64,000 nucleotides of DNA from Rhizobium sp. NZLR1 (lineage in GTDB: Bacteria > Pseudomonadota > Alphaproteobacteria > Rhizobiales > Rhizobiaceae), in contig NZ_CP071632.1 of the NCBI RefSeq assembly GCF_017357385.1, forward strand, positions 3,167,501 through 3,231,500, written 5' to 3'. The notes under the pieces are model-generated. The model searched no databases. It saw only the letters and a list, made by a program, of their open reading frames with translations, and was not told where the DNA came from. A program made the position numbers and the translations under genes. Each line of letters starts with the position of its first letter. Positions within the stretch are counted from its first letter, which is position 1. Below are positions 1 to 64,000 of this stretch, in pieces.

Positions 1-211
1 GCACCTCGTTCGGATTGACCGTGATGATATCACCGGCCTCGGCCTCCACCACGCCACGGCCGCTGAGCGATTTCTGCGCCCCTGATGAGACGAGGCCGAT
101 GCCGAACTGCTCATGCGTGTGCCGGGAGAAACTGTGATGCGTTTCCGCTTCCACCGCTTCGACGCCCGCCAGCGCCGAGCGCAGCATCCTGAATTGGGTT
201 TTTGCCATCAT
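1..211 (-). CDS. AraC-family transcriptional regulator, N-terminal part (cut by window edge)
   Basis: The first 70 codons are visible on the minus strand, starting at an ATG at 211 that is directly followed by a second ATG. The peptide contains ETHHSFSRHTHEQFGIG and later GDIITVNPNE, the pattern of the cupin sensory domain at the N terminus of AraC regulators ('H.H..y.ig....G' and 'G....i.pge'). The DNA-binding domain would lie beyond the left edge. The ligand and targets cannot be deduced. The APH-like gene that follows in the window is also on the minus strand but lies upstream of this start, with a 59-base gap. Confidence 0.72.
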   Translation of the reverse strand, partial: MMAKTQFRMLRSALAGVEAVEAETHHSFSRHTHEQFGIGLVSSGAQKSLSGRGVVEAEAGDIITVNPNEV

Positions 212-270
212 CTGCCCGCAGGTCCGATCGCAGGCCACTCTGCCAGCCGCAGAGCATTGACGCAATCGAC

Positions 271-1059
271 CTAGAAGAACTCGTCGAGCAGCTGATAATA
301 ATCGAGCCTGGCCGGATCTGTGGCCGGTATGCCGTATCGATCGAGGAAGGGCTGCACCAGCGCCTCGCCGAAATTATAGGCGATGCTGCGGCAGGCGAGC
401 GCGATATCCTGATAGCGGTCGGCGACACCAAGCCGGCTGCAGTCGATATAGCCGGAAAAACCCTCTGCCGAAGCGATGAAATTCGGCAGGCAGGCATCGC
501 CATGGGTGACGACGAGATCCTCGCGGTCCGGCCTTCTGCTCTCAAGCTCGGCAAACAGCGCCTGGGCACTTTTTCCAAGCCGCGCCTCGCCGAAATCGGT
601 CTCGTCGACGATGCCGGCCTGCATCCGCGCTTTCGCCACCGCAATGCGGCTCTCCAGCCGGTGATCGAAGGGGCAGAATGCGATCGGCAGGCGATGCAGG
701 TCGAGAAGGGCCGCCGCCAGCAGTTCGACCCGTGCCAACGGCGTCAGTGTCGATGCGCTGGCAAGATCACTCCCCGCCAGCGCGCTGATCAGCAGCCGGT
801 TGCGCTCGCCATCGCTCTCATGGGCGATCACCGCAGGGCATGGCAGACCGCAGCCCCTGAGCCAGCTGAGCCGCGTTGCTTCATCGGCAAGCTCGCCGAA
901 TGGCCCCATCGCCTCGCCCTTAAGGTAGAGGACCGGCAAGCCCTCACCTTCCAATCGGAAGACGCTTGCTGCGGAACGACCAAGCGCATCCCGCTCCATC
1001 CGGTAGCCGGACAGCCGTGCCCCAAGCGATCCAGCCGGCAATCTTTCAGAAAATGTCAA
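271..1059 (-). CDS. Aminoglycoside 3'-phosphotransferase-like kinase (APH(3') type)
   Basis: 262 residues, the normal APH(3') length. The Brenner/kinase motif VTHGDACLPN is at about 184-193 and the metal-binding segment GYIDCSRLGVADRYQDIAL at 203-221. The C terminus YQLLDEFF closely matches the YRLLDEFF end of APH(3')-II. Enzymes of this family phosphorylate the 3'-OH of kanamycin/neomycin with ATP. The start is TTG at 1059: the N-terminal segment before the first ATG (residue 21) aligns with APH(3') proteins, and the TTG overlaps the TGA stop of the 53-aa gene upstream, which suggests translational coupling. Base composition is like its neighbours and there are no flanking mobile elements, so this is probably an intrinsic chromosomal copy. 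The substrate is not proven. Confidence 0.85.
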   Translation of the reverse strand: MTFSERLPAGSLGARLSGYRMERDALGRSAASVFRLEGEGLPVLYLKGEAMGPFGELADEATRLSWLRGCGLPCPAVIAHESDGERNRLLISALAGSDLASASTLTPLARVELLAAALLDLHRLPIAFCPFDHRLESRIAVAKARMQAGIVDETDFGEARLGKSAQALFAELESRRPDREDLVVTHGDACLPNFIASAEGFSGYIDCSRLGVADRYQDIALACRSIAYNFGEALVQPFLDRYGIPATDPARLDYYQLLDEFF

Positions 1060-1217
1060 TGAATGGTGCCGGCAGGCGCGGCTTCCAGAAGGATTTCGAA
1101 CGCCTCTTCCAGAGCCGCCACCAGAATATCGGTCAGCTCGTCGCCCTTGTTCTCCAGGAACAGTGCGCTCACGGCTTCATCCTGACGCTCAAGAAAATTC
1201 TCGATCTCGTTCGACAT
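1056..1217 (-). CDS. Small hypothetical protein (53 aa) coupled to the APH gene
   Basis: A 53-residue acidic protein starting MSNEIENFLERQDEAVSALF. It is too short for most ORF filters. Its ATG at 1217 follows a purine-rich GAGGACAATGAT stretch, giving a plausible GAGG ribosome binding site. Its TGA stop at 1056-1058 overlaps the TTG start of the downstream kinase (TTGA), a classic coupled arrangement. The sequence is predicted mostly helical with many Glu/Asp/Leu, and has no signal peptide or membrane segment. I recognise no family. The overlap and the ribosome binding site are the main evidence that it is real. Confidence 0.55.
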   Translation of the reverse strand: MSNEIENFLERQDEAVSALFLENKGDELTDILVAALEEAFEILLEAAPAGTIH

Positions 1218-1311
1218 ATCATTGTCCTCTTCTGCACCGTATCATCACGGCCATGAGGAGAGGCTAGATGCGGTTCCTTGCGCGTGGCTTATTGCCGGCG
1301 AGTTTCCAAAT

Positions 1312-2388
1312 TCAATCAGGAAGCCCCCGACTTTTCCACTGGCTGCGCGGAATTGCTCCGCTGACATCATGGGCAAAAGAGACAACCTTCGTAGCGTCTT
1401 CATCCACTTCGCAACGAAAGTGTACATCGTACCAGCCTTCAGCTGTGCGGAAGGCGGCTCGAAGGTCGAGGACAGTGCCGCGTGACAAACCCTGACTAGG
1501 TACAATAGTTGGCTGAAAGCTTGGTGAAGCGTGGATCAGCTGTTGCTGGAGTTCGCTTCTGCAAAGCTGGGCAACACGTTTAGCCCGCGGCACGCCATTC
1601 ATCGCGATTTTCGCCACGGGATCATCATCGGCGGCCTGCGAAAACAAGGTCTTTGCTTTCACGAGATCGTCCTTTACTGCGTCCGTTTTCGTCGGCTCAG
1701 TAGGCTTCGGTTCGGGCGGCTTGAGCACCTCGATATCGGTTTTGGCTTCACCCGTCGCTTCTGCACGAGGCGCATTGCGCTCAGGAGAAACGTCGACCGC
1801 TGCGACCTCGGGAAGTTGTACATCGTCAGGAACCGGCCTTGCCGGAGGCGTTTCGGTCTGCAGTTTTCCCGCTGAAGCCTCTGCAGGCGCCTCTTCCGGC
1901 TTCGCGCCGTGCTGGGGCGCCGTCGTCGCGGGCTCTATCTCACCCTGAGAAGAATTCCCCGCCGGCGATTTTTTCGGTCCGCTATTCCTATCGCCGAACT
2001 CGAAAACAGGATTCATGCTCGGCAAGGGGGCCGCGGGCTTGACTTGCTCTGACGGCTTATTTTCAGCGGGTGGCGGTGGCGGTGGCGGAGGAGGAGGAGG
2101 TGGTGGCGGAGGTGGCGGTTGCTTCTTCGCCTGTTCCGGCGGCTTCGGCTCCGGTGGTTTTTCCTCGGGCTTGGGCTCCGGCTTCTTCTCCTCCGGCGGC
2201 GGGACGAGCTCGACCTTCACGCTTTCGTCTTCGGCAGGTTTCGGCTCGATCTTCGGCAGCCCAAAGATCAGAAGCGCGACAAGGGGAACATGCAGAAGCA
2301 CGGACGCGACGACACCCCAGCGGATTTCGGGCCGCTGCTTTCTCGTTTCGTGCTGCGTTTCCGCCGGTACAACGTCTTCTTCTGTCAC
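1312..2388 (-). CDS. DUF930 domain protein with TonB-like proline-rich stalk
   Basis: About 358 residues from a GTG at 2388. The longer frame back to 2430 starts at a TTG inside the U-tract of the preceding gene's terminator, so I rejected that start. Order: short cytoplasmic head, one membrane helix (WGVVASVLLHVPLVALLIFG), then a Pro/Glu/Lys-rich stalk with an uninterrupted run of 17 prolines, then the C-terminal DUF930 domain with conserved Cys in AQLCRSELQ and FRCEVDE. This N-in, single-helix, proline-stalk layout resembles TonB/TolA envelope proteins. The stalk would span the periplasm. Function is unknown. The next gene upstream (2467-3186) encodes a second, shorter DUF930 protein, so the two are tandem paralogues. 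Confidence 0.8.
   Translation of the reverse strand: MTEEDVVPAETQHETRKQRPEIRWGVVASVLLHVPLVALLIFGLPKIEPKPAEDESVKVELVPPPEEKKPEPKPEEKPPEPKPPEQAKKQPPPPPPPPPPPPPPPPPAENKPSEQVKPAAPLPSMNPVFEFGDRNSGPKKSPAGNSSQGEIEPATTAPQHGAKPEEAPAEASAGKLQTETPPARPVPDDVQLPEVAAVDVSPERNAPRAEATGEAKTDIEVLKPPEPKPTEPTKTDAVKDDLVKAKTLFSQAADDDPVAKIAMNGVPRAKRVAQLCRSELQQQLIHASPSFQPTIVPSQGLSRGTVLDLRAAFRTAEGWYDVHFRCEVDEDATKVVSFAHDVSGAIPRSQWKSRGLPD
2068..2118. repeat. Low-complexity GGN tract encoding 17 consecutive prolines
   Basis: Fifty-one bases of imperfect GGT/GGC/GGA triplets (plus strand), read on the minus strand as 17 Pro codons inside the DUF930 stalk. The mix of third bases argues against simple slippage but the tract is still a likely place for length variation between strains and a ribosome-stalling sequence that may need EF-P. 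Confidence 0.85.
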
Positions 2389-2435
2389 AGCAGCGATGTG
2401 GCCTTTAAAGCGGGCAGCATCAAGCCACAAAAGAA

Positions 2436-2462
2436 AAAAACCGCGTGATCACAGCCGCGGTT
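2436..2462 (-). terminator. Rho-independent terminator of the 239-aa DUF930 gene
   Basis: Read on the minus strand: AACCGCG, a ten-base loop, CGCGGTT, then a run of T (TTTTTTTC). It begins 5 bases after the stop codon of the 2467-3186 gene. It separates that gene from the next DUF930 gene, so the second copy probably has its own promoter or relies on read-through. Confidence 0.8.
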
Positions 2463-2466
2463 GGTG

Positions 2467-3186
2467 TCATTGGTCGGCGGCCCCGTCGTCGGCCACCAGA
2501 TCATGCGCCTGCCATTCACCTTGCGGAATGGCATCGCCGACCAGAAAGGCAAAGGACATAACCTTGCCGGAGCCGGCATCGAGCCCGCATTGGAACTGAA
2601 TGTTGTACCACGCCCTCTTGCTACGGAAGGCGCCGCCTCTCACCTCGACGCTGTTGCTGCTGACCTTCTCCGGGGCCATCGCATAGGGGGCGAGCGTATC
2701 GGGCCGCATATCCGGCCGCGCGCGGCGCACCTGCTCCAGCGCCTCGAGGTCGCAGAGCTGCAGATTGCGCTCGCCGCCAGCAAGGCCACGCACCGCCTCG
2801 CGGGCGCGCCGGCTGCGCGGATCGGCAAGCACTTTGTCGGAAAAAAGCCGGCTTGCCGCGACGAATTCAGCCGGCTTTGGCACCAGTGGAGCGATTGGTG
2901 TCACAGAAGGTATTGCCGCAGCAGCGGGATTATTCGCAACCGGCGCATCCCGCTCGGCCTCGGGCTTTGCCTGTTCCGGCGAAGGCGCCTTGACGAGCTC
3001 GGGCGTTTTCAGCGATTCCACGGGCTGCGGAACGATCTCCACCGAGAGACCGTCATCAGGCAATGGCGGCGGCTCGGCCTTCGGCAACAACAGCAGAAAA
3101 AGCAGGAGCGCAGGGGCATGCAACGCAAACGACGCGGCCGCGCCCCGCTGGATCTCGCCATCCCATTTGCCCGCCGCCAGTTCCAT
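2467..3186 (-). CDS. DUF930 domain protein, short paralogue
   Basis: 239 residues with one membrane helix near the N terminus (about 18-36, ASFALHAPALLLFLLLLPKA), a Pro/Ala/Glu-rich linker of about 70 residues, and a DUF930 domain with RNLQLCDLEALEQVR and YNIQFQCGLDAGSGKV. The two domain cysteines and the final 'F....G..IP..EW..H.L' match the paralogue at 1312-2388 (which ends 'IPRSQWKSRGLPD'), so they are homologous. It is probably anchored in the inner membrane with the domain in the periplasm. No clear Shine-Dalgarno precedes the ATG at 3186, so the start is less certain than the family call. Function unknown. Confidence 0.8.
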   Translation of the reverse strand: MELAAGKWDGEIQRGAAASFALHAPALLLFLLLLPKAEPPPLPDDGLSVEIVPQPVESLKTPELVKAPSPEQAKPEAERDAPVANNPAAAAIPSVTPIAPLVPKPAEFVAASRLFSDKVLADPRSRRAREAVRGLAGGERNLQLCDLEALEQVRRARPDMRPDTLAPYAMAPEKVSSNSVEVRGGAFRSKRAWYNIQFQCGLDAGSGKVMSFAFLVGDAIPQGEWQAHDLVADDGAADQ

Positions 3187-3364
3187 CGGTCAGCAAGCGG
3201 CAATCGGACGATCGATGACGATCATGAAACTGAGGCGCGCGTTCATCATGAAGTTTGCCGAAAAATCGGGCCGGTAGCCCTGCCGCGGAATTTGAAGCAC
3301 GACCTGACACTGCCAGCACAGCCGAAGCCATGCAACAGGCAAAATACACAATCATTAATTGCAT

Positions 3365-3658
3365 TCAGCCGAGCGAGCCGATAAGATCCCGATAGGCCGC
3401 TTCCGGGAATGCCTTCAGCGTCTCGGTCCGCACATTGCCGCCCATGGCGAGCGAGAGCGTAAAATGCGCCATCACCGCGTCATCGGGCGCCTCGCAGACG
3501 GCAACCATGTCATGCCCGCCCATCGTCAGGAAGAACTGGTTGAAGGAGCCGCCGACGCCGGCGAGCAATTTCTTCGCCGCGTCCAGCCGCTTTGTCGAGT
3601 CGCGAACGTTGCGAATGCCCTGATCCGTCCAATCGATCAAAAGAATGTAAGTGGTCAC
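3365..3658 (-). CDS. GYD domain protein
   Basis: 97 residues, the usual size for this small alpha/beta barrel-like family. It starts at GTG 3658, behind a strong GGGAGGTG ribosome binding site 4 bases upstream, and begins MTTYILLIDWTDQGIRNVRD, the family signature (Y.ll..wTdqGi..i.ds..R). The family is related to the ferredoxin-like dimeric barrel group. No catalytic function is established. It stands alone between the DUF930 pair and rpoD. Confidence 0.88.
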   Translation of the reverse strand: MTTYILLIDWTDQGIRNVRDSTKRLDAAKKLLAGVGGSFNQFFLTMGGHDMVAVCEAPDDAVMAHFTLSLAMGGNVRTETLKAFPEAAYRDLIGSLG

Positions 3659-3812
3659 GTCGCACCTCCCAACGGAGGATTGGCCTACGCAAGCCTACGT
3701 CGACCTCGTTCGCGCGTCGCGATCGATCCTTCCCCCGTGGGTCGGGATTATAGCCTTGTCACCACTAAGGGACAAGAAAGCCATCGTGATCATTGGTGTT
3801 AATCACAAAAGC

Positions 3813-3839
3813 AAAAGCCGGGCATGAAGCCCGGCTTTT
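3813..3839 (-). terminator. rpoD terminator
   Basis: A perfect 11-bp stem AAAAGCCGGGC / GCCCGGCTTTT with the loop ATGAA, 27 bases beyond the rpoD stop. Read on the minus strand the right arm ends in TTTT. Because the arms start with AAAA and end with TTTT it can act in both directions. Confidence 0.88.
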
Positions 3840-3865
3840 CCAATCATAACGGCGCCGTCGAAGCT

Positions 3866-5923
<2,058 letters not shown>

Positions 5924-6392
5924 TTATATCGTCGCCTTCCTGACGCTATCCAATCTCGCTGCGGTAATGGGCCGTCTCAGGGCCGGACGCGTCGCTCGCG
6001 CCGCCCTCGAATCACCATTGCCCACCTAACGGGATGACATTTAAAGCCTGATTAACCACGATCGCCGGCACCGGACAGCAAAGCTTTCTTGCCTTTGGAT
6101 TTCCGGCAATGGTTGCGCGATCCGCCTTGACCCAGTTCACCGTTTCAACAAGTCGAACGGTGATTCCCACATTTTTTGCTCTCGTCAAGCTTTTCCACAA
6201 AAAAAGCTCACGAAAAATCGGAAAAAGCCTTATCCACAGGCTTTGAACCGCGGCAGCGATTGCGAACCCCTTATTTAAGATGCGGCGAACAAAAGACAAG
6301 GGCAGCAAAGATTTTGCGCGCCGCGCCAGTTATTCGCGCTATTTTTGCAGTCCTATCGTTGATCTATTCGCCTCTGTCCGGACGAATCTTTG
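5924..6392. other. 469-base intergenic region upstream of rpoD
   Basis: No gene is supported here; the short open frames lack family features. It must contain the rpoD promoter(s). A perfect DnaA-box 9-mer TTATCCACA lies at 6230-6238 and a weaker TTTTCCACA at 6191-6199. An A-rich run flanks them. I could not pick out a confident -35/-10 pair. Confidence 0.5.
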
Positions 6393-6740
6393 TTACTTTG
6401 CCTCGCCATCATAGGCCGTCACCTTCAGCGCGCCGAGATCGACCGCGGGAATACAGCGCAGATTGATCGAAGCCATCGCCGCACCGTCCGGGGCCACGCC
6501 TTCGCCGAACGGCGCGATGCCGCAATTGGCGCAGAAGTGATGCCGGATGACATGCCTGTTGAATGTATAGGTCGAAGGATCGGCTTCGGGTGTCTTCAGC
6601 ACCAGCTTGTCGCGCGGCACGAAGGCCAGAAGCCCGCCCCGCCGCCGGCAGAGCGAACAGTTGCAATCGATAGCCTCGGTGAATTCACCTTCGACCTCGA
6701 AAGCGACCTTGCCGCAATGGCAGCTTCCTTCATAGAGCAT
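6393..6740 (-). CDS. GFA-family glutathione-dependent formaldehyde-activating-like protein
   Basis: 115 residues from ATG 6740, chosen over the longer frame because GAGGAGGACAAA sits directly upstream. It has the zinc-binding cysteines of the GFA (CENP-V/GFA) fold: C7 and C9 (SCHCGK), C26, C28 and C31 (CNCSLC), and C70 and C73 (FCANCG). The family founder binds glutathione and zinc and was linked to formaldehyde conversion, but most members are uncharacterised and the formaldehyde role is debated. It starts 10 bases after the tdh stop and is likely the last gene of the kbl-tdh transcript. Confidence 0.9.
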   Translation of the reverse strand: MLYEGSCHCGKVAFEVEGEFTEAIDCNCSLCRRRGGLLAFVPRDKLVLKTPEADPSTYTFNRHVIRHHFCANCGIAPFGEGVAPDGAAMASINLRCIPAVDLGALKVTAYDGEAK

Positions 6741-6750
6741 TTTGTCCTCC

Positions 6751-7788
6751 TCACATCCAATCCATAACGACTTTGCCGGAGTTGCCCGACCGCATCGCCT
6801 CGAAACCGTCGCGAAATTCGCCGATCTTGATACGGTGGGTGATGATCGGCGCAAGGTCGAGACCACCTTGGACGAAGGCGATCATCTTGTACCAGGTCTC
6901 GAACATTTCGCGGCCATAGATGCCCTTGAGATTGAGCATCTTGAAGATCACTTTGTTCCAGTCGATCTCGAAGCCCGCCGGCGCAATGCCGAGAATGGCG
7001 ATTTTGCCGCCATTGTTCATCTTGTCGATCATGTCGCGGAAGGCGGGTGCGGCGCCCGACATTTCAAGCCCGACGTCGAAACCTTCGGTCATGCCGATCG
7101 CCTTCATCACATCGGCGAGATTTTCGTTCGATGCGTCGACAACGTGGTCGATCCCGAGCTTGCGCGCCAGCGCCAGCCGGTGCGGATTGATATCGGTGAT
7201 GACAACCTTGCGGGCGCCGGACCGTTTGGCGACGAGCGCGCCCATGATGCCGATCGGCCCGGCGCCGGTGACGAGCACGTCCTCGCCGACCAGATCGAAG
7301 GAAAGCGCGGTATGCACCGCATTGCCGAACGGATCGAAGATCGCGGCGATCTCGTCGGATATATCCTCCGGGATCGCCACGACATTGCTTTCGGGAATGC
7401 AGACGAACTCGCCGAACGAACCCGGCCGGTTGACGCCGACGCCGAGCGTGTTGCGGCAGAGATGGCCACGGCCGGCCCGGCAGTTGCGGCACTTGCCGCA
7501 GACGATATGGCCCTCGCCGGAAACCCGCTCGCCGACATGATAGCGGGTGACCGCCGAACCGATCTCGGCGATCTCGCCTGAGAATTCATGGCCGACGACC
7601 ATCGGCACCGGAATGGTCTTCTGCGCCCACTGATCCCAGTTCCAGATATGCACGTCAGTACCGCAGATCGCCGATTTTTTCACCCGGATCAGCACGTCGT
7701 TCGGCCCGACCTCCGGCACCGGCACATTCTCCATCCAGAGCCCGACTTCCGCTTTCGACTTGACCAGCGCCTTCATCATGTTCGACAT
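6751..7788 (-). CDS. tdh: L-threonine 3-dehydrogenase
   Basis: 345 residues (E. coli Tdh has 341). Zinc alcohol dehydrogenase family: catalytic zinc ligands C42, H67 and E68 ([16 protein letters not shown]), structural zinc cysteines C97, C100, C103 and C111, and an NAD-binding motif GAGPIG at 175-180. It oxidises threonine to 2-amino-3-ketobutyrate, which Kbl then cleaves. ATG 7788 ([10 protein letters not shown]) was chosen; the frame extends upstream into a repeat element and is not protein-like there. The gene lies downstream of kbl on the same strand, separated by 221 bases that hold an inverted pair of intergenic repeats, so co-transcription is likely but not certain. Confidence 0.96.
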
Positions 7789-7828
7789 CGACAATATCCC
7801 GCCCTTGTTCTGGTTCCGGACCTTGCGA

Positions 7829-7991
7829 CTCCCTCTTCTCCCACCGGGGAGAAGGTGCCCGTAGGGCGGATGAGGGGGCCACACGGCACGCCATGACTTT
7901 ACTTTGTTTCTCGCTTGCCGCTCGAAACGTCGCTTTGCTCCTCCCCCTCATCTGTCCTGTCGGACATCTTCTCCCCGCTGGGGAGAAGAGG
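7829..7991. repeat. Inverted pair of rhizobial intergenic palindromic repeats (RIME-like)
   Basis: Copy 1 (7829-7878) and copy 2 (7939-7991) are diverged inverted copies of the same unit. Each has an internal palindrome TTCTCCC..GGGGAGAA followed by a pyrimidine/purine-rich tail (GATGAGGGGG in copy 1, CCCCCTCATC in copy 2). They resemble the Rhizobium-specific intergenic mosaic elements described in rhizobia. They sit between kbl and tdh, where the RNA would fold into strong hairpins. Confidence 0.75.
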
Positions 7992-8009
7992 AAGATGGCA
8001 GCCCCATTC

Positions 8010-9197
8010 TCAAATCACGCCCAGTTCCCGCCCTGCCTCGGCAAAGGCCGCAATCGCCCGCTCGACATCTTGACGCGAATGCGCTGCCGACATCTGCGTG
8101 CGGATGCGGGCCTGGCCCTTCGGCACGACCGGGAAGGAGAATCCGATCACATAGATGCCCCTCTTCAGCATCAGGCTCGCCATGTCCTGGGCAAGCTTCG
8201 CATCTCCCAGCATGACCGGGATGATCGGATGGCCTTTGCCGGCGAGCGTGAAGCCGAGCTTGGTCATTTCGGTGCGGAAGAGATCGGCATTGTCGGACAG
8301 GCGCTTGCGCAAGGCATCACCGTTTTCGATCAGGTCGAACACCCTGAGCGAGGCAGCGGCGATGACCGGCGCCAGCGTATTCGAGAACAGATAGGGCCGC
8401 GAACGTTGCCGCAGCCATTCGACGACCTCGGCCTTGGCCGAGGTATAACCGCCGGAGGCGCCACCGAGCGCTTTGCCGAGCGTGCCGGTGATGATGTCGA
8501 TCCTGCCCTCGACACCGCAATGTTCGGGCGAGCCGCGGCCGTTCTTGCCGACGAAGCCCACGGCGTGGCTGTCATCGACCATGACCATCGCGCCGTATTT
8601 CTCGGCGAGATCGCAGACGCCGCCCAAATTGGCGATGATGCCGTCCATCGAGAAGACGCCGTCGGTGGCGATCAGCTTGAAGCGGCTGCCTTCGGCCTTC
8701 TTCAATTCCTCTTCGAGTGCCGCCATGTCGTTGTTGGCGTAGCGGAAGCGCTTGGCCTTCGAAAGCCTGACGCCGTCGATGATCGAGGCATGGTTCAGTG
8801 CGTCCGAGATGATCGCGTCTTCCTCGGAGAGCAGCGTTTCGAAAAGGCCGCCATTGGCGTCGAAGCAGGAGGAATAGAGGATCGTGTCTTCCATGCCCAG
8901 GAAGGTGGAGATGCGCGCTTCGAGCTGCTTGTGCTCCTCCTGCGTGCCGCAGATGAAGCGCACCGAAGCCATGCCGTAGCCGCAGCGATCGAGTGCCTGC
9001 TTGCCGGCCTCGGCCAGTTCCTCGTTGTCGGCAAGGCCGAGATAGTTGTTGGCGCAGAAATTCAGCACCCGTTCGCCGGTCGAAATCACGATCTCGCCCG
9101 CCTGCTTGGAGCTGATGATGCGCTCGGATTTGTAGAGGCCGGCATCCTTCAGCGCCGAAATCTCGGCTTGGAGATGGGAGAGGAATTGCGAGGTCAT
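8010..9197 (-). CDS. kbl: 2-amino-3-ketobutyrate CoA ligase (glycine C-acetyltransferase)
   Basis: 395 residues, family-typical. Alpha-oxoamine synthase of the PLP fold type I group: DDSHAVGF at 208-215 and the PLP lysine K242 in GTLGKALGG. It splits 2-amino-3-ketobutyrate with CoA into glycine and acetyl-CoA, the second step of threonine degradation after Tdh, which is encoded just downstream. The start ATG 9197 ([10 protein letters not shown]) matches the usual N terminus and follows a GGGCCGCCC stretch rather than a strong Shine-Dalgarno. Confidence 0.96.
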
Positions 9198-9261
9198 GGG
9201 CGGCCCTTCGTAGCGATTTCCGTGCCAGCCGGGTTAGCATATCGCCGCCGGCTTGTCTTCT

Positions 9262-9990
9262 TCAGCGCTGGACCGAGATCAGCAGGAACATCGGCCGGTC
9301 CAATTCCTGGACCCAATCGGGATTGTCCTGCAATTCCCGATCGTTCGGGCTCCACTCCTCGACATGGCGGATGGCGAAACCAGCCGCGATCAAGGTGTTG
9401 AGCGTCGTTCCAAGCTTGCGATGCTGTTTGACGACATCCTTGGCGAGCCAGTCGGTCGTGCGCGGACCCTCGACAGCATAGCGGTCGAGCGGCCAGACAC
9501 GCCGACCTTCGACATCGGTAGACCAGTCCGGGTTGCTCGGCGCCATGAAGATCGGATGCTCGATGGTGAAGACGAATCGCGATCCCGGAATAAGCGCGTC
9601 ATGCACGGTGGCAACGACACCGGCAAAGTCATCGACATAGTGCAGCGCCAGCGAGCTATAGGCGAAATCGAAGGAGGCTCCGGCAAGCTGGAGATGCTCG
9701 AGATCGGCGATCTCGTAGGTGATCGCGGCTTCCGATGTATCGGTCCGTGCTCGGGCGATCATCTTTTCCGAAATATCAAGCGCGAGAACGCTTGCAGCAC
9801 CTTGGCCCACGGCAAATCGCGAAAACCAGCCGAAGCCGCAACCGAGGTCAATAACGCGTTTGCCGGTAAGGTCAGGCAGAAGTGCTCGAACCGCCGGCCA
9901 TTCGGACGCTCCGTCCAGCCCGCGGACGGAGCGGCTGAGTTCGCTGTATCCGGCGAAAAATTCCACTCGATCGTAGATATTTCGGGTCAT
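9262..9990 (-). CDS. Class I SAM-dependent methyltransferase
   Basis: 242 residues. Motif I VIDLGCGFGWFSRFA is at about 46-60, an acidic post-motif residue follows in LALDISEKM, and YSSLALHYVDD forms the usual post-II segment, so it belongs to the UbiE/Methyltransf_11-25 group of small-molecule methyltransferases. GAGGAACGCTG precedes ATG 9990 as a ribosome binding site. The substrate cannot be inferred. It stands between recQ and kbl with about 79 and 64 bases to the neighbours. Confidence 0.9.
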   Translation of the reverse strand: MTRNIYDRVEFFAGYSELSRSVRGLDGASEWPAVRALLPDLTGKRVIDLGCGFGWFSRFAVGQGAASVLALDISEKMIARARTDTSEAAITYEIADLEHLQLAGASFDFAYSSLALHYVDDFAGVVATVHDALIPGSRFVFTIEHPIFMAPSNPDWSTDVEGRRVWPLDRYAVEGPRTTDWLAKDVVKQHRKLGTTLNTLIAAGFAIRHVEEWSPNDRELQDNPDWVQELDRPMFLLISVQR

Positions 9991-10069
9991 CAGCGTTCCT
10001 CCTGCGAGGCAGCATCTACCATGCCTCCTGTGCCGATCTCAACAATTGGCCGCCGGCTCAGCCTCTGGT

Positions 10070-11938
10070 TCAAGCACTGTCGTGCGAGAGAATGATCTCC
10101 AGAAACGCGTCGCCGTAACGCTCGAGCTTCGCCTGCCCAACGCCGGATATGGCGAGCAGTTCCTTGCGGCTCCGCGGCTTCTCGGTGGCAAAGGCGATCA
10201 GCGTCGTATCGGGAAAGACGACATAGGGTGGCACGCCGAGCGATTTTGCGATCGCCATGCGCTCAGCTCGCAGCGCCTCGAACAGCGTGCCGTCGGCACC
10301 CGACAGTCCCGATTTGCGTTCACTGCGTTCCGCCTTCTTCGTCCGCCGCTCGGAGGCCGGCCGGTCCTTGCGGAAGAACACGGGCCGCTCATGTTTGAAG
10401 ACGGTGCGTGCCTCCGGCTCCAGTTTCAGCGCTCCGTAAGCCTCGTGATCGACGCGGACCAGCCCCATGGCGAGCATCTGACGGAAGACCGATTGCCAGA
10501 CGCGCGCCGGAATATCCTTGCCGGCGCCGAAGACCGGCATCTCTGAGTGGCCGAAGCGCTCGGTCTTCTCGTTGACGTTGCCGACGAGCACGTCGACGAC
10601 ATGGCCGGCGCCGAAGCGCTCGCCGGTGCGGTAGATCGCGGCCAGCGCCTTGATCGCCGCTTCCGTGCCCTCCCAGGTTTCGACCGGCTTCAGGCAGGTG
10701 TCGCAATTGCCGCATTGTCCGGCATGCGCCTCGCCGAAATGCGCAAGGATCGCTTGGCGGCGGCAGGAGGCGGTCTCGCAGATCGCCAGCAATGCATTGA
10801 GCTTGGCGCGCTCGACCCGCTTGATCTCCGCGCCAGCACTGCCCTCGTCGATCATCCGGCCGCGCTGGATGACGTCGGCCATGCCATAGGCCATCCACAC
10901 TTCGGACGGCAGGCCGTCACGGCCCGCACGCCCGGTCTCCTGATAGTAGGCTTCCACCGAGCCCGGCAGGTCGAGATGAGCGACATAACGCACATTCGGC
11001 TTGTCGATACCCATGCCGAAGGCGACGGTGGCGACCAGGCAGAGGTTTTCTTCTTTCAGGAAGGCATCCTGATTGGCGTCGCGAACCGCCCTGTCCATGC
11101 CGGCATGGTAGGCAAGCGCGCGCACACCCTGCCCGTTCAGCCACTCGGCCGTATCCTCGACCTTGGCGCGGGACAGGCAATAGACGATGCCGCTGTTTCC
11201 CTTGTGGCCGGACAGGAACCGCAAGAGCTGTTGCCGCGGCTGGTCGCGCTCGACGATCTCATAGGCGATGTTCGGACGGTCGAAGCTGGTGGTGAAGATC
11301 TCGGCAGCGTCGAGCCCCAGCCGCTCGATGATGTCGTCGCGCGTATGCGGATCGGCCGTCGCCGTCAGCGCCACCCTGGGCACGCCGGGATATTGTTCGC
11401 CGAGCCGGCCGAGCGCGCGATATTCCGGCCGGAAATCATGGCCCCATTGCGAGACGCAATGGGCCTCGTCAATCGCGAACAGTGCAATCTTCTCGTTGGC
11501 GATCAGCTCGCGGAAGCCGTCGGTGAGGATGCGCTCCGGTGTGACGTAGAGAAGGTTGAGCTGACCTGCCGAAAGCGCGCGGCGGACTGCGATAAACTCC
11601 TCGCGCGACAGCGACGAGTTGAGCGCGGCGGCGCGGATGCCGAGCTGCTTCATCGCCTCCACCTGATCGCGCATCAGCGCAATCAGCGGCGAAACGACGA
11701 TGCCGACGCCGTCACGGCAGAGCGCCGGAATCTGGAAGCACAGCGATTTGCCCGCGCCTGTGGGGAAGAGCACAACGGCATCGCCGCCGGCAACCACATG
11801 CTCGACCACCTGCTGCTGCTTGCCGCGGAAGGAGGAGTAGCCGTAGATCTGCTTGAGGATTTCGAGCGGCGCGCGGCCAGCGGAAAACAGCGCATCGGCG
11901 GCGGAAAAGCCCGGTTCGTTCCGTTCGGTCAGCGGCAT
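10070..11938 (-). CDS. recQ: ATP-dependent DNA helicase RecQ
   Basis: 622 residues. Superfamily 2 helicase: Walker [11 protein letters not shown] (GAGKS at 61-65), DEAH box at 157-160 within [19 protein letters not shown], helicase C-terminal domain with [10 protein letters not shown], a zinc-binding RQC segment ([11 protein letters not shown]...CGNCDTC), and a C-terminal HRDC domain from about 520. It unwinds recombination and fork intermediates. Its ATG overlaps the stop of dnaG by one base (ATGA at 11935-11938 region), so the two are one transcript with coupled translation. Confidence 0.97.
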
Positions 11939-13944
11939 CAGTGGTTCGCCGCCCCTTTGACGCGGCCGGAAAGCACGCCGAAGCCGTCGATGATCGCCTC
12001 CTGGTTCTCAAGGCGCACCCCTTCGAAATGCACTTCCTGCTGGGCTCGGATCAGATGAACGATCGCCTCGCCGTCGCCGGCTTCGGTCGCCAGCGCAATC
12101 TCGCGTTCGAGCTCCATCTTCTGCCGGCGCAACGCTTTTGCCCGTTTGTGGAAGGCGAGCGCCTGGCGATAACCCTCACGCGCATCCTCCATCGCCGCCT
12201 CCTCGGTCGCCGTCCAGAGCCTGGCATTGCGCACCTGCTGGTCGAGGCTCTTGATGAGAGGGCCGAACCCTTCGAATTCTAGCCGCTCGGTCAGATAGTC
12301 GCGCGTCAGATGCGGGCCGGCGACCGCAGCCGCTGCCCCAAGCATGGCCGACCAGAGCCGCTGCAGCTCGCGGCTGTCGTAGTCGATCGCGGCGATCTCG
12401 TCATAATCGTCGATCATCAGGGCCGGATGATTGACGATGGTCAGCGCCAGCACGCTTTCGCGCAACGCCGTATTGTCCCGGTGGCCACGCACCGGCCCCG
12501 AGCGGGCGAGCCGGTCGGAAATGACGCTGGGGCTTTTCGGCCCTGCCTTGCCCGCATTATCGCGGCCCGTCCGGGAATTGCCGTTGCCGTTGAAGCCGCG
12601 GCGTTCGCCATTGTTGCGGTTCTGGAACTGCGGCTGGAAGAAGGTGTTCAGCCGATCGCGGATATCCTGCTGGTAATGGCGGCGCACATTCTCGTCGGCG
12701 ATGACGGCAACCAGCTGTTTCAGCCGCGCCTCGAGTTCGGCGCGCGCCTCGGGCGTGTCGAACTTGCCGGTGTTGATCTCCCGGCTCCACAGCATCTCCG
12801 AAAGCGGCTTCGCCTGGCTCATCACCTTGTCGAAGGGTGTGCGCCCATCGTCGCGCACGAGATCGTCCGGGTCCTTGCCATCCGGCAGAAGCGCGAAACG
12901 GACCGAACGGCCGGGCTTCAAATGCGGCAGCGCCAGTTCGGCGGCGCGATTGGCGGCGCGAACGCCGGCGCCGTCGCCGTCAAAGCAGAGCACCGGCTGC
13001 GGCACCATCTTCCAGAGGAGCTCGAGCTGGTTTTCGGTGAGCGCCGTGCCGAGCGGCGCGACGGCGTTCTCGATGCCGGCCTGATGCAGCGCGATCACGT
13101 CCATATAGCCTTCGACGGCGATGATGGTGCCGGTCACATTATCGTCCTGAGGATCGCTGCGGCCCGGACCCTGGATCGCGCGGCGCGCGCGGGCGAAATT
13201 GTAAAGTACATTGCCCTTGTGGAAGAGCTCCGTCTCGTTGGAATTTAGATATTTCGCCGGCGCATCGGCCGACATGGCGCGGCCGCCGAAAGCGATCACC
13301 TTTTCCCGCGACGAGAGGATCGGGAACATGATGCGGTCGCGGAAGCGATCGTAGGAAACCGGCACGTTTTCGTGAACGACCAGGCCGCAAGCCTCGATCT
13401 GCTCTTTGGTGACGCCCTTGCCGGCGAGAAATTCCTTGAGCGCATTGCGGCTATCCGGCGCATAGCCGAGACGGAAGGTCTCGATGGTGCGCCCAGTCAG
13501 CCCACGGTCGCGCAGATAGGCGCGCGCCCTCGCCCCATTCGCCGTCTGCAATTGATCCTGGAAAAATTGTGTCGCCATTTCCATGACGTCGATCAGCGAG
13601 CCACGCTCCTTCTCGCGCTTCTCCATCACGGGATCGGCAAGCGGCATCGGAACGCCGGCCATATCGGCGATCTGCTGCACCGCCTCGGGGAAACTCAGAC
13701 CCTCCAGCTCGGTGAGGAAGCGAAAATGGTCGCCGGTGAGGCCGCAGCCGAAGCAGTGATAGCGGCCCTTCCGGTCCTCGCAGTGGAAGCTCGGCGACTT
13801 CTCGCCGTGGAACGGGCAGCAAGCCCAGTAATCGCCGCGCGACACGTTGGTCTTGCGCTTGTCCCAGCTCACGCGGCGCGCGATCACGTTCGAAATCGGA
13901 ACGCGGTCGCGGATATCATCGAGAAAGGTGTTGGAAAAGCGCAT
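11938..13944 (-). CDS. dnaG: DNA primase
   Basis: 668 residues. The N-terminal CHC2 zinc ribbon has C43, H46, C64 and C67 ([18 protein letters not shown]), followed by the catalytic core and a TOPRIM domain ([13 protein letters not shown], then [17 protein letters not shown]). The C-terminal domain that would contact the replicative helicase DnaB is present but diverged, and is preceded by a low-complexity Asn/Gly/Arg linker. It makes RNA primers for replication. The start [15 protein letters not shown] is the standard DnaG N terminus. recQ follows with a one-base overlap. Confidence 0.98.
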
Positions 13945-14613
13945 TTATACCTCTTGGCCAACCTCCATATAAGCTGCTTTGCCGCTCCATGCCACGAAAC
14001 TTGTCATCAAAACCCGCTATTCACAGGCAAGTGCACCCATGGCCATCAGCGCTGTTTATCCCATCAACAACGCGTTATCGCCCCCTGCGACAGGGTGCGA
14101 CATTATTGTCTTTCAAGCGCCGAAATTCCACCGTTGCAAATGTCTCGGCTAGAGCGTCGACCCTTAGCAGAATTGAATTAAAACGTTCTAAAACAGACAC
14201 TTATCTCGCGCATCGATTGTGCAACTCTATTCCGCCGGCGCCTGCCGAGCCTTTGCTGCGGCGCCTCCAAAATCGATGTTTTCGGCAATTATTATTTTTT
14301 TGTAATTTGAACAAGCCGCCGCACCGCAATAGGTTCGATCTCAACAAAGCGATCCCCGAGCGAAGCACCATCCCTACCCCCGGCGCCGCTTCGCAAGGGT
14401 GCCTTTGCAAATACCCTCCGGCTTGGGCCTCGGCCCTGCGTTTGCCGGCGGAAGCAAAGAGCAAGAAGGCAGGAGCGCCCCCAGCTCCTGCCTTCTTAAA
14501 TTTTGGCTCCCTTTGCGACAACTCTCCTTTGAAATTAACCGCTTATTGACAAAACCGTTGACAGGCAGCGCTTGCATGAAAGATGTATGCGCCGAACTCC
14601 TGGACCCCTCCAA
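13945..14613. other. 669-base divergent intergenic region with strong RNA structure potential
   Basis: It lies between dnaG (minus) and the gene at 14614 (plus). No coding frame here looks real. The right half, about 14345-14510, is a chain of inverted repeats: GCGAAGC/GCTTCGC, AGGGT/ACCCT around 14395-14420, CCGGC/GCCGG enclosing GGGCCTCGGCCC, and finally a 14-bp perfect hairpin at 14463-14497. See the separate entry and finding. Confidence 0.5.
14463..14504. terminator. Strong hairpin, possible terminator of an unannotated RNA
   Basis: Stem AAGAAGGCAGGAGC (14463-14476) pairs perfectly with GCTCCTGCCTTCTT (14484-14497) around a GCCCCCA loop, followed on the plus strand by AAATTTT. No annotated gene ends here: both flanking genes point away. 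It may terminate a small RNA from either strand or act as an attenuator for the gene at 14614. Confidence 0.5.
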
Positions 14614-15501
14614 ATGGCTTTTACCGCGGAAAACCTCGCAGCCGACGATCGCTTTCTCGCTGCGATCCTGCATTGCGCCGATCAGATGCTCTCGATCTAT
14701 CGCGAGAGCCCGCGCATCGCCTCGATTTTCGCCGCGCAGCAGCGCTGGCTGATGGCCCATGCCGGCTTCGCGCTTCATTACGGTTATCCCGACGACGGCA
14801 AGAGCGGCCTCTATTCCGGCCGCTTCATCGATTTCGCGGTCAGGAACGACATCGCCAGCCGCAATACAGCCGCGGCCTTCATGCAGGAAATGTTGGCCTA
14901 TCGTTTCCTGCGGCCGGTTCCCGGCCCCGACAAGCGCACGCGCTATCTGGAGCCCACGGAAACCGCTGAGCAGCATTTCACCCGATGGCTCGTTGCCCAT
15001 CTGATGATCCTCGACAACCTCGATGGCGGTGAACGCGCCGGCAAGGTCACCGCCGATCCCTCGGCGTTGATGGCAGCGATCCAGCCGCGGATCGCCAGGG
15101 CGATCATTGGCAGCGAGGCGGTGCGCAATCCAGGCCCCACCTTCAACCTCTTCAACTGGGCAAATACCGGCGGGCTGGTGATGGACTACCTGATCTCGCG
15201 CCTTCCGGAATTTCCTCGGACGGCCGAACGTGTCGTGCTCGGCCCTCTGTCTCTCAGGGAAATCCGCGAACAGTTCATGATCTCCAACACCCACCTGAAG
15301 CGGCTTCTGACACAGGCAGCGGCGATGGAGAGTGTCGGGTGGACAGCACCCTCCCGCAAGGGCGACTTCTGGCTGTCGCGCCGCTTCATCCTCGAATATT
15401 GGAACTATCAGGCGGCGAAATTCGCCATCATCGATGCCGCAGCCGAAGCGGTGCTGGGGCCTGCGGTCCGCGACGAACCGCAAGCAAGACGTGTCAGCTG
15501 A
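14614..15501 (+). CDS. Unrecognised protein with a C-terminal winged-helix-like segment
   Basis: 295 residues from ATG 14614 (MAFTAENLAADDRFL); in-frame TTG 14572 and ATG 14587 are also possible and none has a clear Shine-Dalgarno. I do not recognise a named family. The first 110 residues are helical, with aromatic segments. Around residues 210-265 the pattern LGPLSLREIREQFMISNTHL...LLTQAAAMESVGW followed by a short beta-wing stretch looks like a helix-turn-helix with wing, as in MarR-type regulators, so a regulator is possible. No signal peptide or membrane helix. It sits downstream of a structured leader and upstream of a palindromic repeat. Confidence 0.75.
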   Translation: MAFTAENLAADDRFLAAILHCADQMLSIYRESPRIASIFAAQQRWLMAHAGFALHYGYPDDGKSGLYSGRFIDFAVRNDIASRNTAAAFMQEMLAYRFLRPVPGPDKRTRYLEPTETAEQHFTRWLVAHLMILDNLDGGERAGKVTADPSALMAAIQPRIARAIIGSEAVRNPGPTFNLFNWANTGGLVMDYLISRLPEFPRTAERVVLGPLSLREIREQFMISNTHLKRLLTQAAAMESVGWTAPSRKGDFWLSRRFILEYWNYQAAKFAIIDAAAEAVLGPAVRDEPQARRVS

Positions 15502-15619
15502 GCAATTCCAGGAAAAGTGTGAAGCGGTTTTCCCAGGCAAAGCGCGAAGTGCTTTTGCCGGGAATTGCGTAAAACAAAATTGGAGCGGTTCAGCTTCCAT
15601 GAATGCAGGACCGCTCCAA
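15502..15619. repeat. Palindromic mosaic repeat, copy A
   Basis: Two palindromic modules after the gene at 14614: GCAATTCC...GGAATTGC (15502-15568), with internal 'AAGCGGTTTT', and TTGGAGCGGT...ACCGCTCCAA (15580-15619). The first module recurs at 27401-27444. It may serve as a bidirectional terminator between this gene and the convergent YqeY-like gene. Confidence 0.75.
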
Positions 15620-15626
15620 AGACGGA

Positions 15627-16079
15627 TCAGCTCAACAATTCCTTGACGGTCGCCGACGCCTTGGCGAAATCCATCTGGCCGGCATAACGCTCCTTCAGCG
15701 CCGCCATCACCTTGCCCATGTCCTTGGCACCCGCGGCGCCCGTCTCGGCGATAATTGCCGAGACATTGGCGCGCACCTCACCGTCCGAAAGTTGCTTCGG
15801 CATGAAATCCTGGATGACGATGATTTCGGCGCGCTCCTTGGCGGCAAGCTCCGGCCGGGAATTCTCCTCGTAGATCTTTGCCGACTCGTCGCGCTGCTTT
15901 ACCATCTTGGCGAGAATCTGCAGAATCTCGTCGTCGCTCGCCTGCTCCTTGCCGGTGCCGCGATTGGCGATATCCCGGTCCTTGACCGCGGCCTGAATCA
16001 GCCGGACGGTGGAAAGCCGCTCCGCATTCTTGGCCTTCATCGCCTCTTTCAGCTGGGTGGCGAGTTGATCGCGCAGCAT
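15627..16079 (-). CDS. GatB/YqeY domain protein
   Basis: 150 residues, the full length of the stand-alone YqeY family. Starts MLRDQLATQLKEAMKAKN and contains the conserved helical pattern RLSTVRLIQAAVKDRDI and a C-terminal GKVMAALKERYAGQMDFAKA, equivalent to the tRNA-binding tail domain of GatB. Members are thought to relate to tRNA-dependent amidation, but the function of free YqeY is not established. GGAGTAAAGACC precedes the ATG. It is divergent from carA, as in many Alphaproteobacteria. Confidence 0.92.
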   Translation of the reverse strand: MLRDQLATQLKEAMKAKNAERLSTVRLIQAAVKDRDIANRGTGKEQASDDEILQILAKMVKQRDESAKIYEENSRPELAAKERAEIIVIQDFMPKQLSDGEVRANVSAIIAETGAAGAKDMGKVMAALKERYAGQMDFAKASATVKELLS

Positions 16080-16351
16080 GGTCTTTACTCCTGTTTTGAT
16101 GCCGCTTCATAAACCACGCTGATGCGGCGGATCAAATAAATTGCGCGGTCGACGCGATAAACCGCAGGAAAACGGCGGCAATCTCGGCTAGAAAGATTGA
16201 CCGCAGACGAATGCATGGCTATCTACCGCCACCTGCACCAAAATTCGTGATCAGGCCTGAAGCGCGCGGCATAGCCGTGTCCACACGCCTGCGAGATCAA
16301 ATGGCGACGAGCGCCGCAACGCGCGCACCGGCCGCCGGAAACGGGATGAAG

Positions 16352-17557
16352 ATGACCGCGACAGCACCCTGGACAATCGAAAAGCCGACCGCCCTGCTCG
16401 TTCTTGCCGACGGCACGGTCATCGAAGGCAAGGGCATCGGCGCCACCGGCAAGGTGCCGGCCGAAGTGGTCTTCAATACGGCGCTGACCGGTTATGAGGA
16501 GATCCTGACCGACCCCTCCTATCTCGGCCAGATCGTCACCTTCACCTTTCCGCATATCGGCAATATCGGCACCAACGATGAAGACATCGAGGACCTGACG
16601 CCTGCCGCCCGCCACGGCGCCGTCGGCGTCATCTTCAAGGCCGACATCACCGACCCTTCGAACTATCGCGCCGCCAAGCATCTCGACCAATGGCTGAAGG
16701 CGCGCGGCGTCGTCGGCCTCTGCGGCATCGACACGCGCGCACTGACCGCCTGGATCCGCGAGAACGGCGCCCCGAACGCGGTGATCGCCCACGATCCGAA
16801 CGGCGTCTTCGACATCGAGGCGTTGAAGGCCGAAGCCAAGGCCTGGAGCGGCCTCGAAGGCCTCGACCTTGCCAAGATCGCCTCGTCGGGCCAGTCCTCG
16901 CAATGGACGGAAACGCCGTGGGTCTGGAACGAAGGTTACGGCCAGCTCAGTGCAACGGACGCGAAATACCACGTTGTCTGCCTCGACTACGGCGTCAAGC
17001 GCAACATCCTGCGCCTGTTTGCCGGTCTCGACTGCAAGGTGACCGTCGTGCCGGCCGCAACGAGCGCCGAAGACGTGCTCGCCATGCAGCCGGACGGCAT
17101 CTTCCTGTCGAACGGCCCGGGCGATCCGGCGGCAACCGGCGAATATGCCGTGCCTGTGATCAAGACGCTAGTTAAGACCGATATCCCGGTCTTCGGCATC
17201 TGCCTCGGCCATCAGATGCTGGGTCTTGCCCTCGGCGCCAAGACCGAGAAGATGCATCAGGGTCATCACGGCGCCAATCATCCCGTCAAGGATCATACCA
17301 CCGGCAAGGTCGAGATCGTCTCGATGAACCATGGCTTCGCGGTCGACTCGAAATCACTGCCCGATGGCGTTGAAGAGACTCATATTTCGCTTTTCGACGG
17401 CACCAATTGCGGCCTGCGCGTCCTCGGCAAACAGGTCTTCTCCGTCCAGCACCATCCGGAAGCCTCTCCCGGGCCCCAGGACAGCCACTATCTCTTCCGC
17501 CGCTTCATCAACATGGTGCGCGAGAAGAAGGGCGAGCCGGCCCTCGCCGAACGCTGA
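16352..17557 (+). CDS. carA: Carbamoyl phosphate synthase, small (glutaminase) subunit
   Basis: 401 residues from ATG 16352 (MTATAPWTIEKPTALLVLAD), the normal CarA length; the frame is open about 140 bases further upstream without CarA-like sequence. N-terminal CPSase small-chain domain, then class I glutamine amidotransferase with nucleophile C284 (FGICLGHQ) and H368/E370 (QHHPEASPGP). It releases ammonia from glutamine and channels it to CarB (encoded at 23802) for arginine and pyrimidine synthesis. carA and carB are not an operon here; they lie about 6 kb apart on the same strand. Confidence 0.97.
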   Translation: MTATAPWTIEKPTALLVLADGTVIEGKGIGATGKVPAEVVFNTALTGYEEILTDPSYLGQIVTFTFPHIGNIGTNDEDIEDLTPAARHGAVGVIFKADITDPSNYRAAKHLDQWLKARGVVGLCGIDTRALTAWIRENGAPNAVIAHDPNGVFDIEALKAEAKAWSGLEGLDLAKIASSGQSSQWTETPWVWNEGYGQLSATDAKYHVVCLDYGVKRNILRLFAGLDCKVTVVPAATSAEDVLAMQPDGIFLSNGPGDPAATGEYAVPVIKTLVKTDIPVFGICLGHQMLGLALGAKTEKMHQGHHGANHPVKDHTTGKVEIVSMNHGFAVDSKSLPDGVEETHISLFDGTNCGLRVLGKQVFSVQHHPEASPGPQDSHYLFRRFINMVREKKGEPALAER

Positions 17558-17583
17558 TTTCAATGCCGCCCCCATTTCAGATG

Positions 17584-17608
17584 AAGGCTCGCCTATAGGC
17601 GAGCCTTT
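17584..17608 (+). terminator. carA terminator
   Basis: Ten-bp perfect stem AAGGCTCGCC / GGCGAGCCTT with a TATA loop, followed by T and then AA, 27 bases after the carA stop. The U-tract is short, so termination may be partial. Confidence 0.72.
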
Positions 17609-17631
17609 AACATATTGACAAACCTCACTCT

Positions 17632-17712
17632 TCGTCATCCTCGGCCTTGTGCCGAGGATCTGCTGCCATATCGACTGGAGGCAGATGCTCGGGACAAGCC
17701 CGAGCATGACGA
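17632..17712. repeat. Intergenic palindromic repeat, double hairpin
   Basis: An 81-base element bounded by TCGTCAT and ATGACGA, with two inner hairpins: ATCCTCGGC...GCCGAGGAT on the left and TGCTCGGGAC..GCCCGAGCA on the right. This layout is common in intergenic regions of rhizobial genomes. It lies between carA and the ABM-like gene. Confidence 0.65.
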
Positions 17713-17845
17713 AAGTTGTGTTGGCGCGCTTGTCAGCAGTCTAAGGGTTCGCACCGCGAGCCTTTTTCTTTGCCTTGCATGTTGACCTCGACTTAACTTG
17801 AGGAATTACAAACTCCCCGCAGACATCTAATGCAGGAGAAAATAG

Positions 17846-18166
17846 ATGAGCGGAGCCTACTTTCGTGTCGACAAATTCGTCGTGCCGGCCGCGGCGCGTG
17901 AGGAATTTCTCGTCAAAGTGATGATGACCCACAAGCTGCTGGAGGCCCAGGAGGGTTTCATCGACCACAGAGTGCTGGAACAGGTCGCTGGTCCCGGCGA
18001 GTTCAACTTCGTGACCATCGCCCAATGGGAAAGCGCCGAGGTCGTCGAGCGTGCGCGGGCAGCCGTCGCCGCCGCGTACGAGGCGGCGAATTTCGATCCG
18101 CAGGAACTGTTCGCGCGCCTCGGCATCCGCGCCGATATCGCCAGCTACAAGCCTGTCGCGGCGTGA
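17846..18166 (+). CDS. Antibiotic biosynthesis monooxygenase (ABM) superfamily protein
   Basis: 106 residues, a single dimeric alpha/beta-barrel domain. The pattern Y-F-R-V-D-K-F-V-V-P...F...V....LL..QEGFIDHRVLEQ...F.FVTIAQWES matches the ABM/EthD-like fold, in which a small heme- or substrate-binding barrel is formed by two subunits. AGGAGAAAATAG precedes ATG 17846 as a good ribosome binding site. The substrate is unknown. It is convergent with the MATE gene, and a GC-rich hairpin (18173-18194) lies between and into that gene's end. Confidence 0.8.
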   Translation: MSGAYFRVDKFVVPAAAREEFLVKVMMTHKLLEAQEGFIDHRVLEQVAGPGEFNFVTIAQWESAEVVERARAAVAAAYEAANFDPQELFARLGIRADIASYKPVAA

Positions 18167-18180
18167 GCTACGCGGCCGGC

Positions 18181-19584
18181 TCAGGCGCCGGCCGTCGCTC
18201 CCTCCCGGCGAAGGAGAAGGTAGAACCGCCAGCAGAGCATGACGGCCGCCGCCGCCAGCCCGACGAGGAACCCGAACCAGATACCGATGCCGCCGAAGCC
18301 GAGCGGGAAGGCAAAGGCCCAGGCAAGGAAGAAGCCAATCGGCCAATAGGCAATCAACGCCATGATCATCGGCACACGTGCGTCCTTGAGGCCGCGCAGC
18401 AATCCGTTGGCGATCACCTGCAGGCCATCGACCAACTGGAAAAGCCCGGCGACGACAATCAACGGTCCGGCATAGGCAAGCACCTGGGGCGCCTCCGGCG
18501 AGTGAACGTCGAGGAACCAGCTGCCGAGGAATTGCGGCATAGTGGCAAACAGCACCGAGCCCACCGCTGAAATGGCGCAGGCAAGGATGAGCACCATGAT
18601 CGAAGCGCGTACCACCCCCCGGTAATCACCCTGCCCGTGGGCGACGCCGACGCGCACCGTCGCCGCTTGGCTGAGGCCGAGCGGGATCATGAAGGCGATC
18701 GAGGCCCATTGCAGGGCGATGCCGTGGGCGGCGAGCTCGATGGTGCCGATATACCCCATCAACAGCGACGCCACGGTGAACAGGCTGACCTCGGCAAGGA
18801 TGGTCACGCTGATCGGCAGACCAAGCCGGATGACCTCCAGCAAAGCATGCCAGTCGGGCTTCCAGAACCGCACGAAGATCTCGTAGCGCCGCGTCTCTTC
18901 CCGCCGCTGCACAAAAGCCAGGATGAAGAGGAAACCAGCTGTCTGGACGACGACCGAAACGATCGCCGCTCCCTCGAGCCCCATCACCGGAAAGCCGAAA
19001 TGGCCAAGCACGAGGGCATAGGCGAAGATCGCGTTCATCACCAGCGTGACGACGGTGACGTTGAGGATGATGCCCGCCTTGCCGATGGCGCTGACCAGCG
19101 CGCGCATGACGTTGAAGAGCAGCGCCGGCAGCAGGCCGAACTGGCCGATCATGATGTAGCCATGAGCGAGCTTGGCCACTTCGGGCTTTTGCTGTGCGAA
19201 GAGAAGGATCCGCTCCGAATTGAAGAAGGCCGGCTGCATGATGACCCAGTATGCGATCACTACCCACAGACCCATGCGCAACGCCCGGCGCACAGAGACG
19301 ACGTCGCCGCGGCCATAGGCCTGCGCCACCATCGGAATGACGGCGATGGCAAAGCCCGAGCCGAAGATCAGGATCGTGAACAGGAATTGCGCCGAAAGCA
19401 CCATCGCCGCCAGATGTTCGGCGCCGAGACGACCGACGATCATCACGTCGGTGGTGTTGATGCCGAGTTGGGCAAGCTGCGCGCCGATCAGCGGAATGCC
19501 GAGCGCCAGCGTTGCACGGAAATGTGCGCCCCAACGATTATCGGTTGCCGGCGCAAGCCTGCGCGCGTCGATCGGCGTGTCCAT
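18181..19584 (-). CDS. MATE-family multidrug efflux transporter (NorM-like)
   Basis: 467 residues with twelve predicted membrane helices arranged as two similar halves, each starting with a MATE pattern (LGIPLIGAQLAQLGINTTDVMIVG near 29-52; LGLPISVTILAEVSLFTVAS near 250). MATE pumps export cationic drugs in exchange for Na+ or H+. ATG 19584 starts MDTPIDARRLAP. It is followed on the same strand upstream by a TetA-like MFS pump, but 142 bases separate them, so separate promoters are likely. No regulator gene is adjacent. Confidence 0.95.
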   Translation of the reverse strand: MDTPIDARRLAPATDNRWGAHFRATLALGIPLIGAQLAQLGINTTDVMIVGRLGAEHLAAMVLSAQFLFTILIFGSGFAIAVIPMVAQAYGRGDVVSVRRALRMGLWVVIAYWVIMQPAFFNSERILLFAQQKPEVAKLAHGYIMIGQFGLLPALLFNVMRALVSAIGKAGIILNVTVVTLVMNAIFAYALVLGHFGFPVMGLEGAAIVSVVVQTAGFLFILAFVQRREETRRYEIFVRFWKPDWHALLEVIRLGLPISVTILAEVSLFTVASLLMGYIGTIELAAHGIALQWASIAFMIPLGLSQAATVRVGVAHGQGDYRGVVRASIMVLILACAISAVGSVLFATMPQFLGSWFLDVHSPEAPQVLAYAGPLIVVAGLFQLVDGLQVIANGLLRGLKDARVPMIMALIAYWPIGFFLAWAFAFPLGFGGIGIWFGFLVGLAAAAVMLCWRFYLLLRREGATAGA

Positions 19585-19726
19585 GACACCAGTCCTGTGA
19601 TTGAAATATGTGTCACCGCAACTTGCGGCGAAATATCCTTCGGGCTTAGATCAAAGTCCCGCAAAGAACTACCCCAAAGCAGGCAGATGATGAAAAATTC
19701 ATCATCGCATCATCATTTCTGATCGA

Positions 19727-20971
19727 TCAACCCGCCGCTTCCAGCGCCTCGTCCGGCTCACGGACCCGGACCCGTACGAGAAACACGCCTGAAGCCAGCA
19801 GGATGAACAGGGCGGCGGTCAGATAGGGTGCGCCGGCAAAGGTGACGGGCGCCTCCGGCCGGGTGAAATAGCTGAACAATTGCGTGAAGATCAGCGGCCC
19901 GAGGATGGTGGTGATGCTGCTGAGGCTGGTTAGCGCACCCTGCAGTTCCCCCTGCGCCGAGGGCGGCACCTTGCCGGCGGCGATACTGCGCAGCGGCGGA
20001 TCGGCGACGTTCTCCATGACGGTCGCGACGATGACGACATAGACCACCCAGCCTTCCCAGGCAAAAGCATAGCCGGTGAGTCCGACGGCCGAGAAACAGA
20101 GGCCGAGCAGAGCCGTCTTCCACTCGCCGAGAACCGGCACGATACGCGGCAGAACCAGCCCCATGATGAGCGCCGCGCCGATGCCGTAAATACCGAGCGA
20201 CAGGCCGATCTGTCCCTCGCTCCAGCCGTAGCGATAGGTCGAGACGAACGACCAGACCGAGGGATAGACGGCATGCGCCAGGAAGAACAAGAACATCACG
20301 AGGCTGACCCAGCCGATGCCGGGATAGTGGCGCATCTGTCGCAACGCGCCGAGCGGATTGGCACGTTTCCACTCGAACCGGCGGCGGTTTTTCGCCTCCA
20401 GGGTTTCCGGCAACAGGAAGCAGGCGGCGATGAAATTGACGAGAGACAGCGCAGCCGCGCCGAGGAACGGCACACGCGGGCCGAATTCGCCGAGCACACC
20501 GCCGATGACCGGGCCGATCGTGAAACCGACGCCGAAGGCGATGCCGATCAATCCGAAATTCTTTGCCCGGTTCTCCTCCGTGCTGATGTCGGCGATATAG
20601 GCCGAGCAGGTGGCAAAACTGCCGCCGCTGATGCCGGCAAGCACGCGGCCGACGAACAGCATCCAGAAGCTGGTGGCGATGCCGCAGATGAAATTGTCGA
20701 TCGCAAAAGTCAGCACCGAAAGCAACAGGATCGGCCGGCGGCCGAACCGGTCGGAGAGATTTCCGAGCAGTGGCGCGAACAGGAATTGCATGCCGGCATA
20801 GACGAGCATCAGCCAGCCCCCGTCGATCGCCGCATCGCTGACGCCGCCGCCGGTCAGTTGCTCCAGATAGGCGGGCAGCACCGGCATGATGATGGCAATG
20901 CCGATAATGTCGAGGAAAAGGATGATGAAGACCAGAAAAAGGCCGCGGCGAACGAATTTAGGATCAAGCAT
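19727..20971 (-). CDS. MFS transporter of the TetA (tetracycline/H+ antiporter) type
   Basis: 414 residues, twelve membrane helices. Motif A of drug/H+ antiporters is clear between helices 2 and 3 (GNLSDRFGRRPILL), and the N terminus LVFIILFLDIIGIAIIMPVLP matches the TetA/BcR group. The central loop is basic (EAKNRRRFEWKRANP). Chromosomal TetA-like proteins do not always confer tetracycline resistance, so the drug is not certain. The usual adjacent tetR repressor gene is absent. It is divergent from the aldo/keto reductase gene. Confidence 0.9.
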   Translation of the reverse strand: MLDPKFVRRGLFLVFIILFLDIIGIAIIMPVLPAYLEQLTGGGVSDAAIDGGWLMLVYAGMQFLFAPLLGNLSDRFGRRPILLLSVLTFAIDNFICGIATSFWMLFVGRVLAGISGGSFATCSAYIADISTEENRAKNFGLIGIAFGVGFTIGPVIGGVLGEFGPRVPFLGAAALSLVNFIAACFLLPETLEAKNRRRFEWKRANPLGALRQMRHYPGIGWVSLVMFLFFLAHAVYPSVWSFVSTYRYGWSEGQIGLSLGIYGIGAALIMGLVLPRIVPVLGEWKTALLGLCFSAVGLTGYAFAWEGWVVYVVIVATVMENVADPPLRSIAAGKVPPSAQGELQGALTSLSSITTILGPLIFTQLFSYFTRPEAPVTFAGAPYLTAALFILLASGVFLVRVRVREPDEALEAAG

Positions 20972-21304
20972 GAGGCATCTCTACGGCGGTTGGTCCTGAA
21001 AAGACGATCTCGTCGCCGAGAAAGTGACATAGCTCAGAACATAAACCGAAACAATCCGTGAACATTTCAAAGTTTTTGATAGTGCTGAACGGGCAATTTA
21101 TAATTTGCCTCAACCGCAGAGCGCGGCAACGTGATCATTGCCTCCCTTGCAATCGCGATAACGGCATCCAGATCATTCTAAAAAAGATCGTTCATTGTGC
21201 ATTCCGCCGCACGGCCCGTTCGACGCCATCCGGATTATCGCGCAGGAGCGAAGGCTGTAAAACAGCACCCGACAGCACTGCTCGGCGCTGATGAGGAGAA
21301 GACA
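20972..21304. other. 333-base divergent promoter region (MFS pump / aldo-keto reductase)
   Basis: No gene is seen. Both flanking genes start outward from it, so two promoters are expected. A short AT-rich dyad GGCAA-N8-TTGCC lies at 21092-21109 and could be an operator. I see no match to a known regulator box. Confidence 0.4.
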
Positions 21305-22300
21305 ATGCAGACCTATCGTCTGGGAAAGACCGGACCCGAAGTCTCGGCCATCGGCCTCGGCTGCATGGGCATGTCGGGCATGTACGGCCCCTCCGACAGA
21401 GCAGAAAGCATCGCGACGATCCATGCCGCGCTCGATGCCGGCATCAACCTGCTCGACACCGGCGATTTCTACGGCATGGGCCATAACGAGATGCTGATCG
21501 GCGAAGCACTGAAGGGCCGCAGGCGCGAGGATGCCGTCATCAGTGTCAAGTTCGGGGCCTTGCGCGATCCTGCAGGCGGCTGGAACGGCGTCGACGCCCG
21601 GCCGGTCGCGGTTAAGAACTTCCTCACTTATACACTGCAGCGCCTCGGCGTCGACTATATCGACATCTACCGCCCGGCCCGGCTCGATCCGAACGTGCCG
21701 ATCGAGGACACGGTCGGCGCCATCGCCGATATGGTTAAAGCGGGTTATGTCAGGCACATCGGCCTGTCGGAAGTCGGCGCCGACACCATCCGCTGCGCCG
21801 CCACCGTTGCCCCGATCGTCGACCTGCAGATCGAATATTCGCTGATCTCGCGCGGCATTGAAGAGAAGATCCTGCCGACGACACGCGAACTCGGCATCTC
21901 GATCACCGCCTATGGCGTACTCTCGCGCGGCCTGATCAGCGGCCACTGGCAAAAGGGCCAGGGTGCGACGGCCGGCGATTTCCGTGCCTACAGCCCACGC
22001 TTCCAGGAAGGCAATATCGAGCAGAACCTCGCTTTGGTGGAAAAGCTGCGTGAGATTGCAGAGGTAAAAAGCGTCTCGGTCGCCCAGATCGCCATCGCCT
22101 GGGTCGCCGCCAAGGGCAAGGATATCGTCCCGCTCATCGGCGCCCGCCGCCGCGACCGGCTGACCGAGGCTCTCGGCTCGCGCGCGGTCGACCTATCGAA
22201 AGAAGATTTCGTCGCCATCGAACGCGCCGTGCCGAAGGATGCGGCTGCCGGTAGGCGCTATCCCGAGCATATGCTGCAGCATATGGACAGTGAGAGGTGA
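21305..22300 (+). CDS. Aldo/keto reductase
   Basis: 331 residues, one TIM barrel. ATG 21305 follows GAGGAGAAGACA, a strong ribosome binding site; earlier in-frame codons were rejected. NAD(P)H-dependent carbonyl reductase family: catalytic Asp and Tyr in LLDTGDFYG, Lys in VISVKFG. The segment where most family members have the catalytic His (YQLHR) reads IDIYRPARLDP here, so that His is absent, a feature I associate with a subgroup of bacterial members. The substrate is unknown. Close relatives are often involved in sugar or xenobiotic aldehyde reduction. Confidence 0.93.
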   Translation: MQTYRLGKTGPEVSAIGLGCMGMSGMYGPSDRAESIATIHAALDAGINLLDTGDFYGMGHNEMLIGEALKGRRREDAVISVKFGALRDPAGGWNGVDARPVAVKNFLTYTLQRLGVDYIDIYRPARLDPNVPIEDTVGAIADMVKAGYVRHIGLSEVGADTIRCAATVAPIVDLQIEYSLISRGIEEKILPTTRELGISITAYGVLSRGLISGHWQKGQGATAGDFRAYSPRFQEGNIEQNLALVEKLREIAEVKSVSVAQIAIAWVAAKGKDIVPLIGARRRDRLTEALGSRAVDLSKEDFVAIERAVPKDAAAGRRYPEHMLQHMDSER

Positions 22301-22352
22301 GCGGGTGGAAGGGCAATCACCACTCTTCCAACACAGCGTTATTCCCTCACCC

Positions 22353-23273
22353 TCAAACCGGCCCTGAGAACGTGTCGCAAGCCGACAGCTGGCCGCTGTC
22401 GAAGCCGCGCTTGAACCATCTGACGCGCTGTTGTGATGTGCCGTGGTTGAAACTCTCAGGCACGACATAACCCTGCGACCGTTTCTGCAGGGTATCGTCG
22501 CCGATCTGCTGAGCGGCGTTCAGCGCTTCCTCCAGATCGCCTGACTCCAGCAGGCCTTTCTGCTGGGTATATTTGCCCCAGATGCCGGCGAAGCAATCGG
22601 CCTGCAGCTCGACGCGCACCGACATCTTGTTGGCCTCCTCCTCGCTCATGCGCTGGCGGGCCTGGTTGAACTTCGGCAGGATGCCGAGCAGGTTCTGCAC
22701 GTGATGGCCGACCTCGTGAGCGACGACATAGGCCTCGGCGAAATCGCCCGACGCGCCGAACCGGTCGGAGAGCTCCTGGAAGAAATCCGTGTCGAGATAG
22801 AGCTTATGGTCACCGGGGCAGTAGAACGGCCCGGTTGCAGCCGATGCTGAGCCGCAGGCCGATGCCGTCGAGCCCGAAAACAGCACGAGACGCGGCTCCT
22901 CGTACGTCTGGCCTTGCGCCTGGAAGATGCCCGTCCAGGTATCCTCGGTTTCGGCAAGCACGGTACGCATGAAGGCGGTCATCTCATCATTGGCAGGCGT
23001 GCGTGCTCCTCCAGACTGGCTCTGCTCGTAGCCGGGGCCGCTCGTCGTGCCGCCGTTATCAAGCACCTGCATCAGATCGATGCCCATTGCCTTGAAGATA
23101 AAATAGATGACGACGAGGAAGATGATCGTGCCGATGCTCAGGCCACCGCCGGCACGGCGAACGCCGCCGCCGGAGGGAAAATTGAAGCCACCGCCGCGGC
23201 CAAAACCGCCGCTGCTCGGGTCGCCGCGGCGATCTTCGATATTGTCGGACTGACGCCGGCCTCTCCATTCCAT
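22353..23273 (-). CDS. Neutral zinc metallopeptidase, YpfJ family
   Basis: 306 residues from ATG 23273 (MEWRGRRQSDNIEDRRG), the conserved family start, behind GGGGAGAACGAAG. Order: Gly-rich cytoplasmic head, one membrane helix at about 46-63, then a periplasmic peptidase-like domain with HEVGH at 186-190 and downstream ELQADCFAGIW supplying further metal ligands. The cysteine pairs (CGSASA...YCPGDH, C-terminal SACDTF) may form disulfides. Function of this family is not established. It is convergent with the aldo/keto reductase. Confidence 0.92.
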   Translation of the reverse strand: MEWRGRRQSDNIEDRRGDPSSGGFGRGGGFNFPSGGGVRRAGGGLSIGTIIFLVVIYFIFKAMGIDLMQVLDNGGTTSGPGYEQSQSGGARTPANDEMTAFMRTVLAETEDTWTGIFQAQGQTYEEPRLVLFSGSTASACGSASAATGPFYCPGDHKLYLDTDFFQELSDRFGASGDFAEAYVVAHEVGHHVQNLLGILPKFNQARQRMSEEEANKMSVRVELQADCFAGIWGKYTQQKGLLESGDLEEALNAAQQIGDDTLQKRSQGYVVPESFNHGTSQQRVRWFKRGFDSGQLSACDTFSGPV

Positions 23274-23801
23274 CTTCGTTCTCCCCGGCAATGCCGTGCT
23301 TGCACCTTAAGGAATCTATATATCCGTCGACGGCCGGAATTCCAGCGGCTTCATCGGGCAATCAGACCATGCCTGGGGCAAGATCGTGGACCGCTGCAGC
23401 GCTTCCACCCAAGGGCATTGCACCGAGGTAGTGACCAGCCGCGGGCGAGAACCGAAACGCTCTGAAGCAAGCCGCCGCGACGACGCGGGCGCCGATCTCT
23501 CTGCTTCTGGCCGGATCAGGGTCGTGCCGCTGCATCCAAGCGGATCGGGCTTCACGAAGCCGCGGTCGACCTCGCCCGTCCGGCGCGTCATGGCGAAATC
23601 TGGGTGCTCGTCCTGCCTGAGGGGAAACAGCCTGCCGCGCGGCGTTGGATTCCTGTCGATTCCGCGATTTATGGGGTTCCGTTTGCAAGTACATTTGCCT
23701 ATAAGCCGCTTCTAGCCTGAAAAGACCCTCAATGCGCGACCCGACCCGGTGATCTCCCACCCTGGCCGGCTTTTTGCGCAGCCAGACAATGGATATCGCC
23801 C
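23274..23801. other. 528-base intergenic region upstream of carB
   Basis: No gene is supported. Open frames on both strands (for example minus 23316-23591) have no recognisable domain and no ribosome binding site; one could be a decayed gene. The segment near 23690-23800 should hold the carB promoter. No riboswitch or arginine/pyrimidine operator was recognised. Confidence 0.45.
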
Positions 23802-27290
<3,489 letters not shown>

Positions 27291-27298
27291 GATTAACG

Positions 27299-27444
27299 CA
27301 TGTCGCCCGGAAGTGTGCAGCGGTTCCGGGACAACGACATGCATAAAACAAAGGGCTAAAGCGCGTCGCATGAATCAAATTTGATGCGTCGCGCTTTAGA
27401 GCAATTCCAGCAAAAGAGTGCCGCGGTTTTGCGTCCGGAATTGC
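27299..27444. repeat. Palindromic mosaic repeat, copy B (three modules)
   Basis: Three palindromic modules in a row just after carB: GCATGTCG...CGACATGC (27299-27343), TAAAGCGCGTCGCATGAA...CGCGCTTTA (27357-27398), and GCAATTCC...GGAATTGC (27401-27444). Module 1 shares a 34-base identical stretch, inverted, with the copy at 58593-58692; module 3 matches the copy at 15502. It probably also serves as the carB terminator region. Confidence 0.8.
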
Positions 27445-27507
27445 CTAAGAACAAAGAGACAGCGCCATCGCTCGATGAGCGGTGGCGGCAGCTCAAGCGG
27501 AATCAAT

Positions 27508-28965
27508 TTATTCGGCGGCTGTCATAAGCCGCTGAATTTTCATCATGTCCTCGCGAAATCGCGCGAGCTCCTCCGCCTTCAGCCGCTCGTCGGGGATACG
27601 CAGCAGATAGGATGGATGCACCGTCACGAAGAGCGTGCGTCCTCCATCGATCGCCATTGCTTTCCCCCTGACATCTTGCAGGCGCTGTTTGACATCGGTC
27701 AGCGCCGCGAGCGCCGTTGCCCCCATGGCAACGATGAGCTTCGGCTCGACCAGCCCCATCTCCAGATTGAGCCACCAGCGGCAGTGCTTTACCTCGCCCA
27801 TATTAGGCTTCTGGTGGATACGGCGTTTGCCGCGCGGCTCATATTTGAAATGCTTGACGGCATTGGTAACGTAAAGCGTCGAGCGGTCGATGCCCGCCTC
27901 GGCGATCACCTGGTCGAGGAGCCGGCCGGCCGGACCGACGAAGGGGCGTCCTGCTATATCCTCCTGGTCGCCCGGCTGCTCGCCGACGAACATCACCTCT
28001 GCATCGCGCGGTCCCTCCCCGAAGACGGTCTGCGTCGCCTTGGCATGAAGCGGGCAGCGGGTGCAGACGTCAGCTTCCGCGCGCAACGCTTCCAGCGTGC
28101 CGGCCGGCGCCTCGGGTTCGGCAGGGATATTGCGCGCCGCGTCCTGCAGGCGGTCGTGAAAGGGCAGCGATTGCGTCGCCTCGCGCGCGGCCATGGCCCG
28201 CACCTTGCTCTCCGCCGATGCGATCAGCCCGGGGATGAGGTCGGCCTCCGGCAGGTTCTTCCAATATTTTTTTGGCATTTCCGCTTGCATCGCCTTCAGC
28301 TTCAATCGCGCCGGGTTGAAGATGCTGGCATAGTAGGTGCGCCAGAGTTCATCGGTGGCATCGGTGAGATTGGGCTTCTCGCATGGCGCGTCGCTCATCG
28401 TCAGCCGCTCGCCGTCCCAGGCGGCCGACCCCTTGGGCGTGACGATCAGCCAATCCATGTCAGTGAAACGGCGCTGGAAGAAGGGCGCCGTGCGCCGGAC
28501 GATATGGTGGTCCGGCTCAAACCAGGCGAGGAATTTTCGACGATCTGCCGTTGCGGCACCAACCTCCTTGAAGCGGACGAAAGCGGTCATCTTGTGCGCG
28601 TCACGCCGAACGTTTTTCGCCATCAGCCGGGCCCGCACGACGTCCTCGTCGGAGGCCACTTCCAGCAATTGCCGGTCCAGTTGCAGTCGCCAGAGCAGTC
28701 GGTAAAGCAACGAGAACCGTGCCGGATCGGAATTGCAGAGAACCGTTTCCGCCAGCTCGATGAAGGCTGGCGGCACCGTCATCGGCTTGCGTGTTATCGC
28801 AGGCGTCGGCGGCATGGCGTCGCGTTGAAATGCAAGATCCGGCTCCGCGGCTTTTTCGCGCCAATCGATTTCATCAGGCAATATGCCGGCGGCGGCAAAA
28901 GCGCGCGCGGCATCGCGCCATTCGGCAAGCTCGCCCCGTCCTGCAAGCACGACCCGGCGCATCAC
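27508..28965 (-). CDS. DUF4130 - UdgX fusion (uracil-DNA-binding repair protein)
   Basis: 485 residues in two parts. About 1-270 is the DUF4130 (TIGR03915-type) domain. From about 290 on it is a family 4-like uracil-DNA glycosylase of the UdgX class: iron-sulfur cysteines begin at C301 and C304 (CTRCPLH), motif A GEQPGDQED at 328-336, and the UdgX-specific loop KRRIHQ at 380-385, whose His in mycobacterial UdgX becomes covalently bound to the uracil-derived abasic site. It therefore probably binds uracil in DNA irreversibly. Its start overlaps the stop of the radical SAM gene by four bases (ATGA), so the two are coupled, and the pair is probably SOS-controlled. Confidence 0.93.
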   Translation of the reverse strand: MMRRVVLAGRGELAEWRDAARAFAAAGILPDEIDWREKAAEPDLAFQRDAMPPTPAITRKPMTVPPAFIELAETVLCNSDPARFSLLYRLLWRLQLDRQLLEVASDEDVVRARLMAKNVRRDAHKMTAFVRFKEVGAATADRRKFLAWFEPDHHIVRRTAPFFQRRFTDMDWLIVTPKGSAAWDGERLTMSDAPCEKPNLTDATDELWRTYYASIFNPARLKLKAMQAEMPKKYWKNLPEADLIPGLIASAESKVRAMAAREATQSLPFHDRLQDAARNIPAEPEAPAGTLEALRAEADVCTRCPLHAKATQTVFGEGPRDAEVMFVGEQPGDQEDIAGRPFVGPAGRLLDQVIAEAGIDRSTLYVTNAVKHFKYEPRGKRRIHQKPNMGEVKHCRWWLNLEMGLVEPKLIVAMGATALAALTDVKQRLQDVRGKAMAIDGGRTLFVTVHPSYLLRIPDERLKAEELARFREDMMKIQRLMTAAE

Positions 28966-30206
28966 AGCAACGACAATTGTTCGGGTTTCGGCTCGAACAT
29001 GGCGCGAAGGTCCGGCCGGTCGATCAGCCGGCGCGGCGACCAGCCTTCCGCCGAGATGAAAGATTGGACCTTCTTGATCGACACGCCGAGCCGCGAGAGA
29101 TCGTCGAGCCGCAGGCGACGAAACCGGCGTGCCGAAACGATCGCTTTGACGGTCTTGGTCCCGAGACCCGGCACACGCAGCAACCGCTCGCGCTCGGCCC
29201 TGTTGATATCGACGGGAAAATCGGCGCGGTTGGCGAGCGCCCAGGCAAGTTTGGGGTCGAGGTTAAGATCGAGCATGCCGCCCACCTGGTTGGCGGTGAT
29301 CTCATCGATGCCGAAACCATAGAATCGATAGAGCCAGTCGGCCTGATAGAGCCGGTGTTCGCGCATCAGCGGCGGTTTGATCAGCGGCAGGTTTTTGGAC
29401 GAATCCGGGATCGGGCTGAAGGCGGAATAATAGACACGCTTCAGGCCGTAGCTGCTGTAAAGCCTGCCGCTGGTCGCCAGGATCGTCGCATCGTTCGCTC
29501 CGTCGGCGCCAACGATCATCTGCGTGCTCTGGCCGGCCGGCACGAAACGCTGACGCTTCTTTGTCTGCAGCGTCGGTTCGCCGGCGGCTTCGATCTTCAG
29601 CCTGAGATCGCCCATTGATCGGCGGATATTGGCGGGTTTCTTTTCCGGCGCAAAGCGGCTGATGCCGTTATCCGTCGGCAACTCGATATTGAGCGACAGC
29701 CGGTCGGCATAGAGTCCCGCCTCCTCGATAAGACGCGGCGATGCTTCGGGGATTGATTTCAAATGGATATAGCCGCTAAAATTATGCGTCACACGCAGTT
29801 CGCGGACGATGCGGACCATCTCTTCCATCGTGTAGTCGGACGAACGAATAATGCCCGAGGAAAGAAACAGGCCTTCGATATAGTTGCGGCGGTAGAATTC
29901 CAGCGTCAGCCAGATGACCTCCTCGGGCGTGAAGCGCGCCCGTTCGACATTGCTCGACGAACGATTGACGCAATAGGCGCAGTCGTAGACGCAGAAATTG
30001 GTCAGCAATATTTTGAGAAGCGAAATGCATCGCCCATCCGGGGCATAGGCATGGCAGATGCCGGACCCCTCGGTCGAGCCGAGCCCGCCGCTTGCCGCCG
30101 AATCGCGTTTCACCGTGCCGCTGGACGCGCAGGAAGCATCATATTTCGCTGCGTCGGAAAGGATGGCTAAGCGTTCTGTTAGCGACTTCTTCATTAGAAT
30201 GTTCAC
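28962..30206 (-). CDS. Putative DNA modification/repair radical SAM protein
   Basis: 414 residues from GTG 30206, which has AAGGA seven bases upstream; ATG 30194 is an alternative. The radical SAM cluster motif is C72-x3-C76-x2-C79 (FCVYDCAYC), followed by a TIM-barrel-like core and a C-terminal helix-hairpin-helix (LLRVPGLGTKTVKAIVSARR) that suggests DNA binding. It belongs to the family found next to UdgX/DUF4130 genes (TIGR03916 type). The reaction is unknown; repair of a modified base is a reasonable guess from the context. A LexA box covers its start codon. Overlap with the UdgX gene is four bases. Confidence 0.92.
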   Translation of the reverse strand: MNILMKKSLTERLAILSDAAKYDASCASSGTVKRDSAASGGLGSTEGSGICHAYAPDGRCISLLKILLTNFCVYDCAYCVNRSSSNVERARFTPEEVIWLTLEFYRRNYIEGLFLSSGIIRSSDYTMEEMVRIVRELRVTHNFSGYIHLKSIPEASPRLIEEAGLYADRLSLNIELPTDNGISRFAPEKKPANIRRSMGDLRLKIEAAGEPTLQTKKRQRFVPAGQSTQMIVGADGANDATILATSGRLYSSYGLKRVYYSAFSPIPDSSKNLPLIKPPLMREHRLYQADWLYRFYGFGIDEITANQVGGMLDLNLDPKLAWALANRADFPVDINRAERERLLRVPGLGTKTVKAIVSARRFRRLRLDDLSRLGVSIKKVQSFISAEGWSPRRLIDRPDLRAMFEPKPEQLSLL

Positions 30207-30215
30207 TATATGTTC
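30201..30215 (-). promoter_or_regulatory. LexA (SOS) box, GTTC-N7-GTTC
   Basis: Plus-strand reading GTTCACTATATGTTC is an exact match to the alphaproteobacterial LexA consensus GTTC-N7-GTTC. It overlaps the GTG start (30204-30206) of the radical SAM gene and lies just upstream of the alternative ATG, a position where bound LexA would block transcription. A direct repeat of this exact form should occur about twice in 64 kb by chance counting both strands, but its placement at the head of a DNA-repair operon makes function likely. Confidence 0.82.
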
Positions 30216-30448
30216 CTTAGAACAAAGTCAACCGCGGTGGTCCGATCTTTTGCCGGTTTTTGCGACGGACGACCCGCTGTCGCGGCGGCTCGCATTTCGT
30301 TTATCCGAATTTTCTGGAAATCGGCCTTGGCGATCTGCTATAAGCACTTAACTAGGATTGTGGCACGGTTCCGAAGCTCCCCTTCGGGACCTGTTTTCTT
30401 TTGTGTTTGCGCCTAACTGCGTGGATACAAGGAGTGAAGGACAGAAAA

Positions 30449-30925
30449 ATGGTTGAAAAGGTACCAATGACACCGGGTGGCTTCGTCAAGCTGCAGGAAG
30501 AACTGCGCTGGCGTCAGCAGGAGGAGCGCCCTCGAATCATCGAGGCGATCGCCGAAGCCCGTGCCCATGGCGACCTTTCCGAAAACGCCGAATATCACGC
30601 CGCCAAGGAAGCCCAGAGCCACAATGAAGGCCGCATCAGCGAACTGGAAGACCTGACGGCGCGCGCCGAGGTCATCGACCTGACGAAGATGTCGGGCGAC
30701 AAGATCAAGTTCGGCGCCAAGGTGAAGCTCGTCGACGAGGACACCGAGGAAGAAAAGACCTACCAGATCGTCGGTGACCAGGAAGCCGACGTCAAGGCCG
30801 GCCGCATCTCCATCTCCTCCCCGATCGCCCGTGCGCTGATCGGCAAGGAGGTCGGCGATTCCATCGAGGTCAATGCGCCCGGCGGCGCCAAGGCCTACGA
30901 AATCCTCCAGGTTTCCTGGGGCTGA
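30449..30925 (+). CDS. greA: Transcription elongation factor GreA
   Basis: 158 residues, exact family length, from ATG 30449. N-terminal coiled coil with the acidic tip ([15 protein letters not shown]) that enters the RNA polymerase secondary channel to trigger transcript cleavage, then the FKBP-like C-terminal domain (KVGDSIEV-type: [15 protein letters not shown]). It rescues backtracked polymerase. AAGGAGTGAAGGACAG gives a ribosome binding site. The LPS mannosyltransferase gene follows 27 bases later or at an overlapping alternative start, an arrangement also known in Sinorhizobium. Confidence 0.98.
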
Positions 30926-30952
30926 TTGGCCGCCAGATACGAGACCCCTCCC

Positions 30953-32011
30953 GTGCCGGACATTCGTGACGTCGAGATCATCGCGCCCAATTTCAAGCGC
31001 CGGCTCTCCGGCGTCACCTCGACCATCGTCCAGCTCATCCCCTGCCAGATCCGGCTCGGCATCAGGATCGCAACTCTCGGTCCCGGCCTGCCGGAGGGCC
31101 TGCCGAAACTGAGATGGTCACAGCTCCTCGGCCTCTGGCGCCAGCCGGCGCGCCGGCGCCAGCGCGTCTGGCACGCCCGCCGCAACAACGAGATGGCCGT
31201 CGGCATAATGCTTCGCCATCTCCTGCGCATGCAGCTGAAGCTGCTTTTCACCTCGGCCGCCCAACGCCGCCATACCGCCTATACGAAATGGCTGATCCGC
31301 CGCATGGACGCTGTTATCGCGACCAGCGACCGTTCCGGCTCGTTCCTCGAGGTGCCGCACACGGTCATCCAGCACGGCGTCGACCTTGCCCTGTTCCATC
31401 CGCCGGAAACGACAGACGACGGCATCGCCGCTGCCGGTCTGCCCGGCCGCCATCTCGTCGGCTGCTTCGGCCGCGTGCGCCATCAGAAGGGCACCGATCT
31501 TTTCGTGCAGGCGATGATCGAACTTTTGCCGCAGCATCCCGAGTGGACGGCGGTCGTCTCCGGCCGGGTAACGGCGGAGCACACGGCATTCGCAGACAGG
31601 CTCAAGGCCGATGTCGCCGCCGCCGGGCTTAGCGACCGTATCCTCTTCCTCGGCGAAGTGCCTGATATCAAGGTCTGGTATCGCCGCCTGACGCTTTACG
31701 TCGCCCCCTCCAGAAACGAGGGCTTCGGCCTGACGCCACTCGAAGCCATGGCCTCGCGCACTGCCGTCGTGGCATCGGACGCGGGCGCCTATTCCGAACT
31801 CGTCGTCACGGGCGAGACAGGGGCGGTGATCGCCGCCGGCGATGGCAAGGCGCTGAGTCGGGCCATCGCCCCCTATATCGCAGATCCCGGTCTGGCGATC
31901 GCGCATGGCGAGAATGCACTGCGTCATGTCAGGGCGCACTTCGCGCTGGAGAAGGAAGCGAGTGCGATCGGCGCCGTTTACGACCGGCTTCTTGGCGACA
32001 ATAACCGCTGA
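30953..32011 (+). CDS. lpcC: Lipopolysaccharide core mannosyltransferase (LpcC/LpsB type, GT4)
   Basis: 352 residues from GTG 30953 (VPDIRDVEIIAPNFKRRLSG); a TTG at 30926 would add nine residues. GT-B fold of family GT4: an acceptor-binding N-terminal half and a donor-binding half with CFGRVRHQKGTDLFVQA and the EX7E-like motif EGFGLTPLEAMASRT. In R. leguminosarum and S. meliloti the gene beside greA is LpcC/LpsB, which adds mannose to the inner LPS core at the cytoplasmic face and is needed for normal symbiosis; I assign it by position and sequence pattern. A weak hairpin (32026-32047) follows. It is convergent with dctA. Confidence 0.88.
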   Translation: MPDIRDVEIIAPNFKRRLSGVTSTIVQLIPCQIRLGIRIATLGPGLPEGLPKLRWSQLLGLWRQPARRRQRVWHARRNNEMAVGIMLRHLLRMQLKLLFTSAAQRRHTAYTKWLIRRMDAVIATSDRSGSFLEVPHTVIQHGVDLALFHPPETTDDGIAAAGLPGRHLVGCFGRVRHQKGTDLFVQAMIELLPQHPEWTAVVSGRVTAEHTAFADRLKADVAAAGLSDRILFLGEVPDIKVWYRRLTLYVAPSRNEGFGLTPLEAMASRTAVVASDAGAYSELVVTGETGAVIAAGDGKALSRAIAPYIADPGLAIAHGENALRHVRAHFALEKEASAIGAVYDRLLGDNNR

Positions 32012-32025
32012 TGCAGAAAGAGAAA

Positions 32026-32047
32026 CGGCCCGTCGAATAACGGGCCG
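32026..32047. terminator. Hairpin between lpcC and dctA
   Basis: CGGCCCGT - CGAATA - ACGGGCCG, a perfect 8-bp stem between two convergent genes. There is no clear U-tract on either side, so it may only contribute to termination. Confidence 0.45.
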
Positions 32048-32073
32048 CTCCGTAGATGCGATGAAGTGACTGA

Positions 32074-33411
32074 TTATTCGGCGGGCTGGAGACCTGCGGC
32101 CGAAATATCCTCACCGGTCTGGCCGCCCAACGCTCTGGCAAGCTGCGCGGTATCCAACTCGTTTTCCCAACGCGCCACGACGATCGTCGCCACGGCATTG
32201 CCGACGAGGTTGGTCAGCGCCCGGCATTCCGACATGAAGCGGTCGATGCCGAGGATGAGCGCCATGCCGGCGACCGGCACGGAGGGCACGACGGAAAGTG
32301 TGGCGGCAAGCGTGATGAAGCCGGCGCCGGTGATACCAGCCGCACCCTTCGAGCTCAGCATCGCGACCAGCAACAGCAGGATCTGGTCACCCCAGGAGAG
32401 ATTGATGCCGGTTGCCTGGGCAATGAACAGGGCCGCCAGCGTCATATAGATGTTGGTGCCATCGAGATTGAAGGAATAGCCGGTCGGGATCACGAGACCG
32501 ACGACCGAGCGCTTACAGCCGGCCTTTTCCATCTTGTTCATCAGCCCCGGAAGTGCGGCCTCCGAAGACGAGGTGCCGAGAACCAGCAGCAGCTCTTCCT
32601 TGATATAGCGCAGCAGCGCCAAGATCGAGAAGCCGTTATAGCGGGCGACGGCGCCGAGAACGACGAGGACGAAGAGCAGCGAGGTGAGGTAGAAGGTGCC
32701 GATCAGCATGGCGAGGTTGGCGATCGATCCGATGCCATACTTGCCGATGGTGAAGGCCATGGCGCCGAAAGCGCCGATCGGGGCGGCCTTCATGAGGATG
32801 GCGACGAGCTTGAAGACCGGAGCCGTCAGGGCATTGAGGAAATTGACGACCTGCTCGCCCTTTTCGCCGACCATAGCCAGCGCGATGCCGAACAGCACCG
32901 AGAAGAACAGCACCTGCAGAATGTCGCCATCGGCAAAAGCGCCGACGATCGTCGTCGGAATGATGTTGGTCAGAAAGCCGACGATGCTCTGCTCGTGCGC
33001 CTTCGAGGCAAAGGTGGCGACGGCGGCGGGATCCAGCGAAGCCGGATCGATGTTCATGCCGGCGCCGGGCTGGACGACATTGGCGACGATCATGCCGATG
33101 ACCAGCGCCAACGTCGAGAAGGTTAGGAAGTACAACATCGCCTTGCCGGCAACGCGGCCGACCTTCTTAAGGTCGCTCATGCCGGCAATGCCGGTCGCTA
33201 CCGTCAGGAAGATGACCGGCGCGATGATCATCTTGACGAGCTTGATGAAGGCATCACCAAGCGGTTTCAGCTGGGCGCCGAGTTCGGGGTAGAAATGGCC
33301 GAGAACGATACCGGCGGCGATGGCCGCAAGAACCTGAACGTAAAGATGGGTGTAAAAGGGCTTCTTTTTGCCCTTGCTGTCTGCGACTGCATCGAATGGT
33401 GCTGCGATCAT
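32074..33411 (-). CDS. dctA: C4-dicarboxylate transporter DctA
   Basis: 445 residues of the DAACS (glutamate/aspartate:cation symporter) family, with eight membrane helices and two re-entrant hairpins. Signature segments: [11 protein letters not shown] (serine-rich hairpin) and [15 protein letters not shown] in the substrate-binding core. It takes up succinate, fumarate and malate with protons, the main carbon source given by legumes to bacteroids, and is essential for nitrogen fixation in rhizobia. ATG 33411 follows AGGAGGATATC. Its promoter is a textbook sigma-54 site (33502-33516) with two DctD-type dyads further upstream, so it should depend on DctB/DctD. Confidence 0.97.
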
Positions 33412-33501
33412 GATATCCTCCTATGGCTCGTCCGGAACGAACTCCGGCCTCCCGAGCCTTCGCTTCAATCCAACAGCTCAGCCGTTGTTGCCATTTTCTT
33501 C

Positions 33502-33516
33502 GCAATCACCGTGCCA
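33502..33516 (-). promoter_or_regulatory. Sigma-54 promoter of dctA (-24/-12)
   Basis: Minus-strand TGGCACG-GTGA-TTGC, a perfect match to the RpoN consensus TGGCACG-N4-TTGC, about 90 bases upstream of the dctA start. It is oriented toward dctA and implies RpoN- and DctD-dependent transcription. Confidence 0.93.
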
Positions 33517-33589
33517 GTTTCGAGTTTTTTTATAACCTTTTGATTTTTTTAAATAAAAATTTCAGGAGGCCCGGCGCACTCATGGACAA

Positions 33590-33638
33590 ATGCGGAAATC
33601 CGCACAAATCCATTTGCATCCAGTGCAGAAAAATGCAC
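33590..33638. promoter_or_regulatory. Two tandem DctD-type upstream activator dyads
   Basis: Dyad A at 33590-33605 (A-TGCGGA-AA-TCCGCA-C) and dyad B at 33623-33638 (GTGCA-GAAAAA-TGCAC) have the same 16-base outline and centres exactly 33 bases apart, about three helical turns. They lie roughly 75-135 bases upstream of the dctA -24 element, the expected place for the two DctD sites known upstream of rhizobial dctA. Confidence 0.78.
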
Positions 33639-35507
33639 AAATCCGCCATGTCCTTGTCTGTCTCGCAAAGGCTGTGGCCTGCCCTGCCTCTGCACCACCG
33701 CATCCGCCGGATGTGGTGGGCCTATGCGGTGATCGCACTGCTTGCCGTCGTCGCAAGTCTCTGGGCCGGCGGCGAGATCGGCCGGCACCGGGCGGAGGCT
33801 GCCCTTGAGGAACAGGCCCGCATGGATGCGAGGCTGAATGCGGCTTTGCTGCGCACCGTTCTTGAGAAATACCGGGCCCTGCCCTTCGTGCTGTCGCAGG
33901 ACGCTGCACTCGCCGCGGCACTGGCGGGAAACGATGCCGGCACGTTCGAGCGGCTCAGTCAGAAGCTGGAAAAGCTGGCGGCGGGCACGAAGGCTGCCGT
34001 CATCTATGTCATCGACAAGGACGGCATGGCTGTTTCGGCCAGCAACTGGCGCGAACCGACGAGTTTCGTCGGCAATGATTACCGCTTCCGGGAGTATTTT
34101 CGAGGCGCGGCCGAAAGAGGACAGGCCGAGCACTTCGCGCTCGGCACGGTCAGCAAAAAACCGGGTCTCTATATCTCCCAGCGGATTTCGAGCAGCAATG
34201 GCCTGCTGGGTGTCGTTGTGGTCAAGGTCGAATTCGACGACGTCGAGGCGGATTGGAATGCCTCGAACACCCCGTCCTACGTCGTTGACGAGCGCGGCAT
34301 TGTTCTGATCACCAGTATTCCATCATGGCGGTTCATGACGATCGGTCGGATCGCCGAAGACCGGTTGACCGCGATCCGCGAAAGCCTTCAATTCGGCGCT
34401 GCACCGCTTCAGCCCCTGCCGCTGGATTTCGTCCGGAACCTCGGCGACGGCCTTGATGTCGCTGAGATCGTCATGCCCGGCGATGCCGGAAAAACCAGGT
34501 TTCTCGATGTCGGGATGCCGGTTCCTGCAACCGGCTGGCAGCTGCAGCATCTCGTGGCGCTTGGGCCATCCATCGATGCGGGAATTCGCGAAGCCCGTAT
34601 GCTGGCCTTGCTCATACTCTTGCCGCTGCTGGCGGGAGCAGCGTTTCTGCTGCGCCGGCGCCATGCGATCACCTTGCGGATTTTCGGAGAACAGCAGGCG
34701 CGAGAGGAGTTGGAACGGCGCGTCGCCGAGCGGACCCTGGATCTCAGCCAGGCGCGCGATCGGCTGCAGGCTGAAATCATCGGCCATAAGAGCACCGAAC
34801 AGCGGCTGCAGGCCGTGCAGCAGGATCTGGTGCAGGCCAACCGGCTGGCAATTCTCGGTCAGGTGGCCGCCGGCGTCGCTCATGAGATCAACCAGCCGGT
34901 GGCGACCATCCGTGCCTATGCGGACAACGCCCGCACCTTCCTCGCTCGCGGGCAGGCCGCACCTGCCGGTGAAAATCTCGAAAGCATCGCGGCTTTGACG
35001 GAGCGCATAGGTTCGATCACCGAGGAGCTGAAGAGTTTTGCCCGAAAGGGTCGCGGCAGCGCCGAGCCCACAGGATTGAAGGATGTGATCGAGGGCGCGG
35101 TGATGCTGTTGCGCAGCCGGTTTGCCGGTCGCATGGATACGCTCGACATCGACCTGCCGCCGGCCGAACTGCGGGTCATGGGAAACCGCATCCGTCTCGA
35201 GCAGGTGCTCATCAATCTGCTTCAGAACGCCCTGGAGGCGGTGGCGCCGAAGGCCGGAGAGGGTCGTGTCGAGGTCAGGACATCAGCCGATGCAGACATG
35301 GTAACGGTGACGGTCGCCGACAACGGCCCCGGTATTCCGCCGGATATCCGCAAGGGCCTGTTCACGCCGTTCAATACCTCGAAGGAAAGCGGTCTCGGCC
35401 TGGGGCTGGTCATCTCCAAGGATATTGTCGGCGATTACGGCGGCCGGATGGAGGTCGCCAGCGACAGCAGTGGAACCCGGTTCATCGTTCATCTGAGGAA
35501 GGCTTGA
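33633..35507 (+). CDS. dctB: C4-dicarboxylate sensor histidine kinase DctB
   Basis: 624 residues from ATG 33633; R. leguminosarum DctB is recalled as about 622. An in-frame ATG at 33582 (641 residues) has AGGAGG 12 bases upstream, but that start would place the DctD sites inside the gene; ATG 33648 is a third option. Order: membrane helix ([20 protein letters not shown]), periplasmic double-PAS-like sensor domain that binds C4-dicarboxylates, second helix ([17 protein letters not shown]), coiled coil, HisKA with the phospho-His in GVAHEINQP, and an ATPase domain ([28 protein letters not shown]). It phosphorylates DctD, encoded five bases downstream. Confidence 0.95.
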
Positions 35508-35511
35508 GGTC

Positions 35512-36855
35512 ATGGCCACAATGATGCCCGTTGCCCTGATCGACGACGACAAGGATCTGCGCCGCGCCACCGCCCAGACGCTCGAACTCGCCGGATTCTC
35601 CGTTTTCGCCTATGAGGGAGCGAAGGCCGCGCTGGCCGACCTGTCAGCCGACTTTGCCGGCTCCATCGTCACCGATATCCGCATGCCGGAGATCGACGGG
35701 CTGCAACTCTTCGCCACGCTGCAGACCATGGATGTTGACCTGCCGGTGATCCTGATGACAGGACACGGCGATATTCCGATGGCGGTTCAGGCAATCCAAG
35801 ACGGTGCTTATGACTTCATCGCCAAGCCCTTCGCAGCCGATCGGCTCGTCCAAAGCGTTCGTCGCGCCAGCGAGAAGCGGCGGCTTATCCTGGAAAACCG
35901 CATGCTGCGCAAAGCTGCCGAGGATGCGCAGGAGAATTCGCCGCTGATCGGCCAGACGCCTGTCATGGAAAATTTGAGAAGAATTCTTCGCCACATCGCC
36001 GATACCGATGTCGACGTGCTTGTTGCCGGCGAGACGGGCAGCGGCAAGGAAGTGGTTGCTCAGATCCTGCATCAGTGGAGCCACCGCCGGAAGGGCAATT
36101 TCGTGGCGCTGAACTGCGGCGCCCTGCCCGAAACCGTCATCGAAAGCGAGTTGTTCGGCCACGAGGCCGGCGCCTTTACCGGCGCCCAAAAGCGCCGCAC
36201 CGGCCGCATCGAACATGCAGGCGGCGGCACGCTTTTCCTCGACGAGATCGAGAGCATGCCTGTTGCCACGCAGGTCAAGATGTTGAGGGTGCTGGAGATG
36301 CGCGAGATCACGCCGCTCGGCACCAATGAGGTACGCCCGGTCGATCTGCGCGTCGTCGCGGCTGCCAAGATCGACCTCGGGGATCCCGCTGTGCGGGGGG
36401 AATTTCGCGAGGATCTCTATTACAGGCTGAATGTCGTGACGATCTCCATTCCGCCGCTGCGAGAACGCCGCGACGACATTCCGCTGCTGTTTTCCCACTT
36501 CGCCGCCCGCGCCGCAGAACGCTTTCGCCGTGATGTCCCGCCACTTTCAGAGGGAGTGCGGCGACATCTCGCCTCGCATTCGTGGCCGGGCAATGTCCGC
36601 GAACTTTCGCATTATGCCGAACGCGTCGTGCTTGGCGTCGAAGGTGGAGCGCCGGCGGCCACTCCGCAGCCGACGGACGCCACGCTTCCCGAACGGCTGG
36701 AACGGTACGAGGCGGAGATCATCCGCGACGCGCTGTCGGCCAATGATGGCGACGTGCGTCGCACCATCGAGGCACTCGGCATTCCGAGAAAGACGTTCTA
36801 CGACAAGCTTCAGCGCCACGGTATCAACCGGGGTGGCTATGCCGCTCGCAAATAA
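35512..36855 (+). CDS. dctD: Sigma-54-dependent response regulator DctD
   Basis: 447 residues. Receiver domain with phospho-acceptor D55 (IVTDIRMPE) and K105, then an AAA+ domain with Walker A GETGSGKE at 173-180 and the sigma-54 contact loop GAFTGA at 220-225, then a Fis-type helix-turn-helix at the C terminus ([20 protein letters not shown]). When phosphorylated by DctB it binds upstream dyads and drives open-complex formation at the dctA promoter. It begins four bases after the dctB stop. Confidence 0.97.
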
Positions 36856-36879
36856 GCGGGAATAAAGTCCGACGTCGCG

Positions 36880-37347
36880 TCAGACTTCCACCAGCCCGAG
36901 CTTCTTCACCTGCCGGATCGTCAGCATGGTGCGCACGGTGTCGACGTGTTCGTTCGCGGTCAGAACCTCGATGACGAAATCTTGGAAGCGGGTGAGGTTC
37001 TCGGCCACGCAATGCAGCAGGAAATCGCTGTCGCCCGAGACCATCCAGGCCTGGCGCACCAGCGGCCATTCGGTGGTGGCGGCGGCGAAGGCCTTGAGAT
37101 TGCCTTCCGACTGGTGCTTGAGGCCGACCATGCAAAAAGCGACGAGGTCGAAGCCGAGCCGCGGGCTGTTCAGCATCGCGTGGTAACCCTCGATGATGCC
37201 CGCTTCCTCGAGCTTGCGCACCCGGCGCAGGCATGGCGGCGCCGAGATGCCGACGCGATCGGCAAGCTCCACATTGGTCATGCGGCCGTCGGCCTGCAGC
37301 TCCCGGAGGATCTTTATGTCGATGACGTCGAGTTCGGCGCGACCCAC
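36880..37347 (-). CDS. Lrp/AsnC-family transcriptional regulator
   Basis: 155 residues from GTG 37347 (VGRAELDVIDIKILREL), the typical Lrp length; the frame is open far upstream but that part is antisense to trxB. N-terminal helix-turn-helix (MTNVELADRVGISAPPCLRRVRKLEEAGII) and a C-terminal RAM ligand-binding domain. Members respond to amino acids. AAAGGCAATGAT precedes the GTG. It is divergent from trxB, and an lrp-like gene next to trxB-lsrB is also known in Sinorhizobium. The regulated genes are unknown. Confidence 0.93.
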   Translation of the reverse strand: MGRAELDVIDIKILRELQADGRMTNVELADRVGISAPPCLRRVRKLEEAGIIEGYHAMLNSPRLGFDLVAFCMVGLKHQSEGNLKAFAAATTEWPLVRQAWMVSGDSDFLLHCVAENLTRFQDFVIEVLTANEHVDTVRTMLTIRQVKKLGLVEV

Positions 37348-37478
37348 ATCATTGCCTTTCTTTAATTCTCCGCGGGGAGCTTCTATATAAAGCGGCGGAA
37401 TACGCAAGAATGTTTCACGCCGATGGCGGATTCTTGCACATCCGGGCGATTTGCCTTGTTGGTAACGCAAGGCTGCCC

Positions 37479-37507
37479 TTGAATAAAAGCATTGGACGTT
37501 CATAAAT
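37479..37507 (+). promoter_or_regulatory. Candidate trxB promoter
   Basis: TTGAAT (37479-37484), 17 bases, ATAAAT (37502-37507), about 70 bases upstream of the trxB start. It fits the rhizobial housekeeping pattern CTTGAC-N17-CTATAT moderately well, including a C before the TTGA. Confidence 0.45.
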
Positions 37508-37578
37508 GGCCCATGGACCGCGAAACGGCCGCAATCGCCACTTAGCCGCCGCCATCCTGCCAGTCGAAAGGAAATGAC

Positions 37579-38553
37579 ATGCCCGCCCGCCACACCAAGG
37601 TGCTCATCATCGGTTCCGGACCCGCAGGCTATACCGCCGCGGTCTATGCCGCGCGCGCCATGCTGAAACCGGTTCTGATCGCCGGTCTCGAACAGGGCGG
37701 CCAGCTGATGATCACCACCGATGTGGAGAATTATCCGGGCTTTGCCGATCCGATCCAGGGTCCCTGGCTGATGGAACAGATGCTGCAGCAGGCAAAACAT
37801 GTCGGCGCCGAGATCGTCAACGACGTCGTGACCGAAGTCGACATGAACCAGCGTCCCTTCGTCGCCCGCACCGACAGCGGCCAGGTCTGGACCGCTGATA
37901 CGCTGATCATCGCCACCGGCGCCAAGGCCAAGTGGCTCGGCATCGAGAGCGAGCAGCATTTCCAGGGCTTCGGCGTTTCGGCTTGCGCCACCTGCGACGG
38001 TTTCTTCTATCGCAACAAGGATGTGATCGTGGTCGGCGGCGGCAACAGCGCGGTCGAGGAGGCGCTTTATCTCTCCAACATCGCCAAGTCGGTGACATTG
38101 GTTCACCGCCGCGACTTTTTCCGGGCCGAGAAGATCCTACAGGAACGCCTGTTCTCCAAGGATAATATCAAGGTGCTGTGGAACACCGAAGTGGCCGAAA
38201 TCACCGGCACGCCGGCCAAGCCGCCGATGCCGCAATCTGTCTCCGGCGCGCGCCTGCGTGACGTCAGGACCGGCGCGATCACCGAGATGGTGGTCGACGG
38301 CGTCTTCGTTGCCATCGGCCATGCGCCGGCAACCGAGCTCTTCAAGGACAAACTGAAGCTGAAGGACAATGGTTATCTCTGGACCGCGCCTGATTCGACC
38401 GCGACCAGCCTGGAGGGGGTCTATGCCGCCGGCGACGTGACCGACGATACGTTCCGCCAGGCGATCACTGCCGCCGGCCTGGGGTGCATGGCAGCGCTTG
38501 AAGCCGAGCGATACCTGACGGGCCACATGCCCGTCGCCGTGGCCGCGGAGTAA
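37579..38553 (+). CDS. trxB: Thioredoxin-disulfide reductase
   Basis: 324 residues. FAD-binding GSGPAGYTAA near 13-22, redox pair C136-A-T-C139 (ACATCDGFFYR), NADPH-binding GGGNSAVEEA, and the C-terminal FAD motif YAAGDVTDDTFRQ. It reduces thioredoxin with NADPH in the cytoplasm. GAAAGGAAATGAC precedes the ATG. lsrB follows 22 bases later, probably on the same transcript. Confidence 0.97.
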   Translation: MPARHTKVLIIGSGPAGYTAAVYAARAMLKPVLIAGLEQGGQLMITTDVENYPGFADPIQGPWLMEQMLQQAKHVGAEIVNDVVTEVDMNQRPFVARTDSGQVWTADTLIIATGAKAKWLGIESEQHFQGFGVSACATCDGFFYRNKDVIVVGGGNSAVEEALYLSNIAKSVTLVHRRDFFRAEKILQERLFSKDNIKVLWNTEVAEITGTPAKPPMPQSVSGARLRDVRTGAITEMVVDGVFVAIGHAPATELFKDKLKLKDNGYLWTAPDSTATSLEGVYAAGDVTDDTFRQAITAAGLGCMAALEAERYLTGHMPVAVAAE

Positions 38554-38575
38554 GATCGGCATGAGGGGTGGGGGA

Positions 38576-39472
38576 ATGCCATTGGATTGGGACAAGCTGC
38601 GTATTTTTCACGCAGCTGCCGAGGCGGGTTCGTTCACGCACGCGGCGGACAAACTGCATCTGTCCCAATCCGCCATCAGCCGCCAGGTCAGCGCGCTGGA
38701 GCAGGATGTCGGCACCAAGCTGTTTCATCGCCATGCGCGCGGCCTGATCCTGACGGAACAGGGTGAGCTGCTGTACCGCACTGCCCATGACGTGCTGCTG
38801 AAGCTTGAAACGGTGAAGATGCAGCTCACCGAGACCAATGAGACGCCGTCCGGCAAGCTGCGCGTCACCACGACGGTCGGCCTCGGGCAAGGCTGGCTGA
38901 CCGACAAGATCCAGGAATTCCTGCAGCTCTATCCCGACGTACAGATCCAGCTGATCCTCGACAATGAGGAAGTAGACGTGAACATGCGCCATGCCGACTG
39001 CGCAATCCGCCTGCGCCAGCCGCAGCAATCCGACCTCATCCAGCGCAAACTGTTCACTGTGCACATGCACGTCTATGCGGCCCCCTCCTACATCAATCGC
39101 CATGGCGAGCCGCAGAAGATCGAGGATCTCGACAATCACCGCATCATCACTTTCGGCGAGCCGGCACCGAGTTACCTGCTCGACGTCAACTGGCTGGAGG
39201 TCGCCGGCCGCTCGTCAGACAACAAGCGTATCCCGCATCTGCAGATCAACAGCCAGACCTCGATCAAGCGTGCCGCCCTCCTCGGCATCGGTGTCGCCTG
39301 CCTGCCGGATTACATCGTCGGCCGCGACCCAGGCCTGATTCAGTTGGCGATCAATGCCGACGTTCCCTCCTTCGACACCTATTTCTGCTATCCCGACGAG
39401 ATCAAGAACGCCGCCAAGCTGAAAGCTTTTCGCGATTTCATCGTCAGCAAGGCCAGAAACTGGAACTTTTGA
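38576..39472 (+). CDS. lsrB: LysR-type regulator LsrB
   Basis: 298 residues from ATG 38576, which has GGGGTGGGGGA just upstream; ATG 38561 would add five residues. N-terminal LysR helix-turn-helix (FTHAADKLHLSQSAISRQVSALE) and a substrate-binding-protein-like effector domain with cysteines at 142, 242 and 271. In S. meliloti the LysR gene after trxB is lsrB, a redox-responsive activator of glutathione, LPS and symbiosis genes; assignment here is by order (trxB-lsrB-AbcR-arsR) and pattern. The cysteines would be candidates for redox sensing. Confidence 0.9.
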   Translation: MPLDWDKLRIFHAAAEAGSFTHAADKLHLSQSAISRQVSALEQDVGTKLFHRHARGLILTEQGELLYRTAHDVLLKLETVKMQLTETNETPSGKLRVTTTVGLGQGWLTDKIQEFLQLYPDVQIQLILDNEEVDVNMRHADCAIRLRQPQQSDLIQRKLFTVHMHVYAAPSYINRHGEPQKIEDLDNHRIITFGEPAPSYLLDVNWLEVAGRSSDNKRIPHLQINSQTSIKRAALLGIGVACLPDYIVGRDPGLIQLAINADVPSFDTYFCYPDEIKNAAKLKAFRDFIVSKARNWNF

Positions 39473-39537
39473 GCCAGATTTATAGAGTGATTTCCATACT
39501 ATGCGGAATGCGCATAACTGGCATGCACAAATAAGGG

Positions 39538-39566
39538 TTGCCGTTTGCACATTAAACCACCATATC
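39538..39566 (+). promoter_or_regulatory. Promoter of AbcR sRNA copy 1
   Basis: TTGCCG (39538-39543), 17 bases, CATATC (39561-39566), about seven bases before the inferred RNA start at 39573. The same spacing and the same -10 hexamer occur upstream of copy 2. Confidence 0.65.
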
Positions 39567-39572
39567 GCTTAT

Positions 39573-39689
39573 AGCTGATGCACACGGTGGCTTTTCCTCC
39601 CAGTTCCACCGCATTAGCTGTTCCCCTCTGGAGGTTTTTGACCTTCACACTTATAAAGGGCCCTGGTTTTCCAGTGGCCCTCTTTTTTT
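39573..39689 (+). ncRNA. abcR1: AbcR-family trans-acting sRNA (alpha-r15), copy 1
   Basis: About 117 nt, start inferred from the promoter. It has the alpha-r15 features: an exposed CTCCCAG segment (39597-39603), the conserved core CCGCATTAGCTGTTCCCCTC followed by TGGAGG, and a Rho-independent terminator AGGGCCCTGG-TTTT-CCAGTGGCCCT with seven or more T. AbcR RNAs bind Hfq and silence ABC transporter mRNAs by pairing CU-rich loops to the ribosome binding site. Location between lsrB and an ArsR gene is exactly where the tandem AbcR RNAs lie in Sinorhizobium and Agrobacterium. Which copy equals AbcR1 or AbcR2 elsewhere is not determined. Confidence 0.9.
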
Positions 39690-39761
39690 GCCTTGCCTCC
39701 TCGGGAAATGCCGCACCGCAAAAAATTTGTGCGGCGCATAGCAGATATGCACAAAAAAGCA

Positions 39762-39790
39762 TTGAAACCTGCCCAAGGAAGCACCATATC
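39762..39790 (+). promoter_or_regulatory. Promoter of AbcR sRNA copy 2
   Basis: TTGAAA (39762-39767), 17 bases, CATATC (39785-39790), about seven bases before the inferred start at 39797. The -35 is nearer consensus than that of copy 1. Confidence 0.7.
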
Positions 39791-39796
39791 CCTCTC

Positions 39797-39911
39797 AGCT
39801 GATGCATCTTGTGGTTTCTCTCCCAGTACCACCGCATTAGCTGTTCCCCTCTGGAGGTTTTTGACCTTCACAATTATAAGGGCCCTGGTTTTCCGGTGGC
39901 CCTCTTTTTTT
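39797..39911 (+). ncRNA. abcR2: AbcR-family trans-acting sRNA (alpha-r15), copy 2
   Basis: About 115 nt, a tandem homologue of copy 1: the stretch from CCACCGCATTAGCTG through the terminator is nearly identical, while the 5' third differs (CATCTTGTGGTTTCT against CACACGGTGGCTTTT). CTCCCA lies at 39820-39825. The terminator is AGGGCCCTGG-TTTT-CCGGTGGCCCT plus a T-run. Each copy has its own promoter and terminator, so they can be expressed separately, as reported for relatives where one copy responds to growth and the other to stress. Confidence 0.9.
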
Positions 39912-40025
39912 GCCCAAAATTTACCCAATCCATAAAACTCGCCGCCTCACGCCTCCGTGATTTGCATATCGACGTCCAACGATCGATATATCGATAGAAC
40001 ACGATTTATAGTTCGGTGAATAACG

Positions 40026-40319
40026 ATGGAAAAAGACGAGATCATCAAGGCACTCGCCCATCCGACCCGGATGGAAATTCTGAACTGGCTGAAAAATCCA
40101 GAGCAACATTTCCCCTCGCAGGAGCATCCTTTCGAAATGGGCGTCTGCGCCAGCCAATTCGAGCGCTGCGGCCTGTCGCAATCGACGGTCTCGGCCCATT
40201 TGGGAACGCTGCACCGCGCCGGCCTCGTAAGCACCAAACGTGTGGGACAGTGGATCTTCTACAAACGCAACGAAGAAACGATCGCCGCCTTCCTGAAGCA
40301 ACTGACGCAGGACCTTTAG
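40026..40319 (+). CDS. ArsR-family (HTH) transcriptional regulator
   Basis: 97 residues, a single winged helix: MEKDEIIKALAHPTRMEIL, then CGLSQSTVSAHLGTLHRAGLV as the recognition helix, and a wing KRVGQWIFYKRNEE. It lacks the classic metal-binding ELCVCDL motif; two cysteines (C41, C48) could still be redox- or metal-sensing. The MFS pump gene starts two bases after its stop, so it probably represses that pump. In Sinorhizobium an ArsR-type gene follows the AbcR RNAs too. Confidence 0.9.
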   Translation: MEKDEIIKALAHPTRMEILNWLKNPEQHFPSQEHPFEMGVCASQFERCGLSQSTVSAHLGTLHRAGLVSTKRVGQWIFYKRNEETIAAFLKQLTQDL

Positions 40320-40320
40320 A

Positions 40321-41487
40321 ATGCCCCTCGCCCTCCTCGTTCTCGCCTTGAGCTCGTTTGCGATAGGCACCACCGAATTCGTCATCATGGGTCTTTTGCC
40401 CGAGGTCGCCGCCGATCTCTCGGTCAGTATCCCGCAGGCCGGATGGCTGGTGACCGGTTATGCGCTGGCGGTGGCCATCGGCGCCCCGGTAATGGCTGTT
40501 TCGACTGCGAAGCTGAAGCGCCGCACCGCCCTGATCGCGCTGATGGCCTTCTTCATCGCCGGCAACCTGCTCTGCGCGCTGGCGAGCGACTACTGGGTGC
40601 TGATGATCGCCCGCGTCGTGACCGCGCTTTGCCACGGCGCCTTCTTCGGCATCGGTTCGGTCGTTGCCGCCGGGCTCGTCGCCGAAGACCGCAAGGCCCG
40701 CGCAGTCGCACTGATGTTTACCGGCCTGACGCTTGCCAACGTTCTCGGCGTACCGCTCGGCACCGCAATCGGCCAAGCCTATGGCTGGCGCGCCACCTTT
40801 GGGGTCGTCACCGTCATCGGCGTCGTCACCATTCTCGGCCTGATCGCCATCCTGCCCAGGGATAAGCAGCAGGAAAACGGCAGTATCCTGCGCGAAATCG
40901 CGGCGCTCAGGAATGGCCGCCTGTGGCTGGCGCTCTCCACCACCGTCTTCTTCGCTGCCTCGATGTTCGCCCTCTTCACCTATCTCGCCCCGTTGCTGCG
41001 CGACGTCACCGGCGTTTCGCCGGAAGGCGTCACCTGGACGCTGTTCCTGATCGGCCTCGGACTGACCATCGGCAATCTCGTCGGCGGCAAACTTGCCGAC
41101 TGGCGTCTTGGCGCGACGCTTGCCGGCGTCTTCGCCGCGATCGCCCTCACCTCGATCGTCTTCAGTTATACGAGCCGCTTCTTTATCCCGGCTGAAATCA
41201 CGCTCTTCCTCTGGGCACTAGCAAGCTTCGCCGCCGTGCCGGCGCTCCAGGTCGGCGTCGTCAGCTTCGGCAAGGACGCCCCGAACCTGGTTTCAACCAT
41301 TAATATCGGCGCCTTCAACACCGGCAATGCACTCGGCGCCTGGGTTGGCGGCCTCGTCATCGATGCCGGCTTCGATCTCACCCGCGTGCCGCTCGCCGCA
41401 GCCCTGATGGCCCTGATCGGCCTCGGCGCGATGGCGCTCACCTATCTCTCCGCCCGGGGCCGAGCCGCCCTCGCCCCCGCTGAGTGA
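40321..41487 (+). CDS. MFS transporter, DHA1 drug:H+ antiporter type
   Basis: 388 residues, twelve membrane helices. The opening LLVLALSSFAIGTTEFVIMGLLPEVAADL is the signature of the AraJ/YdhP/NepI branch of DHA1 (a 'GTTEF.i.GLLP' motif). It is expected to export small organic compounds. It overlaps functionally with the ArsR gene two bases upstream and is followed after 25 bases by an ene-reductase gene, so the three look like one inducible stress/detoxification operon. Confidence 0.93.
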   Translation: MPLALLVLALSSFAIGTTEFVIMGLLPEVAADLSVSIPQAGWLVTGYALAVAIGAPVMAVSTAKLKRRTALIALMAFFIAGNLLCALASDYWVLMIARVVTALCHGAFFGIGSVVAAGLVAEDRKARAVALMFTGLTLANVLGVPLGTAIGQAYGWRATFGVVTVIGVVTILGLIAILPRDKQQENGSILREIAALRNGRLWLALSTTVFFAASMFALFTYLAPLLRDVTGVSPEGVTWTLFLIGLGLTIGNLVGGKLADWRLGATLAGVFAAIALTSIVFSYTSRFFIPAEITLFLWALASFAAVPALQVGVVSFGKDAPNLVSTINIGAFNTGNALGAWVGGLVIDAGFDLTRVPLAAALMALIGLGAMALTYLSARGRAALAPAE

Positions 41488-41512
41488 ACCTCCCGCAAAA
41501 GAAAGGACCATC

Positions 41513-42637
41513 ATGGCCAAGCTTTTCGAACCCACCAAGGTCGGCGATATCGCAGTCAAGAACCGCATCGTCATGGCGCCGCTCACCCGCAACCGCTCGC
41601 CGGGCGCGATCCCGAACGACCTCAACGTCGAATATTACCGCCAGCGCGCCACGGCTGGCCTGATCATCACCGAAGCGACAGCGATCACCCATCAGGGCCA
41701 GGGTTATGCCAACGTGCCCGGTCTCTATAGCAAAGAGGCTCTCGACGGCTGGAAGCGCGTAACCAACGCGGTCCATACAGCAGGCGGCAAGATCGTCGTC
41801 CAGATGTGGCATGTCGGCCGCATCTCGCACACGACGCTGCAGCCGAACGGCGGCAAGCCGGTCTCTTCGACCGACCGCGTCGCCAAGGCCAAGACCTATC
41901 TGGTCAACGGCGACGGCAGCGGCAGCTTTGCCGACACCTCCGAGCCGCGCGCGCTCGAAACTACCGAAATCCCCGGTATCGTCGAAGATTACCGCAAGGC
42001 CGCCCGCGCGGCGATTGACGCCGGTTTCGACGGCGTCGAGATCCATGGCGCCAACGGCTACCTGCTCGACCAGTTCATCCGCGACGGCGTCAACGAGCGC
42101 ACCGACCAATATGGCGGCTCGATGGAAAACCGCACCCGTCTGACCTTCGAGGTCGTCGATGCCGTTGTGAGCGAAATCGGCGCAGGCCGCACCGCGATCC
42201 GCATCTCACCGGTGACGCCATCGGGTGAAAGCTACGATTCCGATCCGCAGGCGACCTTCACCCATGTCGTCGAAGGTCTGGCAAAATACGATCTCGCCTA
42301 TATCCATGTGATCGAAGGCCAGACCGGTGGCGATCGCGACTACCGCCAGGGCGACAATCCGTCCTTCGACTATAAGGCGTTGCGCGAGGCTTATGAAACG
42401 GCCGGCGGCAAGGCCGACTGGATGGTCAATAACGGTTATGACCGGGAACTGGCGGTCGACGCCATTGAAAGTGGCCGCGTGGATCTCGTCGCCTTCGGCA
42501 AGCCCTTCATCGCCAATCCCGATCTTGTCGAACGGCTGGCGAAGAACTTGCCGCTCAACACGCCAGACCAGTCGACCTTCTATGGCGGCACCGCCAAGGG
42601 TTATGTCGATTACCCCGTCCTCGAAAAGGTCGCCTGA
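41513..42637 (+). CDS. Old yellow enzyme-type alkene reductase (NemA-like)
   Basis: 374 residues, an FMN-dependent TIM barrel. Conserved segments: NRIVMAPLTRNRS at the N terminus, GLIITEATAI, VQMWHVGR, the ligand-binding EIHGANGYLLDQF (His-x2-Asn), and FGKPFIANPDL at the end. It reduces activated C=C bonds and nitro compounds with NAD(P)H. GAAAGGACCATC precedes the ATG. Context (ArsR regulator and efflux pump) suggests electrophile detoxification, like E. coli nemRA. Confidence 0.95.
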   Translation: MAKLFEPTKVGDIAVKNRIVMAPLTRNRSPGAIPNDLNVEYYRQRATAGLIITEATAITHQGQGYANVPGLYSKEALDGWKRVTNAVHTAGGKIVVQMWHVGRISHTTLQPNGGKPVSSTDRVAKAKTYLVNGDGSGSFADTSEPRALETTEIPGIVEDYRKAARAAIDAGFDGVEIHGANGYLLDQFIRDGVNERTDQYGGSMENRTRLTFEVVDAVVSEIGAGRTAIRISPVTPSGESYDSDPQATFTHVVEGLAKYDLAYIHVIEGQTGGDRDYRQGDNPSFDYKALREAYETAGGKADWMVNNGYDRELAVDAIESGRVDLVAFGKPFIANPDLVERLAKNLPLNTPDQSTFYGGTAKGYVDYPVLEKVA

Positions 42638-42655
42638 GCCTTTCCACGCCAACGC

Positions 42656-42679
42656 GAATCCCGCCGAAAGGCGGGATTC
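42656..42679 (+). terminator. Terminator of the ArsR-MFS-OYE operon
   Basis: Perfect 10-bp stem GAATCCCGCC / GGCGGGATTC with a GAAA tetraloop, 18 bases after the ene-reductase stop. Only a short pyrimidine run (CATTTCC) follows. Confidence 0.7.
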
Positions 42680-42710
42680 CATTTCCGAGATGTCTTTGTA
42701 GGGTGCCATC

Positions 42711-43511
42711 ATGTTCGCTCCCCATCTTGATCGCTGGTCGCTGATTGCCGACGGCGAACCCATCATCACCCATTCAAGCCGCCTGCTGCCAGTCCTTTGG
42801 CAGGACAGGCCCGCCATGCTGAAAGTGGCGGCCGATATTGACGAACGATACGGCGCGCTGTTGATGCAATGGTGGGCGGGTGATGGCGCAGCCCATGTCT
42901 ATGCCCAGGAAGGCGACGCCGTGCTTTTGGAAAGGGCGATGGGAAAATGCTCGCTGCTTGCCATGGCGATGAACGGCGAGGACGACGAGGCGAGCCGCAT
43001 CCTCTGCCGAACGGCGGCACGGCTGCATGCGCCGCGCGAAAAACCGCTTCCTGATCCCGTGCCCCTCACCCACTGGTTCCGCGATCTGGAACCGGCAGCC
43101 AAAAAACATGGCGGCACGCTGGCCAATTGCTCAGCGATTGCCGACGCCCTGCTTGCCGACCAGCGCGACCTCACCGTCCTGCATGGCGACATTCATCACG
43201 ACAACATTCTCGACTTCGAGGCGCGTGGCTGGCTGGCGATTGATCCGAAACGGCTCCATGGCGAGCGCGGCTTCGATTTCGCCAATATCTTCGCCAATGA
43301 GGAACTGCCTGTTATCACCGATCCCGCCCGTTTCCGCCGCCAACTCACCGTCGTTTCGGCCGAGGCCCGGCTGGAGTCAAAACGGCTGCTGCGATGGATT
43401 GCGGCCTATTCCGGCCTTTCCGCCGCTTGGTTCCTCGGCGACGCAAACACGCGGCAGGCGGAGACGGCTCTGACAGTCGCCCGGCTCGCCCTCGCTGAAT
43501 TAGAGGCCTAA
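42711..43511 (+). CDS. Aminoglycoside/hydroxyurea phosphotransferase, APH(6) type
   Basis: 266 residues. Family APH_6_hur: LPVLWQDRPAMLKV carries the ATP-binding Lys, VLHGDIHHDNIL is the catalytic loop, and WLAIDPKRLHGERGFDFANIF the metal-binding segment. Relatives (StrB, APH(6)-I) inactivate streptomycin by 6-O-phosphorylation. Many rhizobial chromosomes carry such genes without a proven drug. The start is ATG 42711. Its stop codon overlaps the stop of the convergent epimerase gene. Confidence 0.88.
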   Translation: MFAPHLDRWSLIADGEPIITHSSRLLPVLWQDRPAMLKVAADIDERYGALLMQWWAGDGAAHVYAQEGDAVLLERAMGKCSLLAMAMNGEDDEASRILCRTAARLHAPREKPLPDPVPLTHWFRDLEPAAKKHGGTLANCSAIADALLADQRDLTVLHGDIHHDNILDFEARGWLAIDPKRLHGERGFDFANIFANEELPVITDPARFRRQLTVVSAEARLESKRLLRWIAAYSGLSAAWFLGDANTRQAETALTVARLALAELEA

Positions 43512-44530
43512 CCCGCATTCTCATGCGAAGGCGCGATCAAGCCGGTCATCATGTCATGATGCGATTCAGGCAGGCAGCCGAGCGCCACGAGCGAAGCCCT
43601 GACCGCCTCGTCGATCGGCGTCTGCGGCTCTTTGCCGAGTTCGGCAACCAGCTTGCCGTTCCTCATCCGCAACGGCACCTTCCAGAGATAGCGCATCTCC
43701 CTGATCTCCCGCATCACAGCAACAAACGGCGCCGCCAGCGGCACGATCCACCAGGGGAAGCCGCCGATTTTCGCCTTGCCGCCGGCGACACGTTTGATGG
43801 CTTCGGCCATCTGCATGCCATCCGCATCCCAGAAGCCTTCCATATGATAGACGGCAAAGGGCGGCAGCCGATCGGCCCGCTCGGCAAGCCGAGCGATTGT
43901 TTCCGCCATGTCGGGCAGATAGGCCCACTGATGGCCGACGCCGTGCCGTCCCGGATTCTTGATCGTGCCGACCGGCTTGCCCGGCGTCACCAGGCCGGAT
44001 GAGAACCAGCTGTTTCCAGTCGCACCCGGACCGAAGAAATCCCCGGCCCTGACGATGATGACGCCCGCGCCGGATTGCGACGCCGCCTTCAGCCGCTTCT
44101 CCATTTCGACACGGACTAGCCCCTTCTTCGTCACCGGATGCTGCGGGCTATCTTCCGTCGGCGCCGGCAGGGCATCGGGACCGAAATTATAGACGTTACC
44201 CGGCAGCATGATGCGCGCGCCGACGGCGCGAGCAGCGGCAATGCTATTGTCGAGCATCGGCAGCACCAGCGTTTCCCAGTCGCGGTAACCGGGCGGATTG
44301 ACGGCGTGGACGATCAGGCCGACGCCTTCAGCCGCCTTCAGGACATCACCGGCATTCATCGCATCGCCCTGCATCCATTCGAAGGCCGGCTCGCGCCTCG
44401 ACGCTTTGGCGGCATCACGGTTGAGCGCCCGGATGCGCCAGCCGCGGGCAAGCAGCTTGCGGGCAACCGCTCCGCCGATGCCGCCGGTGGCGCCGAGAAT
44501 GAGCGCCGTCGTGTTCATTTTGCTGTTCAT
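43508..44530 (-). CDS. NAD-dependent epimerase/dehydratase family protein
   Basis: 340 residues from ATG 44530 (MNSKMNTTALILGATGGIGG), which has GGAGATGATTGTC just upstream. Extended SDR: NAD(P)-binding GATGGIGG near 13-20, VHAVNPPGY, and a region around LVRVEMEKRLKAA in place of the classic YxxxK tyrosine motif, so the catalytic tyrosine is not obvious; it may be an atypical SDR of the NmrA/NAD-binding kind. The substrate is unknown. It is divergent from a LysR gene 94 bases away, which is the likely regulator. Confidence 0.87.
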   Translation of the reverse strand: MNSKMNTTALILGATGGIGGAVARKLLARGWRIRALNRDAAKASRREPAFEWMQGDAMNAGDVLKAAEGVGLIVHAVNPPGYRDWETLVLPMLDNSIAAARAVGARIMLPGNVYNFGPDALPAPTEDSPQHPVTKKGLVRVEMEKRLKAASQSGAGVIIVRAGDFFGPGATGNSWFSSGLVTPGKPVGTIKNPGRHGVGHQWAYLPDMAETIARLAERADRLPPFAVYHMEGFWDADGMQMAEAIKRVAGGKAKIGGFPWWIVPLAAPFVAVMREIREMRYLWKVPLRMRNGKLVAELGKEPQTPIDEAVRASLVALGCLPESHHDMMTGLIAPSHENAG

Positions 44531-44624
44531 GACAATCATCTCCATCGATCCGATAAAAGGACTATGCCACCGGGAGGAGATAAACAAAATTGACGAAATA
44601 AATGCAGCTGCTATACAAAAATAC

Positions 44625-45524
44625 ATGATCGCTGAACCGAGCTGGGATTTCTACCGCAGTTTCCTGACCGTGCTCCAGCAAGGGTCGCTTTCGGCCGCCG
44701 CCCGCGAACTGGGGCTGACGCAGCCGACCATAGGTCGTCATGTCGACGCACTGGAAATGGCAATCGGCGCCGAACTCTTCACTCGATCCCCGAACGGGCT
44801 ATTGCCGACCGACGCCGCACTGGCGCTGAGACCCTATGCCGAGACGCTGGCGGCAACCACTGCCGCCCTTTTGCGCACCGCATCCGGCGAGCGCGATCGC
44901 GTGGCTGGAACCGTCAGGATCAGCGCCAGCGAGGTCATCGCCATCGAAGTGCTGCCTGGGCTTCTTGGACGGCTGCAGGAGACATATCCCGAACTCCAGA
45001 TCGAGCTGTCGGCTTCCGATACGATAGAGGACCTGGTGAACCGCGAGGCCGATATCGCCGTGCGCATGGCCGAGCCGCAGCAGGGTGCGCTCGTCGTGCG
45101 TCGCATTGGCGATATCCCGCTCGGCTTCCATGCCCATCGCCGCTATCTCGAACGATACGGCATTCCGCAAACCTTGGCTGACCTCGCAAACCACCGGCTC
45201 ATCGGCTTCGACCGGCAGACGGCCTATGTCCGTATGGTGATGAAGCGCTACGCGGTTCCCGGCATCCACTTCTCCTACAGGACCGACAGCAATCTCGCCC
45301 AGCTTGCCGCGGTCCGCGCCGGCGTCGGCATCGGCCTCTGCCAAGTCGGGCTTGCACGTGAAAACCCCGATCTGGTGCACGTGCTACCCGATGCTTTCGG
45401 CCTACCGCTCGGCACGTGGGTGGCGATGCATGAGAGCCTGAAGACCTCGCCGCGCTGCCGCGCCACCTTCGACGCACTGGTCAAGGGGCTTCAGGACTAT
45501 CACCGATATTCGACCAGCACATAA
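44625..45524 (+). CDS. LysR-family transcriptional regulator
   Basis: 299 residues from ATG 44625. N-terminal helix-turn-helix (GSLSAAARELGLTQPTIGRHVDALE) and an effector domain with GTVRISASEVIAIEVLPGLL at about 97-116. The frame is open farther upstream but that part is antisense to the divergent epimerase gene. The 94-base gap holds a GCAGCTGC dyad (44604-44611) followed by an AT-rich run, a possible operator. By the usual LysR logic it controls the divergent gene and itself. Confidence 0.93.
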   Translation: MIAEPSWDFYRSFLTVLQQGSLSAAARELGLTQPTIGRHVDALEMAIGAELFTRSPNGLLPTDAALALRPYAETLAATTAALLRTASGERDRVAGTVRISASEVIAIEVLPGLLGRLQETYPELQIELSASDTIEDLVNREADIAVRMAEPQQGALVVRRIGDIPLGFHAHRRYLERYGIPQTLADLANHRLIGFDRQTAYVRMVMKRYAVPGIHFSYRTDSNLAQLAAVRAGVGIGLCQVGLARENPDLVHVLPDAFGLPLGTWVAMHESLKTSPRCRATFDALVKGLQDYHRYSTST

Positions 45525-45590
45525 CCTCCAAATCCGGAATCGATTTTCGCAAAGAATCATGCGCAAATTCAACGTGATTGAGCATCTAAA

Positions 45591-45692
45591 GCATGTCGCG
45601 CAAAAGTGTTCAGCGGTTTTGCGCTAACGACATGCGTAAAAACAAAGACCTAAAGCGCGAGGGGCGAATCTGAAGATCGCGACGCGCTTTAG
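45591..45692. repeat. Palindromic mosaic repeat, copy C
   Basis: Two modules: GCATGTCG...CGACATGC (45591-45635, with inner GCAAAA/TTTTGC) and TAAAGCGCG...CGCGCTTTA (45651-45692). Same outline and order as copy B after carB. Lies between the LysR gene and the GrpB-like gene. Confidence 0.78.
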
Positions 45693-45732
45693 AACCTGTC
45701 CTATCGGACGCGCGGCGCTGTAGCGGAAGAAG

Positions 45733-46248
45733 ATGATGACCCACGATCCGGTTGAACTCGTGCCCTACGATCCGCAATGGCCAGAGGCGTTTCGGCGCAT
45801 CCGCGACAGGTTACTCGTCTTGCTGCCGCAGGCGCTCTCCATCGACCACATCGGCAGCACGTCCATATCGGGCATGAGTGCCAAACCGCTGATCGATATC
45901 GACATCGTTCTTCCCGGCCTCGGGCACATCGAGGATGCCACCGATGTGCTTCTGGCAGAAGGCTACGAACCGCGCGGCAATCGTTACGACGACGAGGTCT
46001 GGGCATTTTTATCACGAGGTTCCGTGCCGCGGGAGCGCGTCTACCTCTGCCTGCTCGGCAATGGCACGCATCGAAACAGGCTCGCTTTTCGGGATTATCT
46101 CATCATGCATCCGCAGGCGGCGGCCGATTATGCCGCGCTCAAACGCAGGCTGGCAGCCGAATTCAGGATGGACGGCAATCGCTATACTGCGCATAAGCGC
46201 GAATTCGTCGACGCGATCGTCGCGCGGGGCTTAACGGGCGACGATTAG
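45733..46248 (+). CDS. GrpB family protein (UPF0157, nucleotidyltransferase-like)
   Basis: 171 residues. Signature ELVPYDPQWPEAFRRI, IDHIGSTSISGMSAKPLIDIDIVLPG (an HxGST...KPxID nucleotidyltransferase-type site), and RDYLIMHPQAAADYAALKRRLA near the end. The family is related to minimal nucleotidyltransferases; function is not established, though some relatives are linked to CoA or glutamate-rich metabolism. AGCGGAAGAAG precedes two consecutive ATG codons; either could be used. Confidence 0.93.
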   Translation: MMTHDPVELVPYDPQWPEAFRRIRDRLLVLLPQALSIDHIGSTSISGMSAKPLIDIDIVLPGLGHIEDATDVLLAEGYEPRGNRYDDEVWAFLSRGSVPRERVYLCLLGNGTHRNRLAFRDYLIMHPQAAADYAALKRRLAAEFRMDGNRYTAHKREFVDAIVARGLTGDD

Positions 46249-46251
46249 GCT

Positions 46252-46533
46252 TCAAATGCCTTGCGAGGCCTCGGCCGAGCGGTCCTTCCACTGGCCGTCC
46301 ACCACCTCGGTTTCCGGCCGGTCGCCGCCTTCGGCATATTCCTCATGCCACTTGCCGTTCTCGTCCTGCCAACTGATCTCGGCGGAATCGCCGCCGACCT
46401 GCTGTTCGGCCGCGACGATACGCGCAGCTTCCACTGCCTCGGCATGGGTGGGGAATGCCTCGGAATAGACGCCTCCGAGCCGGTAGGCCCAACCGCCGTC
46501 ATGCGGCACGACTTCGTAGACCACCTTGATCAT
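46252..46533 (-). CDS. DUF2188 domain protein
   Basis: 93 residues. The DUF2188 pattern is clear: YEVVPHDGGWAYRLGGVYSE, then a helix with THAEAVEAARIVAAEQQ, then strands with ISWQDENGKWHEEYAEGG. These are small soluble alpha/beta proteins of unknown role. GAGGAGGTGAATG gives a strong ribosome binding site at ATG 46533. It is convergent with the GrpB-like gene, only three bases away. Confidence 0.88.
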   Translation of the reverse strand: MIKVVYEVVPHDGGWAYRLGGVYSEAFPTHAEAVEAARIVAAEQQVGGDSAEISWQDENGKWHEEYAEGGDRPETEVVDGQWKDRSAEASQGI

Positions 46534-46763
46534 GCATTCACCTCCTCATCTTCTTGTTGCGCATTCGCACGCTTCCGGACAGGATCCGGATCATCGCGGC
46601 CGCTTGACGAGAATTCGAGGACGCCGCGATCTGCTTTTCGGCCCCGATGACATCAGTATTCCATTAAACGCCGAAGACTGCAAATCGGACTGGATCGATG
46701 CTTGCTTGATATGCGGAATCAGTGACTTAGATAAAACGCATGGATCGGGGCAGGAGCTGAAGC

Positions 46764-47861
46764 TTGGGGATTGCATCACGCTTGAAAGAAGAGAAGTTTC
46801 TGGTCGCGGCACTTGTCGTTGCAGCGATCGCCTATTTCTTGGAACACGCGGTGATCGAGATGGGACGCGGCATCGCTCTGATCGCGGCCGCCGCCCTGGT
46901 CGGTACCATCGTTCTCGCCTCGATCCGAGTTGCCCATCACGCCGAGCTGCTCGCCATCAAGGTTGGCGATCCCTATGGCACGATGATCCTGACGCTGTCG
47001 GCCGTCGCCGTCGAGGTCATCATCCTCGCCATCATGATGAGCAGCGAGAGTTCGCCGACACTGGTGCGCGACACGATCTATTCCGCCCTGATGCTCGATA
47101 TCAACGGCATTCTGGGTCTCGCCGCCCTGCTCGGCGGCCTCAAGCATGGTGAACAGCCCTACAACGACAATTCGGGCAAGACCTACGGCGTGATGATCCT
47201 CACCGCCATCGGCATCTCGATGATCGTGCCGGAATTCGTGCCCGGCGACAAATGGCACTATTATTCCGCCTTCACCATCGTCGCGATGATTGCGCTCTAC
47301 GGCCTCTTCCTGCGCATGCAGGTCGGCCAGCACAGCTATTTCTTCAGCTACAGCTATCCGCGCTCCGAACGGAAGAAAGAAAGTCCGGACGAGCATGGTC
47401 CCGACGAATCGACCGCAATCTCGATCGCCACCATTCTGGTCGGCGTCGTCATCATCGGCCTGCTGGCGGAGTTCATGGCCACACTCATGACCGAGGGTCT
47501 GCGCGACAGCGGCGCGCCGATCGCGGTGACCGCCGTCGTCGTCGCGGCGATTTCAGCCGCCCCCGAGATTCTCACCGCCTTGAGGGCAGCCCTCAGGAAC
47601 CGCATGCAGGCGACGGTTAACATCGCCATGGGCGCCTCGCTCTCGACGGTGATCCTGACGGTGCCGGTCATGGAGGCCATCGCACTCTATACCGGTCAGC
47701 CATTCATCATGGCGATGACCCCGGTGCAGACGGTGATGGTGACGATCACCTTGATTGCCGCCGCGATCAATCTTAACGACGGCGAGACCAACGCTATCGA
47801 AGGCATGACCCATTTCATCCTCTTCGCCACCTTCGTCATGCTGACGGGGCTGGGGCTTTGA
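46764..47861 (+). CDS. Calcium/cation:proton antiporter (ChaA-like, CaCA superfamily)
   Basis: 365 residues, about eleven membrane helices. Two alpha-repeats carry the conserved acidic motifs: LTLSAVAVEVIILAIMM in the first half and ISAAPEILTALRAALRNRMQAT in the second, the latter a variant of the CaCA 'S.PEl...l.A...g......' motif. A charged loop with SERKKESPDEHGPDES divides the halves. The start is TTG 46764 with CAGGAGCTGAAGC upstream; no ATG gives the full first helix. It probably exports Ca2+, Na+ or K+ in exchange for protons. Confidence 0.9.
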   Translation: MGIASRLKEEKFLVAALVVAAIAYFLEHAVIEMGRGIALIAAAALVGTIVLASIRVAHHAELLAIKVGDPYGTMILTLSAVAVEVIILAIMMSSESSPTLVRDTIYSALMLDINGILGLAALLGGLKHGEQPYNDNSGKTYGVMILTAIGISMIVPEFVPGDKWHYYSAFTIVAMIALYGLFLRMQVGQHSYFFSYSYPRSERKKESPDEHGPDESTAISIATILVGVVIIGLLAEFMATLMTEGLRDSGAPIAVTAVVVAAISAAPEILTALRAALRNRMQATVNIAMGASLSTVILTVPVMEAIALYTGQPFIMAMTPVQTVMVTITLIAAAINLNDGETNAIEGMTHFILFATFVMLTGLGL

Positions 47862-47934
47862 AGGCGGCGCGCTGAAACCGATATTCGAACAGCCTTCTTG
47901 GCAGCCCACGCCTGTCAGCACGGACCTGCGACCA

Positions 47935-48804
47935 TTATTCCTTCGACTTTTCGAGGAAACGCTGCTTACGGGTTTTCGGCTTGAAGCGCCGGAAGAAACC
48001 TTCGACGGCCCGGATGGATTTGGTGACGGACATCAGCCTGTCGATCTGGCTGTTGGCATTGTGAAGTCGCTCCGACAGAACCTCGGCCGCCGTCATCGCA
48101 ATCTCGATCGGCGGCACCTGTGGAAATCGTTTGGCGAGCGCCGCATAGGGGCTCGTATCGACACCACCCATCATCGAGATCGTGCCCATCCTGGCAAAGA
48201 GACGCAGGAATATCTGCTCGAACGTCCAATCGTGCACGTCGAAGACCTTCCACTTCTCGCTCCTCTTTGCCGAAAAGCCGGCAAGCAGGATCTTGCCCGG
48301 CAGTTGCAGCTCGGCGAGCCAGAGCGCCAGCGCAAAGCCGCTCGTCGCGATCTTGCCTGTCGGATAGAGATCCCCGATCATCTGCGTCAGATCAAGGTGA
48401 CGGGCTCTGGCGCCGTTGAAGCGGCGCTCCTCGCTGAAGTTTTCCTCGGGAGAAACGCGAATATTGACGACGCCCAGAAAATTGTCGCCGGCAAAGAAGC
48501 GCAGGACATCCGCAGCCTCGCGCCGGTGGACGATATTGGCGCCCATCACGCCGCTGCGGGCAACCAGCACCGCATGGCCGGCGAAGGGTTCGTCGAGCAC
48601 CTTGTAGACATTATTGAAGAAGACGTAGAGCGCCGTCTCCGGCAACTCGCTTCGCAGCTGCTCGAAATCGACCGCCTCGCTGTTTGCCACCAGCACGATG
48701 TGGGAATAGCCCGACAGCAGCGCTTTCCACGCTTCCGGCGTGAGGAAATGCAATCCGTCATCTGCGGCGGCCACGGTGTTGATATCGCTGGGGATCGATT
48801 CCAT
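47935..48804 (-). CDS. Uncharacterised protein, possibly a GT29/sialyltransferase-like glycosyltransferase
   Basis: 289 residues. I do not have a firm family. The middle segment YPTGKIATSGFALALWLAEL...GFSAKRSEKWKVFDVHDWTFEQ resembles bacterial GT29-like proteins (P.TG..a...al..l....lyGF....H.w..E). The N-terminal third forms a Rossmann-like pattern (YSHIVLVANSEAV). The C terminus is strongly basic (RFKPKTRKQRFLEK). It lies 35 bases downstream of a GT8 glycosyltransferase gene on the same strand, so a role in polysaccharide or LPS decoration is a reasonable guess only. Confidence 0.7.
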   Translation of the reverse strand: MESIPSDINTVAAADDGLHFLTPEAWKALLSGYSHIVLVANSEAVDFEQLRSELPETALYVFFNNVYKVLDEPFAGHAVLVARSGVMGANIVHRREAADVLRFFAGDNFLGVVNIRVSPEENFSEERRFNGARARHLDLTQMIGDLYPTGKIATSGFALALWLAELQLPGKILLAGFSAKRSEKWKVFDVHDWTFEQIFLRLFARMGTISMMGGVDTSPYAALAKRFPQVPPIEIAMTAAEVLSERLHNANSQIDRLMSVTKSIRAVEGFFRRFKPKTRKQRFLEKSKE

Positions 48805-48839
48805 ATCGGCTCACATGCACTTTCCAAGGACGCGCCTTA

Positions 48840-49745
48840 CTAGCTGTTGCTGAAATAGGCGCGCATCCGTGCCAGCCGCGTCAGCCCGCCGATCTGCTTT
48901 CCCACATGCGAGAGAAAGCCCGCCACCCGGCCCGTCATCGACGGCTGTCTGCAGAAGGAAGCCCAGGGCGTGTCTCGCAGATCCTCGATATAACGCCTGG
49001 CCATCTGCCGGTGCACCCAGGGAACGGTCGCCTGCCACGGTTTTTTCCGGCCGGTGAAATGAAAGATCGCCGGCCGGCCCACGAAAGGCAGGAGGCCCGT
49101 CTGCGTGTTCCAGCGCGGATCGAGCGCCAGCCAGTCGCCGTCGAAGCTGACGTTCAGCGCATCCTGGTCGTTATTCTCGAAAAGATGCGACCGCTCCTCG
49201 AATATCTCCCGTGTCCTGGCAAAGAGCCCCTTCGCCCGGCAGGCCGACCAATCGAACAGCAGCACGCCGGCATTGAAATACCGGCCGCCCTCGCGCATGC
49301 CGATCTTTCGCTGCCGCGCGCCGGCCTTCTCAGGAAAGGCCATGACATAATCGTCGACCGCGGCAAGCGCCTTGCCTCGAAAATCTCTGGTGAAGAGTTC
49401 GTCGACGGGTGCCACCGCTAGCACGTCGGCGTCCAGGTAAAGCAGGCGCTCGATATGATCGGGAATATGCAGATCCATGTAGAGCCGCGCCAGTGTCGCG
49501 GCCGACCAGCGGCCTCGCGCCTGCTTTGCAGTTTCCGGCGTATTATAGGGCAGCACGGTGATCGCCATGTCGTGCAGCCGCGCGAAATTTCCAACCTCGG
49601 CGATTTCGCTCGGCTTGAGGTCGATGCCGAGAAGCAGGAACTCCGCTGGCGAAGCCCCCAGATTGCGCTTGACGGAAAGCAGGGTGCAGCAGGCGGCCGG
49701 CAGCATGTTGACATCCGAACAGACGATCACCGCACTCTGCTGCAA
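48840..49745 (-). CDS. Glycosyltransferase family 8 protein
   Basis: 301 residues from TTG 49745, chosen because GGGAGG lies eight bases upstream; a TTG at 49769 has none. GT-A fold of family GT8: IVCSDVNMLPAACCTLLSV at the N terminus, the metal-binding DXD within LLYLDADVLAVAPVDEL, and YFNAGVLLFDW, then NNDQDALNVSF and HFTGRKKPW, all family hallmarks. Bacterial members add hexoses (Glc/Gal) to the LPS core. The acceptor is unknown. No partner gene beyond the protein downstream. Confidence 0.9.
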   Translation of the reverse strand: MQQSAVIVCSDVNMLPAACCTLLSVKRNLGASPAEFLLLGIDLKPSEIAEVGNFARLHDMAITVLPYNTPETAKQARGRWSAATLARLYMDLHIPDHIERLLYLDADVLAVAPVDELFTRDFRGKALAAVDDYVMAFPEKAGARQRKIGMREGGRYFNAGVLLFDWSACRAKGLFARTREIFEERSHLFENNDQDALNVSFDGDWLALDPRWNTQTGLLPFVGRPAIFHFTGRKKPWQATVPWVHRQMARRYIEDLRDTPWASFCRQPSMTGRVAGFLSHVGKQIGGLTRLARMRAYFSNS

Positions 49746-49927
49746 AATCCCGGCCTCCCAAAGCGGCAACTTAAACTTAATGCCGGATATCTAGTTGGTT
49801 TGGCGCCGCCCCGCAACCGCAGATCACCCGCCGAACAGTCACTCTGCGTCACGTTTTGAATCTGAATTCAACGACTTGCGAGGCGAAGCGGAATCAAGGC
49901 CGCAAGGCGTTGAATCGGGATATGAGC

Positions 49928-50314
49928 CTATAATCGCACCGCCAGCGGATGGCCGACGAGCAACCGGTCGACCGTCGCTAGCTGCAGCCCCTCGACCTTG
50001 CACTGCGCCAGCAGCATTCGATCGAAGGGATCGCGCGTCTCCGGCTCGGGGTCGGCGGCAGTGATGACGTGCTGAATTTCGATCCGCAGCAGTATCAGCC
50101 CTATTTCCTCAAGAGATCGCGCGATGTCTTCGAGCGGCATGCCAGGATCCAGCTTTCCCAGCCGAGCCTTTATCGCCGTCTCCCAAAGACTTGCAACACT
50201 GACGAAACCCACGGTCTTGCTGTCACCAAGCAGCGCCGCGATCTCCCGGAACCGATGTCCGACGTCCTTGCGCAGGATCGCGAGAACGATATGGGTATCA
50301 AGGAGAAGCTGCAT
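49928..50314 (-). CDS. VapC-type PIN-domain toxin
   Basis: 128 residues. PIN ribonuclease fold with acidic metal-binding residues: D6 in LLLDTHIVL, Glu in SLWETAIKARLGKL, Asp in RDPFDRMLLAQC, and the last Asp in LATVDRLLV. VapC toxins usually cut initiator tRNA or rRNA. It starts two bases after the antitoxin stop and is the second gene of the pair. The C terminus is complete. Confidence 0.93.
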   Translation of the reverse strand: MQLLLDTHIVLAILRKDVGHRFREIAALLGDSKTVGFVSVASLWETAIKARLGKLDPGMPLEDIARSLEEIGLILLRIEIQHVITAADPEPETRDPFDRMLLAQCKVEGLQLATVDRLLVGHPLAVRL

Positions 50315-50316
50315 GG

Positions 50317-50577
50317 TTACGGCAACGGCTTCAGGAGAAAATCCTCGGGCAGCGGATCGTCAAAATCATCTGCGATGAACGGGACGGGATTGGAAATGCC
50401 TCGTGAGCGAAGATAGGCCTGACCAGCTTCCAGGTTCAAACCGCCGCGTTTCTGATGTGGCACCAGATCGAACACCGGCCGGCCGTTCCGCGTCACAACA
50501 ATGGTTTCGCCTTGCTCGACCTCGCGGGCAAGCTCGGTCAGCCGGTTCTTCGCGTCGCGGATCGAAACGGTCTTCAC
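50317..50577 (-). CDS. Phd/YefM-type antitoxin
   Basis: 86 residues. The N-terminal DNA-binding part reads SIRDAKNRLTELAREVEQGETIVVTRNGRPV, the Phd/YefM signature, and the C-terminal tail (DDFDDPLPEDFL) is acidic, as expected for binding the toxin. It neutralises the adjacent VapC and probably represses the pair. A small direct repeat GTAGCCACATGCAGCCACATC just upstream of the start (around 50587-50608) may be the operator. Confidence 0.92.
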   Translation of the reverse strand: MKTVSIRDAKNRLTELAREVEQGETIVVTRNGRPVFDLVPHQKRGGLNLEAGQAYLRSRGISNPVPFIADDFDDPLPEDFLLKPLP

Positions 50578-50621
50578 GCTTCAAATGTAGCCACATGCAG
50601 CCACATCGTCAACGTCGCCAC

Positions 50622-50651
50622 AAAAAAGGCCCGCCGTCACCGGCAGGCCTT
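50622..50651 (-). terminator. aatA terminator
   Basis: Minus strand AAGGCCTGCCG-GTGA-CGGCGGGCCTT followed by TTTTTG, an 11-bp stem with one G-T pair, 23 bases after the aatA stop. Confidence 0.85.
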
Positions 50652-50674
50652 CGATCGATCTTATCGCAGTCCGC

Positions 50675-52202
<1,528 letters not shown>

Positions 52203-52280
52203 CACGCCGGTCCTGAGGAATGGAGTCAATAATCAATCTGGGCGAATTGCTTTTTAAGGCATTGGTGATGAACTGCCGTC

Positions 52281-52425
52281 ATGACAAAGCCGCCCCGCAA
52301 GCCTTCCAAACCGCTGCTCGGTGATGGCTACGAGCCGCCCCGCAGCCGACCGCGCCGTCGGCGAGATCCCGCTCAACCCAATCTTCCTCTCGATCCGATG
52401 CCGGCGCGTATCGCGCCGTGCCGGG
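52281..52425 (+). pseudogene. N-terminal fragment of an ATP-dependent DNA ligase (LigD-like)
   Basis: The frame starting ATG 52281 reads MTKPPRKPSKPLLGDGYEPP and then a basic stretch ending LPLDPMPARIAPC, the entry motif of the rhizobial LigD-type ligase domain ('LPFDPMP..i.PCLA.L'). After the Cys the family sequence is lost (next residues RASEGTRFSDDR), and the ligase catalytic KxDG part is absent. The frame runs on out of phase through the next gene. This is what remains of a gene joined at about 52425 to unrelated DNA. Confidence 0.5.
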
Positions 52426-52449
52426 CGTCGGAAGGGACGCGGTTTTCAG

Positions 52450-53544
52450 ATGACCGACGACCCGGAAATGAACCAGGCCGAAGGTCAGCACTACCCGCAG
52501 CAGATGACCGACCGGGACATGGCTTTTCGCAACTATCTGAGCCTCAACACGGCGATCTTGCTGGGGATCCTGTTTATTGCGATCGTCTTCAGGTTCCACA
52601 AGATCACCTTGCCGCTGGTCGACGGCTTCAGCTGGCGCGAGATAAGCACCGCCATGATGGGCGACAATTTCCAGCACCGCAGCTGGAACATCTTCTTTCC
52701 GGAGGTCAGTTGGACCGGGCCCGGGCCAAGCTATCAGGGCCGCGAGTTCCAGATCGTCAGCTATCTCACAGCCTTGCTCTATCAACTCTTCGGCTGGCAC
52801 GACAACACCTCGGTCTTGTGGTTCTACGGCTATCCGTTCATGGTGCTGCTCGCGGTCGGCTTGTGGATGCCACCCAGGCCCGCCGAAGACCCGAAGCAAC
52901 GCACCCTTTCGGCCATTCCCTATGTGTGGCTGGCTGCGGCCATGATCCTCTATCTGGCGGCGGCGGGCGACATCACCAGCAATGTGTGGAACTTCCACAT
53001 CTTCCATGTGCCGGTCGCGATGTTCTGCGGCCACGGCGCGCTTCTTCTGGCAACGCTTGCCTCCAGAACCGTTCCAACGCCGGCGGTGGTGTTTCGCTCG
53101 ATCTGCATCGTGGCCGTCGCGCTTGCCTGGTCGACCTTGCCCCTTGTCAGGACGATGAAGAAGCCAATCGCCATGAAGGGCAAGCTGCTTGGCGAGGAAC
53201 TGGCGCGGTTGGCGCAACCGGGCGACCTCGTAGTCGCCATCGCGCCCGAGGTCGGCGATCCCGTCGCAGTCTACTACAGCAGGGCGCGCGGCTGGGTGTT
53301 CCCGCCTGGCGGAGGCGATGTCGAATGGTCGAAATTCGTCGCGGATGACGCCACCGCGATCGCGCAGCTCGAGGAACTGCGCGCGCAGGGCGCCGATCTG
53401 TTCGGCGCGGCCAAGAATGCCGTCGACAAGCAGGACCGGCGGTTCGTCGAGCATCATGATGGGGTCATCGACTATCTGGACAAGACCGCAACCAAGCTTG
53501 TCGATTCGGACGATTTGCTGGTTTATAGGATCACCCGTCCATGA
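52450..53544 (+). CDS. GT39-like membrane protein with an apparent internal deletion
   Basis: 364 residues from ATG 52450; ATG 52504 is an alternative. The first 120 residues look like the start of a dolichyl-phosphate-mannose-type glycosyltransferase (GT39/ArnT-like): a first membrane helix, then FHKITLPLVDGFSWREISTA with the catalytic-loop Asp, and a region ending SYLTALLYQLFGWHD. The next residues (NTSVLWFYGYPFMVLL...) look like the final membrane helices and the C-terminal soluble domain. Relatives I recall are 500-600 residues, so about 150-200 residues of central helices are missing, in frame. It is probably not a working transferase, unless it has a new role. Confidence 0.65.
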   Translation: MTDDPEMNQAEGQHYPQQMTDRDMAFRNYLSLNTAILLGILFIAIVFRFHKITLPLVDGFSWREISTAMMGDNFQHRSWNIFFPEVSWTGPGPSYQGREFQIVSYLTALLYQLFGWHDNTSVLWFYGYPFMVLLAVGLWMPPRPAEDPKQRTLSAIPYVWLAAAMILYLAAAGDITSNVWNFHIFHVPVAMFCGHGALLLATLASRTVPTPAVVFRSICIVAVALAWSTLPLVRTMKKPIAMKGKLLGEELARLAQPGDLVVAIAPEVGDPVAVYYSRARGWVFPPGGGDVEWSKFVADDATAIAQLEELRAQGADLFGAAKNAVDKQDRRFVEHHDGVIDYLDKTATKLVDSDDLLVYRITRP

Positions 53545-53825
53545 GAGCCGTGACCTTCTGGGCCATGGGTCTTGGATAGAAATAGCGTCTCAGACGGTTC
53601 AGCGGCACTCCGCCTGCGAAGGCCGGCAAGGCGGGGCCAGGCGACCTGATCCCCGAATCGCGTTTTCGTCGCCGATGTCTTTTGAAAACAAAGAGATCGT
53701 CGGTTTTCGTCATCGCCACCAATAAGCCGCAACAAATGCCGCACACCGCCGCAATTCGGTCGCGAGCGCGCCGAGATCGAAGCCGCATCATTCCGGTCTG
53801 CGAAATTGGTTATTGAGGGTCGCCA

Positions 53826-54302
53826 ATGGTTCTGGAAGATGAGTTTGCCATCGGGCGCATGCGCCGGATCTCCGTTTCATTTCTTGTCGTCGTCACCGCC
53901 TTTGTTGCCTGCGTAGCCGCAACATTGGGTATTGCCTCCGCCGCGCGCGCCGCCGAGACGCAGCAGACATCCAGCCAACTTGCAGCACTTGTCCGACCGA
54001 ACGACGTCAACAGCGGTTCGCTGCTCTTTCCGTCGAAGGAGCCGGGCTTCTATGTCGAAGCGCCATGGCTGAAGGCCGACGTCGCAATCGATGTCTCCGA
54101 GCCGATCGCCAGGGCCACCACTATGATCGCGCAGAAGTTCTCGACCGTGAACCTGCCGCAGGCGGCGATGCGCGCCGACGAGCAGATTACGCATGGGCTC
54201 ACCATGCTGCTCCTGGCGCTGACGGCGGCAAGCGGGCTGGCAGTCTGGCGTCGTCGCCTCAAGGACATCGTCATGATCGGAGCCAAGCGCGATGGTCGAT
54301 AG
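53826..54302 (+). CDS. Shortened sortase-target protein (VIT start fused to C-terminal sorting tail)
   Basis: 158 residues from ATG 53826 (GAGGG upstream). It has a signal peptide (about 12-43, ending ASAARAAET), then GSLLFPSKEPGFYVEAPWLK and ISVSEPIARAT-like sequence typical of the start of the VIT domain in marine-proteobacterial sortase target proteins. It then jumps to LPQAAMRAD, a membrane helix (LTMLLLALTAASGLAVW) and RRR, the LPxTA-type C-terminal sorting signal of that family. Full-length targets have a VIT plus VWA body of roughly 600 residues between these parts, absent here. Its stop lies inside the start of the next gene (11-base overlap). Confidence 0.6.
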   Translation: MVLEDEFAIGRMRRISVSFLVVVTAFVACVAATLGIASAARAAETQQTSSQLAALVRPNDVNSGSLLFPSKEPGFYVEAPWLKADVAIDVSEPIARATTMIAQKFSTVNLPQAAMRADEQITHGLTMLLLALTAASGLAVWRRRLKDIVMIGAKRDGR

Positions 54303-54600
54303 GCCCGCTACAGTTGAGAATGAGGGAGCGAGTGAATTCGAGCCGCTTCCGACCTATCTGGAACTTGCCCTAGCCACGACCCACGACATGCCGAAGACGC
54401 GGCAAAGGAAAGGTTTTTTCCTCTGGCGTCTTTCCTCGACCGAACGGGCGATCGTCTTTGCTATTGCCGGTCTTGCCGTTTACGGCCTGGCGCTGATCGG
54501 CGACGGTTTCCTGCTGAAGGCGAAGGCCGAACTGATCGACGGCCGGGCGACCGGCTCCGTTCAACCGGTAAACACAAAGCCGTTATTGCAGGTCGAATGA
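54292..54600 (+). CDS. Remnant of a class GN sortase (N-terminal part)
   Basis: 102 residues. After a 50-residue polar head there is one membrane helix (AIVFAIAGLAVYGLALIGDG) followed by FLLKAKAEL, which matches the membrane-anchor motif of proteobacterial class GN sortases ('G.g.wi.AKA.LAq.Ll'). The catalytic TLTC cysteine and the His/Arg of the sortase barrel are missing, and the protein ends after RATGSVQPVNTKPLLQVE. Position directly after a sortase-target-like gene is the normal order of the pair. GGAGCCAAGCGCG precedes the ATG. It should have no transpeptidase activity. Confidence 0.55.
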   Translation: MVDRPATVENEGASEFEPLPTYLELALATTHDMPKTRQRKGFFLWRLSSTERAIVFAIAGLAVYGLALIGDGFLLKAKAELIDGRATGSVQPVNTKPLLQVE

Positions 54601-54661
54601 GGGTTGAAGCTCTCCCCTGCCCGCTCCACGTTCGGACGGGAGAGATGACCGGGGAAGCAAG

Positions 54662-55804
54662 ATGAAGAGAATATCCGCCTTCCATTTCGCAGCAGCGCTG
54701 TTCCTGTTCGGCGCCGTGTCCGCCGATGCGGCCGATACCGTCAATACGCAGGGTCCCGCCGTTCGTGTCGACAATCTCGCCAAGGGCCTCGAGCATCCCT
54801 GGGCGGTCGAGGTGTTGCCCGATGGCGCCTATCTCGTCACCGAGCGGCCCGGCCGCATGCGCATCATCCGCGATGGCAATATCTCCGACCCGATCGGCGG
54901 CGTGCCCACGGTCAGCGCCCGTGGCCAGGGCGGCCTGATGGACGTGGCGCTCGCCCCGGACTTTGCGACATCTAGAAGGATCTATTTCACCGCCGCCATC
55001 GCCAATGCACAGGGCTCTGGCACTGAAGCCTTCAGCGCCACGCTTTCCGCTGACGAGAAGAGACTGGGCGCCGTAACGCCTGTTTTCACCATGCGGCGCT
55101 TCACCTCCGGCAATATCCAGTACGGCTCGCGCATCGCCATAGCCCGTGATGGTTCGCTGTTCATCAGCGTCGGCGACCGTGGCGACCGCGACCGCTCGCA
55201 GGACTGGCAGGATGATGCCGGCTCGATCATCCACATCAATGCCGATGGCAGCATCCCGGCCGACAACCCATTCAAGGACGGCGGCAAGGCGCTGCCGGAA
55301 ATCTGGTCGAAGGGCCACCGCAACCCGCAGGGTATCACCTTCGATACCAAGGACGGCAAGCTCTACACCGTCGAACACGGCGCGCGCGGCGGTGACGAAA
55401 TCAACCAGCCTGAGGCAGGCAAGAATTACGGCTGGCCGATCATCACCTATGGCCGCGACTATTCGGGTGCGGAAATCGGCGAAGGCACCGCGAGGGAAGG
55501 GCTGGAACAGCCGCTGCATTACTGGGATCCGTCGATTGCCCCTGGTGCGCTCACGGTCTACCGCGGCGCCATGTTCCCGGAATGGGACGGCAATTTCCTC
55601 GTCGCGGCGCTGAAGTTTCAGCTGCTTTCGCGCATGCAGCGCGACGAAAGCGGCGCCTTCGTCGCCGAAGAGCGCCTGTTCGAGGGTGAATACGGCCGGA
55701 TCCGCGATGTCGTCGTCGCACCCGACGGCGCGCTGCTGATGGTGACGGACGAGGACAGCGGATCGCTGCTCAGGGTTTCGCGCGCTGAGGCCAATAACGG
55801 CTGA
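54662..55804 (+). CDS. PQQ-dependent aldose sugar dehydrogenase (YliI/Asd-like)
   Basis: 380 residues. A cleavable signal peptide (about 1-23, MKRISAFHFAAALFLFGAVS then ADA) sends it to the periplasm. The six-bladed propeller of the GSDH family follows: LEHPWAVEVLPDGAYLVTERPGRM, GQGGLMDVALAPDF, GNIQYGSRIAIARDGSLF, HRNPQGITFD, the Ca/PQQ-site EHGARGGDEIN, and GKNYGWPII. It oxidises aldoses to lactones and passes electrons to the respiratory chain. It needs PQQ, for which no synthesis genes are in view. GGGGAAGCAAG precedes the ATG. Confidence 0.94.
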   Translation: MKRISAFHFAAALFLFGAVSADAADTVNTQGPAVRVDNLAKGLEHPWAVEVLPDGAYLVTERPGRMRIIRDGNISDPIGGVPTVSARGQGGLMDVALAPDFATSRRIYFTAAIANAQGSGTEAFSATLSADEKRLGAVTPVFTMRRFTSGNIQYGSRIAIARDGSLFISVGDRGDRDRSQDWQDDAGSIIHINADGSIPADNPFKDGGKALPEIWSKGHRNPQGITFDTKDGKLYTVEHGARGGDEINQPEAGKNYGWPIITYGRDYSGAEIGEGTAREGLEQPLHYWDPSIAPGALTVYRGAMFPEWDGNFLVAALKFQLLSRMQRDESGAFVAEERLFEGEYGRIRDVVVAPDGALLMVTDEDSGSLLRVSRAEANNG

Positions 55805-55808
55805 AAGA

Positions 55809-56282
55809 TCACAACGCGCCACGTAACTCCTTGCGGATAACAAATTTCAGTCCGGACCAGACCTCATCGACGGCGCAGACCTTGACGTCAACAAGGCCGG
55901 TCGGAAGGAGGATCTCTCGTAGCACATCCTCGGTGACGTCCGTCGGCACCCGCGAACTCTTCTTCGGCCAGGAGATCCAGAGGATGCCATCCGGTCTCAG
56001 AACACGAAAAAGCGCGGACGCGAAAGCCTCCAACGTCGCTCGCTCGGTCGTAAACAGGTGCATGTAGTCAAACGCCCGCCGAGGCGTTTCGGGAAGCGCA
56101 AGGGCGACCGAGGCAAAGCCGTCGAAGCCATAGATCTCGCCAATCGTTTCGGGAACGCCGAGAAGAGCAGCCGCCTGGCCGCGCGCGAGGCCGAGCTTCT
56201 TGGCGAGCGGCGTGCCAGAATAGCCTGCCGTCCCGGGCATCGCCGCCATTTCGCCGGCCAGCCGGCCTTCGTCGCGTTGCAT
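55809..56282 (-). CDS. DUF3052 family protein
   Basis: 157 residues from ATG 56282, behind a perfect GGAGGTGA ribosome binding site. Segments AGYSGTPLAKKLGLARGQAAALLGVP near the N terminus and LRPDGILWISWPKKSS...TEDVLREI..PTGLVDVKVCAVDEVWSGLKFV near the C terminus are the DUF3052 pattern, a small Rossmann-like domain related in outline to methyltransferases but without the SAM-binding glycine motif. Function unknown. It is divergent from the DMT transporter and convergent with the sugar dehydrogenase. Confidence 0.88.
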   Translation of the reverse strand: MQRDEGRLAGEMAAMPGTAGYSGTPLAKKLGLARGQAAALLGVPETIGEIYGFDGFASVALALPETPRRAFDYMHLFTTERATLEAFASALFRVLRPDGILWISWPKKSSRVPTDVTEDVLREILLPTGLVDVKVCAVDEVWSGLKFVIRKELRGAL

Positions 56283-56381
56283 GCTGTCACCTCCGCCAAC
56301 CGGCAACATAGTCTGCACCCTTGCCGAAAGGAAACGCAACTGCTAACCGCTGGGGCACATTCCTTCCCCATCGAGGACGAC

Positions 56382-57272
56382 ATGACGCGCGCTCAGGCGA
56401 ACCTTCTGCTGTTGCTTGCAGCCGCCATCTGGGGTGGCGGCTTCGTCGCGCAATCGACGGCGATGAAGGCGATCGGCCCCTTCTGGTTCATTGCCCTGCG
56501 TTTCACCGTCGCGACGCTGGCCGTGCTGCCTTTCGTCGTTTTCGAAGCGCTCAACTCCAAGGTGAAGACCAGCGCACGCCATGCGAAACTCTATATTCTG
56601 ACCGGCCTTGCGCTTTTCGGCGGCGCAGCCACGCAGCAGGTCGGGCTCCAGACGACGACTGTGACGAATTCGAGCTTCATCACCGGCCTCTATGTTGTCT
56701 TCGTGCCGCTGATCGCCGTGTTCTTCCTGCGTCGTGCCCCGCATTGGATCATCTGGCCGGGGGGGCTGATGGCTGTCACCGGCATCTATCTCTTGTCAGG
56801 CGATCACCTCTCGGCCCTTACATCAGGCGACCTCCTGACAATGGTCTGCGCCGGCTTCTGGGCAATCCAGATCACCCTTGCCGGCACGACTGTTTCTGCG
56901 ACCGGACGGCCGCTCGCCCTCTCGGCCACGCAATTCGCCGTCACCGCAATCTGCGCGCTTGTCATTGCCGCAATCGTCGAACCGATCAGCCTCTCTGCGA
57001 TACGGGCCGCGGCACCTGAGATCGTCTATGTCGGCATCTTCTCCTCGGGCCTGGCCTTCGTGCTGCAGGTGATCGCCCAGCGTTACACCACACCCTCGCA
57101 GGCAGCGATCTTCCTCTCCGCCGAAGCGCTCTTCGGCGCCTCGCTCGCAGCCCTGCTGCTGGGCGAGACGATGCCAGTGACCGGCTATGCAGGTTGCGCG
57201 CTGATGTTTATCGCTATGCTTGTGGTCGAACTCGTGCCTGGATTTGCCCGGCGACGCCTGCCAGTCACCTGA
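56382..57272 (+). CDS. DMT-superfamily (EamA/RhaT) transporter
   Basis: 296 residues from ATG 56382 (MTRAQANLLLLLAAAIWGGG), with GAGGA five bases upstream. Ten membrane helices in two EamA repeats; AAAIWGGGFVAQSTAM and the second-repeat SSGLAFVLQVIAQRYTTPSQAA..LSAEALFG are typical. These proteins export amino acids, nucleosides or drugs; the substrate is not predictable. It is divergent from the DUF3052 gene, 99 bases apart. Confidence 0.93.
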   Translation: MTRAQANLLLLLAAAIWGGGFVAQSTAMKAIGPFWFIALRFTVATLAVLPFVVFEALNSKVKTSARHAKLYILTGLALFGGAATQQVGLQTTTVTNSSFITGLYVVFVPLIAVFFLRRAPHWIIWPGGLMAVTGIYLLSGDHLSALTSGDLLTMVCAGFWAIQITLAGTTVSATGRPLALSATQFAVTAICALVIAAIVEPISLSAIRAAAPEIVYVGIFSSGLAFVLQVIAQRYTTPSQAAIFLSAEALFGASLAALLLGETMPVTGYAGCALMFIAMLVVELVPGFARRRLPVT

Positions 57273-57758
57273 ACACGCGTCGAAATGCGGGTGAGTTACG
57301 CGTTGAGAAAAAATTTATCGGATGCGTAAAGACGCGTTCACGTTGCATTATTGGGAAAATCTGCTCCGAACTTATATTGCAGACGATATAAAACGTTAAT
57401 CATTCCTCTATCTTCGAAGAAAATTTTGCGTTTTTGCGCAAATTGGATATTCGCAGGGGTGCGCGCCGCACGGCACGCTAAAAACTTTTGCTTGCCAAAA
57501 TCCTTTAACCGCAGCATTCTCAGCGCGTTCGGGCATTTTGCGAGCATGGGAAGTCCTTAAGTATTTGCGCGCCGGGAACGCTAATATTCCGGTCAGCCGG
57601 TTCCGAAGATGGCGGGCGAAGTCCTGCCTGGAACAGGCCGAGGTAGAGGGGACCTTTTTCTCACATTTCAAGAATTGCCTGCCTACACCTCCCGCAAGGA
57701 GGCAATGCTATGATGCTGCCCGTGTGGATGGCGGGCAGAGAGAAAAGGGACCTGACGC
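57273..57758. other. 486-base intergenic region upstream of the cold shock gene
   Basis: No gene is supported; open frames are AT-poor shadows without family features. The left part (57300-57420) is AT-rich. The last 50 bases hold a hairpin that is likely part of the cold shock mRNA leader. Long leaders are usual for cold shock genes, but I cannot place the promoter with confidence. Confidence 0.45.
57716..57738 (+). promoter_or_regulatory. Leader hairpin of the cold shock gene
   Basis: CTGCCCG (57716-57722) pairs with CGGGCAG (57732-57738) around a nine-base loop, ending about 20 bases before the ATG and just before the AAAAGGGA ribosome binding site. It may tune translation with temperature. 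Confidence 0.4.
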
Positions 57759-57974
57759 ATGGCAGAGACTGGCACTGTAAAATTCTTCAATACCGACAAA
57801 GGCTTCGGCTTCATCAAGCCGGACCGGGGCGGCGCCGATATCTTCGTTCACATTTCTGCCGTTCAAGCCTCCGGGCTGGCCGGTCTGACGGAAAACCAGA
57901 AGGTAAGCTTCGACACGGAGCCGGATCGCCGCGGCAAGGGCCCCAAGGCCGTCAATCTGCAGATTGCGGGCTGA
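57759..57974 (+). CDS. Cold shock domain protein (CspA family)
   Basis: 71 residues, one OB-fold. RNA-binding motifs RNP1 KGFGFIKPD and RNP2 IFVHISAVQ are present. Start MAETGTVKFFNTDKGFGFI. It is expected to bind single-stranded RNA and melt secondary structure, as a cold- or stress-induced RNA chaperone. AAAAGGGACCTGACGC precedes the ATG and a clear terminator follows. Confidence 0.95.
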   Translation: MAETGTVKFFNTDKGFGFIKPDRGGADIFVHISAVQASGLAGLTENQKVSFDTEPDRRGKGPKAVNLQIAG

Positions 57975-58008
57975 ACCTCTTAACAAGGCTGTCGAATTCG
58001 AGTTGATG

Positions 58009-58030
58009 CCCGGCAGCGATGCCGGGTTTT
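58009..58030 (+). terminator. Cold shock gene terminator
   Basis: CCCGGCA-GCGA-TGCCGGG followed by TTTT, 35 bases after the cold shock stop codon. Confidence 0.85.
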
Positions 58031-58122
58031 GTCGTTCAGCCTTCGTTCAGCCACCAATCTATAGGACTGCCACCATCGAGAAAGGAACCGGCGTTCGGTT
58101 CCCGCGATTAGGACCTACGCTG

Positions 58123-58584
58123 ATGAACAGGCTCGTAAAAACTCTTATGCTGACGGCAACGGCTGCTGCGCTTACCCTCTCCGCCATTGGCGATGCATCG
58201 GCCGGCGACCGTCATTGGCACCATCACAACGGCAACGATGCGCTCGTCGGCGGCGCCCTTGGTCTCGCGACCGGCCTGATCGTCGGTTCGGCCATCGCCA
58301 ATACCAATAACGGTCCTGCATACGAAGAGCGCCGCTACATCGACCCGGCTTACGAGCCGGATTATTACGAGCCCGCTCCGGTCTATCGCGCCCCGCGTCG
58401 CGTCTATGTCGAGCAGCCGCAATATGTCGAGCAGCCGCGATACTATGCACCGGTCCGCACGTCGGTGGAGCCCTGGTCGCCGCAGTGGGAGCGTTACTGC
58501 TCTTACCGCTACCGCTCTTTCGATTCGCGTAGCGGCACCTATATCGGCAATGACGGCCGCAGCCATTTCTGTACCGCCGGCTGA
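58123..58584 (+). CDS. BA14K family protein
   Basis: 153 residues from ATG 58123 (signal peptide MNRLVKTLMLTATAAALTLS..DASA). A Gly-rich hydrophobic segment (ALVGGALGLATGLIVGSAIA) is followed by a Tyr/Pro/Glu-rich repetitive linker (EQPQYVEQPRYY) and the C-terminal BA14K motif WERYCSYRYRSFDSRSGTYIGNDG..HFC, with its two cysteines. First described as a Brucella lectin-like immunoreactive protein; in rhizobia it is an envelope protein of unknown role. Confidence 0.93.
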   Translation: MNRLVKTLMLTATAAALTLSAIGDASAGDRHWHHHNGNDALVGGALGLATGLIVGSAIANTNNGPAYEERRYIDPAYEPDYYEPAPVYRAPRRVYVEQPQYVEQPRYYAPVRTSVEPWSPQWERYCSYRYRSFDSRSGTYIGNDGRSHFCTAG

Positions 58585-58592
58585 TCTCTCTA

Positions 58593-58692
58593 AAGCGCGT
58601 CGCTTCAAACTAAATTCACGCGACGCTCTTTTGCTATTGTGCATGCTATCCCGGAACCGCTGCACACTTCCGGGCGACATGCATTATCATCG
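58593..58692. repeat. Palindromic mosaic repeat, copy D (inverted)
   Basis: TAAAGCGCGTCGC...GCGACGC half-module followed by a unit that, on the minus strand, reads GCATGTCGCCCGGAAGTGTG and continues identically to copy B (27299) for 34 bases. Lies just after the BA14K gene. Confidence 0.72.
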
Positions 58693-58752
58693 CTGATGCC
58701 AGGCGCCGCTTTCGAGCGGCACTTTCTTTTGTGATCCGTCAGCGAATTTTTC

Positions 58753-59598
58753 TCAAAGCATATCGGCATCGGGTTCGAAATCGGTCGAGACGCTGACCGC
58801 GCGCCATTCCCGATCAGCGTCGATACGCGCGGCATCCGCTTTCTCGACATTGCGGACAGCATCGCTGCCGAGCAGCAGCCGGAGCGGTGCTGCATCGAGG
58901 CCGGCGATATGGATGACCACCGCAGCCGCTTTGGCAGGATCTCCGGGCTGGCGACCATTATACTCACGCTGGAAGCGCACGGTAGCGCCGACCGTCTCCG
59001 CATAGTCCTGCCGCCCTTCGGCAAGCACCGTCGAGGCGCCGGCGAAATCGGTCCTGAAGCCGCCGGGCTCGATCACCGTCACCCTGATGCCGAATGGCGC
59101 GACCTCTTTCGCCAACACCTCGGAAAAGCCCTCGACACCGAATTTCGCTGCCGAATAGGCGCCGCGCCCGGCAGGTCCGATCCGGCCACCGACGGATGAG
59201 AACTGGATGATATGCCCTGCCCCCTGTTCGCGCATCAGGGCGATGACCGCCTTGGTCATGATGATCGTGCCGAACAGATTGGCCTCGATCTGCGCCCGGA
59301 AATCGGCAAGGCTGGTATCTTCGATCGAGGAGACATTGCCGTAGCCGGCATTGTTGACAAGCACGTCGATGCGTCCGAACCGCTTCACACCGGCCTCGAC
59401 CGCTGCCGTGGCCGCCGTCTCGTCGGTCACGTCGAGCGCGACCGTCAGCACCTGGCCGCCATATCGCTCGGACAGATCGGCAAGTTGGGCCGGATCGCGC
59501 GCCGTCGCCACCAGATTGTCGCCGGAGGCCAAAACCGCCTCCGCCAACGCTCGGCCGAGACCGCGCGAACTCCCTGTAATCAACCAGACCTTGGACAT
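58753..59598 (-). CDS. Short-chain dehydrogenase/reductase
   Basis: 281 residues from ATG 59598 (MSKVWLITGSSRGLGRALAE). Classical SDR: TGSSRGLG nucleotide motif near 9-16, VNNAGYG, and the catalytic YSAAK with Ser in IQFSSVGG. C-terminal EPGGFRTDF follows the active site. Substrate unknown. It is divergent from an HxlR regulator, 101 bases away, so it may be regulated by it, for example in response to quinones or aldehydes. Confidence 0.94.
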   Translation of the reverse strand: MSKVWLITGSSRGLGRALAEAVLASGDNLVATARDPAQLADLSERYGGQVLTVALDVTDETAATAAVEAGVKRFGRIDVLVNNAGYGNVSSIEDTSLADFRAQIEANLFGTIIMTKAVIALMREQGAGHIIQFSSVGGRIGPAGRGAYSAAKFGVEGFSEVLAKEVAPFGIRVTVIEPGGFRTDFAGASTVLAEGRQDYAETVGATVRFQREYNGRQPGDPAKAAAVVIHIAGLDAAPLRLLLGSDAVRNVEKADAARIDADREWRAVSVSTDFEPDADML

Positions 59599-59699
59599 CG
59601 GAAACCTTTCCTTCTTTGGTTCCCGGCTCATGTATGGTCTATCGTATCCGATCGAAAGAAGGTACCCTGGCGATCTATACGCACCTTGAGGTAACTGAC

Positions 59700-60107
59700 T
59701 TGCCGAGCGACATGTTCGATTTCTGCAGCAGCATGACGGATGAACAGGATGCGCGCGCCCGCGAACTGATCGAGCGGGCGGCGTCGAAATGGCCGCTGCG
59801 CATCCTGCACGTGCTCTCCGGTGCGGGCGCACCCCTGCGCTTCTCGCGCCTTATGGAAAGGGTCGAGGGCATCAGCCAAAAGGTGCTGACGCAGACGCTG
59901 CGCACCCTCGAAAGAGACGGCCTCATCATCCGCACGCTCTATCCGCAAGTGCCGCCGCGCGTTGAATATGAGTTGACGCCGCTCGGACGCGACCTCCTCA
60001 TGCAGGTCGCTGGCCTCTGGCGTTGGATCGTCGAACATCTGGATGCATTCGATGCACGCAAAGCCGTGAAGCTGCCGACCGTTGCCGACAACCAAAACCC
60101 GTTCTAA
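59700..60107 (+). CDS. HxlR-family transcriptional regulator
   Basis: 135 residues from TTG 59700, which has GAGGT seven bases upstream; ATG 59712 is an alternative, and the frame is open to 59616. HxlR winged helix: SKWPLRILHVLSGAGAPLRFSRLMERVEGISQKVLTQTLRTLERDGLI with the wing YPQVPPRVEYELTPLG. Relatives sense electrophiles, aldehydes or quinones through cysteines, and one Cys (SSMTDEQ preceded by FDFCSS) sits near the N terminus here. Its stop overlaps the convergent histidine kinase stop. Confidence 0.92.
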   Translation: MPSDMFDFCSSMTDEQDARARELIERAASKWPLRILHVLSGAGAPLRFSRLMERVEGISQKVLTQTLRTLERDGLIIRTLYPQVPPRVEYELTPLGRDLLMQVAGLWRWIVEHLDAFDARKAVKLPTVADNQNPF

Positions 60108-61480
60108 GCAGGGATGCGGATCGTTGCCCTCAGTCCGCCGAGCGGGCTGTCGGCGAGGGTGACGTTGCCGCCGTGGCTGCGGGCGATGTCGCGGGCAATC
60201 GCAAGGCCAAGGCCGGTGCCCGACGCATCGAGGTTACGCGCCGCGTCCAGTCGGAAGAACGGCTTGAAAACGTCCTCGCGGTTCTTTTCCGGAATACCCG
60301 GTCCGTCATCGTCGAAGATGACGGTCAGCCATTTGGCATTGTGCTTGGCTTCGATGTCGAGCCTGCCGGCATAACGGCGGGCATTCGAGGCCAGGTTGGT
60401 GACGAGACGCATGAAAGCATTCGGCCTGACGGATATGTCGTCATCGCCTTCGATGGAATAGCTGAATGTCTTGCCGTGCAGAGCGAAATCGGATTCCAGC
60501 TTTACGAAGATCTCGCTGAGTTTCAGCTCGCCGACATCCTCTTCGACTTCGCCGCGTGCGAAGGCCGTGTAGGCCTCCAGCATGGCCTGCATATCGTTGA
60601 CGTCGTCGTTCAGCCCATGCAGGTCGGGATTGTCGCCGGCGAGCGCCAGTTGCAGTTTGAAGCGGGTGAGGATGGTGCGCAGATCATGGCTGACGCCGGA
60701 GAGCATCGCGGTGCGCTGCTCGATCTGCCGTTCAATTCGCTCGCGCATCAGGATGAAGGCAAGGCCGGCGCGCCTGACCTCGTCGGCACCGCGCGGATAG
60801 AAATTATCGGGCTTCTGCCCCTTGCCGAAGCTTTCGGCCGCTCGCGCCAAGGTCAGGATCGGCCGGATCTGCCCGCGCAGGAAGAGGATAGAGATGCCGA
60901 TCAGCACCAGCGAGGTGCCGACCATCCAGACGATGAAGATATGTGTGTTCGAGGCATAGGTCTGGCTGCGCTTGGTCAGCACCCTGAGGATCTTGTTGTC
61001 GAGCTTGATGCGGATCTCGACGAGGTTCGAGTTGCCGACCGTGTCGATCCAGAAAGGCCGGTGGATCTCGTCGGTGATCTCGTCGCTGAGGATGCCGTCG
61101 AGTATCGAGAAGAACGGCTTGACGCGCGGCGGCGGCAGATCGCCGTCCGGCTCGATCGAGATCTGCAGGCTGAGCTGGTCGCGGGCGATGCGGATGATCT
61201 CGTTATAGTCCGAATTCTGCGGGTAGGTCTCGATGATCTCGATGATCGCGGCGATGTCGCGGGTGACGGCCAGCGACAGCCGCTCCGTCACCATCTGCCA
61301 GTGGCGCTCCATGAAGACGGCGGCGACGACGGATTGCAACAGCACCATCGGAATGATGATGATCAGCAGCGAGCGCGCGTAAAGCCCGGTCGGCAGCCGC
61401 CGGCGCAGCCAGCGGGCAATCGAGCGCCAGCCCGGCCCAGAAGTGCGGTCTTCCCGCCGCAAGCTGTCGATCGTCACCAT
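60104..61480 (-). CDS. Membrane sensor histidine kinase
   Basis: 458 residues. Helix 1 (about 35-57, RSLLIIIIPMVLLQSVVAAVF), a periplasmic domain of about 120 residues, helix 2 (IFIVWMVGTSLVLIGISILFL), HAMP, then HisKA with the phospho-His in SGVSHDLRT and an EnvZ-like ATPase domain (NLASNARRYA, DDDGPGIP, GTGLGLAIARDI). It is expected to phosphorylate the OmpR-type regulator encoded upstream (30 bases gap). The signal is unknown; the EnvZ-like periplasmic size does not identify it. It is the last gene of the MarR-RR-HK operon. Confidence 0.95.
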   Translation of the reverse strand: MVTIDSLRREDRTSGPGWRSIARWLRRRLPTGLYARSLLIIIIPMVLLQSVVAAVFMERHWQMVTERLSLAVTRDIAAIIEIIETYPQNSDYNEIIRIARDQLSLQISIEPDGDLPPPRVKPFFSILDGILSDEITDEIHRPFWIDTVGNSNLVEIRIKLDNKILRVLTKRSQTYASNTHIFIVWMVGTSLVLIGISILFLRGQIRPILTLARAAESFGKGQKPDNFYPRGADEVRRAGLAFILMRERIERQIEQRTAMLSGVSHDLRTILTRFKLQLALAGDNPDLHGLNDDVNDMQAMLEAYTAFARGEVEEDVGELKLSEIFVKLESDFALHGKTFSYSIEGDDDISVRPNAFMRLVTNLASNARRYAGRLDIEAKHNAKWLTVIFDDDGPGIPEKNREDVFKPFFRLDAARNLDASGTGLGLAIARDIARSHGGNVTLADSPLGGLRATIRIPA

Positions 61481-61510
61481 TAGCGCCGGTCCTGGCCTCT
61501 ATCCTCAGAT

Positions 61511-62212
61511 CTAGTCGATGCTCAGCCTGTATCCGATGCCGCGCACGGTCTGCAACCAGACGGGATTGGCCGGATCATCCTCGATCTTACGCCGCAGCCG
61601 GTTGATCTGCACGTCGATCGTGCGCTCGCCGACCTCTGTGTCGTTGCCGATCAGTTCATGGCGGGGGATCGTATCACCGGCGCGCCGTGCAAAGAGCAGC
61701 ATGATCTCCTGCTCGCGGTCGGTGAGCCGGATCACCTCGCTGGCTTTCTTCAGCTCCTTGCGGGTGAGTGAGAAGGTATAGGGGCCGAACATCACCTGTT
61801 CGATCTTCGGTCCCTCGCCGCCGGCATTGCGGCGCAGAATGTTGTTGATGCGCAGCACCAATTCGCGCGGGTCGAAGGGCTTGGAAAGATAGTCGTCGGC
61901 GCCCGCCTCGAGGCCTTCGATCCGGTTGCCCGATTCCGCCAGCGCCGTCAGCATGATGATCGGCACGTTCTTGATGGCGCGAAGCCCGCGGGTGACGTCG
62001 ATGCCGGATTCGCCGGGCATCATCACATCCATGATGATCAGGTCGAAATCGAGACCCGCGAGCTTGCGCTGAGCCTCGGCGCCGTCGGCGGCGACAGTGA
62101 CGCGGAAGCCGTTCTCGGCGAGATAACGATTGAGCAGCGCACGGATGCGCGAGTCGTCGTCGACCACCAGCAGATGCGCCGCATCGTCTGAAATACCTGT
62201 CTTGACCGCCAT
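61511..62212 (-). CDS. OmpR-family response regulator
   Basis: 233 residues. Receiver domain with acidic pocket DDD (18-20), phospho-acceptor D62 (IIMDVMMPG) and Lys in LSKPFDPREL, then a winged-helix DNA-binding domain ending VGERTIDVQINRLRRKIEDDP and VRGIGYRL. It is partnered with the histidine kinase downstream. Its ATG follows the MarR stop with no gap (TGAATG), showing translational coupling with that gene. Confidence 0.96.
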   Translation of the reverse strand: MAVKTGISDDAAHLLVVDDDSRIRALLNRYLAENGFRVTVAADGAEAQRKLAGLDFDLIIMDVMMPGESGIDVTRGLRAIKNVPIIMLTALAESGNRIEGLEAGADDYLSKPFDPRELVLRINNILRRNAGGEGPKIEQVMFGPYTFSLTRKELKKASEVIRLTDREQEIMLLFARRAGDTIPRHELIGNDTEVGERTIDVQINRLRRKIEDDPANPVWLQTVRGIGYRLSID

Positions 62213-62704
62213 TCAATCCGCCTTCTGCCTGTCCCGCATTCCCCTGAGGAAAGCTTTTACGCCCTCCCGCACCTCCGCAGAAGCCCCATCGAATGCCCGC
62301 TCAATGCGGCGCGATTGCGGCTCGGCAAGTGCAAGCGCCAGCTCTCGTCCCGATTTCGTTGGATAGAGCTTGCGCTGCCGCCGGTCCTCGGGGCCTGCCA
62401 CCTGGCGAATATAGCCTGAATCGATCAGCTGTTTCAGCACCCTTGCAAGGCTCTGCTTGGTAATCCTCAGCGTATCGAGAAGATCGGCAACCGTCATGCC
62501 GGGATTGCGGTTGACGAAATGCACGACGCGGTGATGGGCCCGGCCGAAGCCGCTCTTTTCGAGGATGGCGTCAGGATCGGAAACGAAGTCGCGATAGGCG
62601 AAGAAGAACTGTTCGATAATCTCGAAATCGATGATGTCAGTATCTTCCATCGGCGTGGCCAGCGGCTCTGGCTTGCCTGCTTTGGGGCCGGTCTGTCGTG
62701 ACAC
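62213..62704 (-). CDS. MarR-family transcriptional regulator
   Basis: 163 residues from GTG 62704 (AAAGGA seven bases upstream); ATG 62650 lacks a ribosome binding site. MarR winged helix: NPGMTVADLLDTLRITKQSLARVLKQLIDSGYI, then the wing GPEDRRQRKLYPTKSG. It is the first gene of a three-gene transcript with the response regulator and kinase. A perfect ATGTCA-N7-TGACAT dyad upstream may be its operator. The effector ligand is unknown. Confidence 0.92.
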   Translation of the reverse strand: MSRQTGPKAGKPEPLATPMEDTDIIDFEIIEQFFFAYRDFVSDPDAILEKSGFGRAHHRVVHFVNRNPGMTVADLLDTLRITKQSLARVLKQLIDSGYIRQVAGPEDRRQRKLYPTKSGRELALALAEPQSRRIERAFDGASAEVREGVKAFLRGMRDRQKAD

Positions 62705-62753
62705 TCGGCATTCCTTTCTCTCTTCGCACCCCGCGGGAAACTTTCGCCAAGAT

Positions 62754-62772
62754 ATGTCAGCTTTATTGACAT
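62754..62772. promoter_or_regulatory. 19-bp dyad ATGTCA-N7-TGACAT, candidate MarR operator
   Basis: A perfect inverted repeat with seven bases between the arms, 50 bases upstream of the MarR start and about 196 upstream of ilvE. The right arm includes TTGACA (62766-62771), which with CTAGCT about 16 bases on could be a promoter toward ilvE. The dyad could therefore control both directions. Confidence 0.55.
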
Positions 62773-62967
62773 AAATTTGCGTCGCGGCTAGCTTTCCGAC
62801 CTCTGGGAGAGCCCCGCACGGACTTTTATTCCTCGGCATTTCCCCAGAAACCAAGGCCCGTCCTGCACTCCGACGCAATACGCGATTTCCCCTTGCGTCT
62901 GTGGATAAAACGTAATGGGGACAACAATCAACAGGCATGGCGCTTGAAGCGCCGGAGGAGACTAGGG

Positions 62968-63858
62968 ATGGCTTCAGTTCCTTTCGACCAGCTGGACGGC
63001 GAAATATGGTTCAACGGCGAGTTTGTCGCCTGGAAGGACGGCAAGATCCACGTGTTGACGCACGGCCTGCATTATGCCAGCGCCGTCTTCGAGGGCGAGC
63101 GCGCCTATGGCGGCCAGGTGTTCAAGCTCACCGAACATAACCAGCGCCTGCACAGATCCGCCGAGATCCTCGGCTTCAATGTGCCCTACTCCGTCGAGGA
63201 ACTCGACGCGGCGACCGTCGAGCTCTTGAAGCGCCAGGGTTTCCAAGATGCCTATGTCAGGCCGATCGCCTGGCGCGGCAGTGAGATGATGGGCGTTTCG
63301 GCGCAGGCCAATCGCATCAATGTCGCCATCGCCATCTGGCAATGGGGCAGCTATTTCAATCCGACCGAGAAGCTGAAGGGCATCCGCCTCGATATCGCCG
63401 AATACCGTCGTCCCGATCCGAAGACTGCGCCTTGCGCCTCCAAGGCTGCCGGTCTCTACATGATCTGCACCATTTCCAAGCACGCCGCCGAAGCCAAGGG
63501 CTATGCCGATGCAATGATGCTCGATTATCGCGGCCAGGTCGCCGAAGCGACAGGCCCCAACATCTTCTTCATCAAGGATGGCGTCATTCACACGCCGACC
63601 CCGGATTGCTTCCTGAACGGCATCACCCGCCAGACCGTCATTGAACTCGCCAAACGCCGCAGCATCGAGGTCATCGAACGCGCGATCCTGCCGGAAGAGC
63701 TCCCCGGCTTCAGCGAGTGTTTCCTCACCGGCTCGGCTGCTGAGGTGACCCCAGTTTCCGAGATCGGCCCGCATCGCTTCACGCCGTCGGTGATTTCCGA
63801 GACGCTGATGAACGACTACATGAAGGACGTCTATCCGGCGGCAGTCGCTGCCGGATAA
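62968..63858 (+). CDS. ilvE: Branched-chain amino acid aminotransferase
   Basis: 296 residues from ATG 62968, behind GGAGGAGACTAGGG. PLP fold type IV: DGKIHVLTHGLHYASAVFEG at the N terminus, then the Lys-containing region CASKAAGLYMICTISKHAA, GQVAEATGPNIFFIKDG, and the C-terminal TGSAAEVTPVSEIG. It makes or degrades valine, leucine and isoleucine by transamination with glutamate. It is divergent from the MarR operon. Confidence 0.96.
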   Translation: MASVPFDQLDGEIWFNGEFVAWKDGKIHVLTHGLHYASAVFEGERAYGGQVFKLTEHNQRLHRSAEILGFNVPYSVEELDAATVELLKRQGFQDAYVRPIAWRGSEMMGVSAQANRINVAIAIWQWGSYFNPTEKLKGIRLDIAEYRRPDPKTAPCASKAAGLYMICTISKHAAEAKGYADAMMLDYRGQVAEATGPNIFFIKDGVIHTPTPDCFLNGITRQTVIELAKRRSIEVIERAILPEELPGFSECFLTGSAAEVTPVSEIGPHRFTPSVISETLMNDYMKDVYPAAVAAG

Positions 63859-63948
63859 GATCCTTCACGCGATCGCCCGGCAATTCAAAGCGTTACGGCG
63901 CCGCACGGCTGAAAAGGCGCGGCGCTGAGCTGAACGCCGGCCGGGCAT

Positions 63949-64000
63949 TTACCGATGCGCCCGTGCCATGACCAGTCCGGCGAGCGTCGAGAGAATGCCG
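63949..64000 (-). CDS. C-terminal end of a gene continuing past the right edge
   Basis: Seventeen codons are visible on the minus strand, ending GILSTLAGLVMARAHR and a TAA stop at 63949-63951. The hydrophobic run followed by a basic end looks like the tail of a membrane protein. It is too short to name. It is convergent with ilvE, with about 90 bases between the two stops. Confidence 0.4.
   Translation of the reverse strand, partial: GILSTLAGLVMARAHR

Follow-up and report, generated by a model that had tools for sequence, protein, structure and literature searches.

Rhizobium sp. NZLR1 carries a short direct repeat at the start of a radical SAM gene, and the question that it raises is whether this repeat is an operator of the SOS repressor LexA and, if so, which gene it serves. 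The locus was analyzed within a window of 64,000 nucleotides (contig NZ_CP071632.1, positions 3,167,501 to 3,231,500), to which all coordinates without a locus label refer. A first-pass annotation of this DNA had proposed that a LexA box on the radical SAM gene and on the DUF4130-UdgX gene that follows it would place a uracil-trapping protein and a partner enzyme in the rhizobial SOS response. A related prediction exists: SOS control of a COG1573-COG4277 operon, termed a putative UDG-based excision repair system, was predicted in Bacteroidetes, and the same paper mentions earlier reports, in Verrucomicrobia and Alphaproteobacteria, of a UDG-based repair system regulated by SOS, with a reference to Caulobacter (PMC8565304).

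The operon and its putative LexA box

An exact GTTC-N7-GTTC was present at positions 30201-30215 as the first-pass annotation had claimed, reading GTTCACTATATGTTC on the + strand and GAACATATAGTGAAC on the gene strand (-), and it is referred to here as a putative LexA box, with the class-wide footprint described below. According to the same annotation the box covers the start of the radical SAM gene; this is the case for an upstream GTG (30206), a possible start that lies inside the box, but not for the likely start, an ATG at 30194 located outside it, 6 bases past its end. The ATG was taken as the likely start because it matches the one annotated by RefSeq in the R. leguminosarum orthologue (locus L272). 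Given a distance of approximately 230 bases to greA versus 6 to the radical SAM start, greA was discarded as the target.

The radical SAM gene (28962..30194, - strand) scored 571.9 bits for TIGR03916 (rSAM_link_UDG) against a cut-off of 343.5, its CX3CX2C motif reads CVYDCAYC (cluster cysteines 72, 76 and 79), and its C-terminal helix-hairpin-helix matches were weak, slightly below their cut-offs. The score, the CX3CX2C motif and the linked DUF4130 gene (TIGR03915) all place it in the TIGR03916 family. The second gene (27508..28965, - strand; GTG start, with an ATG at 28962 also possible) encodes a DUF4130-UdgX fusion, with TIGR03915 at residues 10-241 and the UdgX family TIGR03914 at residues 243-476 (348.6 bits, cut-off 189.95). 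The UdgX part shows motif A as GEQPG and a KRRIH loop with the crosslinking His (His384), and this His and the motif A Gln were found in all 42 UdgX-bearing rows of the motif search. Comparison of the fusion protein against the PDB yielded a UdgX fold match, the matches listed being taken up by the UDG domain. The four-base overlap between stop and start that had been noted earlier is obtained if the GTG at 28965 is used, and is reduced to one base (TGATG) if translation starts at the ATG, as in L272.

The operon is flanked by carB (convergent) and greA (divergent), and the same order was observed in R. leguminosarum BIHB 1148. A terminator-like hairpin in the greA leader (30367-30391, + strand), identical in R. 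leguminosarum BIHB 1148 though nearby bases differ, is a possible attenuator; an Rfam scan of this leader gave a single match, far under its gathering score.

The match to the consensus is by itself uninformative, since the window contains two exact matches where 1.83 are expected (two were reached in 56 of 100 shuffles), and the whole genome contains 185, compared with 158 for the reversed pattern used as a control. Consensus counts were therefore dropped as a criterion for the site. The exact 15-mer, with up to two mismatches allowed, occurred eight times in the genome and not once for the reversed control, one of the occurrences being in the lexA promoter. A group II intron reverse transcriptase ORF is preceded by an exact second copy of the 15-base box (L304:2993-3007; G000:C2:90492-90506), which is probably part of the intron RNA and probably occurs there by chance.

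Conservation of the box and change of motif outside the class

In order to evaluate conservation, loci were gathered by protein family, the site itself never being the query. TIGR03916 matches above the cut-off were found in 38 of 199 genomes of the order and 84 of 398 genomes of the phylum, 10 of them common to both, resulting in 112 loci that were all examined. Among the 83 members of the class Alphaproteobacteria (protein-search orthologues), an exact GAAC-N7-GAAC box was located at -120 to +20 of the estimated radical SAM start in 81 (80 of 82 when the window's own locus is excluded), and the two misses differ from it by one (L055) and two mismatches (L046). Downstream DNA of the same loci served as background and contained 4 sites in 242,835 bp, which corresponds to 0.0023 for each stretch of 140 bases. 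A second set consisted of 80 named loci, the best matches to the TIGR03916 profile, one of which shares its start region with the first set and some of which may overlap it further at the species level. The exact box was found in 77 of these 80, and the three misses have a one-mismatch version. As a control, ORFs of the named loci that were delimited mechanically, had at least 250 residues and lay wholly outside the operon, not all of them being genes, showed a box at -120 to +20 in 1 of 122 cases; an earlier control on ORF starts without exclusion of the operon had given 5 of 205, four of the five being radical SAM starts in short-flank loci. The direct repeat that defines the alphaproteobacterial LexA regulon was thus found both at the window site and throughout the two sets.

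The distance (-12 to -93), spacer and orientation of the box differ among the class loci, and the box has therefore been retained, as more than mere inherited sequence. In R. leguminosarum BIHB 1148 the box is identical and the immediate upstream bases have diverged, which is the pattern of a conserved site with unconserved flanks that the first-pass annotation had suggested looking for in relatives, and conservation of the site extends to the class.

A different motif was found beyond the class. In the 29 phylum-mates outside Alphaproteobacteria the direct repeat was absent (0/29), and a palindrome, CTGT-N8-ACAG, was present exactly in 19 and within one mismatch in 24; the palindrome was found in none of the 83 class members. 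Such a switch would be expected if the site tracks the local LexA. Five of the 29 showed no recognisable box, namely G280, G477 and G567, which belong to one genus, as well as G262 and G535. In the three genomes of that genus the lexA box itself differs (TTAGTAGTAATACTACTAA), and this sequence was absent from the examined upstream region of their radical SAM genes. A palindrome, GGTCTCATCCAATGAGACC, with the core TCTCAT-N3-ATGAGA, precedes the radical SAM gene in these three genomes (L111, L123 and L134); as a new LexA regulon motif it was ruled out, its core occurring at one place per genome in all three.

Records from Bacillota, Bacteroidota and Gemmatimonadota were taken from a plasmid collection, and 300 bases upstream were tested for three motifs. 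Two exact copies of GAAC-N4-GTTC were found in Pusillibacter (a Bacillota plasmid), upstream of a small ORF that is itself followed by the radical SAM gene. Acetoanaerobium (Bacillota) has a single GAAC-N4-GTTC with one mismatch, which carries little weight because such near-matches were also observed in two Bacteroidota and in the Gemmatimonadota record. Caballeronia sp. NK8 carries CTGTATAAACATACAG at -29. No exact copy of the three tested motifs was detected in these 300 bases in Subdoligranulum (one of the three Bacillota), in any of the four Bacteroidota or in the single Gemmatimonadota record. The LexA motifs of Bacteroidetes are described as different (PMC8565304), and GGA-N5-TCC, the sole motif of that type tried, had no match in the two records searched for it (L274 and L275).

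Which gene the box follows

The strongest competing explanation is that the box is kept for SOS control of the uracil-trapping UdgX, the radical SAM gene being a passenger. It agrees with the presence of UdgX in 77 of 83 (first set) and 72 of 80 (named set) alphaproteobacterial operons, and with one stand-alone UdgX gene, L298 (G575), that has its own box, GAACGTATAGTGAAC, directly before its start, a possible case of independent recruitment of UdgX to the SOS response.

The distribution of the box in operons without UdgX argues against it. A DUF4130 match was found downstream of the radical SAM gene in 110 of the 112 loci; among the 64 of these partners that were profile-scanned, all preselected by their DUF4130 match, TIGR03915 was present in 64 (by selection) and UdgX in 43. 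Operons outside the class with DUF4130 alone keep the local box, exactly in 11 of 18 and within one mismatch in 16 of 18, and the fused DUF4130-UdgX operons outside the class have it exactly in 8 of 11, the three misses being those of the deviant genus (G280, G477 and G567). Within the class, the eight named operons without a UdgX match all carry the box. It is likewise present in L088 and L092, again without a UdgX match.

The same trend was observed from the side of UdgX. A search of the class gave 27 matches above the cut-off in 24 of 289 genomes, of which 19 were fetched (15 stand-alone and 4 fused); six of the rest belonged to the orthologues described above, and G600 and G803 were left out. 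Fourteen of the 15 stand-alone genes had no box near their start (in L296 a box lies 643 bases downstream of the start of the UDG match), and all four newly sampled fused operons had one at the radical SAM gene, between -40 and -3 relative to its estimated start. Rhizobium sp. NZLR1 itself has two UdgX proteins that exceed the family cut-off, and a third match, family-4-like, that falls short of it. Its second UdgX (G000:C3:178405-178980; L270 and L289) is a stand-alone gene with an RGKRRLH loop, and no LexA box was found in the stretch examined around it. Three udgx genes were described in R. leguminosarum (PMC10776899).

Because the box is kept in operons that lack UdgX and is missing near the start of 14 of the 15 stand-alone UdgX genes, this genome's second copy included, comparison across genomes indicates that the box follows the radical SAM-DUF4130 pair and not UdgX. 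The view of the site as one that serves the uracil-trapping protein was consequently abandoned, and retention of the box for UdgX is considered improbable.

Two other variants of the locus were observed: in L137 and L138 the box and the radical SAM gene are kept, and neither DUF4130 nor UdgX was matched downstream, and L032 keeps both with a partner truncated to 188 residues.

The box at lexA and on the promoter

A second explanation holds that the repeat is the site of another regulator, or a plain promoter element of this gene family. In its favor, the spacer of the box doubles as a -10-like element. Against it, the direct repeat was present in the lexA promoters of 17 of the 18 class genomes tested, and outside the class, where CTGT-N8-ACAG replaces the repeat, this palindrome was exact in 3 of 7 lexA promoters, a count that leaves out G280, G477 and G567 (deviant lexA box) as well as G262 and G535 (poor lexA matches). 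In Rhizobium sp. NZLR1 the same type of box was found at lexA, dinB, ssb and the SRAP gene. A role for another regulator or for a plain promoter element is thus regarded as very unlikely.

With respect to other boxed genes, the LexA-type box of the SRAP gene lies directly before it (L077:2778-2792). SRAP proteins trap abasic sites covalently, and this genome may have two covalent abasic-site proteins, SRAP and UdgX, under LexA. A further box, GTTCTTTTTTTGTTC (L011:1487-1501; G000:C1:306252-306266), is located upstream of a 2'-5' RNA ligase-like gene, possibly a further SOS gene.

The -10-like hexamer read from the sequence, TATAGT (30205..30210, - strand), lies inside the spacer of the box, and a -35-like hexamer, TTGACT (30226..30231, - strand), lies 15 nt from it, with the same offset in the close relatives L035 and L096. 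In the 67 GAAC-oriented boxes, TATAAT-like hexamers (two mismatches at most) occurred at spacer offset +5 in 63%, compared with 19% or less elsewhere between -12 and +29, and TTGACA-like hexamers peaked at -18 (25%), which corresponds to a 17-nt spacing; the remaining 14 boxes have the opposite orientation. A generic promoter scan, which admits spacings of 16-18 nt, called no promoter at the window box, where the spacing between -35 and -10 is shorter than usual. The operator appears to be placed on the -10 element.

Phage defence and chance

An operon linked to the SOS response by virtue of a function in phage defence is regarded as very unlikely. The patchy occurrence of TIGR03916, in 38 of 199 genomes of the order, would suit it, but PADLOC gave no match for either protein (E 0.001), only two relatives were found among viral contigs, and the operon lies between carB and greA in the window and in one close relative; this reading was dropped on the absence of a PADLOC match and the two viral-contig relatives. 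The two contigs (L237 and L238, from IMG/VR) each encode a radical SAM relative and are possibly host DNA.

Chance occurrence of a degenerate 8-base consensus beside a start codon, with which the near-expected counts in window and genome are compatible, can be set aside almost completely because the box is conserved across orthologues (81 of 83 promoters against 0.0023 expected for each, and 77 of 80 in the second set), barring a homologue search biased to the box, and the queries were protein families.

Discussion

The site is best read as a LexA operator that overlies the core promoter of an SOS operon of two genes, a reading to which we assign a probability of approximately 0.88. Strong support for LexA control comes from the conservation of the box beside a diverged flank, from its replacement by another motif outside the class, from its position on a -10-like element and from the presence of the same type of box at lexA, dinB, ssb and SRAP, and such control is about as certain as sequence allows; the operon would very probably be turned on by DNA damage. 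Of the proposal that LexA brings UdgX and a radical SAM enzyme into the SOS response, the part concerning LexA therefore stands, and UdgX as the target does not.

The control would operate as follows. LexA occupying the -10 element would block transcription until RecA filaments formed on damaged DNA promoted its self-cleavage, upon which both genes would be transcribed together and their translation coupled through the overlapping stop and start. The unit under control would be the radical SAM enzyme with DUF4130, and UdgX an addition that most of the Alphaproteobacteria examined carry as a fusion to DUF4130. We tentatively propose, at slightly less than even odds, that the two proteins act jointly: the radical SAM enzyme, with its helix-hairpin-helix tail, and DUF4130 would correct or modify a damaged base by radical chemistry, and UdgX would anchor the complex at uracils and cap the abasic site via its conserved His, preventing a strand break during the SOS response. 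A more speculative idea, which we consider rather unlikely, is that radical SAM-DUF4130 constitutes a widespread separate SOS repair pathway that stayed under LexA control as the motif changed (direct repeat, CTGT palindrome, and GAAC-N4-GTTC in one Bacillota plasmid) and that acts on a lesion generated by the SOS response itself, to which UdgX was added later as a covalent anchor, radical SAM-DUF4130 processing or releasing the UdgX-DNA crosslink or the marked base.

COG4277 is presumably equivalent to TIGR03916, so that the operon predicted to be SOS-controlled in Bacteroidetes would contain the same gene pair under the same kind of regulator, a prediction likewise based on comparative genomics. 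A prediction of SOS control for this gene pair has already been published, and the Rhizobium operon would be a strongly supported further case. Relative to that report, the present analysis adds a Rhizobium member, 112 proteobacterial orthologues and 80 named loci; what is new, besides this scale, is that the motif changes outside the class, that the box is placed on a -10-like element, and that UdgX can be told apart from a conserved radical SAM-DUF4130 core. The Caulobacter report, as referred to in PMC8565304, may or may not concern the radical SAM-DUF4130 operon. In the literature search COG4277 was found only in PMC8565304, UdgX was not found together with LexA, radical SAM or the SOS response, and the term SOS was absent from the main text of two UdgX papers (PMC10359453 and PMC10776899).

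DUF4130 was described as an enzyme with a predicted role in mutagenesis that is associated with SplB-like radical SAM proteins and UDGs (PMC3765255). The SplB-type radical SAM DNA lyase resembles this system in that a radical SAM enzyme is linked to DNA repair and to the SOS response, but TIGR03916 is a separate family, and the top structural matches of the radical SAM model were HydE and PFL-activating enzyme (TM about 0.4-0.6), SplB not being among the 50 matches listed. In contrast to UdgX of Mycobacterium smegmatis, UdgX is here fused to DUF4130 and encoded together with a radical SAM enzyme in one operon under a LexA box.

UdgX has been used for genome-wide uracil finding, and in a 2023 paper (PMC10359453) its physiological role is called largely unknown and is proposed to be abasic-site protection, with RecA-dependent resolution of the complexes. 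The link between an SOS operon and the covalent uracil-trapping UdgX looks unexploited. In the Alphaproteobacteria examined, most radical SAM-linked UdgX copies share a LexA-boxed operon with a radical SAM enzyme that is as yet uncharacterised, and the role of UdgX would therefore be directly testable under DNA damage; the conservation pattern suggests that DUF4130 and the radical SAM enzyme are the part to study first.
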